Shown here piece after piece: positions 1-64,000 of a stretch of DNA of 64,000 bases. Source of the stretch: Fimbriimonadaceae bacterium (GTDB lineage: Bacteria > Armatimonadota > Fimbriimonadia > Fimbriimonadales > Fimbriimonadaceae). Where the stretch lies: NCBI GenBank assembly GCA_022843485.1, contig JALHNM010000001.1, positions 310,001 to 374,000 of the forward strand, given 5' to 3'. Numbering within the stretch: position 1 is the first letter of the stretch; each line of letters begins with the position of its first letter. The notes below the pieces were generated by a model. It was not told the origin of the DNA. It made no database searches and saw only the letters and a list, made by a program, of their open reading frames with translations. The position numbers and the translations under genes are program-made.

Positions 1-548
1 GTGGTATGACAGATCGATTACTAGTTGTTGCATGGAACCGAGTCGTGACGATGTCCGCTGAAGACAAGATTGTTCGCGCGCTGCAGCTCTTGCACTCTGA
101 TATTGTCGATCTCAAGGCTCTTCAGCCGGATGGAAATGCCTCTCGCGGATTCTTGGCGTACGTGCTTGTGCAAGAAAGCGATGGTTCCCGCTACCCGATT
201 GGCTCTTACGGCGACGGCATGAAGCGATTGCTTGGACTGGCCCTCCTGGTGGCTAGTCTGCGGGACGACCTCTTGCTGGTCGATGAGATCGATACGGGGT
301 TGCACTACAGTGTGTTGCCCGAAATGTGGAAGCTTTTAGTCCTTGGGGCCACAGACGCAAATTTTCAGGTAGTCGCTACGACCCACAGCTGGGATTGTAT
401 CGACGGGCTCCGAGAGTTTATGCTTCGAAATCCCGAATATGCCGACACCGTGGCGGTGCACAAGGTGATCGCCGGGCAGAACATGGCCGTCTCGTTCACG
501 GGAGAGGATCTCGTCTTAGCCTTAAAAGGCGGAGTGGAGCTACGCTAG
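1..548 (+). CDS. AAA/ABC-type ATPase, 3' part (OLD-like)
   Basis: The reading frame is open from the window edge to the stop at 546-548, so the gene very probably begins upstream; the first in-frame ATG at 6 is unlikely to be the true start. The visible 180 residues are the C-terminal half of an ABC-type AAA ATPase of the AAA_15/AAA_21 kind. They hold a signature-like SYGDG (residues 67-71 from that ATG), a Walker B LLLVDEIDTGLH (89-100) with a D-E pair, and an H-loop TTHS (125-128). Such ATPases regulate a TOPRIM nuclease in OLD, Gabija and PARIS anti-phage systems. The next gene starts on the base after this stop and encodes a TOPRIM-like protein, which supports a two-component system. Hand-counted lines give about 50-58% GC, lower than the chromosome to the right, which suggests transfer. 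The Walker A motif lies outside the window. Confidence 0.8.
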   Translation, partial: GMTDRLLVVAWNRVVTMSAEDKIVRALQLLHSDIVDLKALQPDGNASRGFLAYVLVQESDGSRYPIGSYGDGMKRLLGLALLVASLRDDLLLVDEIDTGLHYSVLPEMWKLLVLGATDANFQVVATTHSWDCIDGLREFMLRNPEYADTVAVHKVIAGQNMAVSFTGEDLVLALKGGVELR

Positions 549-1259
549 ATGACCTTCGATGGTCGGATTTTGGTCGAGGGGAGTACAGACCGTCACGTCT
601 TGCACGCTCTGCTAACCCGCGAGTTCAGCCAGCGCGGGTGCAGCCTTCGGAAAGGAGTCAACGATGTCCCAAATGGAGAGCGAAGTTCGGAGGTTCTGAT
701 CGCAATCCCAAGGGAACTCGATGGGGAGGCTGACGGCGATAGTGGTGTCATCAAGGTCATTGGACTTCAGGTTCTTACCGCAGAGGTTCCAACCGCATTC
801 GTTGTGGACGCGGATCTCGACACTGGTGTGTCCAGAAGATGGGAATCCATAAAGTCCAAGCTCAAGAAGGCCGACTTTACCGAATCCTTGCCCGAAGAGA
901 TGCCGACAGGCGGGTTCGTAGGCACGAAGGTGGCAGGTTCGGTGCCCATCGGAGTCTGGATCATGCCTGACAATCTCAAGCCAGGGACGTTAGAGACGTT
1001 CCTCTCTCGCCTCGTTGTGTCGGATGACGGACTGTTCGAACATGCGCGTCAATCGACCGAGAAGGCTGTCGGTCTAGGCGCCAAGTTTTCTCCCAATCAT
1101 ACAGACAAGGCAAACCTTTACTGCTGGCTTGCTTGGCAGAGACCCCCAGGGCTTCCCTTTGGACAGGCGGTAACGAAGGGATACTTCTCCCAAATCGATG
1201 ATCCGCTCGCAAAGTCCTTCCTCGAGTGGTGCCTGAGAGTGTTCTTCCCCGGCAGCTGA
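549..1259 (+). CDS. DUF3226 TOPRIM-like protein, partner of the upstream ATPase
   Basis: This 236-residue protein matches the DUF3226 pattern as I remember it. It opens with ILVEGSTDRHVLHAL (E10, D14), the usual TOPRIM acidic start. A second acidic strand FVVDADLD follows (D87, D89, D91), then the family-typical GVWIMPDN, a KANLYCWLAWQ segment and a C-terminal FLEWCL region. TOPRIM folds bind metal and cleave or join nucleic acid, and E10, D87 and D89 are the candidate ligands. The ATG directly follows the ATPase stop, so the two are translationally linked. DUF4435 TOPRIM proteins pair with AAA_15 ATPases in PARIS and RloB-like ones in AbiL; this looks like an analogous pair, but nuclease or defence activity is inference. 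No signal peptide or membrane segment is visible. Confidence 0.8.
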   Translation: MTFDGRILVEGSTDRHVLHALLTREFSQRGCSLRKGVNDVPNGERSSEVLIAIPRELDGEADGDSGVIKVIGLQVLTAEVPTAFVVDADLDTGVSRRWESIKSKLKKADFTESLPEEMPTGGFVGTKVAGSVPIGVWIMPDNLKPGTLETFLSRLVVSDDGLFEHARQSTEKAVGLGAKFSPNHTDKANLYCWLAWQRPPGLPFGQAVTKGYFSQIDDPLAKSFLEWCLRVFFPGS

Positions 1260-1292
1260 GATACGATCCGTCCGGACGACGCTGTCCGTTAA

Positions 1293-2249
1293 TCATTCGG
1301 CGCTGAAGGGGCGGACGTGTGCCTTTGCCTGCAGTTCCTCGACCAGCGTTCGATTGCCCATCCGGGTGCCGTCGGTGGTTGCGGTTGCGGCGCCGGCGGC
1401 GGTTCCGAGGCGGAGCGCCTCGGGGAGCGGCAGCCCTCGCTCGAGGCCGCAGAGGAACCCACCGATGAGCGAGTCCCCACTCCCGATCGTGCTCCTGGCC
1501 TCGACGGGGATCGGGCTGGCGACGAACTCTCCGTCCGCACCGACGGCGACGGCCCCTTCGGCCCCCAGGCTCACGATGGCGACGGGGTCGGGCGCCCCGC
1601 CCGCGGATTGACGCTCTCGAAGCGCCCTGGCCGCGGCGAGGGCGTGTCCCGTCGTCGTGACGGGTGCCCCCAGGAACCGGGCCGCCTCGTTCGCGTTCGG
1701 CTTGACGAGGGAGGGCCCCGCTTGGAGCCCCTCGACGAACGGGATCCCGTCCGCATCGAGCACCCAGGGCACCCCGTTTGAGCGGGCCATCTCCCCAAGG
1801 ACTCGGTAGGCGAAGTCGGGGAGGCCGGGCGGGAGCGACCCCCCGACCGCGAGCCAGCCGCACCGGGGGAGCCAGGCGGCGACGCGGGACAGGAGCGTCT
1901 CCCAGGCCAGGCCGTCGATGGGCGGCCCAGGGTCGCTGAAAGCGGTCGGCGGGCGTCCCGATCCGTCCTCCACGCTGACGTTGGTCCGGGTCTCAGCGTC
2001 GATTTCCACGAAGTCGTGTTGCACGCCTTGGCGGTCGAGCACGGCCCGGACGAAGGCCCCGGTCTGGCCGCCCAAGAACCCCGTCGCGACCGTTCGGCCC
2101 CCAAGTTCGGCGACCATCCGCGAGAGGTTGACGCCCTTGCCGCCGGCGTCGGTCTCGGTGCGCACGACCCGGTTCGTGTCGAAGGGACGGAGGCCCTCGA
2201 CGAAGACCGTGTGGTCGACGGCGGGGTTGAGGGTGACCGTCAGGATCAC
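1293..2249 (-). CDS. fruK: 1-phosphofructokinase-type PfkB-family sugar kinase
   Basis: This cytoplasmic ribokinase/PfkB-fold kinase of 318 residues has the usual length for FruK/LacC proteins. The N-terminus ILTVTLNPAVDHT and the GGKGVN motif (36-41) are typical of hexose-phosphate kinases of the FruK/LacC branch. GSGDS (256-260) carries the catalytic aspartate D259, in place of the common GAGDS. Expected reaction: ATP-dependent phosphorylation of fructose 1-phosphate or tagatose 6-phosphate to a bisphosphate. The start is GTG at 2249, overlapping the pfkA stop by four bases (GTGA), so the two kinases form one operon with coupled translation. No PTS fructose transporter is nearby, so the exact substrate cannot be fixed from context. 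Confidence 0.88.
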   Translation of the reverse strand: MILTVTLNPAVDHTVFVEGLRPFDTNRVVRTETDAGGKGVNLSRMVAELGGRTVATGFLGGQTGAFVRAVLDRQGVQHDFVEIDAETRTNVSVEDGSGRPPTAFSDPGPPIDGLAWETLLSRVAAWLPRCGWLAVGGSLPPGLPDFAYRVLGEMARSNGVPWVLDADGIPFVEGLQAGPSLVKPNANEAARFLGAPVTTTGHALAAARALRERQSAGGAPDPVAIVSLGAEGAVAVGADGEFVASPIPVEARSTIGSGDSLIGGFLCGLERGLPLPEALRLGTAAGAATATTDGTRMGNRTLVEELQAKAHVRPFSAE

Positions 2250-3208
2250 AGGGCCATCACGTCCACGAGCAGCAGCTTGTCCGGGTCGACCGTCCGCTCA
2301 GTGCTCAGCACGTAACTCAGGGGGTGGGTGACGAGCTTGCCCCCGTCGACGCCCACCATCTCGCCGCTGAAGCCGCTGATGAGCCGGTTCGCGGCGTGGG
2401 CGCCGAGGCGAAGGGCCAGGACGCGGTCGAAGGCGGTCGGGCTCCCGCCGCGTTGCATGTGGCCGAGCACGAGGTAGCGGGCCTCGAACCCGGTGTTCAC
2501 CTGGATGAAGTCCTTTACGTCGCTGGCCCTCGCCGCGCCCTCGGCGACGACGATGATCGAGCTGCGCTTCCCCCGGGTGTGCATCTGCTTGAGGCTCTCG
2601 CAAATCTCGAGCAGCGAGTAGGGCATCTCGGGGATGAGGACGGCCTCGGCTCCGCTCGAAAGGGCGACCTCAAGGGCGATGAACCCGTTCGCCCGGCCCA
2701 TGACCTCGATCACGAAGACGCGCTCGTGGCTATAGGCGGTGTCGCGAACCTTGTCGATCGCATCCAGCGCGGTGTTGACGGCGGTGTCGAACCCGATCGA
2801 GAAGTCCGAACCCGAGATGTCGTTGTCGATCGACCCGGGGATGCCGACGACGGGGAAGGAGAACTCTTCGTGCAGGGCTTTGGCGCCGGTGAGGGAGCCG
2901 TCCCCCCCGATGACGACGAGGCCCTCGACCTCGTGCCGCCGGAGGTTCTCGACCGCCAGGGCCCGGCCCTCCGGCGTGCGGAAGGCTTTAGACCGGGCCG
3001 TGCGTAGGATCGTGCCGCCTTCGTCGATGATCCCGCCGACGTCCTTCGAGCCCATGTCCCAGTGCTCGTCCTCGATGACGCCCTGCCAGCCGTGGAGGAA
3101 TCCGGTGACCCGGACGCCCCGCCCCAGGGCGGCCCTGACGACGGCGCGCACGGCCGCGTTCATCCCCGGCGAGTCGCCGCCGCTCGTGATGAGTCCGATC
3201 CTCTTCAC
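2246..3208 (-). CDS. pfkA: ATP-dependent 6-phosphofructokinase
   Basis: This 320-residue PfkA catalyses the committed glycolytic step, fructose 6-phosphate to fructose 1,6-bisphosphate. GGDSPG (10-15) and GGDGS (101-105) form the nucleotide site, and PGSIDND (124-130) carries the catalytic aspartate D128. Glycine rather than Asp in GGDGS, and glycine rather than Lys before SIDND, mark the ATP-using rather than the pyrophosphate-using type. RxxxLGHMQRGGSP near the C-terminal third is the substrate-binding loop. GTG at 3208 is preceded by a strong AAGGAGGG. The gene is first in an operon with fruK, and a perfect hairpin just upstream separates it from the tfoX-like gene. Confidence 0.95.
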   Translation of the reverse strand: MKRIGLITSGGDSPGMNAAVRAVVRAALGRGVRVTGFLHGWQGVIEDEHWDMGSKDVGGIIDEGGTILRTARSKAFRTPEGRALAVENLRRHEVEGLVVIGGDGSLTGAKALHEEFSFPVVGIPGSIDNDISGSDFSIGFDTAVNTALDAIDKVRDTAYSHERVFVIEVMGRANGFIALEVALSSGAEAVLIPEMPYSLLEICESLKQMHTRGKRSSIIVVAEGAARASDVKDFIQVNTGFEARYLVLGHMQRGGSPTAFDRVLALRLGAHAANRLISGFSGEMVGVDGGKLVTHPLSYVLSTERTVDPDKLLLVDVMAL

Positions 3209-3227
3209 TGGCCCTCCTTCAAACGCG

Positions 3228-3257
3228 CGTCGGGGCCCCTTGAGGGGGGCCCCGACG
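3228..3257 (-). terminator. Hairpin terminator after the TfoX-N gene
   Basis: A perfect 12-bp inverted repeat (CGTCGGGGCCCC and its complement) with a 6-base loop lies 30 bases past the stop of the gene ending at 3288 and 20 bases before pfkA. It would end the upstream transcript. No strong U-tract follows. Confidence 0.6.
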
Positions 3258-3287
3258 ACGTCCCGTGACCGACTTTACCTGGGCGCT

Positions 3288-3620
3288 TCAGTGGACGACG
3301 TGGCCCGATGCGTAGGCCGCGCTCTTGTGAACCCAGGAGCAGAACGAGTCGTAGTTGTCGAGGATGGTGCTCGGCATCCGGACGTACTCGCGCATCGGGT
3401 CGGCGCCGGGGTTCGCCCGGAGCGGCTCGGCGCCTTCGAGGCGCATGGCCTCTTCGAAGTCCTGGGGCGAGAGCTTGAGACCGATGTCCTCGTCGACTAG
3501 GTACGCGAACATCTTCTCGCCCGAGTAGATGGCCATGCCGTTGAACATGCGCCGGGCTCGAACGTCCAGGCCCTCGGCCGCCTTCATCATCTGCTCGTAA
3601 CGTAAGGGCCGGTACACCAT
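3288..3620 (-). CDS. TfoX N-terminal domain protein
   Basis: This is a 110-residue protein made of a TfoX_N (Sxy-like) domain alone. The segment RRMFNGMAIYSGEKMFAYLVDEDIGLKL has the domain hallmarks: an arginine and MF(N/G)G turn, then a strand pair ending in a conserved K-L. The start is ATG at 3620 with a clear GGAGGG ribosome site; a longer frame continues upstream but overlaps the next gene antisense-like and lacks family similarity. In gamma-proteobacteria TfoX activates competence with a second C-terminal domain, which is absent here. Stand-alone TfoX_N proteins are common and mostly uncharacterised, so a competence role should not be assumed. Confidence 0.8.
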   Translation of the reverse strand: MVYRPLRYEQMMKAAEGLDVRARRMFNGMAIYSGEKMFAYLVDEDIGLKLSPQDFEEAMRLEGAEPLRANPGADPMREYVRMPSTILDNYDSFCSWVHKSAAYASGHVVH

Positions 3621-3742
3621 AGGATGAACCCTCCGTCGCCATGGGCCACCGTCCCGTGCCGGGCAGGCCCTCGACGACCCCTGAGGTTCGTCGATGATAC
3701 CCGGTTCCCGCCCAGCCCGTTCCGCACGGACCCGCGGGGGCC

Positions 3743-5059
3743 CTAGTCGTCGAACCGCTCGGGGAAAAGGCCGTACTTGACGAGGGTCTGGTGGACAGGG
3801 GCGTCGACGACGTCCTGGTTCTGGTACTCGAGCGCAGAGACCACCCCCTCGCCCGGCCGGAACGTCCCGCAATCGCGGCTGTGGACAAAGAGCGAGCCCC
3901 CCGACTTGCGCCAAGCCTTGAGCAGCGCTTCGTAGGCTTCGCCCATGCGGGAGTCGCGCACCGCCTCGGCGAAGAGGGGGGCGAGGTCGGGGTCGGACGT
4001 CTGGAGCACCGCCCCGCCGCTCGAAGACAGGAGCAAGAGCCGGTGCTTGGCGGCGAGGGCGGCGAAGGCCCGGAGCCGGTCGGTGACCGGCCCCTCGATC
4101 TCGGCCTTGAGGGCGGGGAAGACCGCGTCGAGCCCGTCGGCCTGGGCCTTCGCCTTGAAGCCAGGGTCCGTGAGGCCCGGGCCGAAGACCGGCTCGACGG
4201 CGATGGCGTCGAAGTCGCGGTACGCCTCGTCCGCCTCCAGCAGGCGCGTGGCCCGCTCGACGTCGCCGAACGGCAGCGAGAGCACCCGGACCACCCGGTC
4301 TGCGCGCCCGAACGCACGCGTGAACCAGCCGGTCTGTCGACGCGCGAGGGCGACGCCGCCGTCCGGCTGCCTCCAGGCTTGGTCCCCCGATTCGACGAGG
4401 ACGGTGAGGGTGGGTTTGAGCCCTTCGGCCAGCCGCCGGGCTTGGGCCTCGACCTGGGCCTGCGTGAGCGAGGTCGGAAGCGTGACCCAGGGGTCGCTGA
4501 CCTTCTCGTTCGCGAGGGCGACGACACGGTCGAACGCCCCAGGCAAGCCCCCGGCGGGCGGCGTCGAGACCGAACTCCCTCGAGGGCCGGTCGTCCAGCT
4601 CGCGAAACGAATGGCCCGGTAGAGGCTCATCCGCTGAAGGAACACGGGGTGGAAAGGCTGGCTCTCGTACGACGCGGCGAACCCGGGCATGACGAAGCGC
4701 AGGTTCGAGGGCTGGCCGGACTTCACGACGAGGCGCACCCCGCCTGGCCCGACGGTGACCGTCATCCGTCCAGCGGCCCGATCCTTCACGGTCCCATCGA
4801 GCTCCACTGCGATGTCGGCGGTGCCGTCCCACAACAGGGTGTAGTCGCCCGCGGGGATCTTTCCGCCCGCGGCCGCGCCGAACTCCCAGCGACCGTCGCT
4901 CGGGCTACCGGCTCGGCCGGGATGGGCGGCCACGAGGTCGACGAACGGCCACTGGGTCGAACCGGGGCCGAGCGGGGCGAGGTTCGTCCCGACGATAGGG
5001 AGCCGGGACTGGTCTTGCGCAGCCAGGGCCAGCGCGAGGAGGGCGACGGTAAGGCTCAT
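3743..5059 (-). CDS. Secreted protein, divergent glycosidase-like barrel
   Basis: A 438-residue exported protein. The start is taken at ATG 5059 because it opens directly into a signal peptide (SLTVALLALALAAQ) that fits cleavage after AQ; the longer frame adds a basic, non-hydrophobic leader. Segments such as LRFVMPGFAASYESQPFHPVFL and the following alternation of strands and helices (DPWVTLPTSLTQ, LTVLVESGDQAW) resemble a little-studied family sometimes labelled cellulose-binding or endoglucanase-like, as I recall it. No catalytic acid pair can be named with confidence. It stands alone between the tfoX-like gene and the divergent VOC gene. Function is unassigned; polysaccharide binding or cleavage is only a suggestion. 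Confidence 0.65.
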   Translation of the reverse strand: MSLTVALLALALAAQDQSRLPIVGTNLAPLGPGSTQWPFVDLVAAHPGRAGSPSDGRWEFGAAAGGKIPAGDYTLLWDGTADIAVELDGTVKDRAAGRMTVTVGPGGVRLVVKSGQPSNLRFVMPGFAASYESQPFHPVFLQRMSLYRAIRFASWTTGPRGSSVSTPPAGGLPGAFDRVVALANEKVSDPWVTLPTSLTQAQVEAQARRLAEGLKPTLTVLVESGDQAWRQPDGGVALARRQTGWFTRAFGRADRVVRVLSLPFGDVERATRLLEADEAYRDFDAIAVEPVFGPGLTDPGFKAKAQADGLDAVFPALKAEIEGPVTDRLRAFAALAAKHRLLLLSSSGGAVLQTSDPDLAPLFAEAVRDSRMGEAYEALLKAWRKSGGSLFVHSRDCGTFRPGEGVVSALEYQNQDVVDAPVHQTLVKYGLFPERFDD

Positions 5060-5136
5060 GGGCACATTCTGCCCGGTCGGCCCCTTCGACCCAGGCCGAG
5101 GGGAACGCCGCACCGGGAGTAAGGATTCAGACGCGC

Positions 5137-6084
5137 GTGAGCATCCTCGGATTGCACCACGTGACCGCGATGAGCGGCGACCCCCAGAGGAACGCGGAGT
5201 TCTACGCTGGGCTCCTAGGGTTGCGGCTCGTCAAGGTGACCGTCAACTACGACGACCCCGGGACCTACCATCTGTACTACGGCGACGCCGTCGGCTCCCC
5301 GGGGAGCGCGATGACCTTCTTCCCCTGGCCCTCGGCCTATCGGGGCCGCCGGGGCACGGGCCAAGTGGGCGTCACGGCCTTCTCCGTGCCAGTGGGAGCG
5401 CTCGACTTCTGGGCCGACCGTCTTCAGGCCCGAGGGGTCGAGGCGGCGCAGACATCCCGGTTCGGCGAGTCGGGGCTGGCCTTCAGCGACCCCGACGGGC
5501 TGGCCCTTGAGATCGTGGGGACGGTCGATGACCCCCGCACACCCTGGGTCACGGACGAGGTCGAGGAGGCGGTGGCCGTGCGCGGGTTCCATTCCGTCGC
5601 GCTGCTCTCGGCCGACCCGGGAGCCTCCGGCCGGTTTCTCGTCGAGACGATGGGGTTCGTCGAGGCCGGGCACGAGGGCGATAGGGTCAGGTTTCGACTC
5701 GATCCCGCCGTCCCGGGGGGCACGGTCGAGATCGTCGAGGCGGCAGGTCTTGGGCCGGGCCGGATGGGTGTAGGAACCGTCCACCACGTCGCGTGGAGGC
5801 TCCGAGACGACGCCTCGCAAGCTGAGTGGCTCCAGCGGTTGCGGGATGCGGGGCACGGCGTCACTCCGGTCCAAGACCGGACATACTTCCGCAGCGTGTA
5901 CTTCCGCGAACCGGGGACGGTGCTGTACGAGTTGGCGACGGACGGGCCTGGCTTTGCCGTGGACGAACCGCTGGAGTCGCTCGGCGGGGCGCTCGTACTC
6001 CCGGCCCACCTCGAACAGGCACGCGGCCAGATCGGGGGTCGCTTGCCAGCCTTCACGACCCCGGCGGGGGTGCGCTTCCCGTGA
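5137..6084 (+). CDS. Ring-cleaving dioxygenase, VOC family (MhqO/MhqE-like)
   Basis: A 315-residue protein with two vicinal-oxygen-chelate (glyoxalase fold) modules. The first begins LGLHHVTAMSGDPQRNAEFYAGLLGLRLVKVTVNYDDP, the second RGFHSVALLSADPGASGRFL. The pattern VNYDDPGTYHLYYGD and SAMTFFPWP is characteristic of the MhqO/MhqE/YkcA group from Bacillus. Expected role: iron-dependent cleavage of hydroquinone or catechol rings, with ligands at H7/H8 and matching His/Glu positions in the second half. GTG at 5137 is used. Its stop overlaps the downstream hydrolase start by four bases (GTGA), as in mhqED and mhqNOP pairing in Bacillus, where the genes resist quinones. No MhqR-like repressor is next to it. 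Confidence 0.85.
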   Translation: MSILGLHHVTAMSGDPQRNAEFYAGLLGLRLVKVTVNYDDPGTYHLYYGDAVGSPGSAMTFFPWPSAYRGRRGTGQVGVTAFSVPVGALDFWADRLQARGVEAAQTSRFGESGLAFSDPDGLALEIVGTVDDPRTPWVTDEVEEAVAVRGFHSVALLSADPGASGRFLVETMGFVEAGHEGDRVRFRLDPAVPGGTVEIVEAAGLGPGRMGVGTVHHVAWRLRDDASQAEWLQRLRDAGHGVTPVQDRTYFRSVYFREPGTVLYELATDGPGFAVDEPLESLGGALVLPAHLEQARGQIGGRLPAFTTPAGVRFP

Positions 6085-6692
6085 GCTTTACCCACGTCTT
6101 CCGGCCCGGGGCCTCGGGGTGGACGCTCCTGCTCCTTCATGGGACGGGCGGCGACGAGACGCAACTGGTCGGGCTCGGCGAGGCGCTGGCCCCGGACGCG
6201 GCGTTGCTCAGCCCGCTCGGGAAGGTTCGCGAAGGATCGGCCCCCCGCTGGTTCCGGCGGCTCGCCGAGGGGGTGTTCGACCACGAGGACCTCGTGGCCC
6301 GCACCCACGAGCTCGCGGACTGGCTTCCCGTCGCCCAGGCTGAGCACGGTTTCGACCCGGCGAGGCTCGTCGCGGTCGGCTATTCCAACGGCGCGACGAC
6401 GGCGGGGGCCATGATGCTCCTGCGGCCGGGGGTGCTTCGGGGTGCGTTCCTGCTGCGGCCAAGCGTGCCGTTCGTGCCCGCGGAACCGGTCGAGCTCGGC
6501 GGGACGTCGGTGCTGTTGGCGGGCGGGCGGCGGGACACGGTGGTCGCCCCTCGGCTCACGGACGAGATGGCCGCCCTCCTTCAGGGTTCAGGGGCGGACG
6601 TGACGGTCGCTTGGGCGGAAGGGGGTCACGAGATCCTTCCCAGCGATCTGGCCGCGGGCCGCTCCTGGCTCAATGCACTGGTCACGGGTTGA
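6081..6692 (+). CDS. Alpha/beta hydrolase, MhqD-like carboxylesterase
   Basis: A 203-residue alpha/beta hydrolase of the phospholipase/carboxylesterase type. LLLHGTGGDE forms the oxyanion-hole loop, VGYSNGAT holds the nucleophile serine, GRRDTVVAP carries the acid, and EGGHEI the histidine. The start is GTG at 6081, overlapping the stop of the VOC dioxygenase; the reading frame is open far upstream but only this start gives a family-length protein. The pair dioxygenase-hydrolase mirrors Bacillus MhqE-MhqD, in which the esterase would act on ring-cleavage products. The 3' end overlaps the convergent aldehyde dehydrogenase gene by 11 bases. Confidence 0.85.
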   Translation: MSFTHVFRPGASGWTLLLLHGTGGDETQLVGLGEALAPDAALLSPLGKVREGSAPRWFRRLAEGVFDHEDLVARTHELADWLPVAQAEHGFDPARLVAVGYSNGATTAGAMMLLRPGVLRGAFLLRPSVPFVPAEPVELGGTSVLLAGGRRDTVVAPRLTDEMAALLQGSGADVTVAWAEGGHEILPSDLAAGRSWLNALVTG

Positions 6693-8094
6693 TCTGGACG
6701 GTCTTGACCTCGGTGTAGAAGTCCCGGGCGGCGGGGCCCTGTTCGCGAGTCCCCGAGCTCGAGCCCTTGACTCCGCCGAACGGGGCGTGGGGGTCGACGC
6801 CGGTCGTATCGGCGTTGACCCGCACCATCCCGGCCTCGATCTCGCCGGCGTAGCGTAGGGCGAGGGCAAGGTCGCGGGTGAACAGGCTGGCCGAGAGTCC
6901 GTACGGGCTGGCGTTGGCGAGGGCCACGGCGTGGTCGAGGTCTTCGGCCTCCTCGAGGGCGAGCACGGGCCCGAACAGCTCCTCTGTCAGGATCGGGTCG
7001 CCCGGTGGCAGGGCGTCGATGAGGGTGGGGGCGACCCCGAACCCCGGGGCACCGGCGGGGGCCTGGTAGGTGACCCTCCCCCCGGTCTGGGCGACGGCGG
7101 CGTGAAGGCGGTCTCGCGAGGCTTCCGAAACGACCGGGCCGACAGCCGTGGCCGGGTCGCTCGGCAGGCCGACCGGGAGGGCCTCGATCGCCGTCGCCAG
7201 CGCGGCCTGGAACTCCCGGACGACTGGCCGCTCAACGATCACCCGGCTTGTCGCCGTGCACTTTTGCCCGGCGAACCGCATCGCCCCGCTCGCGACCAGG
7301 CTGGCGGCGAGGCCCAGGTCGGCGTCACGCATCACGATGGCGGGGTTCTTTCCACCCATTTCGGTCTGAACCTTCACCGATCCCCTCTGGGCGCACGCCA
7401 CCGCCACTCGCGTGCCGACCTCGGCCGAACCGGTGAAGCTGACCCCGCGGACGGCAGGGTGGGCGACGAGCGCGGCCCCTGTCTCGCCCGCCCCGAACAC
7501 GACGTTGAACACGCCCGGCGGAAGGTGCGTGGACGTTTCGGCCAAGAGGTCTGCACAGAGGACGGACTCCTCGGAGGGCTTGAGCACGACGGCGTTCCCT
7601 AGGGCGAGAGCGGGGGCGGCCTTCCACAGGGGGATCGCGAGGGGGAAGTTCCAGGGTGTGACGAGGCCGACCACGCCGAGCGGTTGGCGGACGCTGTACT
7701 GGAGGGCCCCGGCGGCCTGGGACGGGATGACCTCGCCGCTCGGACGGACGGCCTCGCCCGCGAAGTACCGGAGGAGGGCCACGCAGCGCCCGACTTCGCC
7801 CCTGGCTTCACCGATCGGCTTCCCGACTTCGCGGACGATGGCCTGGGCGAGCTCCTCGGCACGCCCCTGGATCGCGGCGGCCCATCCGGTCAGGGCCTCC
7901 GCCCGGGCGGGGCCGGGGAGCGCTGCCCACGGGATCTGGGCGTGCCAGGCGGCCTCGACGGCCCGGTGGACGTCCTCGGCGGTGCCGGTCGGGGCTTCGG
8001 CGACGAGGGTCGAGGGCTCGGAGGGGTCGATGGAGCGCAGCGCCCCCGTGCCCGCCCCCGCTCGTTCCCCGCCGATCCAGTGCTGCAGCCTCAT
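6682..8094 (-). CDS. NAD(P)-dependent aldehyde dehydrogenase
   Basis: A 470-residue ALDH-superfamily enzyme. TPWNFPL (146-152) and LKPSE (171-175) form the cofactor site, GSAEVG (222-227) the Rossmann turn, E245 in EMGGKN the general base and C279 in GQKCTATSR the nucleophile. The start is ATG 8094; the frame extends 50 codons upstream but that stretch lacks family similarity and runs toward the divergent gene. The sequence resembles succinate-semialdehyde, ketoglutarate-semialdehyde and benzaldehyde dehydrogenases, so the substrate is open. It may process aldehydes from the neighbouring ring-cleavage pair, which is inference from proximity only, as the genes converge and overlap by 11 bases. 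Confidence 0.9.
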   Translation of the reverse strand: MRLQHWIGGERAGAGTGALRSIDPSEPSTLVAEAPTGTAEDVHRAVEAAWHAQIPWAALPGPARAEALTGWAAAIQGRAEELAQAIVREVGKPIGEARGEVGRCVALLRYFAGEAVRPSGEVIPSQAAGALQYSVRQPLGVVGLVTPWNFPLAIPLWKAAPALALGNAVVLKPSEESVLCADLLAETSTHLPPGVFNVVFGAGETGAALVAHPAVRGVSFTGSAEVGTRVAVACAQRGSVKVQTEMGGKNPAIVMRDADLGLAASLVASGAMRFAGQKCTATSRVIVERPVVREFQAALATAIEALPVGLPSDPATAVGPVVSEASRDRLHAAVAQTGGRVTYQAPAGAPGFGVAPTLIDALPPGDPILTEELFGPVLALEEAEDLDHAVALANASPYGLSASLFTRDLALALRYAGEIEAGMVRVNADTTGVDPHAPFGGVKGSSSGTREQGPAARDFYTEVKTVQINP

Positions 8095-8234
8095 GGTCGA
8101 GGTAGAGGCTACCTGGTCAAGCTTCTGGGCCGTGAGTGAACCTCTGGGCGGGTTCGGCGTCTGGGCTAACATCGGGGAACCGGTGGCCCGGGGGAGTCGG
8201 TAGACCCAAGGGCGACCGATACCAGGAGACGACG

Positions 8235-8894
8235 ATGAACACAAGACTTGTGATCGCGGTGGGGCTGGCTCTGCTCAGCTCGTTGGCGCTCGCCCAGGGC
8301 CGCGGTGGCGGCATGGGCATGATGATGGGCGGGGGCCGGGGCGGCGACGCCTTCTTGCTCCAGCGCCCCGACGTCCAGACGGACCTTAAGCTGACGGCCG
8401 ACCAGAAGTCCAAGCTCGAGCAGCTCCAAGCCAAGATGCGCGAGGCCATGGAGTCGATGCGCGGCCAGGGCGGCGACCGGGAGGCGATGATGCAGCGGAT
8501 GGGCGAGATGCGGCGCGAGTCGGACGCCCAGATCAAGCAGATCCTCACAGCCGACCAACAGGCTCGGCTTCGCGAGATCGGCATCCAGTTGGCGGGCAAC
8601 CGGGCCGTGTTCCGTGCGGAAGTCCAGGAGGCTCTCGGCCTCACCCCGGCCCAGCGCGAAGAGCTTCGGGCCATGCAAGAGGCCATGCAGGAAGAGATGC
8701 GCGCCAACATGGAGCGCGTCCAGAACCAGGAGATCGACCGCGAGGAGGCCCGGGCGCTCGGCGAGAAGGCCCAGGCCAAGATGAACGACCAGATCGCGGC
8801 CATGCTGACGGCGGATCAGAAGTCCAAGCTCAAGACGATGGGCGGCGCCCCGTTCAAGGCCGACCCGAACTGGCGCCCGCAACGCGGCGGCTGA
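8235..8894 (+). CDS. Spy/CpxP-like periplasmic LTxxQ-repeat protein
   Basis: A 219-residue exported helical protein. It starts at ATG 8235 after an AGGAG site. A signal peptide (LVIAVGLALLSSLALAQG) is followed by a Gly/Met-rich stretch, then long charged helices. Three LTxxQ-type motifs appear, LTADQKSKLEQLQ, LTADQQARLREI and LTPAQREELRAM, and a final LTADQKSKLKTM. This layout is that of Spy/CpxP and the zinc-resistance relatives, which act as ATP-independent periplasmic chaperones or stress sensors. Methionine richness could favour metal binding, but that is not demonstrated. A hairpin terminator follows at 8931. Confidence 0.75.
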   Translation: MNTRLVIAVGLALLSSLALAQGRGGGMGMMMGGGRGGDAFLLQRPDVQTDLKLTADQKSKLEQLQAKMREAMESMRGQGGDREAMMQRMGEMRRESDAQIKQILTADQQARLREIGIQLAGNRAVFRAEVQEALGLTPAQREELRAMQEAMQEEMRANMERVQNQEIDREEARALGEKAQAKMNDQIAAMLTADQKSKLKTMGGAPFKADPNWRPQRGG

Positions 8895-8930
8895 GGCTCT
8901 CAGCACCTTAAGGAACGTAGGCTCGAGGCT

Positions 8931-8956
8931 GGCCCCGTCCGCTCAGCGGCGGGGTC
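8931..8956 (+). terminator. Hairpin terminator after the Spy-like gene
   Basis: GGCCCCG with CCGC inside pairs with GCGG and CGGGGTC around a CTCA-type loop, with one G-U pair. It lies between the convergent ends of the Spy-like gene and the cyclase regulator and could serve both. It lacks a long U-tract. Confidence 0.5.
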
Positions 8957-8986
8957 GGCCTTGATCTTCGACCCTGGGTTTCGACG

Positions 8987-11900
8987 CTAGGTGACTGCGA
9001 TGGACACGGCCCCCTCTCCGAGAGCGAGCCCCACGGCCTCCTCCTCGCTCATCGCTTTGCCTTCCGCGACGTGTCGCTCGAGGGCACCGGATCCGAGGTC
9101 GGCGGCGAGTCGGGCCATCAGCGGCCCGTGCTCGGACTCGCCGAGCGGCTCGCGGCCGCTGCCGATCCTTCCCCGCCCCGCTTCGGCGGCCCCGACGAGC
9201 TGGGCGGCCACGACGCTCTCGCCTTCGGCGGCCACGACCGTTGCGAGGAACTCGAGGGCCTCGTAGACCGGGTGGCGCCGCTGGTGGCGCACCTCGACGC
9301 GGAGGGCGTCTTGAATCCAGCGCCGGGCTTCGGCGTGGTCTCCCCGGGCTCGGTGGAGGAGGCCGGTGTGGAGGAGGGTCGAGCCCATCCCGGCGGAGTC
9401 TCCCATCAGGCGCCTCGTATCGAGGGCCTCGTCGAGCCAGTCCCGAGCGGCGTCGAGGTCGCCTGTGAGGACGCCGACGAGGCCAAGGTTGTCGAGGGCC
9501 TGGGCGATGAGCCGTTTCGCGCCGAGTTCCCGGGCGAGGACGAGGCTCTCGAGGTGCAGGTCCCGAGCCCGGTCGTACCGCAGCTGGGCCGCGCGCAGCA
9601 TGCCGAGGTTGTCGAGGGTTTGGGTGACGAACGTTGCGTCACCGAGGCGACGGAAGATGGCGAGTGCTTCCTCCTGGAGTTCGCCCGCCCGGTCGAGGTC
9701 GCCCAGCTGGAAGACGACGTTGCCGAGGTTGTTGAGCGATGCGGCGAGGCCCCGGAGGTCTTCGAGCTCGCGCCTCAGAGCGATGCTCTCTGCGTAGTAG
9801 GCCTGGGATTGCTCGTAGTCGCCGCTGTCCCGGGCGAGGATCCCGAGGTTGTTCAGCGAGCTGGCCCGCTGGCGCTTCTCGCCCAAGGGTGCGAGGGACG
9901 CCAGGCTCCGCTCGAACAGCTCGCGGGCCCGGGTCGACTCACCTAGAAGCCAGGACGCGACTCCGATCGAGTTCAGGCACTCGGCCGCGCCGGGCACGTC
10001 CCCGTGGGCGACTCGAATCTCGTAGGCCTCCTCGCAGACCCGGATGCTCTCGTCGAGGTCGCCTTGGGCTCGGATGAGGTTGCCGAGCGCTTGGAGGGCC
10101 CAGGCCCGGACGAGTTCTGCCTCACTGCCTTCGCCCGCGGGCCGTGCGAGGGCGGCTTGAACTCTGTCACGCCCCTCCCGCAGCCGACCCCGGATGAGCC
10201 AGAACTTGCCCATGGCGGCGACCGCGCGCAGGTGTTCGGGCACCCCGGTCTCGCGGGACTCCCAAACGTCGAGCGCGGCCCGAAGGTTGTCCTCTTCGAG
10301 GTCGAACGTCGCCAGGGCCTCCGGCATGCGGGCGGTCTCGAGATCGGTCGAGGCCGCCTCGGCGACGCTCAGGGCCCAGTCGAGGTGTCGCTGCTGGAAG
10401 GCCCCGGCGGTGCCGGTCTCCTCGAGTCGGTCCTGCGCATAGCGATGGACGGTAGAAAGGAGCCGGTACCGAGCCTGACCTCCCTCGTGCCCGACGCTGA
10501 CGAGCGACTTATCGACCAAGGAGGTCATGAGGTCGAGCACGTCGAACTCGTCGATCTCGTCGTCGGAAGTGACCCTCTCGGCGGCCGCGAGCGACCACCC
10601 GGCGGCGAAGACGCTGAGCCGGGCGAGCAGGCCCTTCTCCTGGTCGTTGAGCAGTCCGTACGACCAGTCGATCAGCGCTCGGAGTGTCTGCTGGCGGGGG
10701 AGGGCGGTGCGGTCGCCTCCGGTGAGGAGTCGGAAGCAGTCGTCGAGGCGGGTGTTGATCTGCTCAGCGGACATCGACCGTGTCCGCGCCCCGGCCAGTT
10801 CGATCGCGAAGGGGATCCCGTCGAGTCGGCGGCACACTGCGGCGATGGCGGGGGCGTTGGCGTCGGTCGCCTTAAAGTCGGGCGCGACGGCGGTGGCCCG
10901 GGTCAAGAAGAGTTCGACCGACTCATAGCCGACGATGTCCGCGAGGGTGAGGCTCTTGGAGTCAGGAGGCACCGCCATCGAGGGGACCCGGTAGGTGCTC
11001 TCCCCCGCCGTGCCCAGCGGTTCGCGGCTGGTGGCGAGGATGCGGAGTCGGGGGGCGCTCGAGAGCAGGCTCGCCGCGAGCCGGGCGCACTCCCCGATGA
11101 GGTGTTCGCAGTTATCGACGACGATGAGCGCCTCGAGGTCGGCGGTGGCGGCGAGCAGCGTGTTCTGGACGGGCTCGCCCGGTTTCTCCTTAAGCCCCAT
11201 GGCGCTGGCTATGGTGGCGGCGACGAGGCTGGGGTCGCTGATCGCGGCAAGATCGGCGAACGCGGCCCCGTCCGCAAACCGGTCGAGGGCCTCCCTCGCG
11301 ACCTGGAGGGCGAGGCGGGTCTTGCCGCAGCCCCCAGCCCCGCAGAGGGTGACGAGCCGGGAGTCGCCCAGTAGGCGACCGATCTCCGCGCGCTCGGTCA
11401 GGCGGCCGACGAACGCGGACGGGGGCTCCGGGAGGTTGCTCCGCCGCTTCGCCGCGCCCTCGGAGGCGAGCGGGGCGAACTCCGTCTCGAGCCCGGGGCC
11501 GGTCAACTGGGAGACCGCCTCGGGTTGGGCCAGGCCCTTGAGTTGGTGGCGCCCGAGGTCCACCATCCCGTACCCTTCGACGTCGAGCGTGGCGACCCAA
11601 CCGCTGGCGGCTTGTGACAGGAGAACCTGGCCTCCGTGGCCGATCCCGAGCAGCCGGGCGACCCGGTTGAGCGTGGGACCGAAGAAGTCGTCGTCGCGGG
11701 CCTCGGCCGGGCCGCTGTGGACGGCCATGCGTACGCGCAGGGGCCTTGGGGTGGCCCACGTCTCCGCGGCGAGCCGACGCTGGGCCTCGGCCGCGCTTCG
11801 GGTCGCTTCGATCGGGGTCGGGAACACGGCGCAGAAGGCGTCGCCGATCGTCTTGAAGACCCGACCTTGGTGGACTGCGATAACGTCCCGCATGATGCGG

Positions 11901-12013
11901 TCGTGCCGTTCCAGGGCGGCGGCCATTTCTTTCGGGTGCTCTTCCCAGAGCGGCGTGCTGCCCTCGATGTCCGTGAAAAGGAACGTATAAGTTCCGGCCG
12001 AGTCCTGGGTCAT
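8987..12013 (-). CDS. Class III nucleotide cyclase - ATPase - TPR regulator
   Basis: A 1008-residue cytoplasmic signalling protein. The N-terminal class III cyclase domain (about 8-170) has FTDIEGST with metal-binding D15 and a second aspartate D59 in KTIGDAF. A STAND/AfsR-type ATPase follows, with Walker A GAGGCGKTR (225-233) and Walker B LIVVDNCEH (296-304). The C-terminal half (about 600-930) is a run of TPR-like helices, for instance SLNNLGNVVFQLGDLDRA. No DNA-binding domain ends the protein, unlike LuxR or AfsR relatives. Expected role: nucleotide-dependent signal integration with possible cAMP or cGMP synthesis; activity is not provable here. It is transcribed divergently from the amidohydrolase genes, with a 9-bp inverted repeat between them. 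Confidence 0.85.
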   Translation of the reverse strand: MTQDSAGTYTFLFTDIEGSTPLWEEHPKEMAAALERHDRIMRDVIAVHQGRVFKTIGDAFCAVFPTPIEATRSAAEAQRRLAAETWATPRPLRVRMAVHSGPAEARDDDFFGPTLNRVARLLGIGHGGQVLLSQAASGWVATLDVEGYGMVDLGRHQLKGLAQPEAVSQLTGPGLETEFAPLASEGAAKRRSNLPEPPSAFVGRLTERAEIGRLLGDSRLVTLCGAGGCGKTRLALQVAREALDRFADGAAFADLAAISDPSLVAATIASAMGLKEKPGEPVQNTLLAATADLEALIVVDNCEHLIGECARLAASLLSSAPRLRILATSREPLGTAGESTYRVPSMAVPPDSKSLTLADIVGYESVELFLTRATAVAPDFKATDANAPAIAAVCRRLDGIPFAIELAGARTRSMSAEQINTRLDDCFRLLTGGDRTALPRQQTLRALIDWSYGLLNDQEKGLLARLSVFAAGWSLAAAERVTSDDEIDEFDVLDLMTSLVDKSLVSVGHEGGQARYRLLSTVHRYAQDRLEETGTAGAFQQRHLDWALSVAEAASTDLETARMPEALATFDLEEDNLRAALDVWESRETGVPEHLRAVAAMGKFWLIRGRLREGRDRVQAALARPAGEGSEAELVRAWALQALGNLIRAQGDLDESIRVCEEAYEIRVAHGDVPGAAECLNSIGVASWLLGESTRARELFERSLASLAPLGEKRQRASSLNNLGILARDSGDYEQSQAYYAESIALRRELEDLRGLAASLNNLGNVVFQLGDLDRAGELQEEALAIFRRLGDATFVTQTLDNLGMLRAAQLRYDRARDLHLESLVLARELGAKRLIAQALDNLGLVGVLTGDLDAARDWLDEALDTRRLMGDSAGMGSTLLHTGLLHRARGDHAEARRWIQDALRVEVRHQRRHPVYEALEFLATVVAAEGESVVAAQLVGAAEAGRGRIGSGREPLGESEHGPLMARLAADLGSGALERHVAEGKAMSEEEAVGLALGEGAVSIAVT

Positions 12014-12027
12014 AGGATCTTTCGTAA

Positions 12028-12117
12028 GATACGAGTCTACCCACCGATTCGGAGGTCGTTAGACGACGTCAGCCGAACGTGCTTGCAAAGAGTCACTCAG
12101 ATCAGTAAACTCGTATC
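12028..12117. promoter_or_regulatory. Divergent control region with a split inverted repeat
   Basis: Between the cyclase gene and the first amidohydrolase, GATACGAGT (12028-12036) is repeated inverted as ACTCGTATC (12109-12117). For the amidohydrolase, TTGCAA (12083-12088) and TAAACT (12106-12111) are 17 bases apart, a good sigma-70 match, and the second repeat arm overlaps and follows this -10. A shared repressor for both genes is plausible. Confidence 0.5.
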
Positions 12118-12123
12118 ACACTC

Positions 12124-13437
12124 ATGTGCCTCACTGCGTTGGCGTCTTTCGTCGTCTCGTCCCTGTCGCTCCAAGCGACCCCTGCACCGCCGGTCGAGGA
12201 CTTCGCGATCGTCGGTGCCCGAGTGGTCACGGTGCTCGCTCAGACGATCCCCTCGGGCACGGTGATCGTGCGCGGGGGCAAGATCGAACGCGTCGAGACG
12301 GGGGCCGACGTCCCGGCTGGCCTTCCGGTCATCGAGGGGAAGGGGTTAGTCGTCTACCCTGGGTTCGTCGACGCCTTTTCCAGCCGGGGTCTGAAGCAGC
12401 CGGAGAACCCGCCGGCGCCCCCGGCGCGACCGGGGACCGGCACCACGGCCCCCGCCTCGATGTGGGTGGCGAACCGGAAGGGGATCGCCCCGGAGTGGCG
12501 GGCGGCGGACAACCTTGAGCTCGCGCCGGACGCTCGGGCGTACCGATCTGGCCTCACGGTCGGGATGGTCTCCTCGACCCGCGGGGGGATGCGGGGCTTC
12601 CCGGCCGTCGTCGAACTGGTGCCTCCCTCGGTCGAGGGCCGGGTGCTCTTGGCGGAACCCGGCGCAGCGATGTCGTTTCGGGTCTCGGCTGGCCAGGGTT
12701 ATCCCTCCAACCTCCTCGGGGCGATCGCTGTCCTTCGGCAGACCTTGCTCGACGCGCAGGCCCTGAAGGCGGGCGCCTCGCTTTGGGCCGGCGACAAGAA
12801 GCCGGACTGGGCCGCGTCGCTTGAGGCGCTGCGCCGGCCCCTTGACGGTGAGGTGCCCGTGTTCTTCGAGGCGAACCAGGCCCGAGAGATCGAGCGGGCT
12901 GTCCGGCTGGCCGACGAGTTCGGGTTCAAGGTCGTGATCGTCGGCGGGCGGGAGGCGGGCCGAGTCGCCCCGTGGCTCGCCGAGAGGAAGGTGGCCGTGA
13001 TCCTCACGGACGATCTGGGGCCGGAGCCGAGCCTGGAGCCCAGCGCCGATCAGGCCCCCGCCGACGCGACGCCCCAGGGCGTGCGCGAGGAGCGGCGCCA
13101 ACGCTGGCTTGAGAACGCCAGCGGGGCGAACGAGCTCGCGAAGGCAGGGGTCCGGTTCGCGTTCTCGTCGGAGGGGGCGACGGACGGGTTGCTGAAGGCG
13201 GTTCGGGGGCGCATCGCGCGCGGGCTCGACCCGGCGGCTGCCCTCCAGGCTCTGACTCTGACCGGGGGCGAGCTCGTCGGCTTGAACGGGCAGGTGGGGG
13301 CGATCGCCCCCGGCTATCGGGCGAACCTCGTGCTCATGTCCGGGGATCTCGCCGACGAGCGGTCCGAAGTCGTTCGAGTCTGGGTCGGGGGTCGTTCCGT
13401 CTTCACCGCCCCGGCGGGGCAGGGGGGTGGCCAGTGA
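12124..13437 (+). CDS. Exported amidohydrolase-fold protein lacking the HxH motif
   Basis: A 437-residue protein with an N-terminal signal (ALASFVVSSLSLQA) and an amidohydrolase frame: an opening strand VGARVVTV, GGKIERVE, and a C-terminal ALTLTGGELVGLNGQVGAIAPGYRANLVLMSGD that is the usual composite-domain ending. The position where active members have PGFIDAHTH reads YPGFVDAFSS, so both first metal-binding histidines are missing. Other metal histidines cannot be recognised either. It is therefore probably non-hydrolytic or a structural partner of the downstream gene, which overlaps it by four bases (GTGA) and has one intact HSH. The start is ATG 12124, only about six bases after the predicted transcription start. 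Confidence 0.75.
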   Translation: MCLTALASFVVSSLSLQATPAPPVEDFAIVGARVVTVLAQTIPSGTVIVRGGKIERVETGADVPAGLPVIEGKGLVVYPGFVDAFSSRGLKQPENPPAPPARPGTGTTAPASMWVANRKGIAPEWRAADNLELAPDARAYRSGLTVGMVSSTRGGMRGFPAVVELVPPSVEGRVLLAEPGAAMSFRVSAGQGYPSNLLGAIAVLRQTLLDAQALKAGASLWAGDKKPDWAASLEALRRPLDGEVPVFFEANQAREIERAVRLADEFGFKVVIVGGREAGRVAPWLAERKVAVILTDDLGPEPSLEPSADQAPADATPQGVREERRQRWLENASGANELAKAGVRFAFSSEGATDGLLKAVRGRIARGLDPAAALQALTLTGGELVGLNGQVGAIAPGYRANLVLMSGDLADERSEVVRVWVGGRSVFTAPAGQGGGQ

Positions 13438-16163
13438 CCCTCCGACCTCTGCTCGGGTTCGCGGTGGCGGCCTTGGCCGCCTGCGCGTGGTCTCAGTCCG
13501 CGACTTTCCCGTTCGAGACGGAGGCGGACCGCCGTCCGAAGACGGTGACGTCCGGCAACGTCCTCATCCAGGGGGCGCGGGTCGTCACGGTGACAAAGGG
13601 GACGCTCGATCCGGGGGACGTGCTCGTCCAGGGCGGCAAGATCGTCGCGGTCGGCCGTCGGATCGCGCCGCCGCCGGGCGTGACGGTCATCGACGCCCGG
13701 GGCAAGACCCTTGTTCCGGGGTTCGTCGACGGCCACTCTCACCGGTGTTCGGACGGCACGAACGAGGGGACGGAGAGCGTGACGTGCGAGGTCCGGATCG
13801 GCGACGTCCTAAACCCGGGGGCGCTGAACGTGTGGCAGGCTCTGGCGAGCGGACATACCGCCGCCCTGATCCTCCACGGCAGCGCGAACGCGATCGGGGG
13901 CGAGAGCGTCGTGGTCAAGTATAAATACCAGCGGCCAGTGAGCGAGGTCGTCGTTCCGGACGCTCCCCGTCAGGTCAAGTTCGCGCTGGGCGAGAACGTG
14001 ACCCGGAAGAACTCCCGCGAGCCGACGACCCGGTACCCGCGGACCCGGATGGGGGTCGAGACCGTCTACCGCCGGGCGTTCCAGGAGGCGAGGGATTACG
14101 CGTCGGCCTGGGCGGCCTACGAGGCGGACCGGACGAAACCCCGGCCTCGCCGCGACCTGCGGCTCGAGACCCTCGCCGGCATCCTCGCGGGCAAGGTCTG
14201 GGTGCAATGCCACAGTTACCGGGCGGACGAGATGCTGATGATGGCCCGGCTCAGCCAGGAGTTCGGGTTCCGAATCGGCGCGCTCCAGCACGCACTCGAG
14301 GGGTACAAGATCGCCCCCGAACTCGCGGAGGCGAAGGTGCCGATGTCGATCTTCGTCGATAACTGGTCGTTCAAGCTCGAGGGCTACGACGGGATCCCTT
14401 GGAACGCGGCGATCTGTCACCGTGCGGGTGTACTCGTCTCGATCAATACGGACGGCGTCTCTGGGACGACCGCGCTCAACATCGACGCGGCCAAAGTCAT
14501 GCGGTTCGGGGGTCTGAGCGAGGACGAGGCGCTGGCGATGGTGACGATCAACCCGGCAAAGCAACTGGGGATCGACCATCGCACGGGCAGCATCGAGGTC
14601 GGCAAGGACGCGGACCTCGGGCTATGGAGCGGTAACCCTCTGAGCGTCTATTCGAAGCCGGTGATGACGCTGGTGGAGGGAGAGGTCTACTTCGAGAGGC
14701 GGGACGCCTTCGGGGTGGACCCCCTGTCGCCTGTCTCACCACAGTTGGCCCGTCAGGCCAACCGAGCCAAGGCCCGCCCGCCCCGGTCGGCATCGACGTA
14801 CGCGATCGTCGGGGCGACGGTGTACCCGGTCAGCCGGGCGCCGATTCCCGGGGCGACGGTGGTCGTCTCGCGGGGCCGGATCACGGCGGTCGGAGTCGGG
14901 GTGACGGTCCCCTCTGGAGCGTCGGTGATCGACGGCAAGGGCCTGCGGGTCTACCCTGGGTTCATGGACGCCTTCTCGTCGCTCGGGCTCGGCGAGATCG
15001 GGCCCGTCGGGGCGACGATGGACAACGTCGAGCTTGGGCAGGTCCAGCCCGACTTGGACACGGCCACGGCGCTGTGGGTGGAGTCGGCGCACTACGGGCC
15101 GAACCGGTACAACGGGGTGACGCACGCCTTCGCGGCACCCTCGTTCGGTCTGGTCTCAGGTCGGGGGGCCGTGATCCATATGGACGGGCTCACGAACGAG
15201 GAGATGACGCTTGAGCGGGCGGCGGCCTTGGTCGTCAACCCCCCTGGGGGCCAGGGCCCGACGAACTTCGCGTTCGACGCCTGCGACGACCACGCCGACG
15301 CATCTCGGCTCCTGGGCCTCGGTGGGGCGGACGAGGAGCCGGGGGAGGCGCATTCCCACGAGCCCTCGACGACGGGGGACGAACACCTGACCGTCGACCA
15401 GCGGGCTCAGTTCTTCGACCTCCTGGGGGGGCGGCAGGACACGCCGATCGCGCCGCAAGAGACCGGAGCCCAGGGTGCAGGCGAGATCGACCGGACCTTC
15501 GACGCGGCGCTCGAGTACTACAAGAAGCGAGCGGACGATCCCTCGACGCCCCGCGATCTCGGCCACGAGGCCTTGCGGCCGTTCTTGACCCAGAGGAAAC
15601 TCGTGGTGCTCAACGGGCGGTCGCCGGCGGCGATCCGCGCCGCCGTCGCGTTTGCCCAGAAGTACCGGTTGAACGCGGTGATCCGGGGGGCGAGCGGGGC
15701 TTGGAAGGAGGCCGACCTCCTTCGGCGGTCGGGGATCCCCGTGATCCTGACCCCCGCGGGCCGCAGCTTGCTCGGGGCGAACTCGCCGGACTCGCCGTGG
15801 GACCCCTACGACACGCCGTACGTGGTGCCGTTCCTGCTCCAGCGGGCGGGGGTGCGGTTCTGCTTCGGGATGGGCAGCCCGGCCGACATCATGAACCTGC
15901 CCGTCCGGGCGGCTCAGCACTGTGCGTACGGCCTGCGGCCGGAGGACGCCTTGCGGGCGCTCACGCTGACTCCGGCTGAGGTCTTCGGAGTTGCGGACCG
16001 GGTCGGGTCGATCGACGTCGGCAAGATCGGGAACCTGATCGTCACGGACGGGGACCCGTTCGAGCTTACGACGACGGTTCGGCACGTGTTCGTGAACGGG
16101 CAGCCGCGGCCGATGACGTCGAAGCACACCCAGTTGCGCGATCGCTACCAAGGGCGAAACTGA
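13434..16163 (+). CDS. Exported double amidohydrolase protein, one intact and one degenerate domain
   Basis: A 909-residue protein with a signal peptide (LLGFAVAALAACAWSQ) and two amidohydrolase units in tandem. The first keeps PGFVDGHSH (H101, H103), a later CHSYRADE, and INTDGVSG holding the catalytic-type aspartate, then the GSIEVGKDADL ending; it is probably an active metal-dependent hydrolase of the imidazolonepropionase-like group. The second unit (from about residue 455) repeats the fold opening AIVGATVYPVS and the ending GSIDVGKIGNLIVTDGDPF, but its motif reads YPGFMDAFSS, without histidines. Between them lies a Glu/His-containing linker. GTG 13434 overlaps the upstream gene stop, so both are one operon. 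Substrate unknown; a periplasmic peptide or cyclic amide is possible. Confidence 0.8.
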   Translation: MTLRPLLGFAVAALAACAWSQSATFPFETEADRRPKTVTSGNVLIQGARVVTVTKGTLDPGDVLVQGGKIVAVGRRIAPPPGVTVIDARGKTLVPGFVDGHSHRCSDGTNEGTESVTCEVRIGDVLNPGALNVWQALASGHTAALILHGSANAIGGESVVVKYKYQRPVSEVVVPDAPRQVKFALGENVTRKNSREPTTRYPRTRMGVETVYRRAFQEARDYASAWAAYEADRTKPRPRRDLRLETLAGILAGKVWVQCHSYRADEMLMMARLSQEFGFRIGALQHALEGYKIAPELAEAKVPMSIFVDNWSFKLEGYDGIPWNAAICHRAGVLVSINTDGVSGTTALNIDAAKVMRFGGLSEDEALAMVTINPAKQLGIDHRTGSIEVGKDADLGLWSGNPLSVYSKPVMTLVEGEVYFERRDAFGVDPLSPVSPQLARQANRAKARPPRSASTYAIVGATVYPVSRAPIPGATVVVSRGRITAVGVGVTVPSGASVIDGKGLRVYPGFMDAFSSLGLGEIGPVGATMDNVELGQVQPDLDTATALWVESAHYGPNRYNGVTHAFAAPSFGLVSGRGAVIHMDGLTNEEMTLERAAALVVNPPGGQGPTNFAFDACDDHADASRLLGLGGADEEPGEAHSHEPSTTGDEHLTVDQRAQFFDLLGGRQDTPIAPQETGAQGAGEIDRTFDAALEYYKKRADDPSTPRDLGHEALRPFLTQRKLVVLNGRSPAAIRAAVAFAQKYRLNAVIRGASGAWKEADLLRRSGIPVILTPAGRSLLGANSPDSPWDPYDTPYVVPFLLQRAGVRFCFGMGSPADIMNLPVRAAQHCAYGLRPEDALRALTLTPAEVFGVADRVGSIDVGKIGNLIVTDGDPFELTTTVRHVFVNGQPRPMTSKHTQLRDRYQGRN

Positions 16164-16173
16164 CCGCGCTCAG

Positions 16174-16202
16174 GCCCCCTCCTCCGGGGGGAGGGGGCTT
16201 TC
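16174..16202 (+). terminator. Rho-independent-type terminator of the amidohydrolase operon
   Basis: GCCCCCTCC (16174-16182) pairs perfectly with GGAGGGGGC (16190-16198) around a 7-base loop, followed by a short T run. It lies 10 bases past the operon's last stop. Confidence 0.75.
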
Positions 16203-16236
16203 CGGCAAGGAATCCCATCAGCGGGAGCAGGAACTC

Positions 16237-16256
16237 ACATCACGATAGCGTGATGT
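16237..16256. promoter_or_regulatory. Perfect 8-bp palindrome upstream of a secreted-protein gene
   Basis: ACATCACG and CGTGATGT flank ATAG. The element sits 53 bases before the ATG at 16309 and after the terminator of the previous operon, where a promoter is expected, so an operator for a dimeric regulator is likely. The regulator is not identifiable. Confidence 0.4.
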
Positions 16257-16308
16257 CAGGTGACTCTCCGGGTGAGCGGGAGCCTGGCTAGACCCGATCC
16301 CTTAGAAC

Positions 16309-16773
16309 ATGAGCTTCATCCCTCGGCCGGTGGTCGCCCTGGTGCTCGGGCTGAGTGCGGGCTGTTGCCTCGCTCAATCGACCGTGCGACCCGGTACGGT
16401 GAACACCGAGGGCTCGACTGCCCCGAAGGAGTCGGGCCAGGCGCCGGCCCCGGTGCAGGGTGCGGGTTCGACCGGCGTGACGTTTCTCCCGTGGTCCGAC
16501 GTCGACCGGCGGACGCGGGACGCGGTGATGGCTGCCCTCCGCGACGATTTGGGTGGCCGGCTCTTCGGTCCGGGCAGCGGCTCGGTGGCTCGCGACCAGG
16601 TGCGGTCGTACCGGGAGGGGCAGAGGAAGTTCCGGCCGTCGTTGCCGCCCCGGGCGCGGTCGCTAGTCCAGGCGGGCGGGAGACGTACCCACGCGCTTGC
16701 GAAGAGCCTGGCCCAACGACGGCAACCCTCCCGGCCTCGAACCGGCGGGGGCGCTGTGACCTCCGACCGCTGA
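16309..16773 (+). CDS. Small secreted protein, related to the gene at 17227
   Basis: A 154-residue protein with a signal peptide (PVVALVLGLSAGCCLAQS) followed by a Pro/Gly/Thr-rich linker. Residues around WSDVDRRTRDAVMAALRDDLGGR align by eye with WEGVDEFTRRSVMKAFQMDFGSR in the protein at 17227, sharing W, VD, TR, VM, A and the DxGxR ending. Further on, RSYREGQRKFRPSL matches TLRGTTYRPNL loosely. The C-terminal third is Arg-rich and does not match, which may reflect a frameshift or decay; I could not find an alternative frame that restores the match. No known family recognised. The downstream 450 bases carry no convincing gene. Confidence 0.55.
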   Translation: MSFIPRPVVALVLGLSAGCCLAQSTVRPGTVNTEGSTAPKESGQAPAPVQGAGSTGVTFLPWSDVDRRTRDAVMAALRDDLGGRLFGPGSGSVARDQVRSYREGQRKFRPSLPPRARSLVQAGGRRTHALAKSLAQRRQPSRPRTGGGAVTSDR

Positions 16774-17226
16774 GAGCCTCGTGGGTGGGTGTGCCGCCGA
16801 GACAAAAGGGGACGGGCCGATCCGAGGGGAGCTCGGCGGCCCGTCGTCCCTGAGGGTATGGGGTTCAGGAAGGTCGAGATTCAGAGGGGCCTCGCGAGCC
16901 ACGCCCCTCGCGAGAGAGGGTGCGGCCCCTTCGGCCGTCGTCTTCGGGTGCGTCGACATCGTTGTCGGTCGCAGGGCCCAATGACAGCGTCGAGATGCAG
17001 CGGACGATTCGGGGGAGAGCGCAACCCGGCCCGTTCGCGTTCGGGACCGACCCTTGCTCCCTCCCTCCTTCACCCTTGTGGGGTTCAGTTCTGCGATTCT
17101 ACGAGGCTTTCCGTGACGAGTCCGTCACTAGCGGGTGAAAGGTTCGTCACGCTTCGTCACGGTAGCCGGTGAGTCCGGCGACTTCACGGGTCAGGCTTGG
17201 GCCAGGTCTCGCCGACACTCAGCGGT
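16774..17226. other. Gene-poor interval with a CGTCAC cluster
   Basis: About 450 bases between the two related secreted-protein genes. Short frames exist on both strands but are Arg-rich, lack ribosome sites and resemble nothing. The right end holds four copies of the hexamer CGTCAC or its complement within 48 bases (17113-17160), listed separately. No tRNA or terminator was seen. Confidence 0.5.
17113..17161. promoter_or_regulatory. Cluster of CGTCAC elements
   Basis: GTGACG (17113-17118) and CGTCAC (17123-17128) form an inverted repeat with a 4-base spacer. Two further copies, each inside TTCGTCACG, start at 17143 and 17153, exactly 10 bases apart or about one helical turn. The cluster lies 66-114 bases before the ATG at 17227, suited to regulator binding. 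Confidence 0.45.
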
Positions 17227-17646
17227 ATGGGCAAGGCTCCTCTCGTCGTCGCTGCCGTGACGTTCGCCGGTCTGGGCTGGGCCAGTGGAGACGAGCGGTC
17301 CTTCACGATGGCCTTCGAGCGGGCTCACCGGCTCGGTGACCTCCGGCAGCTCGAGCGGCTCGTTCACTGGGAGGGGGTCGACGAGTTCACTCGCCGCAGC
17401 GTCATGAAGGCGTTCCAGATGGACTTTGGTTCTCGGATCCGGTCGGTCAAGATCGTCCCGGTGCCGCCGGGAGCGACCTTTGAGTACACGTTACGGGGGA
17501 CCACCTACCGGCCGAACCTGACCATCGTGGGTAGGTTGGTCGTCGACTACGTCCCGAAGCCGGAGGGAGGGGTGACGTCCAGCACCTACCTGGTCGGCCG
17601 CACGGCCCGCGGGCTTCGGATCGCCTCGGCCCGTCCCGTGAGCTAG
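17227..17646 (+). CDS. Small secreted protein of unknown function
   Basis: A 139-residue protein. ATG 17227 is preferred over the TTG ten codons upstream because it gives a compact signal peptide (APLVVAAVTFAGLGWA, cleavage before SGDE). The mature part has a helical segment (MAFERAHRLGDLRQLERLVHWEGVDEFTR) and then strand-rich sequence (ATFEYTLRGTTYRPNLTIVGRLVVDYVP, STYLVGRTARGLRIASA), which suggests a small alpha-beta fold of the NTF2 or lipocalin kind, without evidence for either. It shares a motif with the protein at 16309. It ends close to the convergent tRNA-Ala gene. Confidence 0.6.
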   Translation: MGKAPLVVAAVTFAGLGWASGDERSFTMAFERAHRLGDLRQLERLVHWEGVDEFTRRSVMKAFQMDFGSRIRSVKIVPVPPGATFEYTLRGTTYRPNLTIVGRLVVDYVPKPEGGVTSSTYLVGRTARGLRIASARPVS

Positions 17647-17652
17647 GCGGCG

Positions 17653-17728
17653 TGGTGGAGATGAGGGGATTCGAACCCCTGACCTCTGCAGTGCGATTGC
17701 AGCGCTCTCCCAGCTGAGCTACATCCCC
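17653..17728 (-). tRNA. tRNA-Ala(CGC)
   Basis: The minus strand folds into a full cloverleaf with GGGGATG paired to CATCTCC in the acceptor, including the G3-U70 pair that identifies alanine tRNAs. The anticodon loop ATCGCAC sits on a CTGCA/TGCAG stem and gives anticodon CGC, reading GCG. The T arm is GGGG-TTCGAAT-CCCC. Discriminator A73 is at 17656 and CCA is encoded (17653-17655). Confidence 0.95.
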
Positions 17729-17788
17729 ACGCGAGTGGACGGGCATGATACCCGGGTTTAGGCTCGGTGGGGCGAGGCCGGGACCGGG

Positions 17789-18589
17789 TTAGAAGGGGGT
17801 TGGGACGGCGCCCTTGACGGACGTGGGAGTGTGGAGCGTCTCCAGCAGCCCGTGCAGGTGGAGCCTGCGCCCGAACTCGGCGAGGCCCTCGGCCTGTGCT
17901 GGACCCCAGGCGTAGTCGAACGTCTCCCCGAGGTAGGCGTGGGCCAGGCGTTCGTCCACTCCAGGGGGGAGCTCCGTGGCGGCGATGACCTGGGGGATCG
18001 AGTGGCGGCCGGCGTCGGCGGCTTCTTGCAGGCGCCCGGCGAGGTCGGGGGTGAGGGATTCGCCTCCCACCCAGAGCGCCCAGACGAACGGTAGGCCGGT
18101 CAGATCTCGCCATGCCTGGCCGAGGTCGAGGGTGTGCAGGCCGTCCGCGGGGTAGGTGAGCCCGTTATCGCCGATGAGGACGGCGGCGTCGCAGGATTCG
18201 AGCATGCGGTCGCCGTCGGGGTCTTTCGGGGCGAGTTCGGGGTCCGTCCCGAACATGTCGCGCAGGAGGATCCGGGCGAGGGCGTTGCTCGTCATCGAGG
18301 AGGCGTCGAGGGCGAGGGTCTGGACTTCGGCGAGCGGAACCTTCGAGAAGAGCCTCACGCTGCGGACCCGGCCGAACGTGGCGACGGCGCAGCCCTCGGC
18401 GAAACGGCGGCCGACCGTCGCGAAGGCTTCGATCGATGAGACGAGGACGGCGGCCAGTTCGCCGGAGTCGAGCCGGGCGGGGAGTCGCGAGGGCCAATCG
18501 TAGACGACGGTCACCTCGGGCTGGGACTCGAGGGCCCAGACCAGGGGGCGGGCGTTCAGGAACGGGACAGAACCGACGGCGACGGGCAC
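17789..18589 (-). CDS. mqnA: Chorismate dehydratase, futalosine menaquinone pathway
   Basis: A 266-residue periplasmic-binding-protein-like enzyme of the MqnA/MqnD group. The opening VAVGSVPFLNARPLVWAL, the central LALDASSMTSNALARILL and LIGDNGLTY, and TGLPFVWALWV are the characteristic conserved blocks. MqnA dehydrates chorismate to 3-enolpyruvylbenzoate, the first committed step of menaquinone synthesis by the futalosine route. The start is GTG at 18589. No other mqn gene lies nearby. It matters for this window because the alternative complex III encoded at 23645-31397 is expected to oxidise menaquinol. Confidence 0.9.
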   Translation of the reverse strand: MPVAVGSVPFLNARPLVWALESQPEVTVVYDWPSRLPARLDSGELAAVLVSSIEAFATVGRRFAEGCAVATFGRVRSVRLFSKVPLAEVQTLALDASSMTSNALARILLRDMFGTDPELAPKDPDGDRMLESCDAAVLIGDNGLTYPADGLHTLDLGQAWRDLTGLPFVWALWVGGESLTPDLAGRLQEAADAGRHSIPQVIAATELPPGVDERLAHAYLGETFDYAWGPAQAEGLAEFGRRLHLHGLLETLHTPTSVKGAVPTPF

Positions 18590-18646
18590 GGTCGGATTCT
18601 ACGGGTAAGGGGCGCGGTCCGGTGGCCGACCGGGCACAATGAGGCC

Positions 18647-19216
18647 GTGGCGAACGTCTTCGAGACCGAGCGGTGCCGGGCCCGGCGATGGCGACCGGAC
18701 GATCCGGCCGACGTCGAGGCGGCGTTCCGCATGTACTCGGACTGGGAGGTCGTCCGGTGGCTGGGGGCGAGCCCGGTCGTGATGGCTTCGCTCGAGGAGC
18801 AGCGGGAGCGTCTCACCGCTCGGACAGAAGCGGACGAGGCCAGAGGCGACGGCACGGGGCTGTTCGCGCTCGAGCGGGTCGCGGATGCGGTCGTGGTCGG
18901 GTCGGTGTTGTTCAAGGAGCTTCCGGACGGGTACGGGATCGGGACGGGGGACTTCGAGGTGGGCTGGCACCTCGCCCGTGAGTTCTGGGGCCACGGGTAC
19001 GCGACCGAGGCGGGGCGAGGAGCCCTGCAGCATGGGTTCGGGTTAATGCCCGACCTCGACGCGATCGTCGCGATCGCCTTCCCAGAGAACGCTCGTTCGC
19101 TCGCCGTGATGGAGCGCTTGGGGATGGAGCGGGTCGGACTCACCCGCAAGTACTACGGCGTCGAAGCGATGCTCTACGAAGCAAGGCGATCGTCGTGGCC
19201 TTCACATGCCGGGTAG
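18647..19216 (+). CDS. GNAT acetyltransferase, RimJ/RimL type
   Basis: A 189-residue GCN5-related N-acetyltransferase. It opens with ETERCRARRWRPDDPADVEAAF, the typical TxRLxLRxxxxxD entry of the RimJ/RimL branch. FEVGWHLAREFWGHGYATEAGRGAL is the acetyl-CoA motif A, and FPENARSLAVMERLGMERVG is motif B. The start is GTG at 18647. Its 3' end overlaps the convergent RNase H-like gene by 15 bases. The acceptor (protein N-terminus, amino sugar or small molecule) cannot be told from the sequence. Confidence 0.85.
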   Translation: MANVFETERCRARRWRPDDPADVEAAFRMYSDWEVVRWLGASPVVMASLEEQRERLTARTEADEARGDGTGLFALERVADAVVVGSVLFKELPDGYGIGTGDFEVGWHLAREFWGHGYATEAGRGALQHGFGLMPDLDAIVAIAFPENARSLAVMERLGMERVGLTRKYYGVEAMLYEARRSSWPSHAG

Positions 19217-19711
19217 GAGCCTCCCTGGGACGGCCCCAAGCCCCACTCCGGGGTCGGGGGGTAGGTCCGCTCGACTCGCCCACTCGCGCGCGGAGCGCAC
19301 GCACTCCGTGTAAAGGGGGTGCTCCGAGCCTTGCCGTAGCCAGCGCAGGGTGAGACGATGGGGCTCAGCGGCGAAGAGGAGTCGCTCCCAGAGGTCGGCG
19401 TTGGGGACCGTCCTCTCCCCTCGGCGCCAACCGCCGTCCCGCCACTGCCCCACCAACCCCTGTTGGCCGCTCGCGACGACCGTCCGGGAATCGCAGTACG
19501 CGACGACCCTTGCAGGGCGCGAGAGTCGCTCGAGCCCCGCTAGCAGAGAGTAGACATCCATGCGGTTGTCCGTCGTACAGGCAAAGCCCCCTGCCGCCTC
19601 GACTATGCGCCCGCGCCAGACGAGGCGGGCCGAATAGCCACCCGCTCCCGGGTTCTGCAAGCACGAACCGTGGGCGAACAGGGTGACCTTCGGCAACGCG
19701 GCGAGCGGCAT
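19202..19711 (-). CDS. RNase HI-like protein with altered catalytic residues
   Basis: A 169-residue protein aligned by eye with E. coli RNase HI along its whole length: SCLQNPGAGGYSARLVWRG, TTDNRMDVYSLLAGLE, YCDSRTVV, GWRRGE and LTLRWLRQGSEHPLYTECVRSARE all match family blocks. The active site is changed. The first aspartate (DGS in the family) is H14, the glutamate of NRME is D52, the aspartate D134 is V138, and the catalytic-loop histidine H124 is G128; only D74 (E. coli D70) remains. RNA cleavage by the usual two-metal mechanism therefore looks unlikely, and a hybrid-binding role is possible. A 15-base sequence found in the lexA promoter lies just upstream, so SOS control is suggested. ATG at 19711. 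Confidence 0.75.
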   Translation of the reverse strand: MPLAALPKVTLFAHGSCLQNPGAGGYSARLVWRGRIVEAAGGFACTTDNRMDVYSLLAGLERLSRPARVVAYCDSRTVVASGQQGLVGQWRDGGWRRGERTVPNADLWERLLFAAEPHRLTLRWLRQGSEHPLYTECVRSAREWASRADLPPDPGVGLGAVPGRLLPGM

Positions 19712-19727
19712 GCCGAGACCGTACCAT

Positions 19728-19747
19728 GTCTACCTTTTCTTGTCTAC
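19728..19747 (-). promoter_or_regulatory. Candidate LexA operator upstream of the RNase H-like gene
   Basis: On the gene's strand the site reads GTAGACAAGAAAAGG followed by TAGAC, a direct repeat of GTAGAC with 8 bases between. The first 15 bases are identical to those in the lexA promoter (45896-45910) and in the same orientation to the gene. It lies 17 bases before the ATG. Confidence 0.55.
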
Positions 19748-19762
19748 ACGTAATTTTACGTG
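19747..19762. promoter_or_regulatory. Perfect palindrome next to the candidate LexA site
   Basis: CACGTAA and TTACGTG flank TT. It covers the stop codon region of the methyltransferase gene and the presumed -35 region of the RNase H-like gene, touching the candidate LexA site at one base. It may be a second operator. Confidence 0.35.
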
Positions 19763-20499
19763 ACATCCGCGTCCGGCCTGCGGGCGACGGCGACGACGCT
19801 CGACCCCCAGGGCAGGTCGCGGCCGCGGTCGACGATCTGATCCGCCTCTCGCCGCAAGACCTCCGTGAGCGCCTGGTTGAGGCGGGGCGAGACTTTTGGG
19901 AGCGAAGCGTGCGGCGGGCCCGGCCGGAGCTTCTCGACGATGCGGCTCACGAGCACGGCTGGGAACAGCGAGTGGATCGCGTACGAGGTGCGGACGGGCT
20001 CGAGTCCCGCACTTCGCAGCTTGGCGACGACTTCCTCACGGCGGTACCGCCGAAAGTGGCGGAGAGCGACGTCGTGGGGCCCCCAGAGGAGCCGAAACGC
20101 GGGCACGCTCAGGACAAGGGTGCCCCCTGGCCGGAGGACCCGGGCCGTCTCGCGCAGGGCCGCGGCGTCGTCCTCGATATGCTCGTAGACGTCGAGGGCG
20201 ACCGCGGCGTCGAAGGATCGGTCTCGGAACGGCAGTCGAGCCCCGTCGCCGAGCACGAGGCGGGAGAGCCCCCGCCGGCGACAATAGTCCAGGGCCCGGG
20301 GTTCAGGGTCGAGGCCGGTTGCGCTCTGACCGGCCGGGGTCTCGGCAAGGCCCGCCCCCGTGCCGCAGCCAAGGTCGAGCACATCGACCGCGTGGGGAGC
20401 GTAGGCGGAGAGGAGTCTGCGCGCCAGGGCCCGACGCCCGACGAACCACCAGTAGGCGTCCTCAAGCTGGAAGAGCTTGTCGTACTCTTCAGTCTGCAC
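19756..20499 (-). CDS. SAM-dependent class I methyltransferase
   Basis: A 247-residue methyltransferase. The SAM site is VLDLGCGTGAGL, followed by ATGLDPEPRALDYCRRRG (acidic ribose contact) and LPFRDRSFDAAVALDVYEHIED; ETARVLRPGGTLVLSVPA is motif IV-V. GTG 20499 is taken because the family-like sequence EEYDKLFQLEDAYWWFVGRR begins there; the frame reads on far upstream but overlaps the glycosyltransferase. It overlaps that gene by 11 bases, so the two are coupled. The pair of a GT2 enzyme and a methyltransferase is common in glycolipid or polyprenyl-sugar decoration, but the substrate is unknown. Confidence 0.85.
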   Translation of the reverse strand: MQTEEYDKLFQLEDAYWWFVGRRALARRLLSAYAPHAVDVLDLGCGTGAGLAETPAGQSATGLDPEPRALDYCRRRGLSRLVLGDGARLPFRDRSFDAAVALDVYEHIEDDAAALRETARVLRPGGTLVLSVPAFRLLWGPHDVALRHFRRYRREEVVAKLRSAGLEPVRTSYAIHSLFPAVLVSRIVEKLRPGPPHASLPKVSPRLNQALTEVLRREADQIVDRGRDLPWGSSVVAVARRPDADVT

Positions 20500-21259
20500 G
20501 GAGGGCCAACCGCCTCTTCTTGCCGGCGAGCCGCAGGCGGACGAGGTCGCCGAGCATGCGGGGTCCGTCGCGCATGAGGACGACCTTGGACCCGTCCTGG
20601 TGCCGCCAGCGGATCGGCACCTCGACGATCCGGTAGCCAAGGTCGCGGGCGACCATGAGGGCCTCGAAGTCGAACCCGAACCCGTCGATCTCACAGCGTC
20701 GGAAGACCTCGTGGGCGACGGGACCTCGGAAGAGTTTGAAGCCGCACTGGGTGTCTTGGATCCCGCCGACGGCGAGCGTTTGGACGGCGAGGTTAAAGGC
20801 CCGGCCGAGCATCTCACGGTGCCACGGCTGGCGGACTTCAAGGTTGGAGTCGCGCAGGGGGCGGCTCCCGATGGCGATGTCCGCGCCTTCGATGGCGGCG
20901 AGGAGCTTGTCGACCTCTTCGATGGGGGTCGCGAGGTCGGCGTCTGAGAAGAGGATCAGGTCGGCCTCGGCGGCGTGCACACCGACCCGGACGGCGTGGC
21001 CCTTCCCCCGGTTCGGCGCGTAGGCGTGGAGGGCGAACCCGGGGTGCGTCTCGGCGAACGCTTCGACGATGGCGGGGGTCGCGTCACGGCTGCCGTCCGA
21101 GACGACGGTCACGCTCCAGGTGTAGCTCTGGGCTTGGAAGTACTCGTCCATCCGGGCGAGCGTCGACCCGATCCGGGCCTCCTCGTCATAGGCGGGCACG
21201 ACGACGGCGAGGGTGGGGCGATCCAAGTGCGAGGAGTCTACCAGCAGGGGCCTGCGCAC
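20489..21259 (-). CDS. GT2 glycosyltransferase, dolichyl-phosphate-sugar synthase type
   Basis: A 256-residue family 2 glycosyltransferase. AVVVPAYDEEARIGSTL opens the nucleotide-sugar fold, VVSDGSRDAT and LILFSDADLATP (the DxD metal site) follow, and IQDTQCGFKLFR and DFEALMVARDLGYRIVEVPIRWRHQDGSKV are hallmarks of DPM1/DPG-synthase relatives that transfer glucose or mannose to a polyprenyl phosphate. No transmembrane segment is visible, unlike GtrB. The start is GTG 21259, though an internal start a few codons on is possible. It is first of a two-gene unit with the methyltransferase. Confidence 0.85.
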   Translation of the reverse strand: MRRPLLVDSSHLDRPTLAVVVPAYDEEARIGSTLARMDEYFQAQSYTWSVTVVSDGSRDATPAIVEAFAETHPGFALHAYAPNRGKGHAVRVGVHAAEADLILFSDADLATPIEEVDKLLAAIEGADIAIGSRPLRDSNLEVRQPWHREMLGRAFNLAVQTLAVGGIQDTQCGFKLFRGPVAHEVFRRCEIDGFGFDFEALMVARDLGYRIVEVPIRWRHQDGSKVVLMRDGPRMLGDLVRLRLAGKKRRLALRAD

Positions 21260-21659
21260 TCCAGCCCGAGGTGGTCTGGTCCAGTCCCTGCCAGTGGCGG
21301 GCAGATAAGGTTTGCGGTTAGGCTTAACCGGTAACGAAGATTAGATCAGCGGCATTACTCTTCCATCATCACGCAATGTTGAACGACTAGAATAAGAGAG
21401 TGCTTATCCGGACGTTCATACAAGACTAGTCCGTAAACGATCAGTCATAACGAACGTTCCGTTCATTTTTGAGCTTGTAGAGCGATGATGCCGAGAGGCG
21501 CTCCTTGCGCCCGGGAGGGCAAACCGGAGGGAAACGTATGCTTAGCCGCCGCCCTATAGCGTAGAATATATCGGATAAGGCCTTTCTGCGGTTTTCCGCC
21601 GCCGAGGCCCGTCCCCTGTTGACATCTCAGATTGGCTAGCGGCTATAGTGCGTTCAGCG
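21260..21659. other. AT-richer 400-base intergenic region before the respiratory operon
   Basis: No open frame with a ribosome site is seen. The left 230 bases are AT-rich for this window and hold short repeated pieces such as ACGTTC and AACGTTCCGTTC (about 21411-21465). The middle (about 21480-21540) is G-rich with small potential hairpins, for example GAGCG pairing with CGCTC. I could not match it to a riboswitch I know. TAGAAT near 21560 and the promoter at 21619 face the ctaA-ctaB gene. Confidence 0.5.
21619..21649 (+). promoter_or_regulatory. Sigma-70-like promoter of the respiratory operon
   Basis: TTGACA (21619-21624) and TATAGT (21644-21649) are separated by 19 bases, slightly long. 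The transcript would start near 21656, leaving only 3-4 bases before the ATG at 21660, so a nearly leaderless message is predicted. Confidence 0.5.
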
Positions 21660-23606
21660 ATGGCCACAGTCCAGAAAGCGAGACGCCGTCCGGAGCCTGA
21701 GCGCGGGGGTGGCGCGACCGTCCCTCGGTCTGCCGTGGGCCCGGTCGCCGGGCCGTCCTCGGTGATGCTTTCCCGGGTGGTCTGGGGGCTACTGGCCTAT
21801 ACGTGCGCCGTCCTGCTGTTCGGCGCGTTCGTGCGCGCCTCGTATTCGGGCGACGGGTGCGGGACGAGTTGGCCGCTCTGCCAGGGGCACTTGGTGCCGC
21901 CGCCCACGGACGTCGCGCGGACGATCGAGTTCACGCACCGCGCGACGAGCGGGCTCTTGCTCTTGGGGGTGGCCGTGGCCTACGGGTGGTCCCGCCGGGT
22001 CTACGCCCGTCGCGCCCCGGTCCGGACGGCGCTCGGGCTCGCCCTCCTCACGACAGTCGTCTCGGCCTTGATCGGGGCGGCCCTCGTCATCTTCCAGATG
22101 GTGACCGACGACAAGTCGGCGGGCCGGGCGGTCACGATGCCGCTCCACCTGGTGAACAACTACGTCCTGGTCGCGGCGCTCGTGTTCGCGGCGTTCTGGG
22201 CGGGCGGGGGCCGCGAGACGGTATGGCGCGGCCAGGGCCAAGTGCTCCGCGGCCTCAAGTGGCTCGCCGGGGGGCTTTTCGCGCTCGGGGCGACCGGGGC
22301 GTTCTCCGCGCTCGGGAAGACGGCCTTCGAGCACGAGCTCCGCGGAGCTAGGAACCTCGCCGAGCGAGCGATGATGCACGTAGGCGATGGGGCGCACCCG
22401 CTGCTTAAGGGCGGCGTGGTCCACCCGCTCATCGCGACGTCGGTGGGCCTCCTCCTCGTGTGGGTCTGCGGTTCGATCGTCCAGGCCCGCCCCGACCCGC
22501 AGGTGCGCAAGTGGGCTCGGTGGTCGGTCGGCCTCTTCGTTGTGCAGTACCTCTTCGGGGCGGCGAACCTGGTCGCGAGCGCTCCGGTGGCGATGCAGAT
22601 CGGCCACCTCGCCCTTGCGATCGCAGGTTGGGTCGCCCTCGTGATGCTCGCGGCCTACGCGCTCGGTAAAGGCACGCCCCAGGCCGAGCCGGTCGAGCGG
22701 GCACCTTCGGCCCCTCGGCCCGAGCCCGCGGCGGGCGCGATGGCCCTGGTCCGAGACTATGTGGCCCTGACGAAGCCGCGGGTCGTCAGCCTCCTCTTGT
22801 TCACGACCGTCGCCGCCATGGTGGTGGCCGCCCGCGGGGCGCCGGGCTTCTGGCTCACCCTCTGGGTGTGCGTTGGGGGCTACATGATGGCGGGGGCGGC
22901 GAACGCCTTCAACATGTCCGTCGAGGCGGACCTGGACGAGGCGATGGGCCGGACCGCCACGCGGCCGACCGTCACCCACCGGATCGGCAAGCGCCAGGCC
23001 CAGGCGTTCGCGACCGTGCTCATGGTCGGGGCGTTCGGGCTGCTTTGGGCGAGCGCGAACCTTCTCTCGGCCGTTCTCGCCCTCTGCGGGCTCCTGTGCT
23101 ACGTCTTCGTCTACACGCTCTGGCTCAAGCGGCGCACCTGGCAGAACATCGTAATCGGCGGGGCGGCCGGCGCATTCCCTCCGCTGGTGGGCTACGCTGC
23201 GGTCTCCGGGCACCTCTCCCCGATCGCCTGGTACCTCTTCGCGATCGTGTTCACCTGGACACCGGTCCACTTTTGGGCGCTCGCGCTCCTGCTCAAGGAC
23301 GACTACGCACGGGCGGGCGTCCCGATGCTCCCGGTCGTGAAAGGGGAGCGGGTGACGGCCGACCAGATCGGGCTCTACGCCCTCGTGACTGCCGTCGTGT
23401 CGGTGCTGCCGTTCTTCCAGGGGGAGGCGGGGCTCGTCTACCTCGTCGGCTCGGCGCTCCTCAACCTCGGGCTCGTCGCCCAGAGCCTACGCCTTTGGCT
23501 CTGCACGGAGCGGCCCCAGGCCCGGGCGCTCTTCAAGTTCTCAATGGCTTACCTGGCCCTCTTCTTCATCGTCATCGCGATCGACCAAGTGAGGTGGGTC
23601 TCCTGA
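21660..23606 (+). CDS. ctaA-ctaB: Fused heme A synthase (CtaA) and heme O synthase (CtaB)
   Basis: A 648-residue membrane protein joining two enzymes of heme A synthesis. Residues to about 345 are CtaA/COX15: eight hydrophobic segments, with CGTSWPLCQGHLVPP (a paired-cysteine loop) and histidines in EFTHRATSG, PLHLVNNY, VHPLIATS and QIGHLALA as heme ligands. From about 365 it is CtaB/COX10 prenyltransferase, with ALTKPRVVSLLL, NMSVEADLDEAMGRTATRP (first Asp-rich motif) and DDYARAGVPMLP (second). CtaB farnesylates heme B and CtaA oxidises heme O to heme A for the downstream oxidase. ATG 21660 is chosen over GTG 21648, which overlaps the -10. CtaA-CtaB fusions exist in Thermus as I recall. Confidence 0.92.
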   Translation: MATVQKARRRPEPERGGGATVPRSAVGPVAGPSSVMLSRVVWGLLAYTCAVLLFGAFVRASYSGDGCGTSWPLCQGHLVPPPTDVARTIEFTHRATSGLLLLGVAVAYGWSRRVYARRAPVRTALGLALLTTVVSALIGAALVIFQMVTDDKSAGRAVTMPLHLVNNYVLVAALVFAAFWAGGGRETVWRGQGQVLRGLKWLAGGLFALGATGAFSALGKTAFEHELRGARNLAERAMMHVGDGAHPLLKGGVVHPLIATSVGLLLVWVCGSIVQARPDPQVRKWARWSVGLFVVQYLFGAANLVASAPVAMQIGHLALAIAGWVALVMLAAYALGKGTPQAEPVERAPSAPRPEPAAGAMALVRDYVALTKPRVVSLLLFTTVAAMVVAARGAPGFWLTLWVCVGGYMMAGAANAFNMSVEADLDEAMGRTATRPTVTHRIGKRQAQAFATVLMVGAFGLLWASANLLSAVLALCGLLCYVFVYTLWLKRRTWQNIVIGGAAGAFPPLVGYAAVSGHLSPIAWYLFAIVFTWTPVHFWALALLLKDDYARAGVPMLPVVKGERVTADQIGLYALVTAVVSVLPFFQGEAGLVYLVGSALLNLGLVAQSLRLWLCTERPQARALFKFSMAYLALFFIVIAIDQVRWVS

Positions 23607-23644
23607 CGACTCGCCCCAGCGCCCTCGGGGGGCGCGCCTGACCT

Positions 23645-24388
23645 ATGCCACAGATCTTCGGACCCGCCGTCAACACGATCGCCACCGTGAGCCTCTTCGC
23701 GGGGGCGGTGGTGCCGTTCGCTCTCTTGCTGACCGGATCGGCCCTCACGAGCTCGCCCTACAACACGAAGGTGACGGTGCCGCTCGACCAGCCCGCCCCG
23801 TTCAGCCACCGGCACCACGCGGTGGAACTCGGGATCGACTGCCGGTTCTGCCACGTGAGCGTCGAGGAGTCGGCCCAGGCCGGGGTTCCGTCGACCGACG
23901 TCTGTATGACCTGCCATAGCCAGATCTGGACCAATAGCCCGAACCTCGAAGCGGTCCGCAAGTCGCTCGAGACGGCCACTCCGATCGAGTGGAACAAGGT
24001 CAACGCCGTGCCCGACTTCGTCTACTTCAACCACTCGATCCACGTCGCTCGCGGGATCAGCTGCAACAACTGTCACGGGGCCGTGAACGATATGCACATC
24101 ACGTGGAAGGGCAACGCCTTCCGGATGGCCTGGTGCCTCACCTGCCACGAGAACCCGCAGAACTACATGTACGCCGACCCGGGCTCGAACTTGAGCCCGC
24201 GGGAGCAGGTGTTCGCCCTCTACAAGAAGCTCGCCGCTGGGGACAAGCTGACCCAGGTCGAGCGTCAACTGGCCGACGGCCTCGAGCAGGTCATGCCGGC
24301 CGACAAGGTCCACGAGGGCTACAAGCTCATGAACGAGCGCGGGGTCAACGTCTCCCAGCTCAAGGATTGCTATGTCTGCCACCACTAG
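23645..24388 (+). CDS. actA: Alternative complex III subunit A, pentaheme cytochrome c
   Basis: A 247-residue protein with an N-terminal membrane anchor (TIATVSLFAGAVVPFALLLTG) and five CxxCH heme sites at 66-70, 87-91, 140-144, 164-168 and 242-246. This is the pentaheme ActA that takes electrons within alternative complex III and passes them toward the monoheme ActE or the oxidase. Its last heme motif runs to the final residue, and the 3' end overlaps actB by 17 bases. It lies 38 bases after ctaA-ctaB in the same operon. Confidence 0.95.
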   Translation: MPQIFGPAVNTIATVSLFAGAVVPFALLLTGSALTSSPYNTKVTVPLDQPAPFSHRHHAVELGIDCRFCHVSVEESAQAGVPSTDVCMTCHSQIWTNSPNLEAVRKSLETATPIEWNKVNAVPDFVYFNHSIHVARGISCNNCHGAVNDMHITWKGNAFRMAWCLTCHENPQNYMYADPGSNLSPREQVFALYKKLAAGDKLTQVERQLADGLEQVMPADKVHEGYKLMNERGVNVSQLKDCYVCHH

Positions 24389-27300
24389 ACCGGGCGGCGA
24401 GGGCCGCGACTTCGTCAAGGGCTACGAGCAGCTCGTCGACCCGGCCCCTGCCCAGGCCGCGGCCGTGGACGAGTTCCCGCACCGCGACTCGCTCCTGCAG
24501 GTCGACCGGCGCGAGGTCCTGAAGGTCATGGGCGTGACGCTCGCCCTCTCGGCGCTGGCCGGTGGGTGCCGGTTCCAGCCGCAGCAGAAGATCGTCCCCT
24601 ACGTGGTCGACCCGGAGGGTTACACCGCCGGGGCCGACCGGACGTACGCGACCGCCGCGAGCTGTGGTGGGTACGCGATCGGGCTGCTCGCCCGGAGCTA
24701 CGAGGGCCGGCCGGTCAAGCTCGAGGGGAACCCCGGGCACCCGTCGAGCCTTGGCGGGATCGACGCTCGGACGCTGGCCGAGGTCGCCGTCCTCTACGAC
24801 CCGGACCGCCACAAGAACCCGACGTCCTTCGGCGACTTCGGGACATGGCCCGAGTTCCTCCGTGAGGTCCGGGCCGAGCTCGAGGGGGGCGGGGCCGGTG
24901 TGGCCGTCCTCACCCCGAACGTCGGCTCGCCCACGCTCGCCGGACTGCTCGAAGAGTTCAAGCAGCGCTACCCGGGAGCGGAATGGTACCAGTACGAGCC
25001 GGTCCACCGCGACAGCGTGCGCGAGGGGGCGATGCTCGCCTTCGGCCGCGACGTCCACACGGTCTACGACTTCTCGGCGGCCAAAGTGGTGGTCGGGTTC
25101 GACGCCGACTTCGTCTCGGAGGGTCCGGGTCACGCCGCCTACTGCCGCGGGCTCGCCCAGGGCCGGGCCGTCAGCCGCGAGAGGACGGAGATGTCCCGGC
25201 TGTACGCCTTCGAGGCGGCGCCGACGCTGTTCGGGGCGATGGCCGACCACCGGTTCCGGGTCCGACCGAGCCAGGCGCTCGCCGTGGCCCAGGCCCTTGC
25301 CACTCGGCTCGGCCTAGGCGGCGGCCCGGCCGCGACGGTCGCGGGCGTCGACGCCAAGGTGTTGGACGCCGTAGCCGCGGACCTTGAGGCCAACCGGGGC
25401 GCCTCGATCCTCGTCGCCGGGGCCTACCAGTCGCCGCAGGTCCACGCGCTGCTCCACGCGATCAACGCCCAGTTGGGGAACCTGGGCCGCACGGTCGTGA
25501 CGACCGAGCCTGTGCTCCCGCGGCCGGTGAGCAACGTCGCCGACATCAAGGCGCTCACCGAGGCGATGCAGGCGGGCCGGGTCCGGGCGCTCCTGATCCT
25601 CGGCGGCAACCCCGTGTACGACGCCCCGGCCGACGTCGAGTTCGGGGAGCGGCTCAAGGCGGTCAAGCTCACGGCCCACTTGTCGCTCTACAAGGACGAG
25701 ACCTCTTCGGCCTGTAAGTGGCAACTCCCGGCGAGCCACTTCCTCGAGGCCTGGGGCGACGGCCGTGGCCACGACGGGACGGCGGGCGTGGTCCAGCCGC
25801 TCATCGAGCCGATGTACGACACGAAGTCGGCGGTCGAACTCGTCGACGCGCTGCTCCGGCGGTCCCGGCCGGGGCTCGAGTGTGTGAGGTCCCACTGGCA
25901 GCCCCGGCTGGGCGCCAACCCCGACGCCGCGTGGGCCGAAGCCCTGGCGACGGGGGTTCTGCCCGGGACGGCGGCCGCGCCGGTGAGCCCGACGGTCGTC
26001 CCGAACCTCCTCTCCGGTCTCCAGGCCCCAGCCGCGACCGGGGTCGAGATGGTCGTGCTCCCCGACCCGTGCGTCTACGACGGGCGGTACTCGAACATCG
26101 GGTGGCTCCAGGAGTTGCCGAAGCCGCTCACGAACCTCACGTGGGACAACGCCGTCCACATGGGCCCGGCGATGGCCAAGCGCCTCGGCGTGGGGCAGCC
26201 GCAGAAGATGGTCGGGATCGTGCCTTTCTACGGCCCGAGCGACCTTGTCACGGTCACGGCGAACGGGCAGTCGGTGACGGCCCCGGTCTACGTCCACATG
26301 GGGATGGCGGACGAGACCGTTCTCGTCCACCTCGGCTACGGCCGGACGCAATCGGGCCAGGTCGGGACGAAGAAGGACGAGAAGCGCGGCGGCGGGTTCG
26401 ACTTCAACCCGTTCCGGACGACCGCCGCCACCTACGTCGTGCCGAACGTCCAGGTCGCCAAGGCCCCGGGCTCGTACGGGCTCGCGAACGCGCAGTTCCA
26501 CAACCTCCTCGACGTGACGGAGGTCGATAGCGACCGGGACATCATCCGCGAGGTCACGCTCGCCAAGTACATCGAGGATCCGAAGGCCTTCGGGAAACCG
26601 ACCCATGGCATCTTTGCGGGCGGCCACGGGCACGAGGGAGAGGGCCACGGCGCCGAAAAGGGCGAGAAGGGCGAGAAGGAGAAGAAGAAGGGCAAGGGCC
26701 TCTACGCGCCGCCCGCCGAGTTCTACGACGAGACGAAGAACTACCAGTGGGCGATGACGGTGGACCTTAACCTGTGCACGGGCTGCAACGCCTGCGTCAC
26801 GGCGTGCCAGGCGGAGAACAATATCCCGACCGTCGGGAAGGAGCAGGTCATGCGGGGCCGCGAGATGCACTGGATCCGCATCGACCGGTACTACCGGAAG
26901 AAGGGGGCGTCGTTCGACGAGAACGATCCCCTGATCACGCTCCAACCCGTGACGTGCGTGCAGTGCGAGATGGCCCCGTGCGAACCGGTGTGCCCAGTCG
27001 CCGCGACCGTCCATAGCCACGAGGGGATCAACCAGATGGTCTACAACCGCTGCGTCGGCACGCGGTACTGCAGCAACAACTGCCCCTATAAGGTGCGCCG
27101 CTTCAACTTCCTGCACTACACGGATAAGGTGGAGCAGATCCCTGTCCTCAAGCTCCTGCAGAACCCGGACGTGACGGTGCGCGGGCGGGGGGTCATGGAG
27201 AAGTGCACGTATTGCGTGCACCGGATCAACCACTCCCGGATCGAGGCCAAGCGCAAGGATCGGGAGATCGCGGACGGCGAGGTCGTGACGGCCTGCCAGC

Positions 27301-27473
27301 AGGCTTGCCCCACCGGTGCGATCGTGTTCGGCGACATGCGCCGGCCCGAGAACGCGGTGGCGAAGAGCCGCCTCACCGACCGGAACTACGCGCTGCTGGA
27401 GATCCTGAACACCAGGCCGCGCACGACCCACCTGGGGAGGGTCACGAACCCGAACCCGAGCCTAGAGGCCTAA
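24372..27473 (+). CDS. actB: Alternative complex III subunit B, molybdopterin-like and iron-sulfur protein
   Basis: A 1033-residue fusion with a Tat-like signal DRREVLKVMGVTLALSALAGGC (RR at 46-47, then a lipobox-like cysteine). Residues to about 760 match the molybdopterin oxidoreductase fold but without cofactor, as in other ActB proteins. A charged Gly/Lys/Glu linker (about 755-775) leads to the iron-sulfur domain with CTGCNACVTAC, CVQCEMAPCEPVC, CVGTRYCSNNCPY and CTYCVHR...CQQACPTGAI, enough for three 4Fe-4S and one 3Fe-4S cluster. It relays electrons from the quinol site in ActC. ATG 24372 overlaps actA; it ends three bases before actC. Confidence 0.95.
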   Translation: MSATTRPGGEGRDFVKGYEQLVDPAPAQAAAVDEFPHRDSLLQVDRREVLKVMGVTLALSALAGGCRFQPQQKIVPYVVDPEGYTAGADRTYATAASCGGYAIGLLARSYEGRPVKLEGNPGHPSSLGGIDARTLAEVAVLYDPDRHKNPTSFGDFGTWPEFLREVRAELEGGGAGVAVLTPNVGSPTLAGLLEEFKQRYPGAEWYQYEPVHRDSVREGAMLAFGRDVHTVYDFSAAKVVVGFDADFVSEGPGHAAYCRGLAQGRAVSRERTEMSRLYAFEAAPTLFGAMADHRFRVRPSQALAVAQALATRLGLGGGPAATVAGVDAKVLDAVAADLEANRGASILVAGAYQSPQVHALLHAINAQLGNLGRTVVTTEPVLPRPVSNVADIKALTEAMQAGRVRALLILGGNPVYDAPADVEFGERLKAVKLTAHLSLYKDETSSACKWQLPASHFLEAWGDGRGHDGTAGVVQPLIEPMYDTKSAVELVDALLRRSRPGLECVRSHWQPRLGANPDAAWAEALATGVLPGTAAAPVSPTVVPNLLSGLQAPAATGVEMVVLPDPCVYDGRYSNIGWLQELPKPLTNLTWDNAVHMGPAMAKRLGVGQPQKMVGIVPFYGPSDLVTVTANGQSVTAPVYVHMGMADETVLVHLGYGRTQSGQVGTKKDEKRGGGFDFNPFRTTAATYVVPNVQVAKAPGSYGLANAQFHNLLDVTEVDSDRDIIREVTLAKYIEDPKAFGKPTHGIFAGGHGHEGEGHGAEKGEKGEKEKKKGKGLYAPPAEFYDETKNYQWAMTVDLNLCTGCNACVTACQAENNIPTVGKEQVMRGREMHWIRIDRYYRKKGASFDENDPLITLQPVTCVQCEMAPCEPVCPVAATVHSHEGINQMVYNRCVGTRYCSNNCPYKVRRFNFLHYTDKVEQIPVLKLLQNPDVTVRGRGVMEKCTYCVHRINHSRIEAKRKDREIADGEVVTACQQACPTGAIVFGDMRRPENAVAKSRLTDRNYALLEILNTRPRTTHLGRVTNPNPSLEA

Positions 27474-27476
27474 CGC

Positions 27477-28972
<1,496 letters not shown>

Positions 28973-28976
<4 letters not shown>

Positions 28977-29536
28977 GCCACGGTCGCGACACCTCGCCTA
29001 AGGCGTACGGCGTTGTCGGCGCCTTCCAGACGCCCGAGGCCCTGCTCGAGGCGGCCGAGAAGGTCAAGGCAGAGGGCTACACGAAGATGGACGCCTACTC
29101 GCCCATCCCCGTCGAGGGCATCCTCGACGTGATCGGCGGGCGCGACGACCGGCTGGGTTGGATCGTGGCGGGAGCCGGAGCGACCGGGTTCCTCGCAGGC
29201 ACGTTCCTTCAGGTCTGGACGTCGACGGTGGCCTATGCCCACAACGTCGGGGGAAAACCGCTGATCAGCGCCCCGATGTTCTTCCCGGTCAGCTACGAAT
29301 CGACGATCCTCTTCGCGGCCGGGGCCGCCACGTTCGGGATGATCGCCCTGAACGGGTTGCCGAAGCCGCACCAGCCCGTCTTCAACGCCGAGGCGATGGT
29401 ACGGGCGAGCCAAGACCGCTTCGTGCTTTGCGTCGAAGCGACCGACCCCAAGTACGACGAGCCGAAGATCGAGGCCTTGCTCCAATCCCTCGGGGCCGAG
29501 CAGGTCGAGTCGGTCCGGACCTCGGAGGGTTACTGA
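28973..29536 (+). CDS. actD: Alternative complex III subunit D, DUF3341
   Basis: A 187-residue membrane protein of the DUF3341 family. AFQTPEALLEAAEKVKAEGYTKMDAYSPIPVEGI is the conserved soluble start, and two hydrophobic hairpins follow (LGWIVAGAGATGFLAGTFLQVW and ESTILFAAGAATFGMIALNGLP). The C-terminus FVLCVEATDPKYDEPKIEALLQSLGAEQVE is the family ending. It anchors ActE in known structures. The start is TTG 28973 with GGAGGAGG just upstream, inside the end of actC. Confidence 0.92.
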
Positions 29537-30225
29537 TGGCCATGACCCCTCGCGCCCTTGCCCCGCTCGCCCTCGCTTTCGGGCTCCTCGCAACCGGCTG
29601 CCACCAGGACATGTGGCAACAGCCGAAGGTGAAGTCACAGAGCCGGAACGAGTTCTTCGTAGACCGGATGGGGAGCCGGATGCCGGTCCCTGGGACGGTC
29701 GCTTACGGCCAACCCCGGACCGACGCCGAGTTCTATACCGGCTACGGAAAGGACGGCAAGCTCGTCCGGGAGTTCCCCGTCCCCGTCACCGCCGAACTGA
29801 TCAAACGGGGGCAAGAGCGTTACGGGATCTTCTGTAGCCACTGCCACGGCGCAGCCGGCGACGGTCAGGGGATGATCGCCAAGCGCGGGTTCACCCTCGC
29901 CCGACCGGTCGGGAACTACCACTCAGAGCGCCTGCGGGCGATGCCGGTCGGGCACTTCTTCGACGTCGTCACGAACGGCTACGGCACGATGTACCCGTTC
30001 AAGGCGCGCATCAAACCCTACGACCGGTGGGCCATCGCTGCCTACATCAAGGTGCTCCAGGAGAGCCAGCGCACGCCGATCGCCGACCTGCCCGCCGAAG
30101 AGCGGGCCAAGCTTGACGCAATGCCCTACGACCCGAGTCAAGACGCCCCGCCCGAACCGGTGGCCGCGCCGCCGGCCCGGACCGTCGCGCCCGCCCCCGC
30201 CGCAGCGGCAGGGGGTGCCCAGTGA
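29536..30225 (+). CDS. actE: Alternative complex III subunit E, monoheme cytochrome c lipoprotein
   Basis: A 229-residue lipoprotein; LAFGLLATGC ends in a lipobox cysteine. A single CSHCH binds heme c, with a later MYPF methionine as likely axial ligand. The C-terminus is a Pro/Ala-rich tail (PPEPVAAPPARTVAPAPAA). It should hand electrons from ActA to the cytochrome domain of CoxB. The ATG overlaps the actD stop by one base (TGATG); the much longer open frame upstream is antisense-free overlap with actD and not family-like. Confidence 0.92.
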   Translation: MAMTPRALAPLALAFGLLATGCHQDMWQQPKVKSQSRNEFFVDRMGSRMPVPGTVAYGQPRTDAEFYTGYGKDGKLVREFPVPVTAELIKRGQERYGIFCSHCHGAAGDGQGMIAKRGFTLARPVGNYHSERLRAMPVGHFFDVVTNGYGTMYPFKARIKPYDRWAIAAYIKVLQESQRTPIADLPAEERAKLDAMPYDPSQDAPPEPVAAPPARTVAPAPAAAAGGAQ

Positions 30226-31397
30226 GCGCCCGGCTCGCGCGGGTCGACCGTGGGTTCCTGACCGCCGGGGGCCTCATGCTCCTGCTCGGCCTGGTGCTCA
30301 CCGGGGTCGGCCTTCTCGGCGGCCCCCAGGACCTCACGCAGCTGGCGAACTCCTACGTATTCGCCTGGACGGCCTGGACGTGCCTCACGTTCGGCTTCCT
30401 CGGCCTCACGCTGTTGCACCACGCCACCCGCGGCCACTGGGGCTTCACGGTGGTACGGCTGTTCGAGGCCGGGAGTAGCCCGCTCGCGCTCCTCGTCTCC
30501 GCCGTCGGCTTCGTCCCGATCGCCCTGATGGCGCCGTCGATCTACCCCTGGGCCCGGCCCGCGGAGGTCGCCGCCGACCCCATCCTCCAAGGTCGGATGC
30601 CGTACATGAGCTTCGGGCTCTGGGCAGCAAGGGCCGTGGTCTTCTTCGCGATCCTCATCGCCCTCTCGTGGTGGATGGCCAAGAGCAACCGGGAAGAGGA
30701 GGTGACCGGGCGACCGAATTGGCAACGACGTAGCGTCATGGCCGCCCTCGGTCTTGTGGTCTACACGATCGTCGTGAACTTCGCCTGGACCGATTGGACG
30801 ATGAGCCGGGAGTCGCACTGGTTCTCGACCATCTACGGGCTCTGGTTCATCGTCGGCGGGGCACTGATGGCGTTCGGGCTCACCGCCGCCATCGTCGGGT
30901 CGCAACACGATAAGGAGCCGTACGACAAGGTGGCGGAACCCTGGTTGCTCAAAGACCTTGGCAACCTCATGCTCGCGACCACGATGCTTTGGGCGTACTT
31001 CTCCTTCAGCCAGTACCTCATCATCTGGTCGGGCAACCTCCCGGTGTTCACGAAGTACTTCATTGCCCGAACGGACGGGATGTGGCTTTGGCTCGGTAAC
31101 GCTCTTATCCTGACCCAGTTCTTCATCCCCTTCGTGCTCCTCCTTTCGCCGACGATGAAGCGTAAGCCGCTCGCGTTCGCCGGGGTTGGAGGCTTCATCT
31201 TCGTGAACCGGTTCTTCGACTGGTTCTTCATCATCGTCCCCACCTACAGGTCCGCTATCGGGGTTCAACTGCTGGACGTCGCACTCTTGCTGCTCTTCGG
31301 CGGCCTCTGGTGCGCTCAGTTCGGGGTCGCCCTGCGCCGGGCACCGCTCATCATGTACCGACGACCGAACCTCGAGGAGCTTGCCGAAAGTGTCTGA
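30222..31397 (+). CDS. actF: Alternative complex III subunit F, NrfD-like membrane protein
   Basis: A 391-residue polytopic protein with about ten membrane helices. GHWGFTVVRLFEAGSSPLALL near residue 70 and HDKEPYDKVAEPWLLKDLGNLMLATTMLWAYFSFSQYLIIWSGNLP in the middle are typical ActF blocks, the latter near the presumed proton path. The start is GTG 30222, overlapping the actE stop (GTGA). Base composition begins to fall in its last part and stays low through the cox genes. Confidence 0.93.
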   Translation: MSARLARVDRGFLTAGGLMLLLGLVLTGVGLLGGPQDLTQLANSYVFAWTAWTCLTFGFLGLTLLHHATRGHWGFTVVRLFEAGSSPLALLVSAVGFVPIALMAPSIYPWARPAEVAADPILQGRMPYMSFGLWAARAVVFFAILIALSWWMAKSNREEEVTGRPNWQRRSVMAALGLVVYTIVVNFAWTDWTMSRESHWFSTIYGLWFIVGGALMAFGLTAAIVGSQHDKEPYDKVAEPWLLKDLGNLMLATTMLWAYFSFSQYLIIWSGNLPVFTKYFIARTDGMWLWLGNALILTQFFIPFVLLLSPTMKRKPLAFAGVGGFIFVNRFFDWFFIIVPTYRSAIGVQLLDVALLLLFGGLWCAQFGVALRRAPLIMYRRPNLEELAESV

Positions 31398-31830
31398 CCG
31401 CCAATCGTCCACCGATCACGATAAGAACCTGCTCGACGAACTCGGCTACGAGTTGAGCGACGTCCAGGCCCAACGGGTGCCGGCCGCGATGTGGTGGTTC
31501 TTCCTTTCGACCGCGGTTACCTTCTTGGTCACGTGGGCGTTTCTCTACGTCCTCGCCCCCGATCAGACTCGGGAGCCAAAGACCGAAGACCTCGTGCGTG
31601 ACCGGATGCCACCTGCTAACGCACCCTTGCTCCAGTCCGGTTCGACCGCACTGAAAGACATGAACGACGTGATCGCCCGCGATCGGGTCATGACCACCCA
31701 GTACGGCTGGTCAGACCGGAAGAACGGGATGGCACGGATCCCGGTCGAAGAGGCTAAGAAAAGAGTGCTTTCTACCGGGCTCCCACAACGACCTAACGCA
31801 GGCGTACCCCGAGGAGAGTGGACGCCGTGA
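31390..31830 (+). CDS. Single-TM protein between actF and the SCO gene
   Basis: A 146-residue protein with one central membrane helix (AAMWWFFLSTAVTFLVTWAFLYVLAP, about 33-58) and a polar tail on each side, the C-terminal one probably periplasmic. GTG 31390 is chosen because GAGGAG lies 11 bases before it; TTG 31381 is possible. It overlaps actF by 8 bases and the SCO gene by 13, so it is translated with them. I do not recognise the family. Position suggests a small subunit or assembly factor of complex III or of the complex III-oxidase supercomplex. Confidence 0.7.
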   Translation: MSDRQSSTDHDKNLLDELGYELSDVQAQRVPAAMWWFFLSTAVTFLVTWAFLYVLAPDQTREPKTEDLVRDRMPPANAPLLQSGSTALKDMNDVIARDRVMTTQYGWSDRKNGMARIPVEEAKKRVLSTGLPQRPNAGVPRGEWTP

Positions 31831-32696
31831 GACCCCTCCTAGCCCTCCTGTTCCTTGTCGTCCCGCTCGCCACAGCGGCCCAGTTTTACGGGTACAAAGA
31901 CCAACCTATCCCTGGCCAGCAACGGGTGGCCAGCGTGGGAGCTGGGGTCGATGTCCGAGTCGACCAACGGCTCGACGAGTTCGTGCCGCTGGACGCGCGG
32001 TTCAAGGACGAGTACGGCCATGTGGTCACGCTCGAGAGTTACTTCACTGACAAACCAGTGATCGTCCTTCCGGTCTTCTACCGTTGCGCTGGAATCTGTG
32101 AGAACGAGCTTCTCGAACTCGTCACGAGCCTTAAGGGCTTCAAGAAGCACTCGATCGGCACGGACTTCAACGTCGTCGTCTTGGGGATCGACCCGAACGA
32201 GACCCCGCAGATGGCGAGTACGAAGAAGGACACTATGGTCGCCCTCTATATGGGGAACAAGACCGACCGGAAGAAACGAGTGAACGCGGAGCGCGGATGG
32301 ACGTTCCTCACCGGCCAGATGCCAGAGATCCGAAAAGTCACCGACGCCCTCGGGTTTCGCTTCACTTATGACCCGACCACTAGGAACATCGTACACCCGA
32401 GCGGATTAATGGTTCTGACAAGAGAAGGCAAGATAAGCCGCTACTTCCTTGGCGAGAACTACCCGCAACGCGTACTCCTGGACTCGATCCTAGACGCAGG
32501 GAAAGGCAACATCGGCGTGCGAGACGACCGGCCCTTCTTCCTTGCGTGCATCAACATCGACCCGTTGACCGGGCAGAAAACCCTTAACGTCTTGAACACG
32601 CTGAAGACATTCGGAGTCGTCACGATCATCGGCCTCCTCGCCGCGATCGTAGTCTGGAACCGAAGGTGGAGCGCCCAGAATGGAGCTAAGCCGTGA
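31818..32696 (+). CDS. SCO1/SenC copper chaperone for cytochrome oxidase
   Basis: A 292-residue thioredoxin-fold protein with a signal (LLALLFLVVPLATA) and, unusually placed, a C-terminal membrane helix (FGVVTIIGLLAAIVVW). The copper site is CAGIC (C90, C94) plus a distal histidine in NIVHPSG. It delivers copper to the CuA centre of subunit II, encoded next. GTG 31818 overlaps the previous gene and its own stop overlaps coxB by four bases (GTGA). Confidence 0.9.
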   Translation: MDAVRPLLALLFLVVPLATAAQFYGYKDQPIPGQQRVASVGAGVDVRVDQRLDEFVPLDARFKDEYGHVVTLESYFTDKPVIVLPVFYRCAGICENELLELVTSLKGFKKHSIGTDFNVVVLGIDPNETPQMASTKKDTMVALYMGNKTDRKKRVNAERGWTFLTGQMPEIRKVTDALGFRFTYDPTTRNIVHPSGLMVLTREGKISRYFLGENYPQRVLLDSILDAGKGNIGVRDDRPFFLACINIDPLTGQKTLNVLNTLKTFGVVTIIGLLAAIVVWNRRWSAQNGAKP

Positions 32697-33793
32697 ACAT
32701 CTTTAAAGTCCTTCCCGTCGCGCCGGAGCAAGCCTCCGAACGCGCGTTCGGTTACGACCTCATCTTCTGGACGATTACGATCCTTGCCGTAGTCTTTACA
32801 ATCCTGGTCTTCGCGCTCGTACTCGCGCTGGCCGTGCGCTATCGGAGGGGGAGCTCTGCGGATCGTCGCTACCCGGTCTACCATAGCAACGGTATCGAAG
32901 CCGTCTTGACCCTTGTGCCGTTGGTGCTTGGGTTAGGGATCTTTGCGTGGTCCTCGGCTGACTTCGTCAAGTTCCGCCAAAGGCCGAAGGAGTCGATGGA
33001 GATATTCGTCATCGGCAAGCAATGGATGTGGCACCTCCAACACATGAACGGCATCCGGGAGAACAACGAGCTCCACATCCCTGTCGATACGCCGATCACG
33101 ATGACGATGATCTCTCAGGACGTCATCCACGCGATGTACATCCCTGCTTTCCGCGTCCAATATCACGTCGTGCCTGGCAGGTACACGGAGATGAGCTTCA
33201 CCGCCACAAAACCCGGTCGGTATAAGATGCTCTGCGCGATGCACTGTGGGACGCAGCACTCCGAGATGGTGGGGTTCGTCTACGTGATGTCCAAGAGCGA
33301 CTATGCCCGCTGGATCGAAGGCGGCGGTAACCGGTACGAGCCCCGAGCGGCGACGATGGTCGCGGCGGGCGAGCAGGTCTGGAATCGCAAGGCCTGTGGG
33401 AACTGCCACGCGGGGATGGATACCGTGCGAGGCCCCACGTTAAACGGGATATTTAACGCTCAGCGACGACTGACCGACGGGTCGACGGCCAAAGCCGCCC
33501 CGGACTACCTCCGAGAGTCGATCCTGTTACCGTGGCTCCGACTGACGAAGGGTTACGAGACGACTATGCCTGCGTACAAAGGCCAGCTGACGGAGGAGGA
33601 AGTCCTCCAATTGATCGAGTACATCAAGTCGAACTCGAACACATCCACTAGCGGGAGCCCACAGCCGTATTCGGCACCAGGGGCCCGGACGTTGCCTACA
33701 CCCACGCACCCGGAGAACGCCACCAACCGCGCTAACCGTTACGGGTCCGCCGGTGTCACCCAATCCGAAGAAGGAGCCATGAACGCCCGATGA
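32693..33793 (+). CDS. coxB: Cytochrome c oxidase subunit II fused to cytochrome c (caa3 type)
   Basis: A 366-residue subunit with two membrane helices (about 22-48 and 68-88), a CuA cupredoxin domain and a C-terminal cytochrome c. CuA ligands: H146, C181, C185, H189 and M192. The usual glutamate between the cysteines (CxExC) is methionine, M183, in [12 protein letters not shown]; its backbone carbonyl can still bind copper but the side-chain link to Mg is lost. Heme c binds at CGNCH (235-239). The tail is Pro/Thr/Asn-rich. The fused cytochrome is the entry for electrons from ActE. GTG start overlapping the SCO gene. Confidence 0.93.
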
Positions 33794-35502
33794 GCGCAAT
33801 CCTCGAAAGAACCGCGGCACCCGACCCGCAGGTTAAGAAGAATTACCTGAACGCGGACCACACCCTCGCGTCATGGTTGCTCACGACTGACCACAAGCGG
33901 ATTGCCGTTCTCTACCTCATCGGCGTCACCGTGATGTTCTTCCTCGGGAGCCTGGCCGCGGCGTTCGTCCGCTTCGAGCTCACCTCGCCGAGAGGGCAGA
34001 TTCTGACCCACGAGACGTACAACAAGATGTTTACGGCTCACGGGGTCATCATGATCTTCTTCTTCCTGATCCCAGCCGTACCGGCCGTGCTCGGAAACTT
34101 CTTGATCCCGATGATGATTGGGGCACGAGACCTTGCCTTCCCTCGGCTCAACTTGGCGAGCTGGTACGTTTGGACAATCTCGGCGGTCATCGTGCTGACC
34201 GGCTTGATCATGGGTGGCGTCGATACAGGATGGACGTTCTATACCCCGCTAAGTTCGCTCTACTCCAACACGCAGGTAAGCCTCGTGTTGGTCGGCCTGT
34301 TCCTCTCGGGTTTCAGCTCGATCATGACGGGCGTCAACTTCATAGCCACGATCCACAAGATGCGGGCTCCAGGGATGACGTGGTTCAAGTTACCACTCTA
34401 CGTGTGGTCCCACTACGCGACCAGCGTCATCATCATCCTCGGAACGCCCGTCGTCGCGATCACCCTATTCCTTGTCGTCCTGGAAAGGACTTTTCGTATC
34501 GGCATTTTTAGCCCAGAACTGGGTGGCGACCCGGTACTCTTCCAGCACCTGTTCTGGTTCTACTCGCACCCTGCGGTGTACATCATGGTGCTTCCGGCGA
34601 TGGGCGTCATCAGCGAAGTCATCACGTGCTTCTCAAGGCGCCAAATCTTCGGGTACCGGTTCGTCGCGATGTCGTCGATGGCGATCGCGGCGATCGGCTT
34701 CCTCGTTTGGGGCCACCACATGTACGTATCGAGCCAGTCGGTGCTACAGGGCCTGATCTTCTCGCTCCTAAGCTTCCTCGTCGCGGTGCCTTCTGCGATT
34801 AAGGTGTTCAACTGGTCGCTTACGATGTGGCGGGGCTCCGTCCAGTTCAGCACACCGATGATCTACGCCCTCGCATTCATCGGGCTGTTCGTCATCGGTG
34901 GCTTGACCGGCCTCTACCTCGCCGCGATCGACACTGACGTCCACTTAACAGGTACGTACTTCATCGTTGCCCACTTCCACTACGTTATGGTCGGGGGCGC
35001 GATCCTGGCGTTCCTCGGAGGCATCCACTTCTGGTGGCCAAAGATGTTCGGGAAGATGTACAACGAATTCTGGGGAAGACTTTCAGCTATGGTCATCTTC
35101 CTCGGATTCAACTTCACGTTCTTCCCGCAGTTCATTCTCGGTTACCTCGGAATGCCGAGGCGGTACCACGTGTACTACTTCGCTCCAGAGTGGCAGTTCT
35201 ATCACGTCGCGAGTAGTCTGGGGTCGACGATCCTCGGGATTGGCTTCTTGATGCCAGCCTTCTACCTGACCGCGTCCTTGTTGAGGAAGGACAACGTCGC
35301 CCCTGCAAACCCGTGGGGGGCAAAGGGACTAGAATGGGAGAACGCAAGCTCACCGCCTGTCACCCTCAACTTCGAGAGCCAGCCGATCGTCACGGAGAAC
35401 CCGTACAACTACGACCCGATCGAGGACACGAACAAGGTCAGGCGCGAGGCTGGCCTACCAGAAATTCCGCGCGAGGATCCTGACAAAGAGGTGCACCACT
35501 AG
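33790..35502 (+). CDS. coxA: Cytochrome c oxidase subunit I
   Basis: A 570-residue, twelve-helix heme-copper oxidase subunit. [17 protein letters not shown] carries the low-spin heme histidine; [23 protein letters not shown] holds the CuB histidine and cross-linked tyrosine; WGHHMYV has the next two CuB histidines; and [11 protein letters not shown] the heme a3/a ligands. YSHP in place of GHPE in helix VI assigns it to subtype A2, whose proton channel uses Tyr-Ser rather than Glu. ATG 33790 overlaps coxB (ATGA); it abuts coxC. Confidence 0.95.
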
Positions 35503-36176
35503 TGGCCACACACGCCCACACCGCAGACCCGGACGCCCCGGCCGTCTACGAACAGTTCGAAGACATCGACCAGCAGCAAGAGACGTACATCCTCGGGATG
35601 TGGTCGTTCTTGGTCACCGAGATCATGTTCTTCGGTGCGCTGTTCCTGATCTACTCGATCTATCGCTGGCAGTATCAGGGCGACTTTTACATCTTCCACA
35701 AGGAGCTTGACTACGTGCTCGGTGGCATCAACACGACGGTGCTCCTCGCAAGTTCCTTCAGCGTGGCCTTGGCCGTCCACTACGCCCAGCTCAAAAAGAA
35801 ACGACAGCAACTCCTCGCGCTCGGATTCACGCTCCTCTGTGCGTTCGGCTTCTTGATTATCAAGGCGATCGAGTACGGGAAGAAGTTCGAGCACAGTAAG
35901 TTCCCCAACGACACCTTCGTCTGGGACGCAGCGAAGTACGGGGGAGACCCGGAACACGCTCGGCTCTTCTTCTCGCTCTACTTCAGCATGACCGGACTGC
36001 ACGGTCTGCACGTCCTTATCGGCATCCTAGTGATCGGCTACCTGATGTACCTGATAGCAAAGGACCATCCGGTGATCACCGACTACGTCCCGACTGAGCT
36101 TGTAGGCCTGTACTGGCACTTCGTCGACCTCGTCTGGATCTTCCTCTACCCGCTCTTCTACCTGATCCCGAAGTAA
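35502..36176 (+). CDS. coxC: Cytochrome c oxidase subunit III
   Basis: A 224-residue membrane protein of the COX3 family with five hydrophobic helices. The helix-1 block GMWSFLVTEIMFFGALF, the central HARLFFSLYFSMTGLHGLHVLIG and the closing LYWHFVDLVWIFLYPLFYL are the conserved family segments. It starts at GTG 35502, sharing one base with the coxA stop, and stabilises subunit I. Part of the same operon. Confidence 0.93.
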   Translation: MATHAHTADPDAPAVYEQFEDIDQQQETYILGMWSFLVTEIMFFGALFLIYSIYRWQYQGDFYIFHKELDYVLGGINTTVLLASSFSVALAVHYAQLKKKRQQLLALGFTLLCAFGFLIIKAIEYGKKFEHSKFPNDTFVWDAAKYGGDPEHARLFFSLYFSMTGLHGLHVLIGILVIGYLMYLIAKDHPVITDYVPTELVGLYWHFVDLVWIFLYPLFYLIPK

Positions 36177-36179
36177 GCC

Positions 36180-36638
36180 ATGGCCAGCACTCCCCACGCA
36201 CACCACGTCACGCCGATCCCAGTCCTGTTGCGGACGTTCTTCCTGCTCCTCGGGCTGATGCTGCTGACGATCTTCGCCGCCCAAGCCCCGTACTGGTTCC
36301 CGGGCATGTTCGGCTGGATGATCCCTTACTGGCCGCTTACCAACGCGATCGCCCTTGCCATCGCCATTGCGAAGGCCGTCCTCGTGATCTCGATCTTCAT
36401 GGGGGTCAAGTACACGACGAACCTTGTCAAGCTGTATGCGATAGGCGGGTTCGTATGGTTCCTGCTCCTCTACGTCATGCTCGTCGACTACGTGAGCCGC
36501 CCGTGGGAGCCGGTTCGCGGGTGGGAAGCGGTGCCGTCGAGCGGCCTCCCGCGCAGCAAAGAGAGCGATGGTGGGGTCCCGTACCCGCAGTTCCCTGCGC
36601 CGAAGGGCAAGGATGGGCACGAAGCGGGGAGCCACTAG
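36180..36638 (+). CDS. coxD: Cytochrome c oxidase subunit IV, prokaryotic type
   Basis: A 152-residue protein with three hydrophobic segments (LLRTFFLLLGLMLLTIFAA, LTNAIALAIAIAKAVLVISIFMGV and LYAIGGFVWFLLLYVMLVDYVS). The middle segment with KAVLVISIFMG is typical of COX4_pro proteins. A hydrophilic C-terminal tail of about 40 residues is longer than in most relatives. ATG three bases after the coxC stop. It is the last gene of the respiratory block; the next gene is on the other strand. Confidence 0.85.
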   Translation: MASTPHAHHVTPIPVLLRTFFLLLGLMLLTIFAAQAPYWFPGMFGWMIPYWPLTNAIALAIAIAKAVLVISIFMGVKYTTNLVKLYAIGGFVWFLLLYVMLVDYVSRPWEPVRGWEAVPSSGLPRSKESDGGVPYPQFPAPKGKDGHEAGSH

Positions 36639-36644
36639 CCGGGG

Positions 36645-37289
36645 CTAATCCGGGGGTGCATTCGAAAGGCTCCTAAGCTCCCCCTCCACCCAGCCGAGGA
36701 TCTCGTCGTCGGTAGCTCCCGGCTCGAAAGTGCGGGGCAGACCCCATTGCACCGAGGTGGGACGCCCCGACCATTGAGGCGTCATTTTCGGATACGGCAT
36801 GACGCCCTCGGTACCGCGGAGGCCGACGCAGACGCATGTGGCCCCCGTCCGTCTCACGAGCAGGGCGACCCCCCTCGAGAGCGGCAACAGTCGACCGTCC
36901 GGGCTGAGGCGCCCCTCCGGGAACACGCCGACCGCGTGACCCTTTTCGAGAAGGTGGATCGCCCGCTTCAGGGCCTCCCGATCCGGCGAGCTCTGGGTCA
37001 CCGGGAACGCTCGCCACCAGTTCGTCAGCCAGCCGATCACCGGGAGCCGGAAAAGGTCGCGCCGGGCCATGAAGTTGATGAGCCGCGGCGAGGAGTACTG
37101 TACGATCACCGGGTCCGTGTTCGAAAGATGGTTCGAAAGCACGATCAGCGGGCCGTTCCGTGGGACGCTCCGCCAGCCCCGGACTCGGAGCAAGGAGCCG
37201 AACGTCATGAACAGTCCGAAGACCACGGCCCGCTGAAGCGGGACCGTGACCCGGAGCGAGAGAGGGTGTGTATATCTAGGGTCGGGCAT
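36645..37289 (-). CDS. plsC: 1-acyl-sn-glycerol-3-phosphate acyltransferase (PlsC family)
   Basis: A 214-residue acyltransferase. SNHLSNTDP is the catalytic NHx4D motif, FPEGRLSPDG the glycerol-phosphate binding block and VCVGLRGTEGVMP the fourth motif. A hydrophobic N-terminal stretch (RAVVFGLFMTFGSLL) attaches it to the membrane. It would acylate lysophosphatidate to phosphatidate. The start overlaps the end of purN by 14 bases, so the two genes are co-transcribed. Confidence 0.85.
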   Translation of the reverse strand: MPDPRYTHPLSLRVTVPLQRAVVFGLFMTFGSLLRVRGWRSVPRNGPLIVLSNHLSNTDPVIVQYSSPRLINFMARRDLFRLPVIGWLTNWWRAFPVTQSSPDREALKRAIHLLEKGHAVGVFPEGRLSPDGRLLPLSRGVALLVRRTGATCVCVGLRGTEGVMPYPKMTPQWSGRPTSVQWGLPRTFEPGATDDEILGWVEGELRSLSNAPPD

Positions 37290-37872
37290 AGCGTCTCACA
37301 ACACTCTCCAAAGCCTCTGGGTAAGCCTCGTGTTCGAGTTCTAACACCCTAGCGGAGAGTGACTCCACCGTGTCGTCGTCCATCACCGGACAGCGCTTCT
37401 GGATCAAGGTCGCACCTTCGTCGTAGGCTTCCGTCACGAGGTGCACGGTACAGCCGGTCTCCGTCTCCCCTGCAGCGAGGACCGCCTCCTGGACGTGGGC
37501 TCCGTACATCCCTCTCCCACCGAACTTCGGCAGAAGCGCCGGGTGGACATTGAGTGTCCGGCCGCGGTACGCCTCGACGACCTCGACCGGGAGCAGCGTC
37601 ATGTAGCCAGCCAGGCAGACGATCTCGACCCGGGCCGTGGCCAAGGCCGAAAGGAGCCGCTGCGCGTACCCCGCCTCCCGCGGGTCCAGCTGGAGGGTAT
37701 CGACCCCGAGCTCCCTGGCGCTGGCTTCGGCGGGGGTCCCTCCCGCCGGCACGACGACTAAGACCACCTCGGCCGAGCCCACCCGTCCGTCGCGAGTCGC
37801 TGCTATCAAGTTGGCCATATTCGAGCCGCGCCCCCGTTTTCCGGTAAGGATAGCGACCCGGACACTGGACAT
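37276..37872 (-). CDS. purN: Phosphoribosylglycinamide formyltransferase
   Basis: A 198-residue formyltransferase of purine synthesis that uses 10-formyl-tetrahydrofolate. VAILTGKRGRGSNMANLI is the phosphate-binding loop, LNVHPALLPKFGG has the catalytic Asn-x-His, and VTEAYDEGATLIQ the catalytic aspartate. ATG 37872 is preferred because the 24-residue extension from 37944 is not family-like. It is the first gene before plsC. Confidence 0.92.
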   Translation of the reverse strand: MSSVRVAILTGKRGRGSNMANLIAATRDGRVGSAEVVLVVVPAGGTPAEASARELGVDTLQLDPREAGYAQRLLSALATARVEIVCLAGYMTLLPVEVVEAYRGRTLNVHPALLPKFGGRGMYGAHVQEAVLAAGETETGCTVHLVTEAYDEGATLIQKRCPVMDDDTVESLSARVLELEHEAYPEALESVVRRYARP

Positions 37873-37958
37873 CGCGTGCGGTTTACCCGATTCCTTTGCT
37901 GGCTTCGCGTCCAGGCTCGCCAACGGCACGGGGTCTGCGGTCAAAACTCCTCGAGGCC

Positions 37959-38228
37959 ATGGTTCTCCCCGTCCTGATCCCCTCTCCCGTCCCTATCCAG
38001 CCCGCGACGCTCGTCGCGATCGATCGAAAGGAGACTTACGCCGGGCGCCTCGGCCGTCGGGTGGCCGAGACGTGGACGGTCGAGGCCAACGGGTCCCTCC
38101 GGACGCTCAAGGTCGCGCCGTACCACACCCAGGTGCGCCGCACGCCGCGGTTCGTTGCAGGCGACTTGGTCTGGATCCCGTCGTCGGCCGCCCGCCTCAC
38201 GCTCGGCCAGGTCCGGCGGGCCCGCTAA
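37959..38228 (+). CDS. Hypothetical 89-residue protein
   Basis: A short frame on the plus strand facing two minus-strand neighbours. The product would have a hydrophobic start (VLPVLIPSPVPIQPATLVAI) and a compact basic, strand-rich remainder (GRRVAETWTVEANGSLRTLKVAPYHTQVRRTPRFVAGDLVWIP). The composition looks protein-like and no competing frame covers it, but no ribosome site or family match is clear. A start at 37896 is also open. Its stop overlaps the convergent gene by four bases. Confidence 0.4.
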   Translation: MVLPVLIPSPVPIQPATLVAIDRKETYAGRLGRRVAETWTVEANGSLRTLKVAPYHTQVRRTPRFVAGDLVWIPSSAARLTLGQVRRAR

Positions 38229-38845
38229 AGGCGCACGGCGAAGCTGAGCCCGATGAAGTGGCCCGCCTCGGCGGATCGGTCGTTCGGGGCGCTGTAGCCG
38301 ACGGACCCGGTCAGGCCGTCTACCCCGGGGATCGCCACGAAGGCCCCCGCGGAGACCGCGCCCGAGCCGCCGCTCGTGTAGTCCATAGCCAAGGTCAGCC
38401 CAGGAAGGGCCTCGGCGTCGAACCCGAAGAACCCCCGGCTGATGTCCTCACGCATCCAGCCGACGTGCACCCTCGCCCGCCCGAACCCTGCTCGACCGAC
38501 GACGAACGGCGTACTCTGTTGGCCCTGAACCCCGAGCGCCCCGAGGCTCAGCGCGAAGTCCCCGTCACCCCCGGCCGTCCAAACCTGGGCCTTCGCCGCC
38601 CAGCGCACAGTCCCGAGAAAGTCCGTGTCGAACCCGATCTCGAGGCGGTCGGTGACCCCGTAAACGAGCGTCGCCGAGTGGCTGTAAGGACGGTCCGGGT
38701 CGAGGCCGACCCCGTCTGCCTGGTACCCGATCTCCAACTCGCCCTCGCCCAATGTGTCGGCGACCGGGACCGTGACGAGTGAGGTCACCTGCCCCCAAGC
38801 CGCCGCCGTAGCGAGCACGAACACGCTTGCAAACACCCCCCTCAT
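38225..38845 (-). CDS. Predicted outer-membrane beta-barrel protein
   Basis: A 206-residue exported protein. ATG 38845 leads into a signal peptide (GVFASVFVLATAAAWGQ); the longer frame upstream overlaps csoR antisense and is rejected. The mature part is built of alternating strands such as LEIGYQADGVGLD, ATLVYGVTDRLEIGFDTDFLG, FALSLGALGVQG and AGHFIGLSFAVRL, with the terminal aromatic-hydrophobic pattern of a small barrel. No family name recognised. It is divergent from the copper regulator csoR, about 90 bases from its operator. Confidence 0.65.
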   Translation of the reverse strand: MRGVFASVFVLATAAAWGQVTSLVTVPVADTLGEGELEIGYQADGVGLDPDRPYSHSATLVYGVTDRLEIGFDTDFLGTVRWAAKAQVWTAGGDGDFALSLGALGVQGQQSTPFVVGRAGFGRARVHVGWMREDISRGFFGFDAEALPGLTLAMDYTSGGSGAVSAGAFVAIPGVDGLTGSVGYSAPNDRSAEAGHFIGLSFAVRL

Positions 38846-38933
38846 CGATCCCCGTACGGACCATTCCGCAACCCTGCTGGCTCGGCGCCCGCAAGTCCAC
38901 CGGACATGGGGGCCCAAGGGGTGATATCTCGCG

Positions 38934-38952
38934 ATACCCATCCGGGTATAAA
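38934..38952 (+). promoter_or_regulatory. CsoR-type operator and -10 before csoR
   Basis: ATACCC and GGGTAT flank ATCC (38934-38949), the GC-rich palindrome with TA ends used by CsoR repressors. TATAAA (38947-38952) overlaps its right end as a -10, leaving about 7 bases to the ATG at 38960. Copper release of CsoR would open the promoter. Confidence 0.75.
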
Positions 38953-38959
38953 GGAGTTC

Positions 38960-39250
38960 ATGCGCAGTTCGGCCAAGACTCGGGTCGACCGGAGGCTGGC
39001 CCGTCTTGAGGGGCAGATCCGGGGCCTGAGGCGGATGCTCGATGAGGACGCCTACTGCATCGACGTCTTGACCCAGGTCGCCGCCGCCCGCTCCGCTTTG
39101 AACCAGGTCGCAGCCGAGATCGCTGCGAGCCACGTCCAGACGTGCCTGCTCAGCCGCGACTCAGAAGAGAGTCACGGTCGGGCCCGGGACGTGAGTGCCG
39201 AGGAGGCGTTCGAAGAGCTTCGAGAGACCCTGTCGAGACTGATGGCCTAA
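38960..39250 (+). CDS. csoR: Copper-sensing repressor, CsoR family
   Basis: A 96-residue all-helical DUF156/CsoR protein. The Cu(I) ligands are C33, H58 and C62 in AYCIDVL and ASHVQTCLL, the x-C-H-C set that separates copper sensors from formaldehyde or nickel ones. RVDRRLARLEGQIRGLRRML is the conserved DNA-contact helix. ATG 38960 has AAGGAG eight bases upstream. It precedes copZ and copA, and the same palindrome stands before both csoR and copZ, so it controls the whole module. Confidence 0.93.
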   Translation: MRSSAKTRVDRRLARLEGQIRGLRRMLDEDAYCIDVLTQVAAARSALNQVAAEIAASHVQTCLLSRDSEESHGRARDVSAEEAFEELRETLSRLMA

Positions 39251-39263
39251 GGTGATCCCCGAC

Positions 39264-39283
39264 TATACCCATGGGGGTATAAT
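39264..39283 (+). promoter_or_regulatory. CsoR-type operator and -10 before copZ
   Basis: TATACCC (39264-39270) and GGGTATA (39275-39281) form a perfect palindrome around ATGG. The consensus -10 TATAAT (39278-39283) overlaps it. It matches the palindrome in front of csoR in core and spacing. Confidence 0.8.
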
Positions 39284-39298
39284 CAGAAAGGAGGCTTG

Positions 39299-39514
39299 AT
39301 GAACGAACCCACCACCCACTCCCTCGACGTCCAGGGCATGTCCTGTTCCCACTGCGTCCGTGCCGTCCGCGAGGCCGCCATGACCGTCCCAGGTGTCACC
39401 GAGGCGACCGTCGACCTCGAGTCGGCCCGGGCCTCCGTCACCGGCGAAGGGGTCGATACGCTGGCCCTGATCGCCGCGATCGAGGCGGAAGGGTATCGGG
39501 CGCGGCTCGCCTAG
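39299..39514 (+). CDS. copZ: Copper chaperone, heavy-metal-associated domain
   Basis: A 71-residue ferredoxin-like HMA domain with the Cu(I) motif GMSCSHC (C16, C19). The remainder shows the normal pattern, VPGVTEATVDLESARASVTGEG. It carries copper to CopA. ATG 39299 is preferred over TTG 39296 and lies four bases after AAGGAGG. Its stop is immediately followed by the copA start. Confidence 0.93.
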   Translation: MNEPTTHSLDVQGMSCSHCVRAVREAAMTVPGVTEATVDLESARASVTGEGVDTLALIAAIEAEGYRARLA

Positions 39515-41692
39515 GTGAGCACCGTGCCCGGATCGCGCCCCGCTGACACCACGAGCGAGCTCTCGATAGGCGGGATGTCGTGCGCGGCTTGCGTCGGCCG
39601 CGTCGAGCGGGCGCTCGCCCGGACGCCAGGCGTGCACTCCGCCCAGGTCAGCTTCGCGACCCACACCGCGACGGTCGTCCACGCCGCCGAGGTCACCCTG
39701 TCGGGCCTCGTCGCAGGGGTCGAGAAAGCCGGGTACACCGCCGCCCCTGTCACCCCCACGCAGGAACGGTCTTCTGACGAACCCGCGACCGCCGACCTGT
39801 GGCTTGCCGCTGCCCTCACGGTCCCGATTGTCGCGGTATCGATGGCCGTCCATCCCCGTCCCGGCTGGATGAACGTGGGCCTTCTGCTGCTCGCCACCCC
39901 CGTCGTCTTCTGGGCGGGGCGAGGGTTCCTGGTCCGTGGCGCCAAGACCCTGCGCCAAGGCACGGCGACGATGGACACGCTCATCGCGCTCGGGGCGCTC
40001 GCGGGGTGGGGCTACAGCGTCTATGGCCTGCTCGCCTACCCGCCGGGCTCCCACCACCAGTCAGAGCACATCTACTTCGAGGTTTCGGCGACCATCGTGA
40101 CCCTGATCCTCCTCGGCCGTTACCTCGAGGCGAGGGCCAAGGCCCGGATGTCCGGGGCGATCGAGCGCTTGGTCGGGCTTGTCCCGAGGACGGCGCTCCT
40201 CCGAAACGAGGACGGAGCCGAGACAGACGTCCCGATCGTCTCGATCCGCCCCGGCGACGTGCTTCGGCTCCGGCCAGGCGAGCGGGTGGCCGTCGATGGG
40301 AGCGCCGTGGACGGGGTCAGCCACATCGACGAATCGATGCTCACCGGCGAGCCGATGCCGGTCGAGAAGCGGCGGGGCGACCCCGTCGTCGCGGGCACGC
40401 TCAACACGACCGGCTCGCTGCTCTACCGCGCCGAGCGGGTGGGCGAACAGACCGAGCTCGCCCGGATCGTCCGCCTCGTCCGCCACGCCCAGGGCTCGAG
40501 GGCCCCGATGCAACGCCTGGCCGACCGGGTCTCCGCGGTGTTCGTTCCGGCGGTGGTGGCCGTCGCCCTCGTGACCCTTCTCGTCAACCTCGCCGTGACG
40601 CGGGACCTGGATACCGCCGTACTGAGGGCGGTTGCAGTGCTCGTCGTGGCCTGTCCCTGTGCCCTCGGACTCGCGACTCCGACCGCGCTCATGGTCGGCA
40701 CGGGCCGCGGCGCTGAACTCGGCGTGCTCGTCAAGGACGGCGAGGCGCTCGAAAGGGCCGGGTCGGTGCGCACGGTGCTGCTCGACAAGACCGGCACGCT
40801 TACGGTCGGCAAGCCCCGGCTCACCGACGTCCACCCCCTCGCTGACCTCACGCCCGACGAGGCCCTCGCCCTCGCCGCCTCCCTCGAAGCCCTGAGCGAG
40901 CACCCCCTCGCCGCCGCCGTGACCCAGGCTGCCTTGGACCGAGGCCTTGCACTCCACCCCGTGACCGGGTTCGCCGCCGAGCGCGGCCTCGGCGTGAGCG
41001 GGACCGTGGACGGCAAGCGGCTCGATATCGCCACCGCCCTGGACGAGCCGACCGGGGTGGCCGAACGCCTTCGAAGAGAGGGCAAGACCGTCTTCGCCCT
41101 GCTCGAGGAAGGTCGGGCCCTGGCCCTGTTCGCGGCGGCCGACGTGGTGGAGCCTCGGAGCCGGGAGGCCGTCGCCGCGCTCCGGCGGCTCGGCGTCGAG
41201 CCCGTCATGGTTACCGGCGACCACGCCCAGGCGGCCCAGTCGGTCGCCCGAGAGGTCGGCATCGACCGCGTGGAAGCCGGAGTGCGACCGGAGGGCAAGG
41301 CCGCACTCGTCGGCCACTACCGTGAACGAGGCCCGGTCGCGATGGTGGGAGACGGGATCAACGACGCCCCCGCCCTCGCCGCCGCCGACCTGGGCGTCGC
41401 CATGGGCCACGGCACCGACGTGGCGATGGAGACGGCGGGCGTCACGCTCGTGCGGCCGGACCTCCGCAGGGTCGCCACCGCGATCGCCCTTTCGCGGGCC
41501 ACGCTCCGGACCATCCGCGCCAACCTGTTCTGGGCGTTCGTCTACAACGTCCTGATGATCCCGCTCGCGGCCGTGGGGCTGCTCAACCCGATGCTGGCCG
41601 CCGGTGCTATGGCGCTGAGCAGTGTGTCCGTCGTGACGAACTCCCTCCGCCTCCGGGGCTTCCGACCCCCGGCCGAGGAGGCCGGGCCATGA
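39515..41692 (+). CDS. copA: Copper-translocating P1B-type ATPase
   Basis: A 725-residue pump with one N-terminal HMA domain (GMSCAAC), eight predicted membrane helices, and all key motifs: TGEP in the actuator domain, [13 protein letters not shown] for the metal channel, DKTGTLT with the phosphorylated aspartate, SEHPL for the nucleotide domain and [20 protein letters not shown]. NxxxxxxYN-like and [16 protein letters not shown] at the end are the PIB-1 copper signature. It exports Cu(I). The start is GTG on the base after the copZ stop. It ends seven bases from the convergent tRNA-Sec gene. Confidence 0.95.
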
Positions 41693-41698
41693 GGGGGG

Positions 41699-41792
41699 TG
41701 GCGGGAACGTGTGGGAGTCGAACCCACCCGACGCCCAAAGACGTCACGACGGTTTTGAAGACCGCGGGGCACACCGGCACCCATGCGCTCCC
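41699..41792 (-). tRNA. selC: tRNA-Sec(UCA)
   Basis: A 94-base gene with features of selenocysteine tRNA. The anticodon loop CTTCAAA gives UCA, reading UGA. The D stem can form six pairs (GGGTGC with GTGCCC) around a 4-base loop. The variable arm is long (GACG pairing with CGTC). The discriminator is G73 and CCA is encoded (41699-41701). The acceptor is GGGAGCG paired with CGTTCCC, with C8-A as a weak eighth position. T arm GTGGG-TTCGACT-CCCAC. This means the genome decodes some UGA as selenocysteine; no selenoprotein was found in this window. Confidence 0.9.
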
Positions 41793-41849
41793 GAATCCAA
41801 CCATTATACCGAGGCTGCAGGCCCTCTCCGAAGCAATGGACGATCACTC

Positions 41850-42272
41850 ATGAAGCTCACTATCGATTGGCAAGGCGACGTTCGGTTCGTCGCCCAGACC
41901 CCGACGTCTCACACCGTGACCCTCGACGGCTACCCCCTGGACGGACAGCCCAGCGCCGGCCCGACCCCCATGGAAATGCTCCTCGCGAGCGTCGGGGCGT
42001 GCACCGCCATGGACGTCGTCTCGATTCTGAAGAAGAAGCGCCAGAACGTGACCGGTTACCGCATCGAGGTGACCGGCGAGCGCGGGCCGGAGGGGGTCTT
42101 CCCGCGGCCGTTCGTCAAGGTCACGGTTAACCACATCGTCGTCGGGGAGGGCCTGGACCCGGTCGCCGTCGAGCGGGCCATCGAACTCAGCGACACGAAG
42201 TACTGCTCCGTGGCCGCGACCCTGCGGGACTCTCCCGAAATCGTCTCGACCTGGTCGGTCGAGGGGGCCTAA
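41850..42272 (+). CDS. OsmC-family peroxiredoxin-like protein
   Basis: A 140-residue OsmC/Ohr-fold protein of the YhfA-like branch. GPTPMEMLLASVGACTAMDVVSILKKKRQ holds the first redox cysteine, and ELSDTKYCSVAATLRD the second, the usual pair for thiol peroxidase activity. ATG 41850 is chosen because the frame upstream runs into the tRNA gene. It stands alone; a strong bidirectional hairpin terminator follows. Confidence 0.88.
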   Translation: MKLTIDWQGDVRFVAQTPTSHTVTLDGYPLDGQPSAGPTPMEMLLASVGACTAMDVVSILKKKRQNVTGYRIEVTGERGPEGVFPRPFVKVTVNHIVVGEGLDPVAVERAIELSDTKYCSVAATLRDSPEIVSTWSVEGA

Positions 42273-42275
42273 CGA

Positions 42276-42307
42276 GGTCGGGGGTGGCACTAGAGCCACC
42301 CCCGACC
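42276..42307. terminator. Bidirectional terminator between osmC-like and wza-like genes
   Basis: A perfect 13-bp stem, GGTCGGGGGTGGC with its complement around the 6-base loop ACTAGA, lies between convergent genes ending at 42272 and 42329. Confidence 0.8.
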
Positions 42308-42328
42308 AGACCTCGATCCCGACGCGCG

Positions 42329-43261
42329 CTACCGGCCGCCGAAGAGGTCGATGCCGAACCGGTCGAGCACGAAGACCGCGTTGGAGATCGCGCCGAGGAC
42401 CTCGAAGTTGAAGTTCCCGTTGTTCGGGACGAAAATGATGTCGCCCTGTTGCAGCCGGATGTTCTGGGCCGAGTCGCCTTTGCGGACGAAGGCCACGATA
42501 TCGCATTGAATCCGGACGAACTCGTTCTCGGACCCTTGCTTCTGCCGCAGCACGAGGACACGGCTCAAGCGGGACCGGTTCTGGATCTCACCGTTGGCGA
42601 GGGTGATCGCGTCGATGAGCCTCATCCCCTCCGTGAACCCTTGCGGCCCGGGGCTCCGAACTTCCCCAAGGACGCGGATGAAGCTGCCTTCTTGGGTCGG
42701 GATCGAGATGACGTCGCCGTCCTCGAGTTCGTAGTTCTGGGTCGGGTTCCCCTCGAGGACGAGCGCACGAAGGTCCAGCGGGATCCACTCGTTCCAATCG
42801 CGGCGGCGGAACTTGGCCCGGCGGAGGTCTGCACCCTGGCCCACTGTCCCGGCGATGCTCACCAGGTTCAAGACCCGGTCCCCAGGACGCATATCGTACG
42901 TGTTCGGGCGCTCGAGCGGGCCAGTGATCGTTGCCCGCAAAGGACGGAGCCGGACGAGCGCGATCGAGACGATCGGGCGGCGGAGCCGAAGCTTCGTCTG
43001 GTAGAGGTCGAAGAGGTCTTGTTCGAGCTCGGTGGTGGTCTTGCCCGCCGCCCGCACGAGTCCCACGAACGGCGCGGTGATGTTGCCGTCCGGCGTGATC
43101 ACGAGTTCCGCCGCGATCTGCGTCTCGTCGAAGACTTGAAGCCGGATGATGTCCTCGGGCTTCATCCGGTAGGGCGCCGATTGCTTCTGAGGCTGCGCCA
43201 AACCGGGCAGCGCCGCCACGAGCACCAATAGCAGGGTTAGAACCGTTCGAAGTCTCACCAT
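42329..43261 (-). CDS. Polysaccharide export protein, Wza-like with SLBB domains
   Basis: A 310-residue exported protein. A signal peptide (TVLTLLLVLVAALPGLAQ) is followed by the Poly_export domain (YRMKPEDIIRLQVFDETQIAAELVITPDGNITAPFVGLV), then two SLBB-like units (ATITGPLERPNTYDMRPGDRVLNLVSIAGTV and VRVLGEVRSPGPQGFTEGMRLIDAITLANG). The lipobox cysteine of Wza is absent. It would form a periplasmic or outer-membrane part of an exopolysaccharide conduit. TATAAT lies on this strand at 43301-43306, about 40 bases upstream. No Wzc or Wzy gene is near. Confidence 0.88.
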   Translation of the reverse strand: MVRLRTVLTLLLVLVAALPGLAQPQKQSAPYRMKPEDIIRLQVFDETQIAAELVITPDGNITAPFVGLVRAAGKTTTELEQDLFDLYQTKLRLRRPIVSIALVRLRPLRATITGPLERPNTYDMRPGDRVLNLVSIAGTVGQGADLRRAKFRRRDWNEWIPLDLRALVLEGNPTQNYELEDGDVISIPTQEGSFIRVLGEVRSPGPQGFTEGMRLIDAITLANGEIQNRSRLSRVLVLRQKQGSENEFVRIQCDIVAFVRKGDSAQNIRLQQGDIIFVPNNGNFNFEVLGAISNAVFVLDRFGIDLFGGR

Positions 43262-43325
43262 GTCCGCCTCCGTGCGTTCACGGACCGATCGTCACGCACC
43301 ATTATACACCTCGCATTATCGGCCC

Positions 43326-44006
43326 CTAGGATCGTTTCCTCCTCCCCTCTAGGACGATTGTGAACTCACCTTTCCGAGGGACCTCGCTGTCGGAGGGGGT
43401 CTCGGGCGTCTGACCGCGCCAGACTTGCTGGTGCAGTTTCGTGAGCTCCCGGCACAGGGCGTACCGCCGCTGGCCCAGCGCCTCTCCCGCGGCCGTGAGC
43501 GTCGCCACGATGCGGTGGGGGGATTCGAAGAGCACCAGGGTCAGAGCCGACTCCGCGAACGGCGCGAGGGTCTCCTTCGCCGGGCCTGGCTTCCGCGGCA
43601 GGAAACCGAGAAACGCGAACCTTTGTCCATAGAACCCGCTCAGCGCGAGGGCGGTCGTGACCGCGCTCGGCCCCGGAATGGAGTCGACCTCGTACCCGGC
43701 GTCCAGGCACAGGTCCACGAGATCTGTCCCCGGGTCGCTGACGACCGGGGTTCCCGCGTCGGTGAGCATGGCCACCGTGCGCCCTGCCTCGACCTCGCCC
43801 GCGTAAGCGCGGACCCGCTCCGGGGAGGTGTGGTCGTTGAGCGGACGCATCGGCCGATCGACGCCGAGGTGCGACTGGAGCCGCCCCGACACTCGGGTGT
43901 CCTCGACCAGCCACAGGTCCGCCTCAGCGAGCGCCTGCCGGGTGCGGTCGCTGAGGTCGCCGAGGTTGCCGATCGGCGTCGCCACGACGACGAGCCGCCC
44001 GGCCAC
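43326..44006 (-). CDS. rsmI: 16S rRNA (cytidine(1402)-2'-O)-methyltransferase
   Basis: A 226-residue SAM methyltransferase of the tetrapyrrole methylase fold. VVVATPIGNLGDLSDRTRQALAEADLWLVEDTRVSGRL and MLTDAGTPVVSDPG are the diagnostic RsmI blocks, and the later FLPRKPG stretch is also typical. It methylates the ribose of C1402 in the ribosomal P site. The GTG start directly follows the stop of the upstream chaperone gene with no gap, indicating one transcript. Confidence 0.92.
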   Translation of the reverse strand: MAGRLVVVATPIGNLGDLSDRTRQALAEADLWLVEDTRVSGRLQSHLGVDRPMRPLNDHTSPERVRAYAGEVEAGRTVAMLTDAGTPVVSDPGTDLVDLCLDAGYEVDSIPGPSAVTTALALSGFYGQRFAFLGFLPRKPGPAKETLAPFAESALTLVLFESPHRIVATLTAAGEALGQRRYALCRELTKLHQQVWRGQTPETPSDSEVPRKGEFTIVLEGRRKRS

Positions 44007-45812
44007 CTACTGCCCCGTCGTCCCTGCGCCCCCGCCCGTGGTCGGTGCGGGGTTCACGCTCTCGGCGCCGCCTTGAGGGGCAGGTTCCACGCTCCCGCCT
44101 CCAGGCATCGGGGCTGAGCCGCCCTCTTGCTTCTGGCCCTCCGCCTGCTTTCGGTCGAGTTCGTCGAGCTCCTTCTGCACCCGGGCCTGTTCGGCCGCCG
44201 CTTCGCGGGCCTCCTGCTCGGTCGTGGCCTTGTCCTTGGTCCATCGGTCGAGCTCCTCTTGCACCGCTTGGAGCGTGTCCTTCTCGTCCCCGAACTTCGG
44301 GTTCTTCTTGGCGAGGTCGAGCGCCTGTCTGATCTGGGCGTGGTAGGCCACGTTCATCGGCTTGAAGTCCGTGTTGACCCGCGCCGCCTCGAGGAGTTGC
44401 CCCGCGGCCTCCGGCGCCTGGTCGTCGTCGAGCATCAGCCGGTAGAGTTCCAGGCGCATCTTCGTCCCCTCGACGTCGTTCAGCACGGCCAGGTAGGCCT
44501 CGATCAGGTCGGGACGGGCCCCGGCCTGGTCCTTCGGGCTGAGGGTCGTGTACACCCTGTTCAGGGCCACGTATCGGCCGAGCACGCGCAGCCGCTCCGC
44601 GATCGGGTCGGTCGAAGGCTCACCGAGGAACTCCGCCGCGAACCCTTTCATCTTCTCGACGTCAGACGGGTTCTGGCTCCCAAGAATCTTGCCGAGCTCG
44701 ATCGCCGTCGCGTAGACGGGCGACTTCCACTTGACCTCCTTCTCGATGGCCTCCCGCTCGTCGTTGAGCGCCTTGGCCGCCTTCTCGCGTCGGAACGCGT
44801 TGAGCAGGTTCGGCTTCGACTTCTCGAAGTCCGGTGGGAGGTTTGGTTTGAGGGCTTTGAGCCGGAACACGACCACCCCGCCTTGGTCCTGCATCGGCTC
44901 CGAGACTTCGCCGACCTTGAGGGCCAGCAGCGGGCGGTACGACTCGATACGCTCGAGGATGTTCCGCGGGAAACTGACTGGGTTCGGCTTGGCCCCAGGG
45001 GTGTGGGCCTTGATCGCCTCCGCCACCGCTTTGCCCGCCCGAAGGTCGGCCGCGAGGGCCTCGGCCTTCTCCATCCGTTGATCCTGCGGGTCGGTCTTCT
45101 GGCCGACCTCGATCCGTTCCAGCTCGAGCGAGTCGAACGAGGACTTGAGCTCGGCCTCGGTCGCTTGGGTCTGCTCGACCGCCGCTTGCAAGAGAGCCGC
45201 CTGCATGAGCTCGGCCCGGGCGGCCGGCGCGAGGCGCTCGTCCTGGAGGGTGCGGTCCATGCTCTGCAGGTACTGCGCCTTGATCTCGCCGATCGGGCGA
45301 CCGATCTCCTTCGTCGCCACCTCCTCGAACTTCGTCTGGGGGTCCTCCGGCTTGAGCTTGCCCCCGGCCACGAGCTGGGCGCGGAACTCCTGCATCTGCT
45401 CGTTCCAGTTCGACTCCAGGATCGCGCTGATCCGCGTCTGATCCAGCGTGATCTTACGCTGGGCGGCGAGGACCTCGTTCGCGGCCGCGATGAGGGCACG
45501 CTGGGCACCCAGCGTGACGTAGGTGAACTCTCGGACGGGGTCGGGCTCGACCGACTGGCCGGTCTCGAGGGCCTGCTGCTCGAGCCCTTCGCGGCTCCGG
45601 TTCACGAACGCCTCCGCGACCTGTCCGGACACGGTGACTCCCCGGACGGTGCCGATCGCCAAGGCGCCCCCTTCGGGCCCCCCTGCCCCGGGAGCGGGCC
45701 CGTGGCACATCATCGGCGCAATGAGACCGATGCCCAGCAGGACGCCGACCACGATGAGGACGGCCTGGCACCCTTTAGAGTCGAACGCGGAACGGATTTT
45801 CGAGATGGACAA
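44007..45812 (-). CDS. SurA/PpiD-like peptidyl-prolyl isomerase-type chaperone
   Basis: A 601-residue membrane-anchored protein. An N-terminal helix (AVLIVVGVLLGIGLIAPMMC) is followed by a SurA_N-like helical domain (VSGQVAEAFVNRSREGLEQQ, and repeats of LIAAANEVLAAQRKITLDQTRISAIL), a parvulin-like section (VEEL-type GEVSEPMQDQGGVVVFRLKALKP), and a long helical, Glu/Gln-rich C-terminus ending in a Pro/Gly tail. TTG 45812 is chosen since AGGAG lies 10-14 bases before it and any earlier start would run through the divergent lexA promoter. It probably assists folding of exported proteins. Confidence 0.75.
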   Translation of the reverse strand: MSISKIRSAFDSKGCQAVLIVVGVLLGIGLIAPMMCHGPAPGAGGPEGGALAIGTVRGVTVSGQVAEAFVNRSREGLEQQALETGQSVEPDPVREFTYVTLGAQRALIAAANEVLAAQRKITLDQTRISAILESNWNEQMQEFRAQLVAGGKLKPEDPQTKFEEVATKEIGRPIGEIKAQYLQSMDRTLQDERLAPAARAELMQAALLQAAVEQTQATEAELKSSFDSLELERIEVGQKTDPQDQRMEKAEALAADLRAGKAVAEAIKAHTPGAKPNPVSFPRNILERIESYRPLLALKVGEVSEPMQDQGGVVVFRLKALKPNLPPDFEKSKPNLLNAFRREKAAKALNDEREAIEKEVKWKSPVYATAIELGKILGSQNPSDVEKMKGFAAEFLGEPSTDPIAERLRVLGRYVALNRVYTTLSPKDQAGARPDLIEAYLAVLNDVEGTKMRLELYRLMLDDDQAPEAAGQLLEAARVNTDFKPMNVAYHAQIRQALDLAKKNPKFGDEKDTLQAVQEELDRWTKDKATTEQEAREAAAEQARVQKELDELDRKQAEGQKQEGGSAPMPGGGSVEPAPQGGAESVNPAPTTGGGAGTTGQ

Positions 45813-45888
45813 TGCGGGAGGTCTCCTACCTGCCAGAGGCAACCGCGGATTATGACACCCAGTTCCCACTGGGCCCGACCCGGTGGAC

Positions 45889-45917
45889 TTGACAAGTAGA
45901 CAAGAAAAGGCTACAAT
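45889..45917 (+). promoter_or_regulatory. lexA promoter with candidate LexA operator
   Basis: TTGACA (45889-45894) and TACAAT (45912-45917) are 17 bases apart, a near-consensus sigma-70 promoter. The spacer holds GTAGACAAGAAAAGG (45896-45910), repeated exactly before the RNase H-like gene. GTAG and CTAC (45896-45899 and 45911-45914) also form a weak inverted repeat. Autorepression by LexA is expected here. Confidence 0.75.
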
Positions 45918-45952
45918 ACGGAGCAGGGCCGGTAGACGGCCGGAAGGCGACC

Positions 45953-46582
45953 ATGGCGAAGGCACTCACGAAACGGCAGCAGAGCATCCTCCAGTTCGTC
46001 CAGGAGTACATCGAACAGGAGGGGTACCCGCCGTCCATCCGCGAGATCGGGGCGAAGTTCGGGATCGGGTCGCTCCGCGGGGTCACCGTCCACCTCGACG
46101 CCCTCCAGCGAAAGGGCTACATCGCCCGGACCAACACTCCTCGGTCGATCAAGATCACCCACCCCGCATACCAGTCCCAAGCCAAGGTCACGATGCTGCC
46201 CCTGCTGGGCCAGATTGCGGCGGGCGCGCCCATCCTCGCCCAGGAGCAGGTCGAGAACCTCGTGCCCGTGCCGAGCGAGATGGTGCGAAACATCCGCGGG
46301 GCCTTCCTGCTCCGGGTCAAGGGCGATTCGATGAACGGTGAGGGGATCAACCCTCGCGACCTCGTCGTCGTCCGCCCCCAACAGACCGCGAACCACGGTG
46401 ACCTCGTGGCCGTGCTCCTCGGAGACGAGGCGACCGTCAAGCGGATCCACTTCCACGGCGACGGGGCCCGGCTCGTCGCGAGCAACCCGGCCTACGACCC
46501 GATCGAGGTCCGTCAGGACGACGCACGCATCATCGGCCGGATCGTCGGGCTGCTGCGGGATTACGAAGGCATGGCCTTTTAG
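45953..46582 (+). CDS. lexA: LexA, SOS repressor and autoprotease
   Basis: A 209-residue LexA of normal length. The N-terminal winged helix reads YPPSIREIGAKFGIGSLRGVTVHLDALQRKGYI. The self-cleavage bond is A90-G91 in IAAGAPI, the nucleophile S126 in GDSMNGEGI and the general base K163 in EATVKRI. The recognition helix (SLRGVTVHLDAL) differs from the SxxAVxxHLxAL of the GAACN4GTTC type, consistent with an unusual operator. ATG at 45953 follows a leader of about 29 bases. Divergent from the chaperone gene and convergent, by four bases, with the lipoprotein gene. Confidence 0.95.
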   Translation: MAKALTKRQQSILQFVQEYIEQEGYPPSIREIGAKFGIGSLRGVTVHLDALQRKGYIARTNTPRSIKITHPAYQSQAKVTMLPLLGQIAAGAPILAQEQVENLVPVPSEMVRNIRGAFLLRVKGDSMNGEGINPRDLVVVRPQQTANHGDLVAVLLGDEATVKRIHFHGDGARLVASNPAYDPIEVRQDDARIIGRIVGLLRDYEGMAF

Positions 46583-47136
46583 GGCCCACTGACGTACTCC
46601 GTCCGCGTCAGCAGCCGGCCGCCCCGGCGGGACTCTTGGCGCACGATCCCGGTGCCCGCCACGAACCACGTCTCCACGACCGTCTCGCCCGTCGCTCCCC
46701 TCAGGGTGAGGACCGTCCGTACCGACTTCGCGTCCCGCCCGCCGACACGGAGGGTGTCTTCGGCTTGCGTCAGCGTCCCCTGCGCGTGCTCCGTGCGTCC
46801 GGGTGGGCTCATCGAGCCGGACCAGGCCGCCTCGCCACCTGCGAACAGGGGCACGGGCGGGTCGAACCTCGTCCCAGCGAGCGAGCCCGCCACCAGACGC
46901 CCGTCCGACCAGGCGAGCGTGCTGTCCAGTCCCGGGCCGACGATCCGCCACCCGAGCGTCCCGCCTACCGGCACGCGGCCCTCGACGCGAGCTTCGGCGA
47001 CGAGCTTGTCGAAGTCCCTCTGGACCGTGTACGTCCACGCCGTCCCCTCCCGAAGGGGCATGTGGCGCTCGACCCCCGGGCCGCACGCCGCCACCAAGCA
47101 GAGGAAGGCCAGGGCCCCCGGAGCCACGCCGCGCAC
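46579..47136 (-). CDS. Predicted lipoprotein of unknown function
   Basis: A 185-residue protein with a lipoprotein signal (GALAFLCLVAAC, lipobox LVAAC). The mature part is strand-rich and starts MPLREGTAWTYTVQRDF, with DSTLAWSDGRLVAG and ETWFVAGTGIVRQESRRGG later, a pattern shared with many small bacterial lipoproteins that measure or bind at the cell surface. I cannot name a family. GTG 47136 lies three bases after the uvrD stop, so it is co-transcribed with the helicase, which is unusual for a lipoprotein. Confidence 0.6.
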   Translation of the reverse strand: MRGVAPGALAFLCLVAACGPGVERHMPLREGTAWTYTVQRDFDKLVAEARVEGRVPVGGTLGWRIVGPGLDSTLAWSDGRLVAGSLAGTRFDPPVPLFAGGEAAWSGSMSPPGRTEHAQGTLTQAEDTLRVGGRDAKSVRTVLTLRGATGETVVETWFVAGTGIVRQESRRGGRLLTRTEYVSGP

Positions 47137-47139
47137 GAC

Positions 47140-49344
47140 CTAGACCCCCTCGAGCTTGGCCAGGCTTTGGACCATCTTCTTCACCCCCGTCGCACCGGGG
47201 AAGGCCACCGTCACCTCGGCGTCGTTCTTGAGCGGCGAGCAAGCGATCACGACCCCGATGCCGAACTTGCGGTGCTGCACCTTCTGTCCGACGGTGAACG
47301 GGGGTTGCCAGGCCGCCGCCTCGCTCCGAGCGGGTTGCGGGTCGACCACGGCGTACCCGCCTGTCCGAAGAGGTTGGACCTCACGGTCGGGCCGAGACTC
47401 TCGCCGGTCACCGAAGAGCGTCTCCGTCAACTCGGCCGGCACGTCGTCCAAGAACCGCGACCGGCGGTTGAAGGACGGTTGCCCGAAAAGGGCCCGCCGC
47501 GTCGCGTGAGTCAGGTGGAGCTCCTCCCGCGCACGGGTCATGCCGACGTAGGCCAAGCGCCGCTCCTCCTCCAGTTCCTTGTCCGACCCCAGTGACCGAG
47601 AGTGGGGGAAGACCCCCTCCTCCATGCCCACCAGGAACACGACCGGGAACTCGAGCCCCTTCGAGGAGTGCAGGGTCATGAGCGTCACCGCGTCCCCGGT
47701 CTCGTAGAGCGAATCGACGTCCGCCACGAGCGCGATCTGCTCCAAGAACCCGGCGAGGCTCGGCTCTTCGGCCGACTCGTCGTACTCGCTCGTCACAGTC
47801 ACCAACTCTTGCAAGTTCTCAAGTCGGCTCTGGGCCTCGTCCGTCCGTTCCGCCCGCAGTTCGTCGATGTAGCCGGACTTTTCCATGAGGTGCTTGAGCA
47901 CGGGGGTCACCGGCCCCGCCCCGGCGAGTTCCGACGCGCCCTCGACCGCCCCGATGAAGGCCCGCACCCCGCTCAGCGCCTTCTTGCTCAGCTCCTGCTG
48001 GACCTGGGTGTCCGCGATGCCCGACCAGAGGCCCAGCCCCGTCTCCCCGGCCCGCTTCTCGAAGAGGGCGAGGCTCGTCGGCCCGATCCCGCGAGCCGGG
48101 ACGTTGAGCACTCGCCGCACCGACACGTCGTCCTGGCGGTTCAAGGCGACCCGCAGGTAAGCGACCATGTCCTTGATCTCCTTCCGGTCGTAGAACCGCG
48201 TACCCCCGACCAGGACGTGCGGCACCCGCATCGTGACGAACGCCTCTTCCATGACCCGCGACTGGGCATTGGTCCGGTAGAGCACGGCGAAGTCGCCCCA
48301 CGACCTCCGTCCTTGGCGCACCTCCCGGACAACGTGGTCCGCGACCTTCAGTGCCTCGTCGTGCTCCGTGCCCGCCTCGCTCAGCGTGATCGGGGCCCCG
48401 GCGTCGTTCTCGGTCCAGAGGCGCTTCTCGGCCCGGCCCCGGTTGTGCCGGATCACCCCGTACGCCGCGTCGAGGATCTTCTTTGTCGACCGGTAGTTCT
48501 GGGCGAGCGTCACCACCTTCGCGTCGGGGTGGTCGCTGCTGAACCGCAGCATGAGCGACAGGTCAGCGCCTCGCCAGGCGTAGATCGACTGGTCGTCGTC
48601 GCCCACGATCGTGATGTTCCGGTGCTTACCGCTCAGAAAGTCCGCGAGCTGGTACTGGGCGAAGTTGACGTCCTGGTATTCGTCGATGAGCACGTGCAGG
48701 AACCGCTCCTGGTACTTCTCGCGGACGGACTCGACCTGCTCGAGCAACCGCACGGCCCGGAAGAGGATGTCGTCGAAGTCGAGCGCGTTCGCCCGGCGCA
48801 GGGCCTCGTTGTAGTCCGTGTAGACGTCGGCCACGATCCCTTCGAAGAACCCGCTCGCCCCTTGCTTGTACTTCTCGGGCCCGACGAGCTTCTCCTTGGC
48901 CCGCGAGATCTCGTTGAGGACGGCCCGGGGCTGGACGGACCGGTCCTCGATACCCTTGCGCTTGAGGATCTCGCGCACGAGGCTCACTTGGTCGCCGTCG
49001 TCGTAGACCACGAAGTTCGAGTCCACCCCGATGGCGGCACCGTCCATCCGTAACATCCGCCCGCAGACGGAGTGGAACGTGCCCATCCAGATCGAGCTCG
49101 CCTGGGGGCCGACCATGTGCCCCACCCGCTCCTTCATCTCCCGGGCCGCCTTGTTCGTGAACGTGACCGAGAGGATGCGGTAACCCGGGACCCCCTCCGC
49201 GATGAGCCGGGCGATGCGGCAGGTGATGACCCGGGTCTTGCCCGACCCCGCCCCGGCGAACACCATGAGCGGCCCGCCCGGGTAGACGACCGCTTCCTGC
49301 TGCTCAGGGTTCAGGGACTCGAGGTCGAAGGGGAGCGTCACCAC
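47140..49344 (-). CDS. UvrD/PcrA-type DNA helicase
   Basis: A 734-residue superfamily 1 helicase. GAGSGKT (31-37) is Walker A, VLIDEYQDVN Walker B, and GDDDQSIYAWRGADL motif III; ALDFDDILFRAV, NYRSTKKIL, LMTLHSSKGLEFPVVFLVGMEEGVFPHSRS and RRLAYVGMTRAREEL are the further conserved motifs. The C-terminus ends in a small Tudor-like domain (VGQKVQHRKFGIGVV), as in PcrA. It unwinds DNA in excision and mismatch repair. GTG start; GATAAT on this strand at 49355-49350 suggests a message with almost no leader. Confidence 0.95.
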   Translation of the reverse strand: MVTLPFDLESLNPEQQEAVVYPGGPLMVFAGAGSGKTRVITCRIARLIAEGVPGYRILSVTFTNKAAREMKERVGHMVGPQASSIWMGTFHSVCGRMLRMDGAAIGVDSNFVVYDDGDQVSLVREILKRKGIEDRSVQPRAVLNEISRAKEKLVGPEKYKQGASGFFEGIVADVYTDYNEALRRANALDFDDILFRAVRLLEQVESVREKYQERFLHVLIDEYQDVNFAQYQLADFLSGKHRNITIVGDDDQSIYAWRGADLSLMLRFSSDHPDAKVVTLAQNYRSTKKILDAAYGVIRHNRGRAEKRLWTENDAGAPITLSEAGTEHDEALKVADHVVREVRQGRRSWGDFAVLYRTNAQSRVMEEAFVTMRVPHVLVGGTRFYDRKEIKDMVAYLRVALNRQDDVSVRRVLNVPARGIGPTSLALFEKRAGETGLGLWSGIADTQVQQELSKKALSGVRAFIGAVEGASELAGAGPVTPVLKHLMEKSGYIDELRAERTDEAQSRLENLQELVTVTSEYDESAEEPSLAGFLEQIALVADVDSLYETGDAVTLMTLHSSKGLEFPVVFLVGMEEGVFPHSRSLGSDKELEEERRLAYVGMTRAREELHLTHATRRALFGQPSFNRRSRFLDDVPAELTETLFGDRRESRPDREVQPLRTGGYAVVDPQPARSEAAAWQPPFTVGQKVQHRKFGIGVVIACSPLKNDAEVTVAFPGATGVKKMVQSLAKLEGV

Positions 49345-49524
49345 GCCCCATTATCGCCGAGACCTCTGCCGACGGGCGGGCGACGGTCGTGCGGCCCTCC
49401 CGCAGTGGACCCGGCCCGGGAGGGGGCAACGAGGCGCCGCCCGGGCGTGGTGCGACGGCGGTGTAGACTCCCGAGGATCGGCCCTCTCGTCCCGCCACCC
49501 GCCCCTGGGGAAGGCCACGACTCC

Positions 49525-50640
49525 TTGCGCGTCCCTGTCGGGGCGCTCTGCGCCCAGGTCGAGCCGGCTCAGCCGGAGGACTCGTTGCGCTCGGCCGCAC
49601 GCGACTTGAGCGACCATGGCCTCCCGATGCTCCCCGTCGCCCGGGGCCTTGAGTTCGTGGGGGTCGTGACCGAGGCAAGCCTCGTCGCGGCGATGGCGGC
49701 CGGCCACACGCCCGAGAGTCCGGTCGAGGCGGCCCTCGTGGCGGCCCCTGCCGTGCTCCCGCCCTACGCGACCGCCGCCGAGGCCTGGCGGACGTTCGAG
49801 CGCACCGGGGCCTCTGCCCTGCCCGTCGTGGACGAGGGTGGCGTGCTGGTCGGTGTGCTCACGCCGAGCCGCCTCGTCGAGCGTCGTGGGGATCGGAGCT
49901 ACTTCGGGAAGGTCGGCGGGATGGCCACCCCGTTCGGCGTCTACCTGACGAACGGGGTTGTGAGCGGCGGCGTCGGCCCCTGGGCCCTCGTCGCGACCGG
50001 GATGGTCTTGTTCGGCCTGTTCTTCGCCGCCACCCTGGTCTCGGCCGCGGGCGCCGAGGCGCTCCCGGCCGCTTGGCGGGGAAGCGGGTGGTTCGTAGGC
50101 GCCTTCCACGGCTCGGTCATCGTCCTGTTCCTGGCCGGCTTGCGGGCCCTCCCTCTGGCCGGGACCCACGCCGCCGAGCACATGGTCGTGCACGCGATCG
50201 AGCGGGGCGAGGAGTTGCGCCCGGAGACCGTCTCGCGCATGCCTCGGGTCCACCCGCGCTGCGGGACCAACCTGGCCGTGGGGGCGAGCATCTTCCTCGG
50301 GCTGATGACGGCGGACTGGATCCCTGGGGCGGATCTCCGGTTGCTGCTGGCTGGCCTCGTCACGCTCGTTTTCTGGCGGCCGCTCGGCAGCTGGGTGCAG
50401 TTCTTCGTGACCACGAAACCCCCGACCAAAGACCAGGTCGAGGCGGGGATCGCCGCCGGGCGCCAACTCCTCGCCCGAATGGCGGTGGCGCCCCGTACCC
50501 TGCCGTCCGTCCCGTCCCGCCTACTCAAAAGCGGGGTCTTTCAGATCATGGCCGGGGCGTTCTTGATCCAGTTCGTGGCCTGGGCGCTCCTGACAGTCCT
50601 GAACGTGCCTCCGGTGTGGCGCGTATACTTCGGCGTCTAG
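49525..50640 (+). CDS. CBS-domain and DUF1385 membrane protein
   Basis: A 371-residue protein joining two CBS motifs (about 1-115: LRSAARDLSDHGLPMLPVARGLEFVGVVTEASLV and TAAEAWRTFERTGASALPVVDEGGVLVGVLTPSRLV) to a DUF1385 domain. The latter has VGGMATPFGVYL, THAAEHMVVHAIERGEELRPETVSRMPRVHPRCGTN and four hydrophobic segments. CBS pairs bind adenosine nucleotides, so regulation by energy state is possible. DUF1385 proteins lack an established function. TTG 49525 is chosen for its GGGGAAGG at 10 bases; the frame upstream overlaps uvrD antisense. It is followed by secG. Confidence 0.8.
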   Translation: MRVPVGALCAQVEPAQPEDSLRSAARDLSDHGLPMLPVARGLEFVGVVTEASLVAAMAAGHTPESPVEAALVAAPAVLPPYATAAEAWRTFERTGASALPVVDEGGVLVGVLTPSRLVERRGDRSYFGKVGGMATPFGVYLTNGVVSGGVGPWALVATGMVLFGLFFAATLVSAAGAEALPAAWRGSGWFVGAFHGSVIVLFLAGLRALPLAGTHAAEHMVVHAIERGEELRPETVSRMPRVHPRCGTNLAVGASIFLGLMTADWIPGADLRLLLAGLVTLVFWRPLGSWVQFFVTTKPPTKDQVEAGIAAGRQLLARMAVAPRTLPSVPSRLLKSGVFQIMAGAFLIQFVAWALLTVLNVPPVWRVYFGV

Positions 50641-50645
50641 CGGCC

Positions 50646-50891
50646 ATGAACCTCCAGATCGTCTACAACATCCTCCTCGGGATCTGCCTGGCCGTGGCCG
50701 TCGTGTTCGCCACCCTCGTCTTCGTCACGGGCAAGGGCGACGCGATGTCCGGCGGCGGTTCCAGTGTCCGGACCACGTTCAAGGGCAAGGCGAGCTTCGA
50801 CGACCAGATCTCGAGGGTGACCCTCTACCTGGGGGTGGCGTTCATGCTGCTCGCCCTCGTGCTCGACTGGCTCGGCACTCGGATCTTCTAG
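50646..50891 (+). CDS. secG: Preprotein translocase subunit SecG
   Basis: An 81-residue membrane protein with two helices (IVYNILLGICLAVAVVFATLVFV and ITRVTLYLGVAFMLLALVLDW type) and a Gly/Ser-rich loop in between (GGGSSVRTTFKGKASFDDQISRVT). This two-helix layout with a loop containing a conserved GGxxxxxxFGxxG-like region is that of SecG, the small partner of SecYE. ATG five bases after the DUF1385 gene. Confidence 0.8.
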   Translation: MNLQIVYNILLGICLAVAVVFATLVFVTGKGDAMSGGGSSVRTTFKGKASFDDQISRVTLYLGVAFMLLALVLDWLGTRIF

Positions 50892-50899
50892 GCCCTCCC

Positions 50900-51613
50900 G
50901 TGGGCTTGGTCATCCTCCACACGAACGACCTCCACGGCCAACTCTCCGAACCCAAACTCGCCCGCCTCATCGCTGAACGGGAGACGGCCGACCTCTACTT
51001 CGACTCCGGCGACGCGATCAAGACGGGGAACCTAGGCGTCCCGCTGTCCGACGAGCCCGTGTGGCCCCGGCTCGCTGCGGCCCGGTGCACAGCGTCGGTC
51101 ATCGGCAACCGCGAGACCCACCTTCTCGAGCCGGTCTTCCGGGCCAAGCTCGCTGGCGGCCGCCACCCGGTCCTGTGCGCCAACCTCCGCCGTCAGGACG
51201 GCACCCGTCCGCTCTCGGGCTCGGTCACGCTCGAAGCCAAGGGGGTTCGTGTCGCCGTGTTCGGCCTGAGCGTGCCGATGGTGACCGAAAGGATGGCGAG
51301 CCGGTACGCGAGCGCCTACTTGTGGGACGACCCCGTCCCCGTCGCTGCCAAGACGGTCGAAGCCCTCCGGCCGCGGGCCGACCTCCTCGTCCTCCTCAGC
51401 CACCTGGGCTACGCCGAGGACGTCCGCCTCGTCGAGCGGGTGCCGGGGATCGACGTCCTGCTGGGGGGCCACTCCCACGCCGTCCTTCCCGAGCCGGAGC
51501 TCCACGGGTCGACCTGGATCGCCCAAGGCGGGTCGCACGCCCGGTACTTTGGCCGGTACACCTGGAATCCGTGCAGAGGCCTGTCGGGATCGTTACAGGA
51601 CTGGACACTGTGA
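50900..51613 (+). CDS. 5'-nucleotidase-like metallophosphoesterase
   Basis: A 237-residue calcineurin-like phosphoesterase. HTNDLHGQ, FDSGDA, GNRETH (GNHE in the family, with Arg replacing the catalytic histidine), LLSHLGYAEDVRLVERVPGIDVLLGGHSH give the metal site in order. There is no signal peptide and no C-terminal substrate domain, so it is cytoplasmic and short compared with UshA. The Arg at the H position could lower turnover. GTG 50900, nine bases after secG. Confidence 0.8.
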   Translation: MGLVILHTNDLHGQLSEPKLARLIAERETADLYFDSGDAIKTGNLGVPLSDEPVWPRLAAARCTASVIGNRETHLLEPVFRAKLAGGRHPVLCANLRRQDGTRPLSGSVTLEAKGVRVAVFGLSVPMVTERMASRYASAYLWDDPVPVAAKTVEALRPRADLLVLLSHLGYAEDVRLVERVPGIDVLLGGHSHAVLPEPELHGSTWIAQGGSHARYFGRYTWNPCRGLSGSLQDWTL

Positions 51614-51830
51614 CGCTCAAGGAGTCTCAAAGTAGGTACAAAGCCTCATGGGCATACGAATTCTCGGTAAAAATGCGGAGACAAGAACCGGGGTAAGCAA
51701 AAGCAGAGTCCCGTTCGACAAGGAGGTCGTGATCCTACTCGCCCATGGAAGAGGCGAGGCGACGCGATCAAGCTTAAGGAAAGCAATGTGCCGACCTGGT
51801 CTGTCCTCTCCGCCGGGTCGGCCTTTTTCT
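51614..51830 (+). ncRNA. Possible small RNA or long 3' region ending in a terminator
   Basis: A 216-base interval with no convincing gene that ends in a strong terminator. It carries AAGGAGT-like and AGCAAAAGCAG stretches and a possible -10 TACAAA near 51638. It could be a stand-alone small RNA or just the 3' end of the secG transcript. A short frame at 51648-51848 runs through the terminator and was not accepted. No match to SRP RNA, tmRNA or RNase P was evident. Confidence 0.3.
51790..51828 (+). terminator. Rho-independent terminator before nfo
   Basis: GCCGACC (51790-51796) pairs with GGTCGGC (51816-51822) around a 19-base loop, followed directly by CTTTTTC. Confidence 0.75.
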
Positions 51831-51844
51831 GGGCTTTTGCGCCG

Positions 51845-52702
51845 CTAAGGCGCCGCTCTCGACCACTCCCAAAGCCGGGCGACGTTCGCCGCGTGGTGCG
51901 ATTCGGCCTCGGGGGTCTCCACCACCACCGGAACCTGGGCTAGCTCCGGATCGGTCACGAGGCACAGGAACGCCTCGGCCCCCACCTCTCCCTGCCCTAG
52001 GTGCTCGTGTCTGTCCTTGTGCGATCCGAGCGGGAACTTGCTATCGTTCGCGTGGACGGCCTTCAGCCGGTCGAGCCCTACCTTCTCGTCGAACTCCTCC
52101 ATGACCGCACGGTAGCCCTCTACGGTCCGTAAGTCATAGCCCGCAGCAAGGACGTGGCACGTATCCAGGCACACGCCGAGCCGGGGGTGACCGTCCAGCA
52201 TCCCGACGAGTCGCCCGAGCTCGTCGAACGTCGAGTTCAGAACCGTCCCCTGCCCGGCCGTGGTCTCCATGAGGAGCGTGACGGTCTCCGGCGTCTCCTC
52301 CAACACCGTCTTCATGGCCTCGGCCGCTCGTTCGAGCCCGACGTCGGTGCCTTGGCCCACGTGGGCCCCGATGTGCGAGACCACGAGCGGGATCCCGTAG
52401 CGCCCACACCGACGCATCTCGCCGATGAGGCCGGCGGTGCTCTTCGCCCGGAGCTCCTCGTCCGGGGCGGCGAGGTTGATGAGGTAGCTGTCGTGGCTGA
52501 CGACGTGGGTGCCGATCCCCGTCTCGTCGCAGGCGGCTCGAAAGGCGGCCGCGGCCTCGTCGGTCACCTCCTTGGACTTCCATTGTTGAGGGCTGGAGGT
52601 GAAGACCTGCACGGCCGTGCACCCGATCTCGGCGCCCCGGCGCACCGCTTTGTCCAGCCCCCCGGAGGTCGGCATGTGGGCCCCGATCAAGCGTTCGGCC
52701 AT
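51845..52702 (-). CDS. nfo: Endonuclease IV, apurinic/apyrimidinic repair
   Basis: A 285-residue AP endonuclease of the TIM-barrel, three-zinc family. LIGAHMPTSGGLDKAV, SHDSYLINLA, METTAGQG, CLDTCHVLAAGYD, VHANDSKFPLGSHKDRHEHLGQGEVG and VETPE give the zinc ligands in the standard order. It cuts 5' to abasic sites in base excision repair. The ATG is 53 bases from the divergent phosphohexomutase gene. Confidence 0.95.
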   Translation of the reverse strand: MAERLIGAHMPTSGGLDKAVRRGAEIGCTAVQVFTSSPQQWKSKEVTDEAAAAFRAACDETGIGTHVVSHDSYLINLAAPDEELRAKSTAGLIGEMRRCGRYGIPLVVSHIGAHVGQGTDVGLERAAEAMKTVLEETPETVTLLMETTAGQGTVLNSTFDELGRLVGMLDGHPRLGVCLDTCHVLAAGYDLRTVEGYRAVMEEFDEKVGLDRLKAVHANDSKFPLGSHKDRHEHLGQGEVGAEAFLCLVTDPELAQVPVVVETPEAESHHAANVARLWEWSRAAP

Positions 52703-52755
52703 GGGGCCAGTATGCCCCGCCTTCGAGCCTGCCTCTGGTAAGGTCAGACCCGGTT

Positions 52756-54099
52756 ATGGGCGACCTCCTCGCGTGTTTCAAGGCCTACGACGTCCGCGGG
52801 GTCGTTCCGGACGAGCTGGACCCGGACCTCGCCTACGCCATCGGACGGGCCTACGCCGACGAGACCGGGGCCAAGACGGTCTGCGTCGGGCGCGACATCC
52901 GGCTCAGCGGGCCCGCTCTGTCGGAGTCCCTAGCGAGAGGCCTGAACGATGCGGGGGTCGATGTGGTCGACCTCGGCCTCGTCGGCACCGAGATGGTCTA
53001 TTTCGCGACCGCCCGCTACGGCTATGACGGCGGCGTGATGATCACCGCGAGCCACAACCCGCCGCAGTACAACGGCATGAAGATGGTGCGCCATGAGAGC
53101 CGCCCGATCAGCGGGGACTCAGGCCTGCGCTCGATCGAGAAGCGAGCCCACGGCGGTGTATGGGAGCGGGCCGGGACGGGGACGGTGACGGCCCAGGACT
53201 GTTACGAGGACTTCGTCGCCCACCTCCTCACGTTCGACGCCCAGCGGACGATCACGCCTTTGAAGGTGCTCGCGTCGCCTGGGAACGGGGCCGCCGGGCT
53301 CGCCCTCCGGGCCCTCGCCCCCCACCTCCCCCTCCACGTCACGAGCCTGATGGATGAGCCGGACGGGACCTTCCCGAACGGTGTCCCGAACCCGATCCTC
53401 CCCGAGAGCCGCAAGCCGGTCGAGGACGCGATGGCGGCCGGGGGCTACGACTTCGGCGTGGCCTGGGACGGTGACTACGACCGGGCTTTCTTCTTCGACG
53501 AGGCCGGCACCTTCATCGAGGGCTACTACATCGTCGGGCTGCTCGCCCAGGCGATCCTGGCCGAGCACCCAGGGGCGAGCGTTATCTACGACCCACGGCT
53601 CACCTGGAACACCCTCGACGTCGTCGCGAAGGCGGGCGGACGGGCGGTTCTCTGCAAGTCTGGGCATGCTTTCATCAAGGAAAGGATGAGGGCGGAGAAC
53701 GCGGTCTACGGCGGCGAGATGAGCGCCCACCACTACTTCCGCGACCACTGGTACTGCGACAGCGGGATGATCCCGCTCATGCTGGTTGCCAAGCTGGTGA
53801 GCCAGACGGGCCGCAGCCTGGGCGACCTGGTGGGGGAGATGGTGGCGAACTACCCCTGTTCGGGCGAGGTCAACTCCCACGTGGCGGACGTCCCCGGCAC
53901 GATCGCCCGGGTCGAGGCGGACTACGCCGACGGCCGGGTGGACAAGACCGACGGGGTCAGCGTCGAGTTCCCCGAGTGGCGGTTTAACTTACGAGGCTCG
54001 AACACCGAGCCCGTGATCCGGTTGAACGTCGAGTCCCGGGGCGACCGGGGCCTCATGGAGGCCAAGACGGCCGAGCTGCTAGCCAAAGTTCGGGCCTGA
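52756..54099 (+). CDS. Phosphomannomutase/phosphoglucomutase
   Basis: A 447-residue alpha-D-phosphohexomutase. ITASHNPPQYNGMKM holds the phosphoserine (in TASHNPP), WDGDYDRAFFFDE the Mg-binding DGDxD loop, GGEMSAHHYF the sugar-binding block and FPEWRFNLRGSNTEPVIRLNVE the phosphate-binding end. It interconverts hexose 6- and 1-phosphates for cell-surface sugars, probably both mannose and glucose as in AlgC/ManB. ATG 52756, divergent from nfo. Confidence 0.93.
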   Translation: MGDLLACFKAYDVRGVVPDELDPDLAYAIGRAYADETGAKTVCVGRDIRLSGPALSESLARGLNDAGVDVVDLGLVGTEMVYFATARYGYDGGVMITASHNPPQYNGMKMVRHESRPISGDSGLRSIEKRAHGGVWERAGTGTVTAQDCYEDFVAHLLTFDAQRTITPLKVLASPGNGAAGLALRALAPHLPLHVTSLMDEPDGTFPNGVPNPILPESRKPVEDAMAAGGYDFGVAWDGDYDRAFFFDEAGTFIEGYYIVGLLAQAILAEHPGASVIYDPRLTWNTLDVVAKAGGRAVLCKSGHAFIKERMRAENAVYGGEMSAHHYFRDHWYCDSGMIPLMLVAKLVSQTGRSLGDLVGEMVANYPCSGEVNSHVADVPGTIARVEADYADGRVDKTDGVSVEFPEWRFNLRGSNTEPVIRLNVESRGDRGLMEAKTAELLAKVRA

Positions 54100-54133
54100 A
54101 CGTCCCGAATTTCCCCGGCCAGGGCCCAGACCC

Positions 54134-54163
54134 TTGAACCGCCCGGGACTTTACGGGCATACT
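54134..54163 (+). promoter_or_regulatory. Candidate promoter of the SLH barrel gene
   Basis: TTGAAC (54134-54139) and CATACT (54158-54163) are separated by 18 bases. The transcript would carry a leader of about 155 bases before the ATG at 54328, long enough for structure-based control, as is common for abundant surface proteins. Confidence 0.4.
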
Positions 54164-54327
54164 ACCAGTGGGTCGAAGTATCGATCCGAACCGCGGGACA
54201 AGACGCAGGACGCGTCGCCGGGCGAAGTTCGCACGGTCTCACAGGGAACTTAAGGAAAGTTGTGAGTCTAGCGAGCGTAAGCTCAGCGTCCGCCTCGTCT
54301 CGGTCCGCATCAGGAGACAACGAGACA

Positions 54328-56229
54328 ATGAACCGAACCCTCAAGTTCGCTCTGGGCATGGCCATCGCCGTTTCGGCGGTGCCCGGCTTCGCCCAGGGTC
54401 AGTTCCCGGACGTTCTTCCGGACAATCACTGGGCCTACACGGCCGTTCAGGAGCTCCGCGAAGCCGGCATCCTTGTCGGCTACCCGGACGGCCTGTACCG
54501 TGGCAACCGCCCGCTGAGCCGCTACGAGTTCGCCGCCGCCCTCTACGCCGCCTACAAGCGGATGATGGGGATGCACGGTGAGCTCGCCGACCGCGTCGCC
54601 GAGCTCGAGAAAATGGTCAAGGGCATGGGCGGCAGCGACACCGGCCCCATCACCGCTCAGATCGCCGACCTCCGCAAGCAGGTCGACGGAATGAAGGGCT
54701 GGGCCAAGCGGATCGAGGACCTCGAGCGCGGCGCGAAGGAGTTCGAAGCCGAGCTCGCCTCGATGGGCGTCGACATGAAGAAGATGCGCGAGGACCTCAA
54801 CGGCCTCGAAGAGCGCGTCAGCAAGCTCGAGAAGGTCAAGCCGGCCGTCACGATCAGCGGCGACCTCAACTTCCTCGTGCTCGCCGGTCACTCGACCGAC
54901 AACGAGTTCGGCCAGACGCCGGACGGCCGCGTCCTCGGTGAGTCGAAGGGCACCCCCTCGACCGTGGCCGGTCTCAGCCAGGACCTCAACGTCCTGCACG
55001 AGGCTGCGTTCACGTTCAAGGGCACCAACGAGGAAGGTCCGAAGTGGGAAGTCACGCTCGTCCAGAGCAACCTCCTCGCTAACGGCGGCGCGACCGGCCT
55101 GATCAACTACAACAGCGTCGGCTCGGGCACCGCGTTCAGCACCGGCGGCTCGTCGACCTACGTTCACAGCGCCACCGTGTCGTTCGACAGCGCGCTCGTC
55201 GGTCAGGGCTTCGGCGCCGTCATCGGTCGCATGGGCTACCAGGTCGGCCCGTACCTCTTCAAGAGGACGGACTACACCGACTACTACGCCAACGAGCGAT
55301 GGGACGACGGGAACCACCGCATGGACGGCGGCCTCCTGAAGTTCAACTTCGGCGCGGCTAAGCTCCACGTGTTCGGTGGCGTCAACACCGGCATCCAGAC
55401 CAACGCGGGCACCGAGGTCAGCCCGATCGGCGGCGGGTTCGTCGACCGGACCCTCGGCGTGCAGGTCGTCTTCCCGATCGGGGAGATGGGCGGCGTCAAC
55501 CTCGCCTACCTCTGGCACGACAGCAACGACCTCGCGGTCGCTCCGAACGGGAACAACTTCAACCGCATCAACGTGTACGGTGGTGAAGTCAACCTCGGCT
55601 TCGACAAGTTCAAGGTCTACGGCGCCTACTCCAAGACGCCGCTGAGCGAGAACACGTCGAACGCCCTCGACGAGGACAACTCGGCCTTCCACGCCGGCAT
55701 CAAGTACGACGGTGGCAACTTCACCGTCGGTGGCGGCTACCGCGAAGTCGAGAACTTCTTCTCGGCCGCCGGCAGCTGGGGCCGCATCGGTAACCAGTGG
55801 AACCCGACGAACATCAAGGGCTTCAACGCCATGGTGTCGTTCAACGCCGGTGAGAACCTGAAGCTCTACGCCAAGGGTGAGTTCGCCGAGCCGAAGGAGA
55901 ACGTGGTCGGTTACGCGTTCAACGGGTTCGACAAGATGAACACGTTCACGGTCGGCCTGGACTACAAGCTCGCCGAGAACTGGGGCGCCATGCTCAAGTA
56001 CGAGGACACGAAGTTCGACCTCGTCGGCGCCGGCGCCGATCCGAAGCAGAAGTGGTACACCGTCGGGATCAACTACGGTCTCGGTGGCAACGCCAACATC
56101 CGCTTCACCTACCAGTTCAGCGACCTGGACTTCGGCGCCACGCCGGCCGGTGTCGCCCTCGACCCGGTGGGCAACGGCGGCCGCTACAAGGGTGGCCTCC
56201 TCGGCACCCAGCTCACGGTCCGCTTCTAA
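54328..56229 (+). CDS. SLH-domain outer-membrane beta-barrel protein
   Basis: A 633-residue exported protein. A signal peptide (MAIAVSAVPGFAQ) is followed by one SLH domain (FPDVLPDNHWAYTAVQELREAGILVGYPDGLYRGNRPLSRYEFAAAL, about 24-75), a coiled coil (about 85-180, KQVDGMKGWAKRIEDLERGAKEFEAELASMG), and a long barrel of amphipathic strands ending in a terminal aromatic (LTVRF). This layout matches SlpA-like porins of Deinococcus, Thermus and Armatimonadota, which bind the cell wall through SLH and span the outer membrane. It is likely abundant, with a strong promoter-like leader and a strong terminator. ATG 54328, after AGGAG. Confidence 0.88.
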   Translation: MNRTLKFALGMAIAVSAVPGFAQGQFPDVLPDNHWAYTAVQELREAGILVGYPDGLYRGNRPLSRYEFAAALYAAYKRMMGMHGELADRVAELEKMVKGMGGSDTGPITAQIADLRKQVDGMKGWAKRIEDLERGAKEFEAELASMGVDMKKMREDLNGLEERVSKLEKVKPAVTISGDLNFLVLAGHSTDNEFGQTPDGRVLGESKGTPSTVAGLSQDLNVLHEAAFTFKGTNEEGPKWEVTLVQSNLLANGGATGLINYNSVGSGTAFSTGGSSTYVHSATVSFDSALVGQGFGAVIGRMGYQVGPYLFKRTDYTDYYANERWDDGNHRMDGGLLKFNFGAAKLHVFGGVNTGIQTNAGTEVSPIGGGFVDRTLGVQVVFPIGEMGGVNLAYLWHDSNDLAVAPNGNNFNRINVYGGEVNLGFDKFKVYGAYSKTPLSENTSNALDEDNSAFHAGIKYDGGNFTVGGGYREVENFFSAAGSWGRIGNQWNPTNIKGFNAMVSFNAGENLKLYAKGEFAEPKENVVGYAFNGFDKMNTFTVGLDYKLAENWGAMLKYEDTKFDLVGAGADPKQKWYTVGINYGLGGNANIRFTYQFSDLDFGATPAGVALDPVGNGGRYKGGLLGTQLTVRF

Positions 56230-56246
56230 GCGAGACCCGCGCTCGA

Positions 56247-56284
56247 AACGGTGCCCCGGTCGAAAGGCCGGGGCACCGTTCGTT
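56247..56284 (+). terminator. Terminator of the SLH barrel gene
   Basis: A perfect 13-bp stem (AACGGTGCCCCGG and complement) with an 8-base loop is followed by CGTTT, 17 bases past the stop. Confidence 0.85.
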
Positions 56285-56331
56285 TAGGCCCCGAGGGAAC
56301 CCGGCGTGAACCGAGCAATAATAGCGGTGAC

Positions 56332-56775
56332 ATGAAGGACACCCGCCTCACGCGAACCGCCCTCGTCGTCGCCGCCGTCCTCGGACTCACCGCCGTCGGC
56401 TACCCCCAGCTGAAGCAGGCCATCAAGGTCATCGGCGTGGGCGCCGCCGTCAAGCAATTCGGCCCGCAGATCAACAAGGAGTTCAACAAGCTCACCGGGC
56501 ACAAGGACACCGACAAGAGCTTCACGAAGGTCGTCCCGATCATCACCGTCGGCCTCAACACCCGCGGCGGGATCGGCGCGGCGCAGGTCATGGGGTCGAA
56601 GTCGAACGTCGAGAAGGTCGTCGCCGTCGCTGCACCCGAGATCGACCTCTTCGGTCGAGAGATTCGGATCCAAGCCCTCATCCCGGTCGATAAGTCGGCC
56701 GATCTGAAGGACATCAAGACGATCAAGGCCGTCGACGGCGTCGGAGTGAGCGGGATCGTCGACCTTAAGCTCTAA
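56332..56775 (+). CDS. Exported protein of unknown function
   Basis: A 147-residue protein with an uncleaved-looking or cleavable N-terminal helix (TALVVAAVLGLTAVGYPQL). The mature part repeats basic and aliphatic stretches: KQAIKVIGVGAAVKQFGPQINKEFNKLTGHKDTDKSFTKVVPIITVGLNTRGGIGAAQVMG and later APEIDLFGREIRIQALIPV. A GIGAAQVMG segment is typical of the small group of exported proteins annotated only as hypothetical in Fimbriimonas-like genomes, as far as I recall. No catalytic motif. ATG 56332 is chosen as the leader upstream is not hydrophobic. Confidence 0.6.
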   Translation: MKDTRLTRTALVVAAVLGLTAVGYPQLKQAIKVIGVGAAVKQFGPQINKEFNKLTGHKDTDKSFTKVVPIITVGLNTRGGIGAAQVMGSKSNVEKVVAVAAPEIDLFGREIRIQALIPVDKSADLKDIKTIKAVDGVGVSGIVDLKL

Positions 56776-56850
56776 CCCCAGCCAGCGAGCTAGCGGCAGG
56801 GATGCCCGCCCCGGGCGCACTCCCGCGCCGAAACCGAGTAGAACTCCGAG

Positions 56851-59800
56851 ATGCGCACCGTCCGTGCCGCCCTCGGGGTTCTTGCTCTGAGCGCGGCCTC
56901 CGCCGCCCTCGGGTCGATCGCCCGAACGACCGACCCCGCCCTCTCCCCGGACGGCCAGACCCTCGCCTTCGTGTGGCAGGGCGACGTCTGGACCGTCCCG
57001 GCCAAGGGAGGTGAGGCCCGACGCCTCACCGTCCACCCGGGAGAGGACACATGGCCCAAGTGGAGCCCGGACGGCCGGACGCTCGTCTTCGCGTCGGATC
57101 GATTCGGCAGCCTCGACCTCTTCGCCATGGAGCCCGACGGCACCGGCGTGCGCCGTCTCACCTTCGATAGCGCCTCCGAGTTCCCGACCTCGTTCTCGCC
57201 GGACGGGCAGACGGTCGTGGGCCACACCAACGCCTGGGGGCGCATGGACCTCTTCCGGGTCCCGCTCACCGGCGGGGAGACGATCCGGCTCACCGGCCAC
57301 CCTCTAGAGCTCGAGTACTACGCCACCGTCTCGCCAGACGGGCGCTTCGTCGCCTATAACTCCCACGGTGGCCCGGGCAACTGGCGCAAGCCTGGCTTCG
57401 GAGGGGCCGGGGCCTCGAGCCTCTTCCTCGCCGAGTACGGCGTGCCCCTCACCGCCCACCGCCCGCTCTGGGAGTCGGACCACAACGACCTCTGGCCCGT
57501 CTTCCTCTCGGCGCGCGAGGTCGCGTTCGTCTCGAACCGGGGCGGGGCACCGAACGTCTGGGTCGGCACGATCGGCGGCAACCCCAAGGCCCTCACCGAG
57601 TTCGCCGACGGGACGATCAGGGCCCTCTCTGCCAGCCGCGACGGCAAAACCCTCGCCTTCCAGAAGGACAGCCGGATCTGGGTGATCGACCGGGCCACTC
57701 GCCGGGCCGCGCCGGTTGAGATCATGGCCCCGGCCGACGCGCCGCGCAACCCCGTCCAGCGTCTCGACCTCAGCACGGGTGCGGGCGCCATGGCCGTCAG
57801 CCCGAACGGAAAGCGGGCCGTCCTCGCCGTGCGCGGCGACCTGTTCTTGATCCCCGAGCGAGGGGGCACGACCCGTCGCCTCACCACCTCCCCGAGGCTC
57901 GACAGCCAGCCCGTCTGGCTCGACGATCAGACCGTCCTCTACGTCGCCTCGGCCGAGAAGGGCCGGCGCGAGCTCTGGACCGTGGCGCTCGACGGGACGG
58001 CTAAGCCCTTCCTCACCGACGCGCTCGACCTCAACTCCCCGGCCCTCTCGCCGGACCGCAAGACCGTGGCCCTTCACCGGGGCGACCGCGAGATCGTCGT
58101 CGTCCCGGCCGCCGGGGGCACTCCGAGGGTCCTCGCGACCGGCGACTTCGGGAGCGCCTTGATGGGCGCGCCTCAGTTCAATTGGTCCCCCGATGGGGCA
58201 TGGCTCGTGTTCCAGCGTACGCTCTCGAGGAGCGTCGAGAACGCGGTCGTGAAGGTCGAAGGGGGCGAAACCCTCACCGTCGCCCGGGTCGGCAAGGGCT
58301 CGTCCGTCCCCCTCTTCACCGCCGACGGCCGAGGAATCGTGTTCTCGATCACCGAGGGCCTGAACTACTCCGAGTCTCGCAACTCGACGTCACCCCTGGC
58401 TATCGTCGATCTGGTCCCGGCGGACATCACCTTCACCGAAGACGACCTGGACAAGCTCGACGAGCCGAAGAAGGAGGAGCCCAAGGAGGTCACGGTCAAG
58501 ATCGAGCCGCGGGGTCTCCTGGAACGGCGCCGGACTCTCACGACCACCACTGCCGGGAGCTTGGCGTCCGGCCCAGACGGCAAGGTCGTCTACGCCAACG
58601 TCGACGGACAGTTCTCGACCGTGGACGTGAAGACCGGTGCGGTCCGGCCGGTGGCAGGTGTGACGGGGTCGGTCTCGAGCCCCGAGCTCTCGCCCGACCG
58701 CCGGAAGCTCTACTTCCTCCAGGCCGGTCGCCCGTTCGCCCTGACGTTCGCTGGGGGCGCGGTCGCCCCGGTCGCGTTCAGCGCACAGTTCACGGTCGAC
58801 GCGGCGCAGGAGGAGCAGGCCCTCTTCGAGGAGGTCTGGTGGGCGCTCGACCGGATGTACTACGACCCCAAGATGCAGGGCAAGGACTGGGCCGCGATCA
58901 AGGAGCGGTTCCGACCGCTCGTGCCGAAGGTCCAGAGCCGCGAGGACTTCTACGCCCTCATGGCCGAGATGCTCGAGCAGCTCGACAGCTCCCACCTCGG
59001 CGCGACGCCCCCGGCCACCGCGCCGCGCGAAGGGCGCGAGGAGACGGCGTGGCTTGGAGTCGAGTGGGACTGGGCCGCCCTCGCCGCCCGAGGTGAGTAC
59101 CGGGTCGCCAAGGTCTATGGCCGGGGCCCGTCGGCCCTTCCGACGAGCGAGCTTCGCCCCGGGGACCGGGTGACTCGGGTTGACGGGGTTGCGCCCACTC
59201 CCGACCGGCCCGTCGCCCGGCTCCTCGAGGGACGCGCAGGCCGACGGGTCGTGCTCACCGTGGAACGAGAGGTGCGGGAGGTCGAGGTCGCGATCCAGCC
59301 TGTACGCCCCACGGTGCGGACCGGTGCCCTCTATGAGGACTGGGTGGCTTGGAACCGGGCCACCGTCGACCGCCTGAGCCAGGGTCGGCTCGGGTACCTC
59401 CACATCGAGGGCATGGACGCCCCGAGCCTCGACCGGTTCCTCGTCGAGTCTGCGACGCTGCTCGAGGGTAAGTCTGGCTACGTCGTCGACGTCCGCTACA
59501 ACGGCGGGGGCTTCACGAGCCACATCATCCTGAACCTGATGCGCAAGGAACCCTGGCTGATCCGGACGACCCGCGACCGTCCGGGAGTGGAGGTCAGCGA
59601 GAACATCTGGCGTGGGAACTCGATCGAGCTCCCGGCGGCGTGCCTCATCAACGGGTCGTCGTTCAGCAACGCCGAGATCTTTGCCGAGGGGTTCCGCCAG
59701 CTCAAGCTTGGGCCCATCGTCGGCGTGCCGACGGCAGGGGGGGTCATCGGGACCGGAGGCTATGGCCTTTGGGACGGGGGCTCGGTCCGAATGCCCGGCT

Positions 59801-59949
59801 CGGGCGCTTTCGCTCTCGACGGGGAGAACCTCGAGGGGAACGGACGGCGGCCGGACATCCTCGTGCCCTGGGACCCGAACTCCTGGCAAGCCGGGGCCGA
59901 CCCCCAACTCGAGCGGGTCGTGGCCGAACTCCTGCGCCGCCTCGACTGA
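56851..59949 (+). CDS. Tricorn-like S41-family protease with beta-propeller
   Basis: A 1032-residue exported protein. After a signal (ALGVLALSAASAALGS) come TolB/WD40-like blades with repeated SPDG motifs (DPALSPDGQTLAFV, KWSPDGRTLVFASDR, TVSPDGRFVAYN and more), a second propeller (about 330-640), a helical linker (EVWWALDRMYYDPKMQGKDWAAIKERFRPL), a PDZ domain (VAKVYGRGPSALPTSELRPGDRVTRVDGV) and the S41 serine-protease core. NGSSFSNAEIFAEGFRQL carries the likely nucleophile serine, GVPTAGGVIGTGGYGLWDGG the closing loop. It resembles archaeal Tricorn, which degrades peptides in the cytoplasm; here it is exported. ATG 56851. Confidence 0.88.
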   Translation: MRTVRAALGVLALSAASAALGSIARTTDPALSPDGQTLAFVWQGDVWTVPAKGGEARRLTVHPGEDTWPKWSPDGRTLVFASDRFGSLDLFAMEPDGTGVRRLTFDSASEFPTSFSPDGQTVVGHTNAWGRMDLFRVPLTGGETIRLTGHPLELEYYATVSPDGRFVAYNSHGGPGNWRKPGFGGAGASSLFLAEYGVPLTAHRPLWESDHNDLWPVFLSAREVAFVSNRGGAPNVWVGTIGGNPKALTEFADGTIRALSASRDGKTLAFQKDSRIWVIDRATRRAAPVEIMAPADAPRNPVQRLDLSTGAGAMAVSPNGKRAVLAVRGDLFLIPERGGTTRRLTTSPRLDSQPVWLDDQTVLYVASAEKGRRELWTVALDGTAKPFLTDALDLNSPALSPDRKTVALHRGDREIVVVPAAGGTPRVLATGDFGSALMGAPQFNWSPDGAWLVFQRTLSRSVENAVVKVEGGETLTVARVGKGSSVPLFTADGRGIVFSITEGLNYSESRNSTSPLAIVDLVPADITFTEDDLDKLDEPKKEEPKEVTVKIEPRGLLERRRTLTTTTAGSLASGPDGKVVYANVDGQFSTVDVKTGAVRPVAGVTGSVSSPELSPDRRKLYFLQAGRPFALTFAGGAVAPVAFSAQFTVDAAQEEQALFEEVWWALDRMYYDPKMQGKDWAAIKERFRPLVPKVQSREDFYALMAEMLEQLDSSHLGATPPATAPREGREETAWLGVEWDWAALAARGEYRVAKVYGRGPSALPTSELRPGDRVTRVDGVAPTPDRPVARLLEGRAGRRVVLTVEREVREVEVAIQPVRPTVRTGALYEDWVAWNRATVDRLSQGRLGYLHIEGMDAPSLDRFLVESATLLEGKSGYVVDVRYNGGGFTSHIILNLMRKEPWLIRTTRDRPGVEVSENIWRGNSIELPAACLINGSSFSNAEIFAEGFRQLKLGPIVGVPTAGGVIGTGGYGLWDGGSVRMPGSGAFALDGENLEGNGRRPDILVPWDPNSWQAGADPQLERVVAELLRRLD

Positions 59950-59974
59950 CCTCACTTCCCTCCCGGCACTGTGG

Positions 59975-60001
59975 GGGCCCCCGGTCGTCAACCGGGGGCC
60001 C
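59975..60001. terminator. Terminator between the protease and hsp20 genes
   Basis: GGGCCCCCGGT (59975-59985) pairs perfectly with its complement (59991-60001) around CGTCA. It lies 25 bases past the protease stop and ends that transcript. Confidence 0.75.
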
Positions 60002-60051
60002 TCGCTCGTGTTGGGAGTCTTGTCGACCGACACTGTCCTAGGACGCAGGAA

Positions 60052-60074
60052 ATATGAGCGTGACACGCTCATAT
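60052..60074. promoter_or_regulatory. Perfect 11-bp palindrome before hsp20
   Basis: ATATGAGCGTG and CACGCTCATAT flank a single A, 24 bases before the ATG at 60098. The sequence matches neither CIRCE nor the HspR site. It overlaps a possible -10 (TATCAT, 60072-60077), so repressor binding there would block transcription. Confidence 0.6.
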
Positions 60075-60097
60075 CATACCACTGGAGGACAATCAGA

Positions 60098-60550
60098 ATG
60101 ACGATCCGACCCATTTCCGTCACCCACCCGCTCCACGAGATGGAGCGGTTCGACCGCCTCTCCGACGCCTTCTTCCCGACTCGGAGCCGGGTCTCTGTGC
60201 CTCAGGGATCGTCCCTGCCGCTCGACGTGTTCGAGAAGGACGGGCGAGTCGTGGTCCGGGCGAGCATGCCGGGCCTCAAGCCGGAGGACGTCGAAGTTTC
60301 GATCGACGACCGAGTCCTGACGGTCTCGGGCACGCTCGGGTTCGACGAAGAGCACAAGGACGCGAGGGTTTTCGTCCGCGAGATCGCGACGGGGAGCTTC
60401 AGCCGGTCCATCCGACTGCCCGACGACGTCGACACGGACAAGGCCGAGGCGACGTTCGAGAACGGGATGGTCTCCGTGACCTTCCCTCGCCTCGTCGAGA
60501 CGAAGCCGACTCCGGTTCGAGTACCCGTTAAGCCGGTCTCAGGGCCCTGA
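60098..60550 (+). CDS. Small heat-shock protein, Hsp20 family
   Basis: A 150-residue alpha-crystallin-type chaperone. The domain runs from LPLDVFEKDGRVVVRASMPGLKPEDVEVSIDDRVLTVSG to ARVFVREIATGSFSRSIRLPDDVDTDKAEATFENGMVSVTFPR, with the hallmark GxL/GMVSVTFP. Such proteins hold unfolding clients. ATG 60098, after GGAGGAC. Expression probably follows the palindrome just upstream. Confidence 0.9.
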   Translation: MTIRPISVTHPLHEMERFDRLSDAFFPTRSRVSVPQGSSLPLDVFEKDGRVVVRASMPGLKPEDVEVSIDDRVLTVSGTLGFDEEHKDARVFVREIATGSFSRSIRLPDDVDTDKAEATFENGMVSVTFPRLVETKPTPVRVPVKPVSGP

Positions 60551-60654
60551 GCGTGACGACAGGGGCCGGTTTGGGTTGGTGCCCGGGCCGGCCCCGGTTC
60601 GATATGGGACTTTAATCCTATTGCCCAGGAGTATGCCGGGGCCCTGATGCCTAG

Positions 60655-60673
60655 TGTTAAGCACTCCTTAACA
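60655..60673. promoter_or_regulatory. 7-bp palindrome upstream of the pseudopilin
   Basis: TGTTAAG and CTTAACA flank CACTC, 76 bases before the ATG at 60749. It lies in the only intergenic space ahead of the gene, so operator use is plausible. Confidence 0.4.
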
Positions 60674-60748
60674 TTCGGGTCGCACAATGCTGACGCAGCG
60701 GTGGCCATTGGCGTCGTGTCGGGCCGCGCGCGTCAAGAGGCATCATCC

Positions 60749-61693
60749 ATGCGCAGAGCTTTTACCCTGATCGAGCTCCTCGTCGTCATCGCGATCATCG
60801 CGATCCTCGCCGCCATCCTGTTCCCGGTCTTCGCCCAGGCGAAAACGGCCGCGAAGAAGGCCAGTCAGATTTCGAACACGAAGCAGCTCGGCATCGGCGT
60901 CATGCTGTACATGGGCGACTCTGACGACCTTTACCCGCGACAAGACGACTGCGTGGACAAGTCCTCGCTCAACCCGGTCCTCAACACCCGGGCGTTCGCC
61001 CCGAACGGCGTCGGCTGCGTCACCGCCCCGTTCTTCTACCGCACGAACCACTTCAGCTGGCAGAAGTGGGTGCGCCCGTACACCAAGAACGTCGATATCT
61101 TCAAGCACTCGGCCCGCCCGCCGATCGACCTCAATACGAGTTCGTGCCCGCAAGGCGTGTGGAGTTCCTGCGGCCAGCTCGGCGGCTCGATGGCCATCAA
61201 CCTCGCGCTGACCGGGGCCCTCAACACCTACGGCGACCCGAACCGCAACGGGGCGAACCGGCAAAGCTTCCTCGGCGGCAACCAGTCCTCGATCCCGGAC
61301 AACGCGGCTGCCTGGCTCCTCATGGAGCTCTTCAACGCCGACGTCACGTTCGCCCCGGTCTTCACGACCCCCTCGAACGTGCGTGACCAGACGGCATGGC
61401 CGGTCGCCATCCGGGAACTCTGGATCCCGAACTTCATGAAGGCCACCACTGGGACCTGCGCCTACACGAACGAGATCGACCCGTCGAAGTACCCGTTCGG
61501 GAGCACGATCATCCTGGGTATGGCCGACAGCAGCACGAAGGCGATGAACATCCGGCAGTTCCTGTCGAACACCCCGACCCAGAACGACTACCGCGTCAAC
61601 AGCCGGTGGGCCTGCACCTTCACGGGTGGGGCTTGGACGATCACCAGCGCGCCGACGTACACGGGCTCCTGGCCGATGTGGGCCCTGCAGTAA
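60749..61693 (+). CDS. DUF1559-type pseudopilin, type II secretion/type IV pilin-like
   Basis: A 314-residue protein with a class-III prepilin N-terminus: [31 protein letters not shown], where cleavage precedes F and E+5 is present. The remainder is a long globular domain with Cys pairs and repeated Asn/Gly loops ([15 protein letters not shown]-type) of the DUF1559/SBP_bac_10 pseudopilin group abundant in Planctomycetes and Armatimonadota. ATG 60749 is chosen because it starts the prepilin signal; the leader upstream is not compatible. The stop shares one base with the lipoprotein gene. Confidence 0.85.
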
Positions 61694-61869
61694 TGAAGCA
61701 GGCCTTCAAGGTGCTCGTCCTTCTTGTCGCCGGCCTCGCGGTCGTCGGGTGCGGGGATCTCGGTCCCACCGACTCCGACATCGCGAAGGAGCGGGAGAAG
61801 GTCAAGGCCGCGAACGAGCAGGGCATGAAGGAGAACCCGCCGCCCCCCGGCGAAGGGCCTCAGAACTAA
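61693..61869 (+). CDS. Small lipoprotein, translationally coupled to the pseudopilin
   Basis: A 58-residue protein: KVLVLLVAGLAVVGC is a lipoprotein signal with lipobox VVGC, and the mature part is short and charged (DLGPTDSDIAKEREKVKAANEQ) ending in Pro-rich sequence. It begins on the last base of the pseudopilin stop (TAATG). Such small lipoproteins follow DUF1559 pilins in related genomes, but the role is unknown. Confidence 0.7.
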   Translation: MKQAFKVLVLLVAGLAVVGCGDLGPTDSDIAKEREKVKAANEQGMKENPPPPGEGPQN

Positions 61870-61903
61870 AGCCCGAGGCCCTCACCGAGGGCCAGACGAA
61901 AGA

Positions 61904-61937
61904 GAGCGGGGTCGAGCGAAATCGCTCGACCCCGCTC
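61904..61937. terminator. Long hairpin between the lipoprotein and Fur-family genes
   Basis: A perfect 15-bp stem (GAGCGGGGTCGAGCG and complement) around AAAT separates convergent genes and can end both transcripts. Confidence 0.7.
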
Positions 61938-61965
61938 CTAGTTCGGGCGGGCGGGAAAGCCCTGG

Positions 61966-62466
61966 TCAGCCCTTCTTCGACTTTCCGGCCGGCTTCGATT
62001 CGCAGGTCGCCAGCACTTCGACCTTTGTCGTGATCAACTCGTACCCGAGCTCGTCGAGCTGACGCTTGATCTCATCGTGGATGCTCGCCGGGAGCGGCAG
62101 TTCCACGACCTTGTCGCAGTCCTTGCAGACCACGTGTTCGGTCCCACCGGGGTGCGTGTCCGTGAACCGGCAGGCCACGTAGCCGTCCGCGAGTCCGACG
62201 TGGTGGGCCAAGCCGATGTCCACGAGGGTCGCGAGGATCCGGTAGACGCTGACGACGTCGATCCGTCCGCCAGACGACAGGATCTCTTCGTGGATCCCGT
62301 ACGCACTGAGCGGACGCTCGACCCGCGACAGCGCGCGGACGACTTGGACGCGAGGCATAGTAATTCGAAGGCCATTTGCCTTCATGCGCTCAAGCGCCAT
62401 CTCCTCGTATTGGGAGGTCGATGGACGACGGGGCGCAGCCGTTCGACGACTGGGCATGTAATGCAT
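61966..62466 (-). CDS. Fur-family metal-dependent repressor
   Basis: A 166-residue regulator. LRITMPRVQVVRALSRVERPLSAYGIHEEIL and RIDVVSVYRILATLVDIGLAHHV form the winged helix; HVVCKDCDKVVELPLP has one CxxC, and histidines in GGTEHVV and ASIHDEI are candidate metal ligands. The usual second CxxC is reduced to one cysteine (VEVLATCESK), so the structural zinc site is incomplete. It may be a Zur or Fur. ATG 62466 is shown; ATG 62457 is as likely because the palindrome at 62458 overlaps the first start. Confidence 0.85.
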   Translation of the reverse strand: MHYMPSRRTAAPRRPSTSQYEEMALERMKANGLRITMPRVQVVRALSRVERPLSAYGIHEEILSSGGRIDVVSVYRILATLVDIGLAHHVGLADGYVACRFTDTHPGGTEHVVCKDCDKVVELPLPASIHDEIKRQLDELGYELITTKVEVLATCESKPAGKSKKG

Positions 62467-62471
62467 ATTAC
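62458..62471. promoter_or_regulatory. Candidate Fur/Zur-type operator at the start of the Fur-family gene
   Basis: GTAAT and ATTAC flank GCAT, resembling the TAAT-ATTA cores of Fur, PerR and Zur boxes, though with a longer spacer than the usual single base. It overlaps the ATG at 62466, fitting autoregulation. Confidence 0.45.
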
Positions 62472-62609
62472 CTACTAGTCTGAAGAAAAAGGGGTCCCTG
62501 GGCTTGCGGCGGACGGAATCCCTAGTTCAAACTCACTGTCAGCTTGACGGGGGTACCGTGCGAGTCCAAGGGAGACGCTCGCCGCCCCGACCAGCCAAGG
62601 GAATCACAG

Positions 62610-62804
62610 ATGAAGTTTTACAACCTCAAGACCCGATCGCACGTGGACGTCGCCGACTCGGACGTCCGCAAGACCAAGATGGTCCGCAAGACCAAGAACG
62701 GCGAGCAGGTTCGGTACGCCCTCACTGCGGAGTACGAGGGCAGCAAGCTCTTTAAGTTCGTCAACGAGGCCACCTACAAGGCCACCGACGCGAAAGAGGT
62801 CTGA
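62610..62804 (+). CDS. Small basic protein of unknown function
   Basis: A 64-residue protein, KFYNLKTRSHVDVADSDVRKTKMVRKTKNGEQVR and onward, Lys/Arg-rich at the centre and ending in a strand-like KLFKFVNEATYKA. It follows a good AAGGGA ribosome site and precedes a strong terminator, so it is a real short transcript. The alternation of basic and hydrophobic residues suggests nucleic-acid or ribosome binding. I do not recognise the family. Confidence 0.7.
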   Translation: MKFYNLKTRSHVDVADSDVRKTKMVRKTKNGEQVRYALTAEYEGSKLFKFVNEATYKATDAKEV

Positions 62805-62832
62805 ACGACCCCTCCTCGCATCCTCGCGAGGC

Positions 62833-62864
62833 TGCGCCCGCCCCTCTGAACTGGGGCGGGCGCA
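62833..62864 (+). terminator. Terminator of the small basic-protein gene
   Basis: A perfect 12-bp stem (TGCGCCCGCCCC and complement) with an 8-base loop, followed by ATTCGTCT, 28 bases past the stop. Confidence 0.75.
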
Positions 62865-62880
62865 ATTCGTCTAGTCCGGC

Positions 62881-64000
62881 ATGGCCCTCCGCAACGACCG
62901 AGACAAGACGGCCCACCTCCTCCGACGCTTCGGACTCGGAGCCAGCGAAGCCGAGGTCGACTTTTTCTCGAAAGGGGGCTACCCTGCGGCCGTAGACCGA
63001 CTTTTGGCCTATGAGGACGCCCCGGAAGTCGAGATCGACCCAGAAACGTTCCGGAACGCCCAGGGGATCCTCAACCTTCCGGCCGCCCGAGCCTGGTGGC
63101 ACGCCCGGATCCTCACGACCCGCCGCCCGCTTGAGCAGGCCCTCACGCTCTTCTGGCACCACCACTTCGCCACGAGCGCCGAAAAGGTCGACGTCGGTCC
63201 GACGATGGTCCGCCACGTCGAGACCCTGCGCCGAGGCGCCAAGGGCCGCTTCATCGACCTCCTCCTCGCCGTGAGCAAGGACCCAGCCATGCTTTACTGG
63301 CTGGACAACCACCTCAACGAGAAGGGCAAGCCGAACGAGAACTTCGCCCGCGAGGTGCTGGAGCTCTTCACGCTTGGGATCGGTCACTACACCGAGGGCG
63401 ACGTGAAGGAGGCGGCGCGGGCCTTCACGGGCTGGACCTTCGGCGTCCGGGTCGGAGGCAGGGTCCGGGAAGGGGCGAAGCCACGGGCCACCTCACAGTT
63501 CCAGTTCGTGGCGGCCCAGCACGACGACGGGATCAAGACGATCCTCGGCAACCGCGGGCCCTTCGACGGCGAAGACGTGCTCGGCATCCTCGCCGGTCGG
63601 CCCGAGACGGCCCTGTTCTTGACCCGAAAGGTCTGGGAGTGGTTCGTCTATCCGGATCCCGAGCCCGCCCTCATCGACCGGATCGCGCGACAATGGCGGG
63701 CTCAGGGGCTCGACACCGCCTGGCTCGTCAAGACGATCGCGCTCTCACCGGAGTTCGTTTCGGATCGCGCCTTCCGGGCCGTGGTGAAGAACCCGGTCCA
63801 ATTCTGCGCGAGCACGTTGCGCCAACTCGGGGTCGGCCAGCGGGTGGCGGACAGCCTCGCCGCCGCTGAAGGCAGCGACGCCGGGCTGCGCCGGGCGATC
63901 GCGCCGGCCGCCATCGCCGCCCAGACGACACGGTCGATGGGCATGGACCTGCTCTACCCGCCGGACGTCGCCGGGTGGAAGATCGGCGAGGCGTGGGTCT
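62881..64000 (+). CDS. DUF1800 family protein, 3' truncated
   Basis: Starts at ATG 62881 and is open to the window end, 373 codons visible of a family that is usually 450-550. The opening LLRRFGLGASEAEVDFFSKGG, the block LTLFWHHHFATSAEKV, and NENFAREVLELFTLGIGHYTEGDVKEAARAFTGWTF are signature DUF1800 motifs. No signal peptide is seen. Many members are paired with a DUF1501 gene; whether that follows lies outside the window. Function unknown. Confidence 0.9.
   Translation, partial: MALRNDRDKTAHLLRRFGLGASEAEVDFFSKGGYPAAVDRLLAYEDAPEVEIDPETFRNAQGILNLPAARAWWHARILTTRRPLEQALTLFWHHHFATSAEKVDVGPTMVRHVETLRRGAKGRFIDLLLAVSKDPAMLYWLDNHLNEKGKPNENFAREVLELFTLGIGHYTEGDVKEAARAFTGWTFGVRVGGRVREGAKPRATSQFQFVAAQHDDGIKTILGNRGPFDGEDVLGILAGRPETALFLTRKVWEWFVYPDPEPALIDRIARQWRAQGLDTAWLVKTIALSPEFVSDRAFRAVVKNPVQFCASTLRQLGVGQRVADSLAAAEGSDAGLRRAIAPAAIAAQTTRSMGMDLLYPPDVAGWKIGEAWV

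Follow-up and report, generated by a model that had tools for sequence, protein, structure and literature searches.

A single selenocysteine tRNA gene and its predicted decoding pathway in a Fimbriimonadaceae bacterium of the phylum Armatimonadota

The minus strand of positions 41699-41792 in the 64,000-nucleotide stretch analysed here (the window) almost certainly carries the single selC gene of this Fimbriimonadaceae bacterium (Armatimonadota), serving the established bacterial selenocysteine (Sec) pathway, with transcription, charging and selenium insertion expected by analogy with that pathway. A complete selenocysteine system is thereby added for a little-studied phylum, with the whole gene set and three selenoprotein genes demonstrated, along with a minor structural departure of the tRNA that runs through the clade. 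The system is ordinary and well understood, except for an oddly unpaired tRNA position that is common to the relatives.

The locus is confirmed as a genuine tRNA-Sec gene. ARAGORN called a tRNA-SeC with anticodon TCA at 41699-41792 on the minus strand, and the Rfam model RF01852 matched the same interval end to end with 72.3 bits (E 7.2e-13 within the window), against a curated gathering score of 47 for this covariance model. Across the 2.96-Mb genome, selC was the sole place over that score, the runner-up reaching 46.7 bits. The minus-strand sequence reads GGGAGCGCATGGGTGCCGGTGTGCCCCGCGGTCTTCAAAACCGTCGTGACGTCTTTGGGCGTCGGGTGGGTTCGACTCCCACACGTTCCCGCCA. It is laid out as the acceptor 5′ strand GGGAGCGC, AU, the D arm (GGGUGC CGGU GUGCCC), C, the anticodon arm (GCGGU CUUCAAA ACCGU), the variable stem (GACGUC...GGCGUC), GG, the T arm (GUGGG UUCGACU CCCAC) and the acceptor 3′ strand ACGUUCCC, followed by G73 (position 41702, minus strand) and the encoded CCA (41699-41701, minus strand). 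The original prediction had placed a tRNA-Sec at exactly these coordinates, leaving the strand unstated, and each of the features it listed (UCA anticodon, 6-bp D stem, long variable arm, G73 and encoded CCA) is present in the sequence. A TATAAT −10-like hexamer at 41803-41808 on the minus strand, a weak signal read from the sequence, stops 10 nt before the point where the mature tRNA begins. It has no accepted −35 partner, and no full promoter or terminator for selC was detected by consensus scan.

Folding of the single sequence was uninformative by itself (z −1.28). tRNA-Sec genes were gathered from genomes within the host's family and order, and 30 of them were aligned. In this alignment 95.9% of the cloverleaf pair cells were standard and 29 of the 30 pairs held, with strong compensatory change. 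Both sides had changed in 16 of the 30 pairs, vs a mean of 7.3 after shuffling, and none of 500 shuffles was as high; sliding the partners by 1-3 columns lowered pairing to 41-60%. Because the 30 relatives show compensatory pairing and the slid registers are far worse, chance is excluded as the origin of the tRNA-Sec fold. The six pairs of the D stem, which closes a 4-nt loop, were 100% paired in the 30 sequences, both-side changes occurred in five of the six pairs of the long variable arm, and G73 and the encoded CCA were invariant. The family member G008 and the Fimbriimonadaceae isolate ACE_ARM1 have identical tRNA-Sec, from which the window's family is taken to be Fimbriimonadaceae; a sequence pattern derived from the tRNA matched named records of Fimbriimonadaceae, of Fimbriimonadales and of further Armatimonadota. 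Two records titled Eubacteriales (L065, L067) also hold a tRNA-Sec that fits the Fimbriimonadales-type pattern exactly, including a G.A eighth acceptor layer; these matches may reflect bins with a wrong label, common ancestry or transfer. One relative (G050, contigs C57 and C13) has, in addition to its main gene, a further tRNA-Sec-like match, scoring 53.1 bits.

According to the original prediction, the host makes selenoproteins, and the absence of selA, selB and selD would refute this. All three genes were present over curated cut-offs: selA on contig C16 (10715-11935; 468 bits, cut-off 268), selB on contig C1 (276997-278826; 338.6 bits with its neighbouring stretch, cut-off 242) and selD on contig C1 (550243-551286; 334.9 bits, cut-off 125). 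Together with the UGA-interrupted genes described below, they support the prediction. The four genes, selC included, are scattered over the genome, with no clustering with one another. The contig bearing selA is small (22 kb), but the G+C content and codon usage of selA fit the genome, and a genome of the same genus (G001) likewise carries selA. In selB (L022:4989-6845, G000:C1), no ATG, GTG or TTG was found upstream of the GTP-binding P-loop AGHVDHGK, and the frame opens with CTG directly after the TAG of the preceding gene, which suggests from the sequence that CTG or another rare codon may be the start.

In at least three genes of the genome, a catalytic, Cys-equivalent site is occupied by an in-frame TGA. 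One of them, selD, contains one TGA (motif CAG-U-ASK), a position that is also TGA in most relatives having selD. A peroxiredoxin gene (C4:4945-5307) contains one TGA at the peroxidatic position (PKDFTPG-U), which is common to two relatives (G032 and G014), and a SelW-like gene (C2:31283-31519) contains one within the motif C-M-A-U. All three are recognised selenoprotein families bearing these motifs (PMC13188914). This selenoproteome of three is a lower bound from the four families tried. The original prediction had proposed peroxiredoxin and formate dehydrogenase among the candidates. The former was borne out by the UGA-interrupted gene, the other 12 peroxiredoxin-like matches having no internal stop; the latter was dropped as a selenoprotein here, as nothing scored over the family cut-off and no TGA or internal stop was found. 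Within the window, no TGA-interrupted gene was detected by a codon-usage scan, which misses selD and the SelW-like gene and is weak for short N- or C-terminal cases. The Sec-peroxiredoxin (L028:916-1911, G000:C4, minus strand) is fused to a C-terminal part of about 170 residues, in which GDTCEGSA and a thioredoxin-like segment, ATPTVIVLD, occur and for which no Pfam match was obtained at E 0.001. The warning that UGA-containing genes may be mis-annotated as truncated is upheld by the in-frame UGA of selD, the Sec-peroxiredoxin and the SelW-like gene, and standard annotation is expected to truncate or drop all three, which provides concrete cases of this effect.

A computed SECIS-like hairpin with a GGUC apical loop follows the UGA of selD, of the peroxiredoxin and of the SelW-like gene, starting 35, 25 and 24 nt, respectively, after the T of the TGA. 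The same test was passed by 16 of the 1393 TGA trinucleotides of the window (1.1%), a generous chance figure to be read loosely as the loop motif was fixed after viewing selD. A second selD hairpin keeps its pairing in 27 relatives. At one of its pairs, a synonymous third codon position switches between C and G in step with a Gly-to-Arg codon change across the stem; as read from these codons, such tracking would not be required by protein constraint alone.

Among the window's genome and 60 relatives, tRNA-Sec was found in 35/61 genomes, selA in 34/61 and selD in 34/61. The three sets agree except for one 74%-complete genome (G036), which has the tRNA alone. Since tRNA-Sec occurs in 154 of 291 genomes phylum-wide as well as in 35 of the 61 analysed here, the Sec trait is widespread in the phylum yet patchily absent. 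A patchy Sec trait has been described for bacteria at large (PMC5029168), in a text that makes no mention of Armatimonadetes.

Such a distribution, with about half of the relatives lacking the trait (26/61 without tRNA-Sec), could be expected if selC were a decaying relic in a lineage losing selenocysteine, its tRNA no longer used, and the absence of the TGA from selD in a few trait-bearing relatives points the same way. However, compensatory pairing is kept in all stems, and the genome retains intact selA, selB and selD as well as three Sec UGAs and their hairpins, which makes a relic very improbable. The UCA anticodon alone is no proof of Sec either: UGA suppressors and Ser or Cys tRNAs of the allo-tRNA or selC*-like kind, inserting Ser or Cys at UGA, do exist (PMC7609411), and unrelated UCA-anticodon tRNAs with 7-bp acceptors occur on viral contigs. 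That the window gene encodes a tRNA of this sort is nonetheless hardly credible in view of its G73 and RF01852 score, its 6-bp D stem with a 4-nt loop, which is a SelA determinant (PMC7609411), and the near-perfect co-occurrence of tRNA-Sec with selA and selD. The viral-contig tRNAs (L206, L208, L214, L225, L230 and others) share a recurring TCCAAA in the variable arm, unlike tRNA-Sec, and are probably phage opal-suppressor or recoding tRNAs.

With selC read as a functional tRNA-Sec gene, the system most likely operates in the way known from textbooks for bacteria. By analogy with this established pathway, SerRS would charge the selC tRNA with serine, SelA would convert the product to Sec-tRNA-Sec using selenophosphate supplied by SelD, and SelB would bring Sec-tRNA-Sec to UGA codons having a downstream SECIS hairpin. 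The predicted products include SelD itself, the Sec-peroxiredoxin with its C-terminal extension and the SelW-like protein.

In the window, selC lies between two plus-strand genes. The divergent neighbour encodes an OsmC-family protein (41850-42272; PF02566, E 5.8e-20), and the convergent one a copper-type P1B ATPase (39515-41692; PF00122, PF00702, PF00403), with its stop codon 6 nt away from the selC 3′ end. A CsoR/RcnR-type metal-sensitive repressor (PF02583) is encoded just upstream of the ATPase, at 38906-39250, and the two likely form a copper-resistance operon. OsmC also adjoins tRNA-Sec in L050, L052, L053, L054, L059 and L063, and in the named records L066, L068, L071, L073 and L074; this adjacency seems to reflect a gene order passed down by descent and not a functional connection. 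The OsmC gene was ruled out as a selenoprotein gene: both conserved Cys are present, and Cys is kept in the six relatives examined as well.

The eighth acceptor layer of the window selC is C.A and not a Watson-Crick pair, with eight nucleotides kept on each strand. This layer is non-standard in 48 of 50 sequences of the order (unpaired in 29 of the 30 order members aligned), and in approximately 29 of 38 sequences from elsewhere in the phylum, a figure made approximate by a few ends that ARAGORN set differently (L148, L154, L173). The 50 order members rule out an error of one sequence. The mismatches are mostly G.A, A.A or C.A, and the A of the 3′ strand is conserved. Among viral-contig tRNAs with CCA scored as 8/5, the layer was paired in six and unpaired in four, a weak control as most UCA tRNAs there are unrelated; since some viral-contig tRNA-Sec share it, the missing pair may not be unique to Armatimonadota. 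Bacterial tRNA-Sec has been described with an 8-bp acceptor stem and an 8/5 fold (PMC7609411, PMC5330540), while 7/5 forms are reported for Epsilonproteobacteria and some other bacteria (PMC4607533, PMC5330540), some of which arose by nucleotide loss or a bulge (PMC5330540). With such 7/5 members documented, an eighth Watson-Crick acceptor pair is a typical rather than a defining criterion (PMC4607533, PMC5330540). On balance, we favor the view that the eighth acceptor pair, by which bacterial tRNA-Sec is commonly distinguished, has for the most part been lost from tRNA-Sec of Armatimonadota; SelA and SelB would then have to cope with a branch of 12 standard pairs and one mismatched layer in place of 13 bp. 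This clade-wide unpaired layer represents a small natural experiment on which features of tRNA-Sec SelA and SelB really need.

Compared with E. coli selC and the bacterial tRNA-Sec of RF01852, the window gene shares the UCA anticodon, the 6-bp D stem with a 4-nt loop, the long variable arm, G73, the encoded CCA and eight nucleotides on both acceptor strands; it differs by its C.A eighth layer and by not adjoining selA or selB. It resembles the 7/5 or 12-bp tRNA-Sec of Epsilonproteobacteria, Cloacimonetes and others (PMC4607533, PMC5330540) in having only seven standard acceptor pairs. However, in the 7/5 types of PMC5330540 the 3′ acceptor strand is 7 nt long or a bulge occurs, whereas the window selC has eight nucleotides per strand and a mismatched last layer. 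Relative to the bacterial Sec-decoding trait (PMC13188914, PMC9312934), the Sec genes are dispersed over this genome and the usual Sec formate dehydrogenase has no match over the cut-off, whereas the enzymes, the selenoprotein families, their motifs (TxxU in Prx, CxxU in SelW) and the position of the SECIS just 3′ of the UGA are the same.
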